Below, in pieces: positions 1 to 36,365 of a stretch of 36,365 nucleotides of DNA (position 1 is its first letter; each line of letters starts with the position of its first letter). A model generated the notes under the pieces. It was not told where the DNA came from and searched no databases. It saw only the letters and a program-made list of their open reading frames with translations. The DNA is from Alcaligenaceae bacterium (GTDB lineage: Bacteria > Pseudomonadota > Gammaproteobacteria > Burkholderiales > Burkholderiaceae_B). Location of the stretch: contig JAJUGH010000002.1 in NCBI GenBank assembly GCA_029268265.1, positions 1-36,365 of the forward strand. The letters are read 5' to 3'. Made by a program: the position numbers and the translations under genes.

Positions 1-251
1 AGCAGAAAGGCGGGCAACGTCAACAAATCGCCCCCACCTTCCAGAGCGTCCACGATACGCTTGAGCGCAACGGGCACCAGGACCGCGAAGACTTTGGCAA
101 TGACGAGCAGCACCAGCGCCACCGCCACGCGTCGACGGAACCGCCACAACACCTCACCCACGCGGCGAAAAAGCTCCCGCCGGGCGAATACAGATAAGGG
201 AACCTCTGTGTCCGCGCCTGCGGCGCCGCCACCAGCCTTCTTCTGAACCAT
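1..251 (-). CDS. ABC transporter, ATM1/HMT1-type exporter, N-terminal fragment (continues off the window)
   Basis: Reverse-strand reading from ATG at 251 gives MVQKKAGGGAAGADTEVPLSVFARRELFRRVGEVLWRFRRRVAVALVLLVIAKVFAVLVPVALKRIVDALEGGG..., typical of the first TM segment of ATM1-type exporters; open to the window edge. Confidence 0.7.
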   Translation of the reverse strand, partial: MVQKKAGGGAAGADTEVPLSVFARRELFRRVGEVLWRFRRRVAVALVLLVIAKVFAVLVPVALKRIVDALEGGGDLLTLPAFL

Positions 252-350
252 GGCCCGCGGCGGCAATCACCATGCCTGCTCAGGGCCTTCCCCTCTTCTA
301 CCGGCGCGCGCAAGGCGGTATGCTGCGCGCTGCACTTCTGGAACCTGAGC

Positions 351-1637
351 ATGTCCGCAAGCAGTACACCGATCACATCCAACCGAGAAAGCCCTTATGC
401 CTGGATGCGGCTGATTGCATCGCTAGTGCTCATGACCCTCGGCGGTTCCGGCATGTACGCCATCACGGTGATGCTGCCGGCCGTCCAGGCAGAATTCGCC
501 GTTTCGCGCTCCATGGCGTCGCTTCCCTATACCGTCACGATGATCGGCTTCGGCCTTGGCGGCATCCTGATGGGAAAGCTGTCCGACCGACACGGGATCA
601 TCGTCACCATACTGACCGGTACGCTGGCCCTGAGCGCCGGCTATGTGCTTTCGGGGGCGGCGCCCGGCATCTGGACATTCACGCTGGCCCACGGCCTGAT
701 CGTGGGCGTGCTCGGTACCGCCGCCACGTTTGCGCCCCTGGTGGCCGACACCGGCCAGTGGTTCGACCGCCGCCGAGGCATTGCGTTGGCGATCTGCATG
801 AGCGGCAACTATCTGGCCGGCGCGGTGTGGCCGCCCATCGTCCAGCATTTCATGCAGACCGAGGGCTGGCGCAGCACCTACGTGGGCATGGGGCTGTTCT
901 GCCTGGTCGCCATGCTGCCGCTCACACTCTTCTATCGGCGCGCCACCCCGAATCTGGCCGCCGCCGCAACTGCGGCCTCGGCGACACGTACCGACTCCCG
1001 CCCCCATCTGCGCGAGATTGCTGCCTCTGATCCAGCAAGACCGCTCGGCATGTCCCCCGCCGCGCTTCAGACTCTGCTGAGCATTGCCGGAGTGGCTTGT
1101 TGCGTCGCCATGGCCATGCCCCAGGTGCACATCGTGGCCCTATGCGGCGATCTCGGCTATGGGCTGGCTCGTGGCGCCGAAATGCTGTCGTTGATGCTGG
1201 GACTGGGCATCGTCAGCCGGCTGGTGTCGGGATGGATCTCCGATCACATTGGCGGGCTGCGCACCTTGTGGCTGGGCTCGCTCCTGCAGGGTATTGCCCT
1301 GATCCTGTTCCTGAACAGCTCGGGCCTGACCTCGCTCTACCTTATTTCCGGCCTGTTCGGGCTCTTCCAGGGCGGGATCGTGCCCTCATACGCACTCATT
1401 GTGCGGGAGTATTTTGCGCCGGCGGAAGCCGGCACGCGTGTCGGAACGGTGCTCATGGCCACGCTCATGGGAATGGCACTCGGCGGGTGGATGGCAGGCG
1501 CACTGTACGACATGACCGGCAGCTATGATGCCGCCTTTTTGAACGGCATTGCATGGAACGCGCTGAACCTGCTGATTATCAGCGGCTTGCTCCTAAAGGC
1601 GCGAGGACTTAAAAAAATAATCAAGAATTACCCGTAA
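351..1637 (+). CDS. MFS transporter
   Basis: 428 aa, about 12 hydrophobic segments, MFS loop motif GKLSDRHG after TM2 and SGWISDHIGG in the second half. Confidence 0.88.
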   Translation: MSASSTPITSNRESPYAWMRLIASLVLMTLGGSGMYAITVMLPAVQAEFAVSRSMASLPYTVTMIGFGLGGILMGKLSDRHGIIVTILTGTLALSAGYVLSGAAPGIWTFTLAHGLIVGVLGTAATFAPLVADTGQWFDRRRGIALAICMSGNYLAGAVWPPIVQHFMQTEGWRSTYVGMGLFCLVAMLPLTLFYRRATPNLAAAATAASATRTDSRPHLREIAASDPARPLGMSPAALQTLLSIAGVACCVAMAMPQVHIVALCGDLGYGLARGAEMLSLMLGLGIVSRLVSGWISDHIGGLRTLWLGSLLQGIALILFLNSSGLTSLYLISGLFGLFQGGIVPSYALIVREYFAPAEAGTRVGTVLMATLMGMALGGWMAGALYDMTGSYDAAFLNGIAWNALNLLIISGLLLKARGLKKIIKNYP

Positions 1638-1706
1638 GTCTCTAATAAATCGCGCATTTCTCTGATATCATCGCATCCATTAGCGCTGCCGACCTGCCTT
1701 ACGCCC

Positions 1707-2582
1707 ATGCCCACCGCTTTCTTCTCCCGATTCGCTGCCCGCTCCCTGCTGTGTCTCGGCCTGGCAGCGCCGGCCTTTTCCGCGTACGCCGAACCCGATT
1801 TCGCCTCGATCGATGCGGCACTTCGCGCCGAAGTCGCATTGGTGGTCGACCTCGACCATGACACCACGGTCTACGCCAAGAATGTCGATCACCTCCGGCC
1901 CATTGCTTCCATCACGAAACTGATGACGGCCCTGGTGGTCGCGGAAGCGGGCCTGCCCATGGACGAAGTGCTCACCATTGCCGATGAAGACGTCGACCGC
2001 ATGAGATTTTCGCGTTCCCGTCTGGCCGTGGGCACCCGCCTGACCCGCGGCGAAATGCTGCATCTGTCGCTGATGTCTTCCGAGAACCGCGCCGCCAATG
2101 CCCTGGGCCGCCATTATCCCGGCGGCCTTCCCGCATTCGTGCGCGCCATGAACGACAAGGCGCGTGCGCTGGGCATGCGTCACAGCCGCTTCGTCGAGCC
2201 CACCGGTCTGTCCAGCGACAATGTCGCCACCTCGCGCGATCTGGTGAAGCTTCTGCGCGCAGCAAACAATCATCCGGTGATCCGTCACTACGCGACCGAC
2301 GACACGGAAGTCTTCGATGTCGGCCGCGGCCGGCAACTCACCTATAACAACAGCAATCGCCTTATTCGCCGCAAGGACTGGGACATCCGTCTCTCCAAGA
2401 CGGGCTTCATCAACGAAGCCGGCGAATGTCTGGTCATGCTCACGCATATCGACGGCCGGGATCTGGCCATCGTGCTGCTGAATTCCAACGAGCGCTACTC
2501 CCGCGTACGCGACGCCACGCGCATCCGCAAGCTGGTGGAATCGAGCAGCCCTACGGTGGCCATGGCAAGAAACGGCTCCTGA
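1707..2582 (+). CDS. pbpG: D-alanyl-D-alanine endopeptidase (PBP7 family, peptidase S11)
   Basis: Signal peptide; motifs SITKLMTA (SxxK), SSENRAAN (SxN) and KTG in SKTGFINEAG. Confidence 0.9.
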   Translation: MPTAFFSRFAARSLLCLGLAAPAFSAYAEPDFASIDAALRAEVALVVDLDHDTTVYAKNVDHLRPIASITKLMTALVVAEAGLPMDEVLTIADEDVDRMRFSRSRLAVGTRLTRGEMLHLSLMSSENRAANALGRHYPGGLPAFVRAMNDKARALGMRHSRFVEPTGLSSDNVATSRDLVKLLRAANNHPVIRHYATDDTEVFDVGRGRQLTYNNSNRLIRRKDWDIRLSKTGFINEAGECLVMLTHIDGRDLAIVLLNSNERYSRVRDATRIRKLVESSSPTVAMARNGS

Positions 2583-2586
2583 GTCG

Positions 2587-3363
2587 ATGTGCATAGCCTA
2601 TCTGAGCCTGGGCGCCAACCCGCACTGGCCTGTCTTCATTGCCGCCAATCGAGACGAGTTCCATAAGCGGGCGGCCCTGCCCGCGGCGCCGTGGCCCGAA
2701 CATCCTTCATTGATCGCAGGACGCGACCTCAGTGCCGGCGGGACCTGGCTGGGAATGACCCACGCAGGGCGATGGGCACTACTCACCAATTTCCGTGATC
2801 CCGGCGCTCATCGCGAGGATCGGACCAGTCGCGGTCACCTGGTGAGCGACTATCTGCTCGGTAATGCGGCGCCGCACGAGTATGCGAAGAAGGTCCACGC
2901 GCAATCAGATCAATACAACGGCTTCAATCTGCTGGTGGGCGACGGACTCAACGCCTGGTATGTCGGCAATCACAGCGCTGATCCTCCCTTGCGTCTGGCA
3001 CCCGGCCGCTACGCCCTCTCGAACCACGCGCTGGATACGCCCTGGCCCAAGGTGGAACGATTGCGTGAGCAACTCGACCTGCTCATGCCCGTGGGAGATG
3101 AGCTGGTGCTGGAACCCGTGTACGCCGCATTGCGCGACACATCCCGCCCCGATGATGACGCGCTCCCGAATACGGGTGTGCCGCTGGATACCGAAAAATT
3201 GTTGAGCAGCATTTTCATCGTGAGTCCCAATTACGGAACGCGATGCTCGACCATCATTGCCCGGGATCCTGCCGGCCGTGGAATTTTCAGTGAAACGACC
3301 TATGATCCTCAGGGACAGGCGGTGGAACGGCACGACTGGCCGTTGAACTTCAGTGCACCGTAG
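2587..3363 (+). CDS. NRDE (TANGO2-like) family protein
   Basis: Starts MCIAYLSLGANPHWPVFIAANRDEF: N-terminal Cys plus the NRDE motif. Confidence 0.9.
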   Translation: MCIAYLSLGANPHWPVFIAANRDEFHKRAALPAAPWPEHPSLIAGRDLSAGGTWLGMTHAGRWALLTNFRDPGAHREDRTSRGHLVSDYLLGNAAPHEYAKKVHAQSDQYNGFNLLVGDGLNAWYVGNHSADPPLRLAPGRYALSNHALDTPWPKVERLREQLDLLMPVGDELVLEPVYAALRDTSRPDDDALPNTGVPLDTEKLLSSIFIVSPNYGTRCSTIIARDPAGRGIFSETTYDPQGQAVERHDWPLNFSAP

Positions 3364-4021
3364 GCGGCGTGTCGGGGTCTTCGCCACAAGCCGCCCCACC
3401 ACTCTGGCGGTCCTGTTGCTCCAGCTCTCCATAGGCTGCCTGCCAGCTTCGTAGCGGCACACAGGTCTGCAGGCGAACGATGGCCTGCTCGATGAGAGCC
3501 GAATGCATTTCGTGCCCCACGCTCGAGGCGACATCCACCGTGGCATCTGCCTTGATGGAACTCAGATGCCGCATCATGTCTTCCACTTCTTTCAGCGGCA
3601 GCAGGCGATCAGCGGCGCCATGGAACAGATGGACCATGGTGGTTTCGGGCAAGGAAGCCGGCGTCTCGGAATAAAGCCCTGAAAATGCAAGGACCCGCCC
3701 CGCCAGGTCGGCATGCTGGCGACTGGCGTCCAGGGCCATGCGCGCCCCTTGAGAGAAACCGGCCAGGGCGGTCTGTTCACCTGAGATACCGTAATGTTGC
3801 TGGACCCGCCGAATGAAGACGACAAGTTCGTCGAGATGTGCCTCGTCGTGGGCGGGAGGCAGAATCAGCATGGCCAGGGGAAACGCTTTTTTCAGCGCGT
3901 CGGCCAAGGGAAACAGTTGTTCGGGACCGGCTGCTTCTCCGTGAAGCAGGACGAACAGGAGATTGGGTTTTTCTTCCTTGGGAACGAAGGCGAGCGTGGC
4001 GGAAAAATCGATGGCTGTCAT
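3350..4021 (-). CDS. alpha/beta hydrolase, carboxylesterase/phospholipase family (YpfH-like)
   Basis: FVLLHGEAAGPEQLFPLADAL, nucleophile elbow AGFSQGARMAL, and SVGHEMHSALI containing the catalytic His. Confidence 0.85.
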   Translation of the reverse strand: MTAIDFSATLAFVPKEEKPNLLFVLLHGEAAGPEQLFPLADALKKAFPLAMLILPPAHDEAHLDELVVFIRRVQQHYGISGEQTALAGFSQGARMALDASRQHADLAGRVLAFSGLYSETPASLPETTMVHLFHGAADRLLPLKEVEDMMRHLSSIKADATVDVASSVGHEMHSALIEQAIVRLQTCVPLRSWQAAYGELEQQDRQSGGAACGEDPDTPPTVH

Positions 4022-4089
4022 GACCTGGGCGGATACGGGTATCCCTCATTTTACTTCGCATGAGGCGCAACGTCCTTGCCCCAGGGGAT

Positions 4090-4119
4090 TTGTGGAACCA
4101 CTGTCCATTACTGTATATT
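4090..4119 (+). promoter_or_regulatory. Putative promoter of the imuA-imuB-dnaE2 cassette (TTGTGG-18-TATATT)
   Basis: -35-like TTGTGG at 4090-4095, -10-like TATATT at 4114-4119; the -10 lies within the LexA box. Confidence 0.5.
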
Positions 4120-4126
4120 TGTACAG
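4111..4126 (+). promoter_or_regulatory. LexA (SOS) box CTGTATATTTGTACAG
   Basis: Exact CTGT-N8-ACAG match 15 nt before the imuA ATG. Confidence 0.88.
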
Positions 4127-4140
4127 TGAAATAACAGAAG

Positions 4141-4833
4141 ATGGTCTTCGCCATGAATCCCCAAGCCTTGCTGCATCGGCATCCTGAACGCATCCATCCG
4201 GCGTTGTGGCGCGCCACCCAATTGGCGCGGCCGACCCGCCCCACCGTGGCCACCGGCTTTGCAAGCCTCGACCACGCATTACCCGGCCAGGGCTGGCCCG
4301 TGGGCCAGATCATCGAACTCATGCTCGAGCAATCAGGCTGCGGAGAAATGCAGCTCTTTCGTCACGCCCTGGCGCGGCAATACCCCGAACGCAGCATCGC
4401 ACTGGTACGCCCCCCTCATCCCCCCTGCATACAGGCCTGGGCTGCGTGGCAGCTTGCTCCGGAACGTCTGCTTTGGCTGCAACCTTCGTCCACCCCTGAT
4501 GCCCTCTGGGCCACCGAGCAGATTATCCGGCACAACGTATGCGCCGCCGTCTTTTGCTGGGCCCACCCCATTCTTCCGGCCAGCTTGCGCAAGCTCCAGC
4601 TGCTGGCTCAGCAAAGCGACACCCTGTGCATCGTCTTGCGCCCCGCTTCAGCCGCCAGCCAGGCCAGCCATGCGGCCTTGCGGCTGGCCGTCCAGCCCCG
4701 CCGCCGGGGCATGCTGCTGCACATTCTCAAGCGTCAGGGCGCGGGCATTGCGCCCCCGCTCGAGCTTCAACTGTACGCCCCTGTCCGCAAGGCGGCTAAT
4801 CATGATGTTGTGGATCTGCCTGAAATGGCCTGA
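4141..4833 (+). CDS. imuA: ImuA, translesion synthesis-associated RecA-like protein
   Basis: TGFASLDHALPGQGWPVGQIIELMLEQSGCGEMQLFRHAL; lies directly before imuB and dnaE2. An alternative start is at 4153. Confidence 0.88.
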   Translation: MVFAMNPQALLHRHPERIHPALWRATQLARPTRPTVATGFASLDHALPGQGWPVGQIIELMLEQSGCGEMQLFRHALARQYPERSIALVRPPHPPCIQAWAAWQLAPERLLWLQPSSTPDALWATEQIIRHNVCAAVFCWAHPILPASLRKLQLLAQQSDTLCIVLRPASAASQASHAALRLAVQPRRRGMLLHILKRQGAGIAPPLELQLYAPVRKAANHDVVDLPEMA

Positions 4834-6070
4834 AGGCGACTTGCAACCCCTGGCCTTGTCCATGTTGCAGTACAGCCCGCGGGTAGCCTGCTTCCGGCAC
4901 GACTCCGTGGTGCTGGAAGTCGCAGGCAGCCTGTCGCTGTTCAAAGGCGTCCGTTCACTCTGCCGGCAGGTCCTGCATACCGCTCGCCAGCTCTCGCCCA
5001 TGATACGCCTGGGCATGGCGCCTTCCGCCACAGGAGCCTGGTTGCTTGCGGGCGCCGCCGCCCCCAGGCGTGTCTTGCGTCCATCCACCCTGCAGCCATG
5101 CCTTGACCCTCTGCCAGTCACCAGCCTGCCGGAGTTTCTTCCCTACCAGCCATGGCTTGAAAACATCGGCTGCCTCACCCTGGGCAGCCTGCGCAAGCTG
5201 CCGCGGCAGGGCTTGCAACAGCGCAGCAGCCCCGTTTTGCTACATGGTCTGGACACCGCCTACGGCCGAACCTCTGAAAGCATTTCCTGGTTCGTTCCGC
5301 CCGGAACCTTTCGCCAGACCCTCGAGCCGGACTTTCACCTTCAGCAGGCCGATGCCATCCTGGCGGCAAGCCAGCCTCTGCTGCACGCGCTATGCGGCTG
5401 GCTGCACGGCCGGCAGGAAGCCCTGCATGAACTCACACTGCTGATGCACCACGAAAAGGGGCGTTCGGCCGTCGCACCCACCCCTGTGGCCTTGCGCTTC
5501 TCTGACGCCACCTGGCGAATCGAAGACTTCAATCGCCTGTTTCGGGAAAGCCTGCAACACCATCGGCTGCATAGGCGGATCGCCGCGCTGGAGCTCGTGG
5601 CGGGCACCCCGCATCCTCGCACTCCGGCCAACGACACCCTCTTCCCGGATCCGTCACGCCGAGCCCAGGATGAAAGCCGCCTGCTGGACCTGTTGTCGGC
5701 GCGCCTGGGGCAAGAGAACATCCGATGGCCCTGCCCCAATCCTCACCCCCTTCCCGAGATCGCCAATGAATGGGTTCAGGGGCCGGTCAAACCGGCCGCC
5801 AGAACCTGGCCGGCGGTGGCGAAGAGCCGCCCTTTCTGGTTGCTGCCACAGCCCAAGGCCTTGTCAGTTCATCAGGAACGGCCTGTCCATCAGGGGCAGC
5901 CTCTACGCCTGGTTCAGGGGCCGGAGCGCATTGAAACGGGTTGGTGGAGCTCCCTGGGCCATCAGCGCCGAGACTACTTCGTGGCGGAAGACGCCCGGGG
6001 TGCCCGCTATTGGATTTACCGCGAACGCGAAACGGGTGAAGGCTGGTTTCTGCACGGCCTGTTCTCCTGA
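4802..6070 (+). CDS. imuB: ImuB-like Y-family DNA polymerase homologue (apparently N-terminally shortened)
   Basis: MMLWICLKWPEGDLQPLALSMLQYSPRVACFRHDSVVLEVAGSLSLFKGVRSLC...; C-terminal SRPFWLLPQPKAL and RRDYFVAEDARGARYWIYRE...GWFLHGLF typical of ImuB; overlaps the imuA 3' end. Confidence 0.85.
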   Translation: MMLWICLKWPEGDLQPLALSMLQYSPRVACFRHDSVVLEVAGSLSLFKGVRSLCRQVLHTARQLSPMIRLGMAPSATGAWLLAGAAAPRRVLRPSTLQPCLDPLPVTSLPEFLPYQPWLENIGCLTLGSLRKLPRQGLQQRSSPVLLHGLDTAYGRTSESISWFVPPGTFRQTLEPDFHLQQADAILAASQPLLHALCGWLHGRQEALHELTLLMHHEKGRSAVAPTPVALRFSDATWRIEDFNRLFRESLQHHRLHRRIAALELVAGTPHPRTPANDTLFPDPSRRAQDESRLLDLLSARLGQENIRWPCPNPHPLPEIANEWVQGPVKPAARTWPAVAKSRPFWLLPQPKALSVHQERPVHQGQPLRLVQGPERIETGWWSSLGHQRRDYFVAEDARGARYWIYRERETGEGWFLHGLFS

Positions 6071-6110
6071 AATCCTCCATGATTCCGAGCCATCTGTCTG
6101 AGGCCATCTC

Positions 6111-9100
6111 ATGAATACGCCTTTTCCCTTTCTGAGCGCCTACGCCGAGCTGGACTGCATTTCCAACTTCACCTTCCTGACCGGGGCCTCTCACCCCGAA
6201 GAGCTGGTCGAGCGTGCTGCCAAGCTGGGCTACGAAGCTCTGGCTCTGTGTGACGACTGTTCGCTGGCCGGCGTGGTGCGCGCTCATCAGGAAGCCTTGC
6301 GCCAGAACCTGCATCTGATCATCGGCAGCCGCTTCCACTTGCAGGAAGGCATGGAAATCCTTGCCCTGGCCTGCAACACCAACGGCTACGGCAATCTGTC
6401 GGAAACCATCACGCTGGCACGCAGGCGCAGCGCAAAAGGCGAATATCGCCTGAGCCTGAACGATCTTTCTCATCCACCTGCCGGGCTGGAACATCTGCGC
6501 GGACTGCCCGATTGCCTGATCATCTTCAAGCCCGATAACGATCCTGACCCCGCGCGGCTCGATGAACACCTGCGGCGATTGCGTGAAGTCTTCCCCCGCA
6601 AGCTCTGGATAGGCGTGGCCCTGCATTACGGCCCCAGCGACTCCCGCCACCTGGCCACGCTGGAACAGGCGGGAAAGCAGCATGGCCTTGTATTGGTTGC
6701 GCTGGGCGGCGTGGAGATGCATCAGCGCTCGCGCCAACCTCTGCACGATGCCCTGACGGCGATCCGGCATGGCCGCAGCGTTCCTGAAGTGATCGAACAT
6801 CTGCATCCCAATGCAGAGCGGCACCTGCGCGGCCGGCTGCGGCTGGCCAACCTGTATCCCCCGCCCCTGCTCCAGGAGACGCTGCGCATCCGCGAGCATT
6901 GCCGCTTTTCCCTGGAACAGGCCACCCGTCTATATCGCTATCCGAAGGAGATCGTTCCCCAAGGCCTGACCCCGACACAATATCTGCGCCAGGAAACCCT
7001 GGCCGGTGCGAACCGACGCTATCCGCAAGGGATTCCTCCCTCGGTGATGAAGCAGCTGGAAACGGAGCTGTCCATCATTGCCGAGCTGGAATATGAATCC
7101 TATTTCCTTACGGTCTACGACATCGTGCGGTTCGCGCGCAGCCGCGACATCCTCTGCCAGGGCCGGGGCTCTGCCGCCAACTCGGCAGTGTGCTATTGCC
7201 TGGGAATCACCGAAGTCGACCCTCTGGATGGCAACTCCCTGTTCGCCCGTTTCATCAGCCGCGCCCGTAACGAACCTCCCGACATCGACGTGGATTTCGA
7301 ACATCAGCGGCGCGAGGAAGTCATCCAGTACATCTATGAGCGTTATGGTCGTGACCGGGCCGCCCTGGCAGCCGTGGCCATCACCTATAGGCATCGCAGC
7401 GCCGTGCGCGATGCAGGCAAGGCACTGGGCATCCCCGATGACCCCATCGAGCAGGTTGCCAAGTCGTTCCAGTACTGGAGCGGCAAAAAGGAACTGCTGG
7501 AAAAAATCAACGAACAGGAACTCGTTCTGGGCGAGCGGCAGGTACGCCTGTGGGCCGGTCTCGCGCACGCCCTGAAAGGTTTTCCCCGGCATCTATCGCA
7601 GCATCCGGGAGGCTTCGTGATCTCTCACGGCCCGCTTTCGCGGCTCGTTCCCATTGAGAACGCAGCCATGCCGGACCGCAGCGTGGTGCAATGGGACAAG
7701 GATGATCTGGACGCCATGGGCCTGCTCAAGGTCGATGTGCTGGGGCTAGGCATGCTCAGCGCGCTGCAGCGCAGCCTGAAGCTGGTGAGCAAATTGCGTG
7801 GGGAACCTTTCGGCCTGCCCGACATTCCCCTGCACGACGACCCCACTTTCGAGATGATCCGGAAGGCCGACACGATCGGCGTCTTCCAGATCGAATCCCG
7901 CGCCCAGATGAGCATGCTGCCGCGCATGAAACCGGAAAAATTCTATGATCTGGTGATCCAGGTGGCGATCGTGCGGCCCGGCCCCATCCAGGGAGGCATG
8001 GTCCATCCCTACCTGCGGCGGCGCCAGGGCAATGAAAAGGCCAAGAGTCCCTCTGTAGAACTGGAAAAAGTCCTGGCCCGCACCTTGGGCATCCCCATCT
8101 TCCAGGAACAGGCCATGCAGATCGCCATGGTCGCGGCCAATTTCACCGCCGATGAAGCCGACCAGCTAAGGCGGGCCATGGCAGCCTGGCGGCGGCGTGG
8201 CGGTGTGGATGTCTTTCGCCAGCGTCTGCTGGACGGCATGACAAGCAAGGGCTATGAAAAGGATTTTGCCGAACAGATCTTCAGCCAGCTGGAAGGCTTC
8301 GGGAGCTACGGCTTTCCCGAAAGCCATGCCGCCAGTTTCGCCAAACTCGCTTATTTCAGCGCTTGGCTCAAATGCCATGAGCCGGCTGCCTTCCTGGCTG
8401 CACTACTGAACTCCCAACCCATGGGTTTTTATGCCCCAAGCCAACTGGTGCAGGATGCGAAGCGCCATGGCGTGGAGGTCCGCCCCGCGGATGTTCAGTA
8501 CAGCGATTGGGACGCCACCCTGGAAACGGTATCCGGGTCGGGTGCAGTTCGGCTGGGGTTGGGACAGGTATCGGGGTTATCTCAACAGGCGGGCCGGCGC
8601 ATCGAAGAGGCGCGGGCGCAAGCGCCCTTCACCTGCCTGCAGGATCTCGCCGTTCGTGCCGCGCTGGACCGGCGGGACATGAACGCGCTGGCCGCCGCCA
8701 ACGCCTTGCGGAGCCTGGGAAGCGACCGACGCGCCGCGCAATGGCATTCCGCCCTGATCGCTCCACCGGGCCTGTTGCGTAGCGCCCCCATCCTCGAAGA
8801 GACCATGCCTGCGCTGCCGGGCCTGTCGGAAGGCGAAAGCATCGTGCATGACTATCGCTCCCTGGGTCTTACGCTGGGACGTCATCCCCTGGTGTTGCTA
8901 AGGCCTCAGTTGCAGGCGCGGCGCTTCGTCCCGGCTGCGCAGTTGCAGGCCGACTGGCCCGACCGCCGTCCCGCTCGCGCCTGTGGGCTCGTGACTTCGC
9001 GTCAACGGCCCGGGACGGCCAAGGGCACGATCTTCGTCACCCTGGAAGATGAATCGGGATATGTGAATGTGATTGTCCGCCCCGGGTTGGCTGAAAAGCA

Positions 9101-9248
9101 GCATGCCGAACTGATTTCCGCGGGACTTCTGGGCGTCTATGGCACCTGGCAGCGTCATGAAGCGGTTTGCCACCTGATCGCGGCACGCCTGGTCGATCTC
9201 ACTCCGCTGCTGGGCTCGCTAAGGACGCCCAGCCGTGACTTCCACTAA
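6111..9248 (+). CDS. dnaE2: Error-prone DNA polymerase DnaE2
   Basis: 1045 aa; PHP N-terminus AYAELDCISNFTFLTGASHPEEL; catalytic PPDIDVDFEHQRREEVIQYIYERYG; linked to imuAB. Confidence 0.95.
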   Translation: MNTPFPFLSAYAELDCISNFTFLTGASHPEELVERAAKLGYEALALCDDCSLAGVVRAHQEALRQNLHLIIGSRFHLQEGMEILALACNTNGYGNLSETITLARRRSAKGEYRLSLNDLSHPPAGLEHLRGLPDCLIIFKPDNDPDPARLDEHLRRLREVFPRKLWIGVALHYGPSDSRHLATLEQAGKQHGLVLVALGGVEMHQRSRQPLHDALTAIRHGRSVPEVIEHLHPNAERHLRGRLRLANLYPPPLLQETLRIREHCRFSLEQATRLYRYPKEIVPQGLTPTQYLRQETLAGANRRYPQGIPPSVMKQLETELSIIAELEYESYFLTVYDIVRFARSRDILCQGRGSAANSAVCYCLGITEVDPLDGNSLFARFISRARNEPPDIDVDFEHQRREEVIQYIYERYGRDRAALAAVAITYRHRSAVRDAGKALGIPDDPIEQVAKSFQYWSGKKELLEKINEQELVLGERQVRLWAGLAHALKGFPRHLSQHPGGFVISHGPLSRLVPIENAAMPDRSVVQWDKDDLDAMGLLKVDVLGLGMLSALQRSLKLVSKLRGEPFGLPDIPLHDDPTFEMIRKADTIGVFQIESRAQMSMLPRMKPEKFYDLVIQVAIVRPGPIQGGMVHPYLRRRQGNEKAKSPSVELEKVLARTLGIPIFQEQAMQIAMVAANFTADEADQLRRAMAAWRRRGGVDVFRQRLLDGMTSKGYEKDFAEQIFSQLEGFGSYGFPESHAASFAKLAYFSAWLKCHEPAAFLAALLNSQPMGFYAPSQLVQDAKRHGVEVRPADVQYSDWDATLETVSGSGAVRLGLGQVSGLSQQAGRRIEEARAQAPFTCLQDLAVRAALDRRDMNALAAANALRSLGSDRRAAQWHSALIAPPGLLRSAPILEETMPALPGLSEGESIVHDYRSLGLTLGRHPLVLLRPQLQARRFVPAAQLQADWPDRRPARACGLVTSRQRPGTAKGTIFVTLEDESGYVNVIVRPGLAEKQHAELISAGLLGVYGTWQRHEAVCHLIAARLVDLTPLLGSLRTPSRDFH

Positions 9249-9281
9249 AATTGATCGTTGCAATACAGAAAGGAAAATAGC

Positions 9282-9740
9282 ATGAGCCAGTCGCTCAAGA
9301 CCCGGATTTCCGACGCCGTCAAAGACGCCATGCGCGCCCGCGACACCGCCCGCCTGGGCACCTTGCGCCTCTTGCAGGCCGCGATCAAACAAAAAGAAGT
9401 GGATGAGCGCAAGGATCTCGACGACGCCGAGATCACCGCCATTCTTGAAAAGCAGGTCAAGCAGCGCCGCGAGTCGATCTCGGCCTACGAACAGGCCGGC
9501 CGCCAGGAAACCGCTGATCAGGAAAAGGCCGAAATCGCCGTGCTGCAGGAGTTTCTTCCCCAGGCCGCCGAACCCGCCGAAATTGACGCCGCCATCACGG
9601 CTGCGCTAGAGGAAGTGCAGGCCCAGGGTGTCCAAGGCCCCGCAGCCATGGGTAAAGTCATGGCCATCCTGAAGGCCCGTCTGGCCGGGCGCGCCGATAT
9701 GTCCGCTGTCTCTGCGCAGGTGAAATCCCGCCTGATGTAA
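9282..9740 (+). CDS. GatB/YqeY domain-containing protein
   Basis: MSQSLKTRISDAVKDAMRARDTARLGTLRLLQAAIKQKEVDERKDLDDAEI...VQGPAAMGKVMAILKARLAGRADMSAVSAQVKSRL, the YqeY pattern. Confidence 0.92.
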   Translation: MSQSLKTRISDAVKDAMRARDTARLGTLRLLQAAIKQKEVDERKDLDDAEITAILEKQVKQRRESISAYEQAGRQETADQEKAEIAVLQEFLPQAAEPAEIDAAITAALEEVQAQGVQGPAAMGKVMAILKARLAGRADMSAVSAQVKSRLM

Positions 9741-10829
9741 TCAGGAGCAGACTTCGTTCAACGCCGGGGCATCGTGGCAGACGCTGCAGGAATAATCAAC
9801 GTATCCCGCCGCCCCGTCGCCATAGAAGGTGGAAGTATCCCAGTCGCGCAGCGCCGTGCCCGTGCGCAGGCGCTGCACCAGATCCGGATTCGAGATGTAG
9901 TGGCGGCCAAACGCCACTGCGTCGGCACGCCCTTCATCCAGCGCGCGTTGGCCTCGTTCCAGCGTGTAGTCTTGATTCACGATCACGCTGCCTCCGAACT
10001 GACGGCGCAAATGCGCCGTGAGCGCCTCGCGGCCGGCTGCCTCACGTACGAACAGGAAACCCACGCCCCGTTTACCCAGTTCCAACGCCACGTGGCTGAA
10101 TAGCGCTTCGGGGTCGGAATCATGGATATCGTGCGCCGTTCCGAACGGCGAGAGATGCACACCGATACGGCCGGCACCCCATACGCCCGAACACGCGTCG
10201 ACGATTTCCATCAGGAAGCGCGCGCGGTTCTCGATGCTGCCCCCGTATGTATCCTGGCGTTTGTTGGTGCCATCCTGCAAGAACTGGTCGATGAGGTAGC
10301 CATTGGCCGCATGAATCTCGATGCCGTCAAATCCGGCATCGCGTGCGTGGCCCGCCGCATCGGCAAAATCCTGCACAACGTGATGAATCTCTTCGGCATG
10401 CAAAGCCCGCGGCACCACGTAGTTGCGCTTCGGCCGCAACAGGCTCACGTGGCCGGCGCAAGCGATGGCGCTCGGTGCTACCGGGATCTCGCCGTTAAGG
10501 TGCTCAGGATCCGAGACACGACCGACATGCCATAGCTGGACGAAGATCTTCCCACCCTTGTCGTGGACGGCCGAGGTGATCTTGCGCCACCCGTCTACCT
10601 GAGCGGAGGACCAGATGCCCGGCGTATTGGGATAGCCGACTCCCTGAGGAGAAATGGATGTGGCTTCCGTCACGATCAAGCCCGCGCTGGCGCGCTGGCT
10701 GTAATATAGTCGCATCAGATCGTTCGGGACTCGTCCGTCGCAGGCGCGTGTACGTGTCATCGGCGCCATTACGATACGGTTGCGTAGCGCAACCGACCCC
10801 AGTTGCACGGGGTCAAACAAACCTGTCAT
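9741..10829 (-). CDS. Alkene reductase (Old Yellow Enzyme family, NemA-like)
   Basis: FDPVQLGSVALRNRIVMAPMTRTRA, FVQLWHVGRVS, GFDGIEIHAANGYLIDQFLQDGTNKRQDTYGGSIENRARF. Confidence 0.93.
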   Translation of the reverse strand: MTGLFDPVQLGSVALRNRIVMAPMTRTRACDGRVPNDLMRLYYSQRASAGLIVTEATSISPQGVGYPNTPGIWSSAQVDGWRKITSAVHDKGGKIFVQLWHVGRVSDPEHLNGEIPVAPSAIACAGHVSLLRPKRNYVVPRALHAEEIHHVVQDFADAAGHARDAGFDGIEIHAANGYLIDQFLQDGTNKRQDTYGGSIENRARFLMEIVDACSGVWGAGRIGVHLSPFGTAHDIHDSDPEALFSHVALELGKRGVGFLFVREAAGREALTAHLRRQFGGSVIVNQDYTLERGQRALDEGRADAVAFGRHYISNPDLVQRLRTGTALRDWDTSTFYGDGAAGYVDYSCSVCHDAPALNEVCS

Positions 10830-10946
10830 ATCAAGCCCGACGTTGGATTTTCGTGGTCATATATAAGGGTTTTTACCAGAATTTGATCTACACTGCATCC
10901 TCCTCTTACGGGCTGTTTCGATAAATCCGCTGGAAAAACAGAGGTC

Positions 10947-11600
10947 ATGGCACAATTTGCCGTCATTGGACTGGGGCGGTTCGGCGCCGCCGCTTCGCTC
11001 GAACTCATGCGCATGGGTCACGCCGTTCTGGGCGTGGACGTTGATCCGAAACTGGTCGACAAATACGCAGATCGCCTCACGCGTGCCGTCATCGCCGATG
11101 TCTCCGACAGCGCCGCTGTGGAAGAACTCGGCCTCGAAAACTACGACGTCGTGCTCGTCGCGATCGGCGAGGACGTTCAGGCCAGCCTTCTATGCGTGGT
11201 CCATCTCAAGACATTGGGAATACAGACCATCTGGGTGAAGGCTTCGTCTCATGCCCAACATCTCATCCTGAACAAGCTGGGCGTCGCTCGCGTCGTGCAC
11301 CCGGAAGAAGAAATGGGGCTGCGGATTGCGCAAGCGCTCAGCTATCCCATGGTGAACGACTACATACCTTTAGGGAACGGCGAGTTCGTCGTCGAGATTC
11401 GCGTAAGCGACCGGCTCGATGGCAAGCCTCTGTCCGCCATCTTGCGCGACGGTCCAGAAGCGCCCCGCGTGCTGCTGGTGAAGCACCGTAGCCAGGCAAT
11501 CGTTCAACCCCCGGCCGAGCACGTGGTCCACGCCAATGACATGATGGTCATGTTCGGTACGCTCGAATCCTTGCGCGCGATGGCGCCGCGCCTGGCCTGA
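10947..11600 (+). CDS. Potassium uptake regulatory subunit, TrkA/KtrA family
   Basis: Rossmann RCK motif MAQFAVIGLGRFGAAASLELMRMGHAVLGVD plus TrkA_C-like tail; adjacent to a TrkH/KtrB gene. Confidence 0.92.
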   Translation: MAQFAVIGLGRFGAAASLELMRMGHAVLGVDVDPKLVDKYADRLTRAVIADVSDSAAVEELGLENYDVVLVAIGEDVQASLLCVVHLKTLGIQTIWVKASSHAQHLILNKLGVARVVHPEEEMGLRIAQALSYPMVNDYIPLGNGEFVVEIRVSDRLDGKPLSAILRDGPEAPRVLLVKHRSQAIVQPPAEHVVHANDMMVMFGTLESLRAMAPRLA

Positions 11601-11627
11601 GCCACCGCTGCGCATCCACGGCAACCC

Positions 11628-13010
11628 ATGGCTGACATGCGAACACTCGACCCGAGACGAGGCCTCGCGGCTTACCACCGTATCCGTCATGGCGGCAATC
11701 TGGGCGCGAGCCCCCCTGCACTGCTGGCAGCCGGCTTCCTCGTCCTGATAGTGGTGGGGACCTTGCTGCTGTCCCTTCCTTTTGCCGGCAAGGCAGACGG
11801 CCTGACATTGTTCGAGGCGTTTTTCACCGCCACAGCGGCGGTGACCGTTACGGGGTTGTCGATCGTTCCCCCGCAGGAACTCAGTCTTTTCGGCCAGTGG
11901 GTGCTCATTGTGCTCGTTCAGATTGGCGGACTCGGTTTCGTGACCTTTGCCGTCGTATCCGCGATCACGCTAGGGCAACGTATGAGCTTGCGCCAGCAAT
12001 CACTGGCGCTCGAGGCCTTCAACCAGACCAACACGGCGCGACTGCGCAGTACCGCCGTCTCGGTACTGCGCATCACGATCGCCATCGAGCTCACGGCGAT
12101 ACTGCTGCTTTTTCTATGGTGGTGGGCCAGCGGCCGTCTGGAGCCCGGGTCCGCGCTCTTCCATGCCGTCTTCCACGCTGTGGCCGCTTTCAGCAACGCC
12201 GGCGTCGCCCTCATGGACGATAGCTTGGAAAGCTTCGTGGGTGATGGTGTCACCATCACGATTCTTTCCTCTGCCGTGATACTTGGCGGGCTGGGCTTCC
12301 CGGTAATCATGGAAATCGTGCGCAAGCGCCGCTGGCAAGGGCTTCAACCCTATGCTCGGCTCATTTTGCTTGCCACGGTGGCGCTGAACCTCGTGGGGTT
12401 TGTCGGGATCTGGATGCTTGAATCGGGCAATCCACACACCCTCGGAGCGCTGGACTGGGCCGACCAGGCGCAAGCGGCGTGGATGCAAAGCGTATCGCTG
12501 CGCACCGCGGGATTCACGATCTTCGATTTCCGGGTAGTGGATGACAGCACAGCCCTCTTTGCGGCCATACTGATGTTCATCGGCGGAGGGTCCATGAGTA
12601 CGGCCGGCGGTATCAAGCTGGGCACTTTCGTGGTGATCCTTGCGGCTGTGTTCGCGTACCTCGCGCAGCGCAAGGAGGTCGTGCTGATGCAGCGCAGCGT
12701 GCCGCCGGAAACGGTACAGAAAGCCTTGGCGGTGGTGGTGGTGACCGTGCTGACTGCCGTCTCCGCGTTATTGATTCTCACCGTACTCGAAGACATGGAC
12801 TTCGTGAGCCTGATGCTTGAAGTGATGGGTGCGCTAAGCACTGCGGGCTTGTCGCAAGGCATCACTTCATCGCTTTCGACTCCCAGCCAGTGCGTATTAT
12901 TGGCCCTGATGTTCATGGGCCGTGTGGGGCCTCTCACCCTTGTCTACAGCCTCGCCACCCGCAGCCGCAGCCGGGTGCGCTACCCCGAAATGCACTTCCA
13001 GGTGGGCTGA
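11628..13010 (+). CDS. Potassium uptake membrane subunit, TrkH/KtrB family
   Basis: Repeated selectivity-filter-like segments (VTVTGLS, AFSNAGVAL, SLRTAGFTIFD, GALSTAGLSQG). Confidence 0.92.
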   Translation: MADMRTLDPRRGLAAYHRIRHGGNLGASPPALLAAGFLVLIVVGTLLLSLPFAGKADGLTLFEAFFTATAAVTVTGLSIVPPQELSLFGQWVLIVLVQIGGLGFVTFAVVSAITLGQRMSLRQQSLALEAFNQTNTARLRSTAVSVLRITIAIELTAILLLFLWWWASGRLEPGSALFHAVFHAVAAFSNAGVALMDDSLESFVGDGVTITILSSAVILGGLGFPVIMEIVRKRRWQGLQPYARLILLATVALNLVGFVGIWMLESGNPHTLGALDWADQAQAAWMQSVSLRTAGFTIFDFRVVDDSTALFAAILMFIGGGSMSTAGGIKLGTFVVILAAVFAYLAQRKEVVLMQRSVPPETVQKALAVVVVTVLTAVSALLILTVLEDMDFVSLMLEVMGALSTAGLSQGITSSLSTPSQCVLLALMFMGRVGPLTLVYSLATRSRSRVRYPEMHFQVG

Positions 13011-13041
13011 TTGGACAGCAAAGAAAAAAGCATGCTATATT
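13011..13041 (+). promoter_or_regulatory. Putative tRNA-Pro promoter (TTGGAC...TATATT)
   Basis: TTGGAC at 13011-13016 and TATATT at 13036-13041, about 50 nt before the tRNA; the spacing of 19 is long. Confidence 0.4.
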
Positions 13042-13088
13042 TGCGTTCTTGTTACTTCATCTCTTTCGCAAGAAAGGCTTGAAGGCAG

Positions 13089-13166
<78 letters not shown>

Positions 13167-13175
13167 ACAATATTC

Positions 13176-13211
13176 AAGGGCTTACAGATTTCGGTCTGTA
13201 AGCCCTTTTCC
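13176..13211 (+). terminator. Rho-independent terminator after tRNA-Pro
   Basis: AAGGGCTTACAGA / TCTGTAAGCCCTT perfect 13-bp stem (13176-13188, 13195-13207) ending in a short T tract. Confidence 0.88.
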
Positions 13212-13619
13212 GTTTTGGCGCGCCGCTCGGCAAACAGCTGACGGTTATCTCCGCCTTCACACTCTCGTTTTCCCAGCCGGGGAAAACCCTCTCGGCCACC
13301 AGGGGCTACGCCGGTCGGCTGGACCGCTCCGCGCCGCAGGCCGAACTGCCACCACCGCGCAACGCCGCGCCATGCTTACATTTCGTTGATCTTACGGTTT
13401 GTTTCCGGAGGGCCGATGGTTGCCGCCGGACGGCCATCAGCTACGCCAAGCAGCGTAGAACAACGGCCCAAATCCCCCCAATGGCGGGAGTCTAGGGGTA
13501 AGCCGAACGACGCATGTTTCCACTCCCACGTTTCCCTAAGATACATCGCATACAAGTGATTTCCGTCTTGCGACGGGATGTACAAGAAAAAGCGAAACAC
13601 TTTCCGGAGGGGAAACTCC

Positions 13620-14147
13620 ATGGAAGCAGGTGTGCACAGAGTTCGGCTTGCCGATCCGCACAACCCTGATTGTCGGCGACTTCGGTTGTCATCATATCGC
13701 GCTGTCGCCTTGGCGGCGCTGCTGATGTTCATGCTCGCTGGGCCCGCGATGGCGGACGATGCGCAATCGCCTGCTGCGGACCCGAATGGCGCGCCCGAAA
13801 GCGTAGACCGCATCTTCCAGGACCCGCTCGGGGGCGTGGTGGTGAATCGCACCGTCACGGTATTGGGAAAGGATTTCTATCGCTACTTCGCGTCGTACTG
13901 GCGCGAGCATAAGGAAGCCTCGAAGTACACGATCTCGATCTATGAGCGCCCCACCGCCCGGTTTGGAAGTGAGGTGTGGGTGCTGTATCGGCAGCAGCGG
14001 ATGTTCCATATCTTCCTGCCGCCGGCCCGTCAGGCCACGCGAGAGATCAGTCAGATTGCCGTACAGCACGTGATCGAAAACATATCCCAGCGCGAGCTGG
14101 AACGCATGACCACAAGGAACCCTGACCTTGGACCCGAGGAACTATGA
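13620..14147 (+). CDS. csgE: Curli assembly protein CsgE
   Basis: DPLGGVVVNRTVTVLGKDFYRYFASYWREH...YTISIYERPTARFGSEVWVLYRQQRMFHIFLPPAR; GGAGGGG Shine-Dalgarno upstream of ATG 13620; TM/signal peptide ending PAMADD. Confidence 0.9.
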   Translation: MEAGVHRVRLADPHNPDCRRLRLSSYRAVALAALLMFMLAGPAMADDAQSPAADPNGAPESVDRIFQDPLGGVVVNRTVTVLGKDFYRYFASYWREHKEASKYTISIYERPTARFGSEVWVLYRQQRMFHIFLPPARQATREISQIAVQHVIENISQRELERMTTRNPDLGPEEL

Positions 14148-14602
14148 AAAGAGGAGCAACCATGATATCCCGATCAAGTAGCCTTCGCGCGGCACTGCTG
14201 ATTACAGCGGCGTCGTTGACCGGGCAGGCGGTGGCGACAGAACTGATCTACTACCCGCGCAATCCATCTTTCGGGGGCAACCCGGCATATGGGCACGTGC
14301 TGCTCAATTCCGCTCTCGCTACCAAGACGCATAAAGACCCGGGCCTGGATGTGGACACGGGGATAGAGGAACTGTCGCCGCTCGAGCAGTTCAATGATGC
14401 CCTGGAACGTCAGGTGATCAACCGGCTCACCACTGCCGCGACCGCCAAGATCATCGGCCCCAACGGGAACCTGATTCCCGGCACGCTGGAAACCGACAAC
14501 TTCGTAATCAACATTGCAGACATGGGCAACGGCATGCTCAACGTGACCACCACGGACAAGCTGACCGGTGCCACCACTTCGTTCCTGGTGAGCAGCCAAT
14601 GA
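14144..14602 (+). CDS. csgF: Curli assembly protein CsgF
   Basis: ELIYYPRNPSFGGNPAYGHVLLNSALATKTHKDP matches the conserved CsgF N-terminus; alternative start MISRSS at 14162. Confidence 0.92.
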   Translation: MKRGATMISRSSSLRAALLITAASLTGQAVATELIYYPRNPSFGGNPAYGHVLLNSALATKTHKDPGLDVDTGIEELSPLEQFNDALERQVINRLTTAATAKIIGPNGNLIPGTLETDNFVINIADMGNGMLNVTTTDKLTGATTSFLVSSQ

Positions 14603-15567
14603 TGACCCGCAACAATAATAATAAGCGCGGAAACTTCCGCGCCGTAGCAAGAATGGCAGTCGTGCTCGCCACGACGGGTGTAGTCGGCGCCTGCGCGGTC
14701 CCGCCCAGCGACCCCGTGCAATTGACCACGGCGGCACAGCTGACACCGCCCTCTCCCTCTACCCGCGATCTCCAGCAGCTACCGCCGCCACGCGGCCGCG
14801 TAGTGGCTGCGGTGTACGGATTCCGTGACCAGACCGGCCAGTACAAGCCTTCACCTGAGAGCTCGTTTTCGACCTCGGTTACGCAGGGCGCTGCATCGAT
14901 GCTGATCAAGGCGCTCAAGGACTCCGGGTGGTACACGCCCGTGGAGCGGGAAAGCCTGCAGGAATTGCTGACCGAACGGCGCATCGTCAGAGCCATGGAG
15001 TTTCCCGGCGAACAGAATGCAGGCACCGACGTCCCGCCGCTGCTGCCTGCCTCGATTCTGCTTGACGGCGGCATCATCGCCTACGAAAGCAATCTGCGTA
15101 CGGGTGGCATTGGGGCACGGTTCCTCGGCGTTGGGGCCTCCACCCAATATCGCATGGACCAGGTGACCATCAACCTGCGCAGCATCGATATTCGTACAGG
15201 CGCGATTCTGCATTCGGTGTCGACCACCAAAACCATCTTTTCGTACGAAGTCACTCCCAACGTCTACAAGTTCGTGAACTACACCGACCTGCTGGAATTC
15301 GAGGCCGGCGTTACGAGCAACGAGCCTGCACAGCTCAGCGTGAAGGAGGCGATCGAGGCCGCAGTGATCCATCTGACCATCCAGGGCATCAAGGACGGGA
15401 ACTGGCGCCTGCGCGATCAAGCCGACTGGAACTCACCAATCATTCAGCGCTATCTGGCTGCAGCTCAGAGCGATGTTTACAACGTCGTCCAGGGCTCCAC
15501 CGCAGCCGTGGCGAACACCGTATCGACTCCCGATTCGGGAGAGGGCAAGCCGCCTTCATCCTTGTAA
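14599..15567 (+). CDS. csgG: Curli secretion lipoprotein CsgG
   Basis: Lipobox VVGAC; VAAVYGFRDQTGQYKPSPESSFSTSVTQGAASMLIKALKDSGWYTPVERESLQELLTERRIVRA; GGIIAYESNLRTGGIGARFLGVGASTQYRMDQVTINLR. Confidence 0.95.
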   Translation: MMTRNNNNKRGNFRAVARMAVVLATTGVVGACAVPPSDPVQLTTAAQLTPPSPSTRDLQQLPPPRGRVVAAVYGFRDQTGQYKPSPESSFSTSVTQGAASMLIKALKDSGWYTPVERESLQELLTERRIVRAMEFPGEQNAGTDVPPLLPASILLDGGIIAYESNLRTGGIGARFLGVGASTQYRMDQVTINLRSIDIRTGAILHSVSTTKTIFSYEVTPNVYKFVNYTDLLEFEAGVTSNEPAQLSVKEAIEAAVIHLTIQGIKDGNWRLRDQADWNSPIIQRYLAAAQSDVYNVVQGSTAAVANTVSTPDSGEGKPPSSL

Positions 15568-15685
15568 GGCGCGCCCACGCATGTCGGCGTAAGCCGGCTG
15601 GCATCGCATGGATGAAGGGGCCACCCATGCGGCGCACTTTGTTCGGCCCTTCGAGAAGTGCAACGAATTGAACAGGAGTTATGAC

Positions 15686-16411
15686 ATGAATGTGAAATTA
15701 TCTGCGTTGGCGCTTGGACTCACGCTCGCTTACGGTATGACGGCTGCAATGGCCGATGAAGCGGTGATTGATCAATCCGGCGGTCTCAACGACGCCGTCA
15801 TTGAGCAATACAACAACGATGGATCCCAAGTGCGCGCAAGCATCAGCACTTCGGGCTGGAACAACGACCACTCCATCGAGCAGACTCGCAGCAGCCGCGC
15901 GTGGGCCGATATCAACTCACCGGGCAGCTTCAACACCGCAACGGTGTTGCAGAGCAACCTGGACTACGGTGGCACTGAAATCTACCAAGGTGCCAGCGGC
16001 AGCACGGCCTCTGTAGACCAGGGTGCGGATTCCGGCTGGGGATATGGGGGGCGTTCCCGCGATGGGAGCAGCCAGTGGGCCTTTATCTACCAAAATTGGG
16101 GGTATGGGCACGACGCTTCGGTTGTTCAGCGCGGCGACAAAGTCGAGGCGACCATCGTTCAAACCGGTATTGGAAATTCTGCGGACGTATCGCAGCGCGG
16201 TACCGGTCGTAGCTTCAACATCGCCGATGTGACTCAGAGCGGTATTGGCCAGACGGCAGCCGTGACTCAAAACGGCCATGGCCTGACGGCTACCGTGACG
16301 CAAAGCGGCATGGGCCACTACGCGATGGTGAACATGCGCGGCAGCTCGCATACTGCCACGGTCACGCAGAGCGGCTTCGCCAACAGCGCGCGCGTGATGC
16401 AGCGTAACTGA
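15686..16411 (+). CDS. Curlin-like amyloid subunit (CsgA/CsgB family)
   Basis: Signal peptide MNVKLSALALGLTLAYGMTAAMADEA; many Q-x-G-x-x-N/T-x-A-x-V repeats; AGGAG RBS before ATG 15686; directly after csgG. Confidence 0.88.
   Translation: MNVKLSALALGLTLAYGMTAAMADEAVIDQSGGLNDAVIEQYNNDGSQVRASISTSGWNNDHSIEQTRSSRAWADINSPGSFNTATVLQSNLDYGGTEIYQGASGSTASVDQGADSGWGYGGRSRDGSSQWAFIYQNWGYGHDASVVQRGDKVEATIVQTGIGNSADVSQRGTGRSFNIADVTQSGIGQTAAVTQNGHGLTATVTQSGMGHYAMVNMRGSSHTATVTQSGFANSARVMQRN
16229..16393 (+). repeat. Five tandem 33-nt (11-aa) curlin units
   Basis: VTQSGIGQTAA / VTQNGHGLTAT / VTQSGMGHYAM / VNMRGSSHTAT / VTQSGFANSAR, each 33 nt in phase. Confidence 0.85.
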
Positions 16412-16422
16412 TGTAGCAGGAT

Positions 16423-16450
16423 GGAAATGCGGGTCCACGCCCGCATTTCC
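16423..16450 (+). other. Perfect 11-bp stem-loop between the curlin and csgH-like genes
   Basis: GGAAATGCGGG (16423-16433) / CCCGCATTTCC (16440-16450), 6-nt loop TCCACG; not followed by a T tract. Confidence 0.75.
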
Positions 16451-16516
16451 AATCGTGTCCTAATGATTCCCAAATGTAAAAAGTATGACGTTACAAAATA
16501 GAACAGCGAGGCGGAA

Positions 16517-16822
16517 ATGCTAGCGGACACTGACCTTCAGGTGTGGCTTGACGCCGCTCAAGAGCGGCCGGCGGTGATCATACCGTACGTCCGAAGTGGG
16601 CGCGACGACTCGCTGGAATATTCGTTGCAAGTACTGCGAAAAAGTGCCTCAGGCACGTCGCGGATCTCGCAGCGTGGCTCGCTGGACGTCAAGGCTGACG
16701 TGCCCAAGGCGCTGTCTCGCCTGTCGTTGAGCGGCACTCCTTCTACCGAGTGCCGTATCGAGCTCACACTGACGGCCAATGGCCACCATGACCGTCACTA
16801 TGTGTTCGAGTGCCCCTCTTGA
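16517..16822 (+). CDS. CsgC/CsgH-like curli chaperone, no signal peptide visible
   Basis: 101 aa, beta-rich; PAVIIPYVRSGRDDSLEYSLQVLRKSASGTSRISQRGSLDVKA resembles CsgH-type proteins; located after the curlin gene. Confidence 0.62.
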   Translation: MLADTDLQVWLDAAQERPAVIIPYVRSGRDDSLEYSLQVLRKSASGTSRISQRGSLDVKADVPKALSRLSLSGTPSTECRIELTLTANGHHDRHYVFECPS

Positions 16823-17105
16823 TTCAAACATTCCGTCAGGGAAACCGTTGTGGCTCGCGCTAGCGGTTACTACTGCCGATCACGCCCTTGTGCGAGCTCG
16901 CCCGGTTGCATACGATACCGGTCCCGAAGTCTGCATGATGGCTGTAACTAACATAGAAAAGCGCATCACTTTACCGAAGTGTTTTGTGCTCCCCGCCAGG
17001 GCCTGCGCCCCTGGGCGACCGTGACCATGCTGCCCACGGTAACGCGTCCGACTCTTTGGTGGACGGGGCGCGCAGATACGATGTCCAACTTAGGAACAAA
17101 CAAAA

Positions 17106-17939
17106 ATGCGTACCGTTGTCATCGTTGAACCTCATCCCCTCTTCCGGCTGGGCCTGCGACAGTTGCTGAGTGATGTTCTGCCCGAAGCATCACTGGAAGG
17201 GTACGACTACTCAGCATTGGGCTCCGCAGAGGGCTCTTCTACTGAAAAGTGCGACCTCCTGCTTCTCTCGGTAGTACCGGGCAAGCGGGTGTCCGAACTG
17301 GCGGGCAGCGCCGCAAAGCGCTTCTCCCCCAGCAAGATACTCCTGCTGGCCGATTCCGAAGCGCTGTCGGAATCCATGGGTGAACTCCCCGCATGTGTAG
17401 CGGGCGCGGTCCCTAAAGAAGCGCCGCCTGAGATTCTGCAGACTTCGGTAAAACTCGTTCTCGCGGGGGGCAGCTGCTTCCCCGCTAGCGCGCAGCGCTC
17501 CGAACCCGAAGTGGCAACGCCCCACCCCGCCGCGCCTGCTGCAGTAGAGGTTTCGCCCCCCAGCTATGAGCCGGTGAAATGGATGGGAGCAGGCAAGCCC
17601 GCCGCGGTGGCAGCGGCCGCAGCTGACGCCGATTCCACTGAATGTGAATTCAGTACGCCTATGCGTCCGGGTTCGGCAGCGCACCGTGAAAGCCAGCTAC
17701 TGGGACTTACGCCTCGTCAGTACGAAGTGCTGGTACTGCTCGCACGCGGCTATCCCATGAAAAAGGTGGGCCGGGCCCTGAACATTTCCGTGGCGACGGC
17801 AAAGGCGCATACCGAGACGCTTTACCAGCGACTGGATGTGCACAACCGTAATGCGGCGGTGTATGCGGCCGTGTCGCGCGGCGCCACGCTGGGCTGGGCC
17901 AACGTGGCGGGCCAATCACAGGCGGCTTCCAACCCTTGA
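17106..17939 (+). CDS. LuxR/NarL-family regulator with degenerate receiver domain (functional CsgD analogue candidate)
   Basis: N-terminal VVIVEPHPLFRLGLRQLL receiver-like; C-terminal LTPRQYEVLVLLARGYPMKKVGRALNISVATAKAHTETLYQRLDVHNRNAAV LuxR HTH. Confidence 0.9.
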   Translation: MRTVVIVEPHPLFRLGLRQLLSDVLPEASLEGYDYSALGSAEGSSTEKCDLLLLSVVPGKRVSELAGSAAKRFSPSKILLLADSEALSESMGELPACVAGAVPKEAPPEILQTSVKLVLAGGSCFPASAQRSEPEVATPHPAAPAAVEVSPPSYEPVKWMGAGKPAAVAAAAADADSTECEFSTPMRPGSAAHRESQLLGLTPRQYEVLVLLARGYPMKKVGRALNISVATAKAHTETLYQRLDVHNRNAAVYAAVSRGATLGWANVAGQSQAASNP

Positions 17940-17959
17940 TTGCCGCTACGGCGCCTGAC

Positions 17960-17982
17960 CGGCCGGCGCTCGGTGCCGGCCG
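17960..17982. terminator. Strong GC hairpin between convergent genes (possible bidirectional terminator)
   Basis: CGGCCGGC-N7-GCCGGCCG perfect 8-bp inverted repeat between the luxR-type gene (+) and osmC (-); no clear T tract. Confidence 0.5.
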
Positions 17983-17992
17983 CAGAGCCTTA

Positions 17993-18424
17993 TCAGTCGG
18001 CCAACAGGGTGGCGTCCATGGTGATTTCGGCGTTGAGCACCTTCGACACTGGGCAGCCGGCTTTGGCCAACGTGGCGATCTCGCTGAATTTGTCTGGCGA
18101 AATGCCCGGGACACGTGCATGCACGGAAAGGTGGCTCGATGTAATGGCAAAACCGTCCCCAACCTTCTGAAGGCGGACGGCCGCTGTTGTTTCGATGTTG
18201 GCGGGCTCGAACCCGGCATCGCCAAGCATCAAGGACAACGCCATCGAAAAGCAAGACGCGTGGGCTGCTGCGATCAGCTCCTCGGGATTACTGCCCGGCT
18301 CTTCTTCGAAGCGGGCTGAAACGCCGTAAGCGGCTTTCTTTAACGCGCCCGATTCCGTGGAAATCGTGCCGCTGCCTTCCTTGAAGCTACCTTCCCAGTA
18401 CGCCGATCCTCTTTTTGTCGTCAT
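17993..18424 (-). CDS. OsmC family peroxiredoxin
   Basis: MTTKRGSAYWEGSFKEGSGTIS...NPEELIAAAHASCFSMALS...KAGCPVSKVL; both conserved Cys present. Confidence 0.93.
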   Translation of the reverse strand: MTTKRGSAYWEGSFKEGSGTISTESGALKKAAYGVSARFEEEPGSNPEELIAAAHASCFSMALSLMLGDAGFEPANIETTAAVRLQKVGDGFAITSSHLSVHARVPGISPDKFSEIATLAKAGCPVSKVLNAEITMDATLLAD

Positions 18425-18452
18425 TTCAGCTCCTCGTGCCTTACCAGGCGAA

Positions 18453-19010
18453 TCAGAGCATACCCATCTGCAGGCGCGCCGATTCGCTCATCATTTCACG
18501 ACTCCATGGTGGATCCCATACCAGATCCACTGCGACCTCGTCGACCCCATGGATGTTCAGCAATTTGCTGCGCGCTTCGTCGGCAATCATCGTGCCCATT
18601 CCGCATCCCGGAGCGGTAAGGGTCATCCGCATCTCGATGCGAAAGCGTTCCTCGCCAACCGGAATCACATCGCAACCATAGACCAGACCCAGGTTCACGA
18701 TATCAACCGGGATCTCCGGATCGAAGCAGGTCGACAGGACTTCCCATGCCTGCTCCTTTACATATTCCTCGGTAACGGGACCCTCGGGGATATGCTGCTC
18801 GACCTCGATCACATCAAGGCCCAGCGCATCCGCATCCTGACCTTCCACTCGATACAGGTTCCCCTGCACCATGACGGTAATGCTGCTGCCCAATTGCTGA
18901 GTGATGACTGCGGTGCAGCCCTTCTCGATCGTGACAGGCGAACCATAAGGGATGGTGACCGCCGGACAGTCTCGCAGGACTTCGATTTCTTCGCTTTTCA
19001 AATGCATCAT
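18453..19010 (-). CDS. sufT: Fe-S cluster assembly protein SufT (long form, DUF59/MIP18)
   Basis: DPEIPVDIVNLGLVYGCDVIPVGEERFRIEMRMTLTAPGCGMGTMIADEARSKL; next to suf genes. Confidence 0.92.
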   Translation of the reverse strand: MMHLKSEEIEVLRDCPAVTIPYGSPVTIEKGCTAVITQQLGSSITVMVQGNLYRVEGQDADALGLDVIEVEQHIPEGPVTEEYVKEQAWEVLSTCFDPEIPVDIVNLGLVYGCDVIPVGEERFRIEMRMTLTAPGCGMGTMIADEARSKLLNIHGVDEVAVDLVWDPPWSREMMSESARLQMGML

Positions 19011-19016
19011 GTCGCG

Positions 19017-19466
19017 CTACTCGGTTTTTGCGGTTTCCCGGGCCTCGGTAATGGCATTGTGCAAGGTATGCCAGGCCAGGGTGGCACACTTGACCCGCGC
19101 GGGGAACTCTCGTACCCCCGACAGCACTTCCAGCTTACCCATGTCACGATCCGGGTGGGCTTCGGTCAGCATGGCGTGCATGTCCTCGAACAGGCTCTCC
19201 ACCTCTTCGACAGGTCTGCCCTTGACCGCTTCGGTCATGAGGGAGGCCGACGCCGTTGAAATGGCGCAGCCATGGCCGATAAAGCTCACCTCTTCGACCT
19301 TTCCGTCGCTTACCCGGGCGTATACCGTGAGCTGGTCGCCGCACAGGGGATTATGGCCATCGGCCTGATGCGTCGCCTCCTCCATGGCATGGAAGTTTCG
19401 CGGGCGACGGTTGTGGTCAAAAATCACTTCCTGATAGAGCTCGCGGAGATCGCCAGATCCAATCAT
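19017..19466 (-). CDS. sufU: SufU-type Fe-S scaffold/sulfur transfer protein
   Basis: LRELYQEVIFDHNRRPRNFHAMEEATHQADGHNPLCGDQLTVYARV...GHGCAISTASASLMTEAVKG...VKCATLAWHTL. Confidence 0.92.
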   Translation of the reverse strand: MIGSGDLRELYQEVIFDHNRRPRNFHAMEEATHQADGHNPLCGDQLTVYARVSDGKVEEVSFIGHGCAISTASASLMTEAVKGRPVEEVESLFEDMHAMLTEAHPDRDMGKLEVLSGVREFPARVKCATLAWHTLHNAITEARETAKTE

Positions 19467-20725
19467 GCGGTTTCCTCCAGTCCGAACAGGCGGCGTGCCT
19501 TGCGCAGGCCGGCTGCCAGGGCGTCGACATCCTGCTTGCCGTTGTAGATAGCGAACGAGGCACGAGCCGTACCGGGCAGGCCGAAGCGTGTCATCAACGG
19601 CATCGCGCAATGGTGTCCTGCGCGTATGGCCACGCCTTCCATGTCGAGAATGGTGCCCAGGTCGTGCGGATGTATGCCGTCCATAACGAACGACACGATC
19701 CCGGCGCGTTCAGCGGCCTGCCCGATAAAGCGCAAGCCGGGGATTTCGGCCAGCACCGAAGTGGCATACGCCACAAGCTCCGCTTCGTGAGCCGCTATGA
19801 CGTCGAGACCGATTCCCTGCACGTATGCAATGGCTTCCGCCATGGCGATCGCTCCGGCGATGTTGGGGGTGCCGGCTTCAAATTTCTGGGGCGTCTCGGC
19901 GTAGGTGGCGCGCTCGAAACTCACCGTATGGATCATGTCGCCGCCACCCTGCCACGGCGGCATGGCGTCAAGAAACTCTTTGCGGCCATAGAGGGCACCG
20001 ATACCCGTGGGCCCATAAAGCTTGTGGCCGGAAAACGCGTAGAAGTCGCAACCCAAGGCCTGGACGTCCACGATCTGGTGAGCAACCGCCTGGGCGCCGT
20101 CCACCAGCACGACTGCGCCGACTTCGTGTGCCTGCCGAATGATGTCGGCCACCGGATTCACGGTGCCCAGCGCATTCGACACGTGGCAGACCCCTACGAA
20201 CTTCGTGCGATCGCTTAGCATCGAAGCAAAGGCCTGCATGTCCAGTTCGCCGTTGTCAGTAACGGGGACTACGCGAATACGGGCACCCGTCTGTTCGGCC
20301 ACCATCTGCCACGGAACGATATTGGAGTGATGCTCCATGCCACTCAGGAGGATCTCATCGCCTTCCTTAAGATTGCGGCGTCCCCAGGTGGCGGCCACCA
20401 GATTGATGGCTTCGGTGGTGCCACGGGTAAAGACAATCTCTTCCACGCGCGCAGCGTTCAGAAATGCCCGTACCTTTTCGCGGCTGCGATCATAAAGATC
20501 AGTGCTGTGCTGCGACAGCCAGTGCACGCCACGGTGGATGTTCGCGTTGGAGTCCTGGTAGAAGCGTGCTTCAGCCTCGATTACCGCTTGCGGCTTCTGC
20601 GTGGTCGCGCCGTTGTCGAGATAGACCAGGCGGCGTCCGTGGACCGGGCGTGCCAGGATCGGGAAGTCGGCCGCGCGTGCAGCGACTTCCCCGCGTGCGT
20701 CGTTTCCGAGCGCGACGGCGTTCAT
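19463..20725 (-). CDS. sufS: Cysteine desulfurase SufS
   Basis: YLDNGATTQKPQAVIEAEARFYQDSNANIHRGVHWLSQ; PLP Lys in FSGHKLYGPTGIGALYG; RAGHHCAMPLM active Cys. Confidence 0.95.
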   Translation of the reverse strand: MNAVALGNDARGEVAARAADFPILARPVHGRRLVYLDNGATTQKPQAVIEAEARFYQDSNANIHRGVHWLSQHSTDLYDRSREKVRAFLNAARVEEIVFTRGTTEAINLVAATWGRRNLKEGDEILLSGMEHHSNIVPWQMVAEQTGARIRVVPVTDNGELDMQAFASMLSDRTKFVGVCHVSNALGTVNPVADIIRQAHEVGAVVLVDGAQAVAHQIVDVQALGCDFYAFSGHKLYGPTGIGALYGRKEFLDAMPPWQGGGDMIHTVSFERATYAETPQKFEAGTPNIAGAIAMAEAIAYVQGIGLDVIAAHEAELVAYATSVLAEIPGLRFIGQAAERAGIVSFVMDGIHPHDLGTILDMEGVAIRAGHHCAMPLMTRFGLPGTARASFAIYNGKQDVDALAAGLRKARRLFGLEETA

Positions 20726-22032
20726 GCAAGCTCTCCCAACATGTTGGCACCGGGCATCAGTGCGCGCACGGCGTGACTGGCACGGCGGCGCACTGGCTCG
20801 GGCTCGATGCGCGCGAGACTCGCCAGCACGAAGGCATACACGAGAACGTTGCGCGCGTGAGTGCGATCGAGGCCACGTGCCATGAGGTAGAAGAGACTGT
20901 CTTCGCTCAACTGCCCCACCGTTGCGCCGTGGGTGCATCGCACATCTTCAGCATAGATTTCGAGCTCCGGACGCGAGTCGGAACGCGCCAGCTTCGAGAG
21001 CAGCAGACTGTCATTGCGCTGGATGGCGTCGGTGCCGTCGGCGCCGGGAGCCACCAGGATGCGGCCGCGAAATACACCGCGCCCGCGGTCGGCCAGAATG
21101 CCTCGGTAATGCTCATTGCTGACGCAGTTGGGCTGGGCGTGACCGATAAGGGTGTGGTGGTCGACGTGCCGTTGGCCATCGGCGAAATAAACGCCGTTAA
21201 GCAGGCTTTCAGCGCGTTGGCCGCCAAAATGCGTGGCGATGTCGTGGCGTGCAATGCGGGCGCCCAACGACACCGAGTGCGAGGCGAAATACGATTTTCC
21301 CTCTTGCTCGGCTTCGACACTGCCCAGGTGAAACGCCTGGTTGGCTTCCTGCTGCAGCCGGGTATGGCTCAGACGCGCATCCGATGCCACCTGCACGCGC
21401 GTCACCGTATTGGTGAGCGTGACGTTGCCATCGCGCCCCACATAATGCTCGACGATATTCCCCTGCGCGCCGGATTCAGCCACGTACAGATTGCGCGGAA
21501 ACGATGCCGCGCGTTCTCCACTGGAGACGAACACCACGTGCACCGTTTCTTCCAGCACCACGCCGCGCGCCAGATGCACGAACGCACCATCGCAGGTCAG
21601 TGCCAGATTCAGCGCGGAGATGCTGCTGCCGTCGGTTTCGCTGCCAAACGCTTCCTGCACCAGGTCGGCCTCGTGGGCCAGCGCGTCAGCCACGGTGCCG
21701 AGACGGACGCCGGCGGCCAGCGTGCCGAGACGGCTCAGCCCGGGCTCATAGCGGCCATCCACGAACACCAGCCAATGCCCGGTGTCGTCGCCGATCAGCG
21801 CCCGGACCGTCTCCGACACATCTTGCGGACGTGCCTGAGTATCGAAGGATGCTTGCTCGAGAGGAGCCAGCGAAGTATGGCGCCAGTCTTCCAGTCGGGT
21901 GGTGGGCCAGCCTTCGGCAGCAAAGCGTTCGATTGCCCGCTTGCGCATTGCATCGAGCCACGGGAGCCCCGCACCCGGCAACTGCCCCTGGCGAGCCGAG
22001 AAATCGGAAATCCAGGTATCGACCGCCGTCAT
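20722..22032 (-). CDS. sufD: Fe-S cluster assembly protein SufD
   Basis: SufBD core: HVDHHTLIGHAQPNCVSNEHYRGILADRGRGVFRGRILVAPGADGTDAIQRNDSLLLS; CTHGATVGQLSEDSLFYLMARGL. Confidence 0.95.
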   Translation of the reverse strand: MTAVDTWISDFSARQGQLPGAGLPWLDAMRKRAIERFAAEGWPTTRLEDWRHTSLAPLEQASFDTQARPQDVSETVRALIGDDTGHWLVFVDGRYEPGLSRLGTLAAGVRLGTVADALAHEADLVQEAFGSETDGSSISALNLALTCDGAFVHLARGVVLEETVHVVFVSSGERAASFPRNLYVAESGAQGNIVEHYVGRDGNVTLTNTVTRVQVASDARLSHTRLQQEANQAFHLGSVEAEQEGKSYFASHSVSLGARIARHDIATHFGGQRAESLLNGVYFADGQRHVDHHTLIGHAQPNCVSNEHYRGILADRGRGVFRGRILVAPGADGTDAIQRNDSLLLSKLARSDSRPELEIYAEDVRCTHGATVGQLSEDSLFYLMARGLDRTHARNVLVYAFVLASLARIEPEPVRRRASHAVRALMPGANMLGELA

Positions 22033-22799
22033 GCGCGCGCTCCTTGCTGCTCGGCCTCCAGCTCCTTGACCCAGCCATAGCCGCGCTTTTCAAGCTCGTG
22101 CGCGAGCGAGCTGTCGCCGGAACGCACGATGCGGCCGCCGGCCAGCACGTGCACGTAGTCAGGAACGATGTAGTCCAGCAGACGTTGATAGTGGGTGATG
22201 ACGATGAGTGCGCGGTCAGGCGAACGCATGCGGTTCACGCCGTCTGCAACCACGCGAAGGGCGTCGATGTCGAGGCCCGAATCGGTCTCGTCCAGGATCG
22301 CCAGCTTCGGTTCGAGCAGCGACATCTGGAGGACCTCGTTGCGCTTCTTCTCGCCGCCGGAGAACCCTTCGTTTACGGAACGGTAGAGAAACTCTTCCTT
22401 CATGCCCACCGTCTTCATTTCCTCTTTCACGCGCTTGAGGAAATCCATAGCGTCCAGTTCCGGTAGGCCCTGATGACGCCGCACGGCATTGACGGAAGCC
22501 TTGAGGAAGTAGGCATTGGACACGCCCGGAATTTCGATGGGGTACTGGAAGGCCAGGAAGATGCCGGCGCGGGCGCGTTCCTCGACGGGCATTTCCAGAA
22601 GATCCTGACCCATGAACTCGACTTCGCCGCTATCCACCGTGTACTCTTCGCGGCCGGCCAGCACCTGCGACAGCGTGCTCTTGCCCGAACCGTTCGGACC
22701 CATGATGGCGTGGACCTCGCCCGGGTTCACCGTGAGCGACAGCCCGTTGAGTATCCGCTTGTCTTCGATGGAAGCGTGCAAATCCTTGATGTTCAGCAT
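22029..22799 (-). CDS. sufC: Fe-S cluster assembly ATPase SufC
   Basis: MLNIKDLHASIEDKRILNGLSLTVNPGEVHAIMGPNGSGKSTLSQVLAG; FSGGEKKRNEVLQM; LAILDETDSGLDIDAL. Confidence 0.97.
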   Translation of the reverse strand: MLNIKDLHASIEDKRILNGLSLTVNPGEVHAIMGPNGSGKSTLSQVLAGREEYTVDSGEVEFMGQDLLEMPVEERARAGIFLAFQYPIEIPGVSNAYFLKASVNAVRRHQGLPELDAMDFLKRVKEEMKTVGMKEEFLYRSVNEGFSGGEKKRNEVLQMSLLEPKLAILDETDSGLDIDALRVVADGVNRMRSPDRALIVITHYQRLLDYIVPDYVHVLAGGRIVRSGDSSLAHELEKRGYGWVKELEAEQQGARA

Positions 22800-22813
22800 G
22801 ATGTGTTTTCTCC

Positions 22814-24265
22814 TTAACCTACGCTGCCTTCAAGGCTGACACCGAGCAGATTCTGCGCTTCAACCGCGAACTCCATGGGCAATTCCTTGAAAACTTCCTT
22901 GCAGAAGCCGTTGACGATCATCGACACGGCGTCTTCGGCCGTCAGGCCGCGCTGCATGGCATAAAACAATTGATCTTCGGCAATACGCGAAGCCGTGGCT
23001 TCGTGTTCGACCTTGGCGGTGGGATTCTGGACTTCCATGACCGGGAAGGTATGTGCCGCGCACTTCTTGCCGATCAGCAGCGAGTCGCACTGCGTGAAGT
23101 TGCGTGCGTTCTCTGCCTTGGGGGTCATACGCACGAGACCACGATAGGCGTTGCTGCCCTGCCCGGCCGAAATCCCCTTCGAGATGATGGTGCTGCGCGT
23201 ATTGCGGCCGATGTGGATCATCTTGGTACCGGTATCGGCTTGCTGACGATGGTTGCTGAGCGCCACCGAGTAGAACTCGCCGGTGGAATCGTCGCCACGC
23301 AGGACCACGCTGGGGTATTTCCAGGTAATGGCCGAACCGGTTTCCACCTGGGTCCAGGAAATGTGCGAACGGGCTCCGCGACACTCGCCGCGCTTCGTCA
23401 CGAAGTTGTAGATGCCGCCCACGCCGTCCTTGTCGCCGGGATACCAGTTTTGGACGGTGGAGTACTTCACCTTGGCGTCTTCCAGCGCGACGATCTCGAC
23501 CACGGCTGCGTGCAGCTGGTTTTCGTCGCGCATGGGCGCCGTACAGCCTTCCAGGTAGCTGACGTAAGACCCCTCGGCCGCGATGATCAGCGTACGTTCG
23601 AACTGCCCCGTGTTGGAAGCGTTGATCCGGAAGTACGTGGACAGCTCCATGGGGCACCGCACGCCCTTCGGGATATACACGAAGGAGCCGTCCGAAAAGA
23701 CGGCCGAGTTCAGGGCCGCATAGAAGTTGTCACCCGGAGGCACGACGGAGCCCAGGTATTCCTTGATGAGTTCAGGATATTGCTGCGCGGCTTCGGAGAA
23801 CGAACAGAAAATGACGCCGACCTCTTCCAGTTGCTTGCGGAATGTGGTGGCCACCGAGACCGAGTCGAAAACGGCGTCCACAGCGACCCCGGCCAGACGC
23901 GCGCGCTCATGCAGCGGCACACCCAGCTTTTCGTAGGTGCGCAGCAGCTCGGGATCGACTTCGTCGAGACTCTTGGGGCCATCAGCCTTGCTCTTCGGTG
24001 CCGAGTAGTAGCTGATTTCCTGGAAGTCCACTGGCGGAAAATGCACGTGCGCCCACTCAGGCGGCGTCATTTCCAGCCACTTGCGGTAAGCGGCAAGACG
24101 CCACTCCAGCAGGAATTCCGGCTCTTTCTTGATCGCCGAAAGCTTGCGTATCGTTTCTTCGGACAGCCCCGGCGGCAGCGAGACGGATTCAATATCCGTC
24201 ACGAACCCAGCCGAGTATTCTCGGTCCAGGAAGGTGTCAATTGGGTCGGTTACGCTACTGCTCAT
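22814..24265 (-). CDS. sufB: Fe-S cluster assembly protein SufB
   Basis: [85 protein letters not shown]. Confidence 0.97.
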
Positions 24266-24762
24266 TCAGAGAAACTCCATGTCGAAGGGCATGCCGCCGT
24301 TTTGTTTGGTGGCGCGCTATGGGCATTGCTGCGGCCGGGTATGAATTGGATCGTGGCGGTGGGATTCACCATGTCGGCAACCGACACCTGCTCGAGCGTC
24401 TTGCGCACGGCGGCATTGATGCGGTGCCAGTTGCTGCGAATATTGCAGGCGGCCTCGACGCTGCATGCACCCGGTGTGGCGGTACATTCGGTCAGCCCGA
24501 AAGGCTGGTCATCGAGTGCGTCTATAATGTCGGCGATACTGATGTCTTCAGGCGCCCGACCCAGGGCATAACCGCCCCGCGCTCCCCGGGTGCTTTTGAC
24601 GATCTCGCGCTGCGCCAGCGACTTCAATACCTTGCTGACCACCGGTTGCCCGAGGCCCAGGGTTGATGCAAGATCAGTAGCGCTGAACACACGCTGCGGA
24701 TCTGACGCCATGTGCGTCAGCAGCAGTGTTCCGTAGTCGATGATCTTGCTGACGCGCAGCAT
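24262..24762 (-). CDS. Rrf2-family SUF system Fe-S regulator
   Basis: [68 protein letters not shown]; Cys cluster [15 protein letters not shown]; overlaps sufB start. Upstream start at 24780 possible. Confidence 0.93.
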
Positions 24763-24797
24763 ATTCGCCGGTTCTCCCAAAGCCTGTTGTTACCAAA

Positions 24798-24826
24798 CCA
24801 TATAGTACCATTTCGGTACTATATGG
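24798..24826. promoter_or_regulatory. Perfect 12-bp inverted repeat operator in the suf promoter
   Basis: CCATATAGTACC-ATTTC-GGTACTATATGG; on the minus strand a TTGCCC-17-TACTAT promoter (24830-24802) overlaps it. Confidence 0.82.
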
Positions 24827-24837
24827 GCAAAGCTTTT

Positions 24838-25764
24838 CTACGGGTTAACGCGTATGGCGAACTCGCCGTCGCTGGCTAACGAGCTTCGCTCGTGCATGAC
24901 CAGATCGTGAAACGCCTGGGCGGCCGCAGACAGCCCCCGATCTTCGCGACGCACAAGCAGCAACTGACGTCGAATCTCGCTGCCCGGTGCAAGGGGTATT
25001 GCGCGCAGCAGCGGGTAGCGAAAGTGGAATAGCGTCATGCCGGGTACGAGACTGACACCCATTCCAGCTAGAACCAGGCCGCACACGGTGGCGAGATGAT
25101 CCACTTCAAAGCTCACGGGCATCTCGGCAATTCTGGAGTCAGACACCAGGCCCTGGCGGATGCTGCTGCCCTTGCCCAGGTGAATCAGCCGCTCCTTTGT
25201 CAGGTCGCTGGTCGTCACCGTTTCATGGTCAGCGAGTGGATGATCATGCCGGCATATGAAGTAGAACCGGTCCTCGCACAATGGATCGACCGTTAGCCCC
25301 TCCATGTTCAGGCCTTGGGCGGCCAATGCCATATCCGCCGCCCCGTCACGTACCATCTGCAGACAGGGTTCCAATAGCGCGTCTCGCAAGCTGATTCTTA
25401 CAGCCGGATATTGAGCGCTGAATGTAGCGCAGATCCCAGGCAGCCACCCTGCCGCCAGAGACGGAAGCGCAGCGATACTGACCTTACCTCGGCGTTTATC
25501 GGCGAACTGCCTCATTTCTCCGATGAGCCCCTCCATATCGTTCAGGAGGCGAGGAGCGGTCAGGAAAAAGTGCTCGCCTTCCTGTGTGAGCGTTACCCGC
25601 CGAGTGGATCGATCAAACAGCCGGACCCCGACCAGCTCTTCCAACGACTGTATGAGCGCACTGAACGCCGGTTGAGTGAGGTGACACCGCCTTGCGGCGC
25701 GCGTGAAATGCCGCTCCTCTGCCAGAAACAAGAAGGCCCGTATCTGCCGCGCTGAAAGATTCAT
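24838..25764 (-). CDS. LysR-family transcriptional regulator
   Basis: MNLSARQIRAFLFLAEERHFTRAARRCHLTQPAFSALIQSLEELVGVRLFDRSTRRVTLTQEG HTH. Confidence 0.95.
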   Translation of the reverse strand: MNLSARQIRAFLFLAEERHFTRAARRCHLTQPAFSALIQSLEELVGVRLFDRSTRRVTLTQEGEHFFLTAPRLLNDMEGLIGEMRQFADKRRGKVSIAALPSLAAGWLPGICATFSAQYPAVRISLRDALLEPCLQMVRDGAADMALAAQGLNMEGLTVDPLCEDRFYFICRHDHPLADHETVTTSDLTKERLIHLGKGSSIRQGLVSDSRIAEMPVSFEVDHLATVCGLVLAGMGVSLVPGMTLFHFRYPLLRAIPLAPGSEIRRQLLLVRREDRGLSAAAQAFHDLVMHERSSLASDGEFAIRVNP

Positions 25765-25775
25765 TCAAAATCCAT

Positions 25776-25790
25776 ATCGATGCATCCGAT
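25776..25790. promoter_or_regulatory. Putative LysR-type binding site ATC-N9-GAT
   Basis: ATCGATGCATCCGAT in the divergent lysR/atuA-like intergenic region (T-N11-A pattern). Confidence 0.4.
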
Positions 25791-25857
25791 CTTTCTATTT
25801 TACTTATAGACCGGCGGGATTTAGTCTCTCCCACACTGCTTAGACATTCAATACGGA

Positions 25858-27198
25858 ATGAAAAATTTCATCGTGGGATGCGGCGCCGGGTTTTCGGGAG
25901 ATCGGACCGACGGAATAACGCCGCTGGTTGAGACCCTTATTGAATTGGGGGGCCACGCGCTGATCTTCGAGACGCTGGCCGAACGGACGCTGGCCCTCGC
26001 GCAGCTGGCTAGGAACTCCGACCCTCTTGCCGGCTATGAGCCGCTACTCGAAGAGATCCTTCGCCCTTGTCTTGGGCCTTGCCTTGAACACGGTATTCGC
26101 ATCGTCAGCAACTTTGGCCAAGCGAATCCACAAGCCGCTGCCCGGCAGATCCGTCGCCTTGCACATCAGTGGAATCTTCGGGAGCCGCGTATTGCCGTAT
26201 TGGATGGAGACCGACTGGCGACGTCGGCGCAAATAGATTACCTGCGTCATACGTTGCCCGATTCTCTGGACCCGGACAGAATCGTCTGCATTAATGCTTA
26301 CCAGGGTGCGACTGAAATTGCGCAGGCCATACGGGCCGGCGCTGAAGTCGTGGTCACGGGTCGTGTGGCAGATCCGTCGCTCGTGGTCGGGCCTGCCATG
26401 GCGCACTTCCAGTGGCCGGAGGACGATTGGCATCGCTTGGCCTGCGCGACCATGGCCGGCCATCTGCTGGAGTGCGGAACACAGGTTACCGGAGGCTATT
26501 TCTCTGTCCCGGGACTCAAGGACATACCGGGCATGGACTGCCTTGGCTACCCCATTGCGACCATTGACCAGGAGGGTGATGTCGTTATCGAGAAAGCTGC
26601 CGGTACCGGCGGACGTGTCGATGTGCGTACCGTAAAGGAACAGATTCTCTATGAAGTCCATGACCCTGCCGCCTACCATACGCCCGACGTTATCGCGGAC
26701 ATAAGTCGAGTTCATGTATCGCCGCTCAGCTCGAATCGCGTACGGGTCAGCGGGGTCGCAGGGCATCCAAGACCGGACATGCTTAAGGTAAACGTGTTCC
26801 TGCGTGGCGGCTGGCTGGCCGAGGCAGAAATATCTTATTTCGGGCTACAGGCAGAGGCCAGAGCACGGCTTGCCGCGGACACGGTATGTCGCCGCCTTGG
26901 CTCGGCCTTGAAACCCAGAACCGATCTGATCGGTGTTTCCAGCATATTGAATGACGACGTCGGTCAACTGTTTGCCGCCACCAAGCCAGGTAGCGCCCGC
27001 GATGTACGGCTGCGCATGGCCGCCACACACGATGAAAAGCGGGTCGCGGAACAATTGCTCAGAGAAGTCAACGCCCTGTACACGTGTGGGCCCGCTGGTG
27101 GCGGCGGTGTGAGAACTTCACTGAAACCGCGGCTCAACAGCGTTTCAACGCTGATCCCTCGGGACCTGGCGCCGGCCTCCTGGAGCTTCCTGCCATGA
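25858..27198 (+). CDS. AtuA-like acyclic terpene utilization family protein (DUF1446)
   Basis: FIVGCGAGFSGDRTDGITPLVETLIELGGHALIFETLAERTLALAQLARNSDPLAGYEPLLEEILRPCL; VVTGRVADPSLVVGPAMAHFQW. Confidence 0.9.
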   Translation: MKNFIVGCGAGFSGDRTDGITPLVETLIELGGHALIFETLAERTLALAQLARNSDPLAGYEPLLEEILRPCLGPCLEHGIRIVSNFGQANPQAAARQIRRLAHQWNLREPRIAVLDGDRLATSAQIDYLRHTLPDSLDPDRIVCINAYQGATEIAQAIRAGAEVVVTGRVADPSLVVGPAMAHFQWPEDDWHRLACATMAGHLLECGTQVTGGYFSVPGLKDIPGMDCLGYPIATIDQEGDVVIEKAAGTGGRVDVRTVKEQILYEVHDPAAYHTPDVIADISRVHVSPLSSNRVRVSGVAGHPRPDMLKVNVFLRGGWLAEAEISYFGLQAEARARLAADTVCRRLGSALKPRTDLIGVSSILNDDVGQLFAATKPGSARDVRLRMAATHDEKRVAEQLLREVNALYTCGPAGGGGVRTSLKPRLNSVSTLIPRDLAPASWSFLP

Positions 27199-27572
27199 CT
27201 ACGGTAACTGTGCCTCTATACCGGCTTGCTCACGGTAGAACCGGGGATAAGGGCAATATTTCGAACCTGAGCGTGATTGCATGGGAAGAAGAATGGTATC
27301 CCATCATCGAGGAACAAGTTACGGAAGCAGCCATTCTGGAATGGTTTTACTTCAGGCGTCCCACCCGCGTCACGCGCTACGCCATACCGTCGATCGCCGC
27401 CTTCAACTTCGTGATCGAGGGCGCGCTGGATGGCGGGGTGAACGATGCACTGAATCTGGACAGCCACGGCAAGGCACTCTCGTTCCATTTACTCGACTTT
27501 CCCGTACGTGTACCGGCAGCCTTGGCATCAAAGCTACCGGACGTCCATCAACCTCCTGAGGAGACATTATGA
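27195..27572 (+). CDS. AtuA C-terminal-domain-like small protein
   Basis: VPLYRLAHGRTGDKGNISNLSVIAWEEEWYPIIEEQVTEAAILEWF...LNFVIEGALDGGVNDALNLDSHGKALSFHLLDFPV; ATGA overlap with the upstream gene. Confidence 0.85.
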   Translation: MTTVTVPLYRLAHGRTGDKGNISNLSVIAWEEEWYPIIEEQVTEAAILEWFYFRRPTRVTRYAIPSIAAFNFVIEGALDGGVNDALNLDSHGKALSFHLLDFPVRVPAALASKLPDVHQPPEETL

Positions 27573-28555
27573 AAAAGAAGACTTCATCGCTACGACGCCT
27601 GCTGTTGGCCACGCTCGTGATGGGTGTGCCAATGCTCGGCAGTGCCCCGGCCTCCGCCCAGGACTTTCCGTCGAAACCCATAACCTTCGTGGTTCCGTTT
27701 GGCCCGGGTAGCGCTACAGACCAGTTGGCTCGCGCCGTTGCTCAGGGCGTCACGGAAAAGTCGGGTACGACTGTCGTTATCGAGAACAAGCCGGGCGCCA
27801 GCGCCATGATTGGCGCTTCGGATGTTGCGAGAGCTCAACCTGACGGCTACCGCGTGCTGATCACCACCAACACCAGCCATGCCGCCAACCCGCACCTCTA
27901 CAAGCAGCTCAGTTATGACCCGGTGAAGGACTTCGAACCCGTGACGTTGCTCGGCGCGGGCGGGCAGATCATGGTCGTCAATCCCAAGTCAGAGGCCAAG
28001 ACAGTAGAAGACTTCCTGCGCTTGGCCAAGGCAAACCCGGGCAAGCTTTCATTTGGAAGCGGTAGCTCGAGCAGCCGTGTTGCGGGCGAACTTCTTCAGC
28101 AAATGGCCGATGTGGAACTGCTGCATGTGCCATATAAGAGCAATCCGCTGGCGATCACCGACCTCCTTGGGGGGCAGATCGACATGATGATCAGCGACAT
28201 GGCTACCGGCTTGCCGCAGGTGCAAAGCGGCAGCTTGCGAGCACTGGGCGTGACCACGCAGGAGCGTTCAGCCCTGGCTCCGGACGTTCCCACCATCGCA
28301 GAGGCCGGTGTGCCGGGATATGAGATGGGATACTGGTTCGCCGCGTATGTGCCCGCTGGTACACCGGATGAAGTCGTCTCCCGACTGCACTCGCTACTGA
28401 CCGAAGCGACCGAGATGCCCGCTGCCAAGCAATTCTTCCAGCAAACCGGAACGCGAGCCCTGACCTCCACTCCTGAAGAACTCAGGGAATTTCAAGCCGA
28501 TGAAACTGAAAAGTGGGGCAAAATCATCGAGCGCGCAGGCATCGAGAAGTCCTGA
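27569..28555 (+). CDS. Tripartite tricarboxylate transporter substrate-binding protein (Bug/TctC family)
   Basis: Signal peptide ending ASAQD; FPSKPITFVVPFGPGSATDQLARAVAQ; FGSGSSSSRVAGELLQQMADVELLHVPYKSNPLAITDLLGGQIDMM. Confidence 0.95.
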   Translation: MKKKTSSLRRLLLATLVMGVPMLGSAPASAQDFPSKPITFVVPFGPGSATDQLARAVAQGVTEKSGTTVVIENKPGASAMIGASDVARAQPDGYRVLITTNTSHAANPHLYKQLSYDPVKDFEPVTLLGAGGQIMVVNPKSEAKTVEDFLRLAKANPGKLSFGSGSSSSRVAGELLQQMADVELLHVPYKSNPLAITDLLGGQIDMMISDMATGLPQVQSGSLRALGVTTQERSALAPDVPTIAEAGVPGYEMGYWFAAYVPAGTPDEVVSRLHSLLTEATEMPAAKQFFQQTGTRALTSTPEELREFQADETEKWGKIIERAGIEKS

Positions 28556-28657
28556 CGATGACGGGCGGCGGCATACAGGCACACACCATATAGCCCTATA
28601 CAATATCGGCTTTGCAGCACTGGCGGGTACATACCCGCCCACGCCGACCGGAGAAAC

Positions 28658-29146
28658 ATGGAAGCTGTGCCGTTCAATCACGCCGCCGCCCTTGCGGCCT
28701 GCGCACGGGGCGATGAGGCCGCATTTCACCGACTGTTCGACCATGAAGCCCCGCGGATGCTCGCGTTATGCCAGCGACTCGTTCCGACCGACGCCGAAAG
28801 CGTGCTGCATGACGCCTTCGCATTGATTTGGCGTAATGCCGATCAGTACGACGAAACCATGGGCCGTGCTCGAGCCTGGATTTACTGCGTCCTGCGACAT
28901 GTCGCCCGACATCATCGGCTGCGGCAAAATGTGGTTCCACCGGTCTTGGCTCCCTCATTGCCCGGACCCCCGCAGACGGGCGGCAAGCTGGCTGCCCTGG
29001 CGGCCAATGAGCCACTCGCCTACCAGGTGATCGCACACGGATATCTGGACGGCGCAGATTACCGGCGGGTGTCCAGCTGGCTAAGCCGTCGCGAATCCGA
29101 CCTTCGGGATGCGATTCGAGATGCATTCATCGAGGTCTCGGCATGA
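28658..29146 (+). CDS. ECF-type RNA polymerase sigma factor, divergent region 4
   Basis: ACARGDEAAFHRLFDHEAPRMLALCQRLVPTDAESVLHDAFALIWRNADQYDETMGRARAWIYCVLRHVARHHRL resembles sigma region 2 of SigK-like ECFs. Confidence 0.8.
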   Translation: MEAVPFNHAAALAACARGDEAAFHRLFDHEAPRMLALCQRLVPTDAESVLHDAFALIWRNADQYDETMGRARAWIYCVLRHVARHHRLRQNVVPPVLAPSLPGPPQTGGKLAALAANEPLAYQVIAHGYLDGADYRRVSSWLSRRESDLRDAIRDAFIEVSA

Positions 29147-30273
29147 GCTCGGAGCCGCGTGAAGAGACCCTTGCCAAGGACGTGCGCGTTGCCGAATACA
29201 TCTGCGGCCTGCTTTCTCCGGCTGAAAGCGCCCAAGTGCACGCACTGCTGGCTCGTGATGATGAGGCGCTGGCGATCGGGCTGCAATGGGAAGCCGAACT
29301 GCTGTCTCTGGTTGACGCGCTTCCTCCCGTATCGCCCCCGGCAAGCCTGCGCGAGCGCCTGCAGCGCAGCTTGAATATCGGTCCGCCACAAGCCCCCATC
29401 CAGACACAGCTTCTGCGCCGCCGTTCCCAGGAGCACGACTCGGTTGCCATACCTGCGCAGACGCTGAGCGAGCGAGCCGCCGTTGTTAATCCCGCCCCTC
29501 CAGCGGCGGAACCAACCCGCCCTACTGTCCATTCTTTTACGGCTTCGCCGACGCGCGCTAGCCCCACCGGGGTCGATGGCGCGGCGGAACACGCGTCGGA
29601 ACCCGCAGCAGAAGAAGCGCGCCCGCGCGCAAAGACCGCCGGGCCGGTAAGCAGTGGATCAAACGGCTCACCCGGCCTGGCATCGTCCGCACATTCCCGC
29701 GGCCCGTCATCCGACCACGAACGGGCGCTGCTGCGCAAGCTGTGGCTGTGGCGGCTGATCGCATTGGGTGCCGCGGCCGCGGCCATCGTCGGGTTCATGT
29801 TGCCCGGCGAGCCCCCTCCTCCACCGGTTCAGATCGTGAAGGTGGCCCCGACACGGGCGGCCATTCTGATGGCGCCCGGCACCAGCAGTACGCCGGGCTG
29901 GACCGCCACGCTCGACGTCGATGGCAATCTGATGATGCAACCGCTGGTGCACACCGAGGTACCGCTGGGTTCGCAAGTGTTGCTCTGGACTCGAAGTGCC
30001 CGTGTACCCGAGCCTCGCCTTCTCGGCAAGATCGACCCCAATCGGCCCGTGCAGGTACCGGCGGCGACTCTGGGCGCGCTGGCCGAAGATCAGCTCTTCG
30101 AAATCACGTTGGAAAAAGACGAGGATGCGGCGGAAGGTGTGCCCAACGGGCCGATTCTCTTCATCGGGCAGATGACCGTCTTCGCTGCGGGTGCGGCGAC
30201 TATGCCCGATACCGCGTCCGGCGCATCGGATGCCTCTGGGGCATCGGCCGGTACGATCACTACACAGCCGTGA
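29143..30273 (+). CDS. Anti-sigma factor, RskA-like, single-pass membrane protein
   Basis: VAEYICGLLSPAESAQVHALLARDDEALAIGLQWEAEL; TM LWLWRLIALGAAAAAIVGFML; C-terminal RskA-like domain; overlaps the sigma gene by ATGA. Confidence 0.85.
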   Translation: MSSEPREETLAKDVRVAEYICGLLSPAESAQVHALLARDDEALAIGLQWEAELLSLVDALPPVSPPASLRERLQRSLNIGPPQAPIQTQLLRRRSQEHDSVAIPAQTLSERAAVVNPAPPAAEPTRPTVHSFTASPTRASPTGVDGAAEHASEPAAEEARPRAKTAGPVSSGSNGSPGLASSAHSRGPSSDHERALLRKLWLWRLIALGAAAAAIVGFMLPGEPPPPPVQIVKVAPTRAAILMAPGTSSTPGWTATLDVDGNLMMQPLVHTEVPLGSQVLLWTRSARVPEPRLLGKIDPNRPVQVPAATLGALAEDQLFEITLEKDEDAAEGVPNGPILFIGQMTVFAAGAATMPDTASGASDASGASAGTITTQP

Positions 30274-30282
30274 AGGGGCAAC

Positions 30283-30317
30283 GGGGCTGAAGGCGGTTTC
30301 GCCCAGGCCCCAGCCCC
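30283..30317. terminator. GC-rich nested hairpin between convergent genes
   Basis: GGGGCTG...CAGCCCC arms with inner GGCG/CGCC between the anti-sigma gene (+) and merR (-). Confidence 0.45.
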
Positions 30318-30326
30318 AGCTGGCAC

Positions 30327-30752
30327 TCAGGAAGACAAGTGGAAATCGCCGCTGACGCCGGATTCAGCCGGCGATGCTTCTACGGCGGCCGCCAGGCTAT
30401 CACGAATGGCAATCAGGTCTGAACGCAGCGACTGCAGCTCGCTGGCGCTGAGCCGCACCGCGGCTTCCGGATCATAGGCGGCACGATCCGAAGCGTCTCC
30501 CAGACGATTTCGCGCACCGCTAATGGTAAAGCCTTCTTCGTAGAGGAGATGGCGGATCCGGCGGATCAGCAGGACTTCATGATGTTGGTAATAGCGGCGG
30601 TTGCCACGCCGTTTGAGCGGCTTGAGCTGAGTGAACTCCTGTTCCCAATAGCGCAAGACATGTGGCTTGACGCAACAAAGTTCGCTCACTTCGCCGATGG
30701 TGAAATAGCGTTTTGCAGGGATGGGGGGCAGATTGACGGAAGTTTCGCTCAT
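30327..30752 (-). CDS. MerR-family transcriptional regulator
   Basis: RYFTIGEVSELCCVKPHVLRYWEQEFTQLKPLKRRGNRRYYQHHEVLLIRRIRHLLYEEGFTI. Confidence 0.94.
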   Translation of the reverse strand: MSETSVNLPPIPAKRYFTIGEVSELCCVKPHVLRYWEQEFTQLKPLKRRGNRRYYQHHEVLLIRRIRHLLYEEGFTISGARNRLGDASDRAAYDPEAAVRLSASELQSLRSDLIAIRDSLAAAVEASPAESGVSGDFHLSS

Positions 30753-30796
30753 GCTCGTGAAATGCAGTGGGGCCGCTTATCGTAACTGCGTGTCTG

Positions 30797-31114
30797 TCAG
30801 GCCTTGCCGTTGGGCAGACCGGCCTGTTCGACGACGCTCTTCAACTTCTGGCTGGCATGGAACGTTACCACGCGACGCGCGGCAATGGGAATCACCTCGC
30901 CGGTCTTCGGGTTGCGACCCGGACGGGGCGGCTTGTCTCGTACCTGGAAATTGCCGAAGCCGGACAGTTTGACTTCTTCGCCACGGGCCAGGGCCTCACG
31001 GATCTCCTCGAAGAATGTATCAACGATGTCCTTGGCTTCGCGTTTATTGAGGCCGACCCGCTCGAACAGAAGTTCGGCGAGCTCAGCCTTCGTCAGTGTA
31101 CGCTCTACTGTCAT
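30797..31114 (-). CDS. ihfA: Integration host factor subunit alpha
   Basis: [67 protein letters not shown]; follows pheT. Confidence 0.97.
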
Positions 31115-31136
31115 GTTGAGCCTTCCTCAAGCGTTC

Positions 31137-33545
31137 TCATGCGCGCTGGCGTGCGCCGTGTTGATCGGTGAGCGCCTGCAGCAACGCTGCCATGCAAGCA
31201 TCGACGGTTGCGTCGTCCAGCGTGGCTTGTGGGTTCTGCAACCAGAAGCGGAATGCGAGGCTCTTTTCTTCGTTGGCGGCGGACTTGTCACGCCAGACGT
31301 CGAACAGTCGAACATCTCTCACAATAGCTAGATTAGCATCCGAAGCGACGGCTCGGGTAAGCGTGTCCAGCAATTCCTGGTAAGACACCGATGCATCCAC
31401 CCAGACGGCCAGATCGCGGATGACCACGGGCTGACGCGAAAGCTCGCCCAGTTCCGGCATGGCTACCGATGAGATAGCGTCGACGTCCACTTCAAAGACC
31501 ACAGGCGCATGGCCGAGTTCGGCTTTCTGGACCCAGCGCGGGTGCAGCTCACCAATCCACCCTATGATCTTGCCCTCGAGTTCGAGTTGCGCGCTACGGC
31601 CGGGGTGAAGGGCCGGGTGAACCGCGGGAACATACCGCACTGCATTGGCGCGCCGACCAATCAGGGCGGCCAGATCCGCCTTCATATCGTAGAAGTCCAC
31701 TGGACGAGTGGCCGCGCCCCATTGTTCGTCGTAGGCCGGTCCCCATGCAGCCGCGGCAAGCCGATTGGGCTGCTCCACGCCTGCCACGGTCAGGTCTCCA
31801 TCGCGAACGTCGGGGTTGCGCCAGAACACACGACCAAGCTCGAACACGCGTACGCGGCTTTGGCGCCGCCGCATGTTGTGCGCAATGTTGGCGACCAGCC
31901 CGCCGATGAGCGTGCTGCGCATTACTGCCAGCTGACTCGCGATGGGGTTCAGCAAGCGGATCGGATCGTCCCGGCCGGCATAGTCGCGTTCCCAGGCCTC
32001 TTCGACGAAGGAGAAGTTGATGACTTCCTGATAGTCGAGCGCCGCGAGACGTGCACGCAATTCATGCGGGCCGCGGCGCGTTTCCGGAAGCGAGAGCATT
32101 TTGGCGCGAGCGCGGGGAGGCTGGTCGGGAATGCGCTCGAAGCCGTAGATGCGGGCGACCTCTTCGATGAGGTCCTCTTCGATGACGAGGTCAAAGCGAT
32201 AGCTCGGCGGCTCGACCACGAAAACATCGCCTTCGATCGTGAACTGCATGCCGAGCCGCGTGAAGACGTCCTTGACCTCGTCCTGCTCCACCGGAATTCC
32301 GAGCACGCGGCGGCAGCGGTCCAGGCGCATGCGCACAGGCTTACGCTCAGGCAGCGTAATGATTTGATCGTCTAGCGGCCCCACCTGCCCACCGCAGATA
32401 TCGACGATGAGACGGGTCATGTATTCGAGGTCTTCCGGGATATTCGCAAAGTCGACGCCGCGCTCGAAGCGATGGCTGGCTTCGGAGCTGAATTTGTAGC
32501 GCCGTGCGCGCCCCATGATGGCCTCGGGCCACCAGAACGCGCCTTCCAGGTAGATGTCGGTGGTGTCCAGGGTGACTGCGGTGGCCTCGCCACCCATGAT
32601 GCCGGCCATGCTCTCGACCACGTCGCCGGCGGCAATGATGCCGACGTCGGGCTGCAACGCCACCACCTGGCCGCTGAGCAGCTCCAGGCTTTCGCCCTCG
32701 CGCGCCCAGCGAACCGTCAGGCCGGCTGCGATGCGCTTGATGTCGAACACGTGAGTCGGGCGTCCGAGCTCGAGCATCACATAATTCGAAATATCAACCA
32801 GCGCGGAAATGGAGCGCTGCCCTGCCCGCTCCAGCCGCTCCTTCATCCAGGATGGGGTTTCCGCGCGGGCGTTCACCCCCCGAATGACGCGGCCGGCGAA
32901 CCGGCCGCATAGATCAGCCGCTTCCACAGTGACGGGTAGCCGATCATTTATGGTGGGCGTGACGGCCTCGAATTCCGGCGTCTTTACAGGCGCACCGGTA
33001 AGTGCCGCAACTTCACGGGCCACCCCACGAATCGACAGGCAGTCGGCGCGATTTGGCGTGAGCTTGAGCGTAAAGACGGTGTCGTCAAGGTCGAGATAGT
33101 GGCGCAAGTCAGCGCCCACCGGGGCATCCGCCTTTAGCTCGAGCAGTCCGGCATGGTCTTCGGACATGCCAAGCTCACGCGCCGAGCACAGCATGCCGGC
33201 CGACGCCACACCACGCATCTTCACCGCGCCGATCTTCATGCCGCCTGGCAATTCGGCGCCCACACGAGCCAGTGGTACCTTGAGCCCGGCGGCGGCATTC
33301 GGTGCTCCGCAGACAATCTGCAGCGATTCGCCGCTGCCATCGTCGACGCGGCACACCCGCAGACGGTCGGCATTCGGATGTTGTTCCACCTCGATGATAT
33401 GCCCCACCACGATGCCGTTGAAGGGTGGCGCAGCGGCCTGGGTCTCTTCGACCTCGAGGCCCGCCATTGTCAGGCGATGGGACAACTCCTCGGTGTCGAG
33501 GTCGGGATTGACGTAGGCACGAAGCCAGGATTCCGGAAATAGCAT
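31137..33545 (-). CDS. pheT: Phenylalanine-tRNA ligase beta subunit
   Basis: 802 aa starting MLFPESWLRAYVNPDLDTEELSHRLTMAGLEVEE, with tRNA-binding, B3/B4, B5 and FDX-ACB regions. Confidence 0.97.
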   Translation of the reverse strand: MLFPESWLRAYVNPDLDTEELSHRLTMAGLEVEETQAAAPPFNGIVVGHIIEVEQHPNADRLRVCRVDDGSGESLQIVCGAPNAAAGLKVPLARVGAELPGGMKIGAVKMRGVASAGMLCSARELGMSEDHAGLLELKADAPVGADLRHYLDLDDTVFTLKLTPNRADCLSIRGVAREVAALTGAPVKTPEFEAVTPTINDRLPVTVEAADLCGRFAGRVIRGVNARAETPSWMKERLERAGQRSISALVDISNYVMLELGRPTHVFDIKRIAAGLTVRWAREGESLELLSGQVVALQPDVGIIAAGDVVESMAGIMGGEATAVTLDTTDIYLEGAFWWPEAIMGRARRYKFSSEASHRFERGVDFANIPEDLEYMTRLIVDICGGQVGPLDDQIITLPERKPVRMRLDRCRRVLGIPVEQDEVKDVFTRLGMQFTIEGDVFVVEPPSYRFDLVIEEDLIEEVARIYGFERIPDQPPRARAKMLSLPETRRGPHELRARLAALDYQEVINFSFVEEAWERDYAGRDDPIRLLNPIASQLAVMRSTLIGGLVANIAHNMRRRQSRVRVFELGRVFWRNPDVRDGDLTVAGVEQPNRLAAAAWGPAYDEQWGAATRPVDFYDMKADLAALIGRRANAVRYVPAVHPALHPGRSAQLELEGKIIGWIGELHPRWVQKAELGHAPVVFEVDVDAISSVAMPELGELSRQPVVIRDLAVWVDASVSYQELLDTLTRAVASDANLAIVRDVRLFDVWRDKSAANEEKSLAFRFWLQNPQATLDDATVDACMAALLQALTDQHGARQRA

Positions 33546-33577
33546 GGTCTACTCGATGTCAGGCAGTCTGTGGGAGT

Positions 33578-34600
33578 TCAGCGATTGAACTGGCGCAGGA
33601 AACGCAAATCGCCTTCAAAGAACAGGCGCAGGTCGTTCACGCCGTAGCGAAGCATGGCAAGGCGCTCCAGGCCGGAGCCGAAGGCGAAGCCTATGTAACG
33701 CTCGGGATCGAGACCAAAGTTGCGTACCACCTGGGGATGGACCTGCCCGGAACCAGAGATCTCCAGCCACCGCCCCTTGTTCGGGCCGGAGGTGAACATC
33801 ATGTCGATTTCGGCAGACGGTTCGGTAAACGGGAAAAAGGAAGGGCGGAAACGAACGGAGAGGTCGTCGGTTTCGAAGAACGCCCGCAGGAAATCGGTGT
33901 ACACGCCCTTCAGGTCCGCGAACGAGATATCCTCTGCGATCCACAAGCCTTCGACCTGATGGAACATCGGGGAGTGCGTCGCGTCGCTATCGACCCGGTA
34001 GGTGCGGCCGGGGGCGATCAGCTTGATGGGCGGCTTGTGCATGCGTGCATAGCGCACCTGCATCGGGCTGGTGTGGGTACGGAGCAGCAACGGCAAGCCC
34101 TGATCGTCGTTCATGTCGACGTAAAAGGTGTCCTGCATGGAACGCGCCGGATGGTTCTCCGGGTTGTTCAGCGCCGTGAAGTTGGTCCAGTCGTTCTCGA
34201 TCTCGGGGCCGTCGGCCACGTCGAATCCGATGGAGCGGAAGATCGCCTCAACGCGCTGCCACGCCTGAATCACCGGATGAATACCGCCAAAACCACGGCC
34301 TCGTCCAGGCAAGGTCACGTCGATGGTCTCGGCTGCCAGCCGTCGGTCGAGATCGGCCTGCTGCAGTTCGGCTCGCCGCGCGTTGAGCAGGGATTCGATC
34401 TCCTGCTTCAGCACGTTGATGCGTGCGCCCTCTTCCCGGCGACGCTCCGGCTCGAGGCCGCCCAGCGCCTTCAACATGGCGGTGAGCGCACCCTGCTTGC
34501 CAAGAAAGCGCGCCTTGGCGTTTTCAAGCGCTGCGGCATCGGCCGCCTGCGCGAACTGTTCTTTCGCCTGGACGATCAGATCATCGGGCTGGCTTGTCAT
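33578..34600 (-). CDS. pheS: Phenylalanine-tRNA ligase alpha subunit
   Basis: [64 protein letters not shown]; class II motifs; MTSQPDD start at 34600. Confidence 0.97.
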
Positions 34601-34669
34601 TTCGTACCCTTCCAAATGCAAACGGAGCCCCATGGAGCCCCGTTCACAGACAAACAGTATCTTGGCCGA

Positions 34670-35029
34670 TCAGGAAGCCAGAGCTGCCTTGGCCTGCTGG
34701 ACTACCGCTGCAAAGCCGGCCTTGTCGTTCACCGCCATGTCCGCAAGGACCTTGCGATCGAGTTCGATCTGGGCCTTCTTGGTGCCGGCGATGAAGGCGC
34801 TGTAAGTCACGCCCAGTTCACGGCAAGCCGCATTGATACGAGTAATCCAGAGAGCACGGAATGTGCGCTTCTTGTTGCGACGATCACGGTAGGCATACTG
34901 CCCAGCCTTCATGACCGCCTGTTTGGCAACCCGGAATACATTACCGCGGCGACCGCGATAGCCCTTGGCTGCCTTGATGACCTTCTTGTGACGTGCGCGG
35001 GCGGTAACGCCGCGTTTTACGCGTGGCAT
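34670..35029 (-). CDS. rplT: 50S ribosomal protein L20
   Basis: [62 protein letters not shown]. Confidence 0.98.
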
Positions 35030-35045
35030 GTTTGAACTCCTTTAA

Positions 35046-35243
35046 TCAAGCGAAAGGCATCATTGCCTTGACAGAAGCGACGTCGGCGTCGTGCACTGCG
35101 GTGGAACCGCGCAGCTGACGCTTGTTCTTGGTCGTCTTCTTGGTGAGGATGTGGCGCTTGAACGCCTGACCCCGCTTGATGGAGCCGCTACCGCGAACCT
35201 TAAAGCGCTTGGAGGCGCTTTTCTTGGTCTTCATCTTGGGCAT
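35046..35243 (-). CDS. rpmI: 50S ribosomal protein L35
   Basis: [46 protein letters not shown]. Confidence 0.98.
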
Positions 35244-35425
35244 GATGATTCAACTCTTGTAATGCATACGCAGGTGGCGATCAAACCATACTGACCACAC
35301 TTCTCAAAACCCGACACATGCTTTTCTAACCCCGCGTCCTTGGTAAAGATCCGCTTAAAGGGGCATTTCGCGAAGAAGGGACTTAAAGGCAGATAGCCCA
35401 AGCCCAATCCGAACGAAAGCCCTTG

Positions 35426-35455
35426 ATTATAGATTGCACACAGGCCTGTTGTCCA
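35426..35455 (-). promoter_or_regulatory. Putative sigma-70 promoter of rpmI-rplT-pheS-pheT-ihfA-merR
   Basis: Minus strand TGGACA-N18-TATAAT (35455-35426), leaving a leader of about 175 nt before rpmI. Confidence 0.6.
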
Positions 35456-35482
35456 ACGGCAAGCGAGTCCTGTTTGAAGGAC

Positions 35483-36238
35483 TCAGAATGCGGCGCTCAC
35501 GCCCACCACTACAGTCGCCTTGCCCATGTACCGGCCATGGCTGTTTGTGTAGAGATCGCGATCAGCGTCCGTATCCACGTAAGTAAGCGAGGCCCCGAAC
35601 CGGCCGAACTGACGGCTGAGGCCGATGCTCCAGTCCGTGTACGAGCCTTCGCTCCAGTTGCGTATTTCCTGCCGCCCAACGTGGCCACTCAACTCGATAC
35701 CGTAAAGGCCGGTGGGCCAGGCGGCGCTGAGATCGAAATACTGGCTGTGCTTGCTATCCGGAGTCCCGAAAAGGTCAGTGAACGCGTGGGAGTACTTGAA
35801 CGAAACGGGGCCATAGCCGACCGAGACATATGCTTCCGTGGTGTCAGGATCATTGAATCCACCCGGGTACCGGCCGGGATAATAATAGTGCAGCACGCCC
35901 ACATCAAGGGTTACGTCATTGGCAAACGAGCGGCTGTAGCCGCCATAGAAATCCATTTCCACGCTCGAGGAAACATCCGGGTCCGCATCGGAAAGCCAAC
36001 TGATGCTGGAGTTCCAGTTCCCCACGTAAAAACCGCTGCTGTGGCCGATGTCGAAGCCTCCCTGTACGGCCGGTTTACCGTTGGTCTGCATCAGCCCGCG
36101 GTATCGGTAGTCGGTGGCCACCCCCAGGTTGGCAGACAACGTCCAATCAGACTCCTCGGCCGCGGTTTGCGCCTGCGCCGACGCCATCACGGCTATAGAT
36201 AGCCCCGCGGCCCATAAAGCCCTGCCCAAATGTTTCAT
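35483..36238 (-). CDS. TorF family putative porin (TIGR02001/Gcw_chp-like)
   Basis: Signal peptide MKHLGRALWAAGLSIAVMASAQAQT; WTLSANLGVATDYRYRGLMQTNGKPAVQGGFDIGHSSGFYVGNWNSSISW. Confidence 0.9.
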   Translation of the reverse strand: MKHLGRALWAAGLSIAVMASAQAQTAAEESDWTLSANLGVATDYRYRGLMQTNGKPAVQGGFDIGHSSGFYVGNWNSSISWLSDADPDVSSSVEMDFYGGYSRSFANDVTLDVGVLHYYYPGRYPGGFNDPDTTEAYVSVGYGPVSFKYSHAFTDLFGTPDSKHSQYFDLSAAWPTGLYGIELSGHVGRQEIRNWSEGSYTDWSIGLSRQFGRFGASLTYVDTDADRDLYTNSHGRYMGKATVVVGVSAAF

Positions 36239-36253
36239 GGTTACACTCCTTGT

Positions 36254-36278
36254 GTTGAACGGTTACGAGTCGTTCAAC
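36254..36278. repeat. Inverted repeat GTTGAACG-N9-CGTTCAAC in the TorF 5' region
   Basis: Perfect 8-bp arms (36254-36261, 36271-36278) immediately downstream of the putative sigma-54 site. Confidence 0.7.
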
Positions 36279-36293
36279 GCAAAGGCCATGCCA
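36278..36293 (-). promoter_or_regulatory. Candidate sigma-54 promoter upstream of the TorF porin
   Basis: Minus strand TGGCATG-GCCT-TTGCG against consensus TGGCACG-N4-TTGCW, about 40 nt before the ATG. Confidence 0.6.
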
Positions 36294-36365
36294 TTTTTGC
36301 TCTCCGTATATGGCCGGATCTGTGTCTGACAGGCGGCGAGTCAGTGCACTGTCGCGGCGCGGCAT

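Follow-up and report, generated by a model that had tools for sequence, protein, structure and literature searches.

Gene content and order of the curli locus

The window, by which we mean the whole stretch of 36,365 nt from an Alcaligenaceae bacterium that was analysed, carries six genes in the order csgE-csgF-csgG-curlin-csgH-R, all on the forward strand, between positions 13620 and 17939. Searches with Pfam and NCBIfam models identified the same genes that a sequence-only reading of this DNA had described, and the distance of about 450 nt that it gave between the tRNA-Pro gene and the locus is also correct, as csgE starts 454 nt past the tRNA gene. The features are the following, with start codons that were picked by eye from Shine-Dalgarno sites and that are likely rather than certain.

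13090-13166, forward strand: tRNA-Pro (ggg), located with ARAGORN; upstream neighbour of the csg locus
13176-13207: terminator-like hairpin behind the tRNA-Pro gene
13511-13547, forward strand: promoter-like element before csgE, with CGCATGTT at 13511-13518 and a -10-like TAAGAT at 13537-13542; candidate activator site
13620-14147, forward strand: csgE (PF10627, E=9.8e-30), with a signal peptide and a Shine-Dalgarno GGAGG just 5' of the gene
14162-14602, forward strand: csgF (PF10614, E=9.7e-29)
14599-15567, forward strand: csgG, outer-membrane secretion lipoprotein (PF03783, E=9.2e-68), with lipobox VVGAC
15686-16411, forward strand: curlin subunit of the csgA/B type (PF07012, E=4.6e-20)
16421-16451, forward strand: strong intergenic hairpin, GGAAATGCGGG-loop-CCCGCATTTCC, with no T run
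16517-16822, forward strand: csgH, CsgC/CsgH-type curli chaperone without signal peptide (NF041112, 53.7 bits)
17106-17939, forward strand: R, LuxR/NarL-type regulator (PF00196, LuxR HTH, E=8.7e-12)

For csgE, an alternative in-frame ATG is present upstream at 13578, which is a less likely start. The csgF reading frame is open from 14144, and its ATG at 14162 is favoured by the Shine-Dalgarno sequence AGAGGAG.

The genes that define curli (type VIII) secretion are present: CsgG scores above the cut-off of PF03783 and has a lipobox, the accessory proteins CsgE and CsgF both score above those of PF10627 and PF10614, and signal peptides are visible on CsgE, CsgF and the curlin. Judged by these genes, the locus is a lineage-standard curli operon, ordinary in kind, from which fibres are predicted.

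That the arrangement is a standard one follows from a comparison across the family, for which 269 genomes were sampled; CsgE was found in 56 of them, spread over 22 of 43 genera, and 40 loci from the 22 genera were read directly, and 20 more stretches were included. In these profile searches the prevailing order was E-F-G-(one or two curlins)-H-R, and it is the same in Yanghanlia, Pollutimonas, Pusillimonas, Parapusillimonas, Paralcaligenes and Candidimonas. The view that the locus is rearranged therefore does not hold, since E-F-G-A(A)-H(-R) is simply the order of the family, an outcome that the sequence-only reading had itself named as one that would refute it. It was also already known that curli operons beyond the gammaproteobacteria can be single operons lacking csgC and csgD (PMC3521004, PMC4838910); the Burkholderiales loci described in PMC3521004 likewise lack both genes, and this survey found two betaproteobacterial systems and gave csgH for alphaproteobacteria only. 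With the csgDEFG/csgBAC genes of E. coli, the locus shares csgE, csgF, csgG, a subunit with curlin repeats and a chaperone of the CsgC/CsgH fold, but it differs from them in being one co-directional cluster with one curlin, a CsgH-type chaperone without a leader and no CsgD ortholog.

One curlin or two

The curlin scores 71.7 bits with PF07012 (cut-off 20.7), with five matched stretches. Its signal peptide ends in AMA, and the mature part of about 218 residues contains roughly 9-10 degenerate repeats. The scores with the CsgB and CsgA models, 89.8 and 66.3 bits, are both below the respective cut-offs. Within the assembly to which the window belongs, a metagenome-assembled genome that is 70% complete, this gene is the only one that matches PF07012, and a separate second curlin of the CsgB type was found neither in the locus nor in that 70%-complete assembly. 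The earlier statement that there is no second curlin is thus correct for the locus and for its own assembly, but it cannot be asserted genome-wide because of the incompleteness of the assembly and because further curlin loci lie elsewhere in the genomes of two congeners (G235 and G236). A single curlin in the whole genome is nevertheless plausible for this organism; in three complete relatives (G126, G213 and G160), all curlin matches listed fall in one locus.

One curlin is found in 29 of the family loci, and 15 others carry a pair at the same place. On the CsgG tree, in which several deep forks are unresolved, a minimum of one change is needed between the two states, and the one-curlin loci would reflect about one ancient change, the loss of a CsgB-like partner within the clade. 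These data bear on the proposal, made from the sequence, that this organism has a minimal, self-contained form of curli found only here, which nucleates and is controlled in its own way. It was correct to describe a curli locus in which a single curlin is accompanied by a CsgH-type chaperone and a CsgD ortholog is missing, and the complete relatives with one curlin also fit such a proposal; but the arrangement is common to the family, the slot of the curlin gene is occupied by two curlins in related loci, and congeners have further curlin loci. We consider the proposal very improbable and largely refuted already by the family-wide synteny. Its more modest part, that nucleation and control may differ, is still plausible, given the loss of the CsgB-like partner and a regulator and promoter element that are not CsgD-like.

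Regulator R, the promoter-like element and the intergenic hairpin

In the family alignment, R consists of a degenerate receiver domain, a linker rich in Ala and Pro, and a near-invariant HTH domain. When R is aligned to NarL over the receiver and HTH domains, the phospho-acceptor D59 is replaced by Ser and the acidic pair by Glu-Pro, while the Lys is kept; a residue other than Asp at the acceptor position recurs across the R family. With neither a phospho-acceptor Asp nor an intact acidic pair in this alignment, R does not belong to the phosphorylation-controlled NarL/FixJ regulators. R is also not CsgD, as it scores 25.1 bits with NF007505 against a cut-off of 250, and the absence of a canonical CsgD had been recognised correctly. 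The two proteins have in common a degenerate receiver, a LuxR-type HTH and linkage to curli genes, but R is nearer to the NarL-type regulators and has the long Ala/Pro-rich linker. R is a pseudo-receiver regulator and a candidate local activator of the csg operon.

R is not a curli-only gene. Homologs occur in many genomes without curli, and R therefore has other targets there or is a relic, which counts against R being a dedicated activator of curli. Comparison of the flanks revealed three genomes (G129, G204 and G212) in which the csg genes are missing beside a retained R. One of them, G204, belongs to the congeneric group and has kept the promoter-like element, R and, between them, a degenerate curlin-like scrap, from which it follows that the operon was lost there.

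The promoter-like element has the form CGCATGTT-N18-TA(A/T)(G/C)AT or, as a profile, CGCATGTT, 16 nt, C-C/T-TA-A/T-G/C-AT. The profile was built from words that exceeded shuffled sequences in an unbiased count of 8-mers upstream of csgE. It is above the 99% shuffle level in 32 of 46 stretches upstream of csgE, a count that is optimistic because the profile was trained on those very stretches. When both strands of all 61 stretches were scanned, almost all of the strong matches fell before csgE, and one fell before an orphan curlin gene (G203). In the assembly of the window, the exact pattern has a single occurrence, before csgE, and the reversed control pattern has none. A shorter pattern, CATGT-N18-20-TAWSAT, was tried as a regulon marker and rejected as unspecific, since it is present in all 50 genomes, including those without curli. 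Promoters of the sigma-70 consensus were not found at more than chance level.

Among the fully visible loci, the element is present in 28 of the 31 with an adjacent R and in none of the 10 without (Fisher p=2.6e-7), an association that is confounded by descent, as only two independent pairs lie on supported branches, which both agree but with which significance is unreachable. The absence of the element from all 10 loci lacking an adjacent R speaks against the idea that it serves another regulator, or is a sigma-factor signature, and is unrelated to R. Such an origin would fit with its position at the place of a -35 box, with the few independent events on which the association with R is built, and with the C that precedes the -10 hexamer in an RpoS-like manner; RpoS-type promoters often have a C at this place. 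We regard this origin as somewhat short of an even chance.

The curlin gene and csgH are in most loci separated by about 100 nt, and within this gap lies a strong hairpin with a sequence that varies between species. The folding energy of the gap is at z<-2 relative to shuffled sequences in 33 of 43 loci (z=-3.6 in the window), and control stretches reach this level in 5 of 43 cases downstream of csgH and in 2 of 41 downstream of csgG. An intrinsic terminator is not supported in the window, where no T run follows the hairpin. We infer that the hairpin may affect message stability, or lower csgH relative to the curlin.

CsgH without a signal peptide

CsgH scores 53.7 bits with NF041112, above the cut-off of 35, and this model is matched by all 43 family members. 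With Pfam, the CsgC model PF10610 gives 29.1 bits (cut-off 25; domain E-value 1.1e-6) and the CsgH model PF21112 narrowly misses its cut-off (25.4 versus 27; 1.4e-5); all 43 family proteins match both the CsgH and the CsgC model. The only clear PDB matches of the AlphaFold2 model (pLDDT 83), and its top two, are 2N59 (CsgH) and 2XSK (CsgC), and on this model the protein has the seven-strand CsgC/CsgH fold. Two cysteines, C79 and C99, are invariant (43/43) and, being distant in sequence rather than arranged as CxC, agree with the definition of CsgH given in PMC4838910. CsgH of R. palustris (2N59) thus shares with the window protein the fold (Foldseek E=5.4e-7, TM 0.73), a score over the NF041112 cut-off and cysteines that are far apart. 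The proteins differ in that both cysteines of the window protein are C-terminal, whereas those of 2N59 join N- and C-terminal strands, and in that the window CsgH has no signal peptide, while most alphaproteobacterial relatives seen have one.

An electrostatic match between CsgH and curlin based on pI was seen weakly, with a median difference of about 1 unit (positive in 27 of 42) versus the more than 2 units reported for CsgC. In three lineages at the level of genera (L042, L051 and L057), the operon has no detectable csgH, and CsgH is therefore dispensable there.

None of the 43 family loci that were examined encodes a CsgH with a signal peptide. For the window protein, a leader is excluded by an in-frame stop five codons before the start at 16517; 14 loci, including this one, have such a stop 1-14 codons upstream, so that a leader would have little or no space. 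An alignment of the 43 proteins fixes the start 7-8 codons ahead of the first strand motif, QVWL, and a Shine-Dalgarno sequence precedes it in 34 of 43 loci as compared with 9% of control stretches. The in-frame stops, together with the start being fixed across the family, rule out a frameshift or a wrongly chosen start. As a further measure, the best hydrophobic stretch of 10 residues was determined on the Kyte-Doolittle scale: candidate leaders of CsgH reach a median of 0.64 and a maximum of 1.52 (42 loci), as against medians of 2.46 (CsgE), 2.25 (CsgF) and 2.14 (curlin) for the leaders encoded alongside in these loci. CsgG is a poor control in this measure (median 0.8).

A class-wide search with a CsgH profile returned almost nothing outside the family, and the breadth of the comparison was therefore drawn from CsgG-anchored loci. 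CsgH without a leader extends in these to the Oxalobacteraceae and the fluorescent Pseudomonas (more than 15 proteins), namely Herbaspirillum, Noviherbaspirillum and thirteen Pseudomonas loci. For Trinickia (L135), the start of CsgH is uncertain. A leader is present in a betaproteobacterium (L13), two gammaproteobacterial proteins, E. coli CsgC, in a short form, and four of five proteins of alphaproteobacterial type, a label that here means a match to the alpha-type CsgH model plus kinship within the same phylum. At least four changes of the leader state are required on the tree, which is poorly resolved. In the open-licence literature searched, we found no mention of leaderless CsgC or CsgH proteins; PMC4838910 later noted betaproteobacterial CsgH subfamilies and does not mention their missing leader.

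CsgC and CsgH are the textbook chaperones that stop functional amyloid from forming inside the cell, and the published model places them in the periplasm. It should be noted that, by comparison with CsgC, the R. palustris CsgH of PMC4838910 was produced as a construct beginning at residue 10, and that the periplasmic placement of CsgH may therefore rest on analogy. The missing export signal weakens the claim of periplasmic action, but not the membership of the family by sequence and fold. The simplest reading is that CsgH of this family would act on pre-curlin in the cytoplasm. Such a job exists, as DnaK has been reported to hold pre-CsgA in the cytoplasm of E. coli (PMC6123696).

The two invariant cysteines are easier to explain in an oxidising compartment, which counts against a cytosolic location. 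They would suit export of the family CsgH independently of a Sec signal peptide, to a periplasmic site of action like that of CsgC, and so would two other facts: the hydrophobic leader of CsgC in E. coli is itself very short, and CsgC and CsgH of known structure, with disulphides, are described as periplasmic (PMC5135000). An N-terminal hydrophobic stretch is, on the other hand, missing from the 43 family proteins and from more than 15 outside the family, and reading the CsgH N-termini by eye revealed no Tat motif. We know of no Sec-independent route for proteins of the CsgH type. On balance we consider export by such a route unlikely. Another alternative is that the leaderless protein is a cytosolic sensor instead of a holdase, titrated by unexported curlin and signalling to R or to the operon. 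The gene for R lies directly 3' of csgH in most family loci, and the receiver of R lacks the usual site of phosphorylation, both of which speak for such a sensor; but leaderless CsgH also occurs in loci of Oxalobacteraceae and Pseudomonas that lack R in the retrieved stretch, and we find a sensor improbable.

With a probability of roughly 0.72, the best explanation as a whole would be a standard operon in which R acts at CGCATGTT, a single curlin nucleates by itself or through CsgF, the hairpin adjusts dosage and CsgH is cytosolic. R, which would not be phosphorylated at the usual aspartate, may act like CsgD and switch the operon on via the CGCATGTT element. The curlin would be exported by Sec, held by CsgE, passed out through CsgG and captured by CsgF, and, with no second subunit present, it may nucleate itself or be helped by CsgF. 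At the 3' end of the curlin transcript, the hairpin would act by stabilisation or trimming, so that more curlin than CsgH is made. The leaderless CsgH would stay in the cytoplasm and, unlike CsgC in its accepted periplasmic role, stop pre-curlin from nucleating before Sec export.

More tentatively, and with odds that we put a little below even, the CsgC/CsgH-type inhibitor of the betaproteobacteria and fluorescent Pseudomonas may be a cytosolic guard that acts before Sec, a counterpart of DnaK (PMC6123696), with R and CGCATGTT forming a curli switch of non-CsgD origin. On the basis of sequence comparison, the feature that most deserves a second look is the leaderless CsgH, followed by the R/CGCATGTT pair and then the hairpin. 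The family provides natural one-curlin systems that are useful for understanding how curli nucleate without CsgB, and R and CGCATGTT are a candidate pair of regulator and operator for control without CsgD. The presence across a large and consistent clade of a CsgC/CsgH fold without an export signal would mean either that amyloid formation is controlled in the cytoplasm there, or that CsgH takes an unknown export route.

Neighbouring genes in the window

Reading of the open reading frames identified a mutasome-like cassette and a SUF-type operon in the window, which also carries a probable sigma/anti-sigma pair:

4141-9248, mutasome cassette resembling ImuA-ImuB-DnaE2, with a small recA-like protein, an ORF similar to Y-family polymerases and a DnaE-type polymerase of 1045 aa
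18453-24780 (-), SUF-type iron-sulphur cluster operon
24262-24780 (-), Rrf2-type regulator, part of the SUF-type operon
28658-30273 (+), ECF sigma factor-like ORF, then a probable anti-sigma factor whose long middle part is rich in Ala/Pro/Ser

Composition of curli operons in relatives

The operons at loci L042, L051 and L057 contain one curlin gene and the LuxR/NarL-type regulator R, and no csgH was detectable in them. The gene order differs in the Pseudomonas curli operons (L139-L155), being E-F-curlin-G-curlin-H, and there, too, the chaperone CsgH is leaderless.

Broken loci and additional curlin genes

At L056 (genome G178), csgE, csgF and csgG are each split into two reading frames, probably reflecting either a broken operon or assembly errors. 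The curli locus of G204 (L076, 8764-9240) is in decay: csgE-F-G-H have been lost, and the promoter element, a signal-peptide remnant and a curlin-like scrap are retained upstream of R, which is still intact.

Two genomes congeneric with the window (G235 and G236) have a second curli locus at contig edges (L074 and L075), of which one set comprises a curlin of 427 aa with a csgG fragment and R, and the other csgH with a curlin fragment; the curlins of this second locus look like a different, larger type. An orphan curlin gene is present in G203 (L084), distant from the csg operon, and upstream of it, at 8558-8594, lies the same promoter-like element that precedes csgE.
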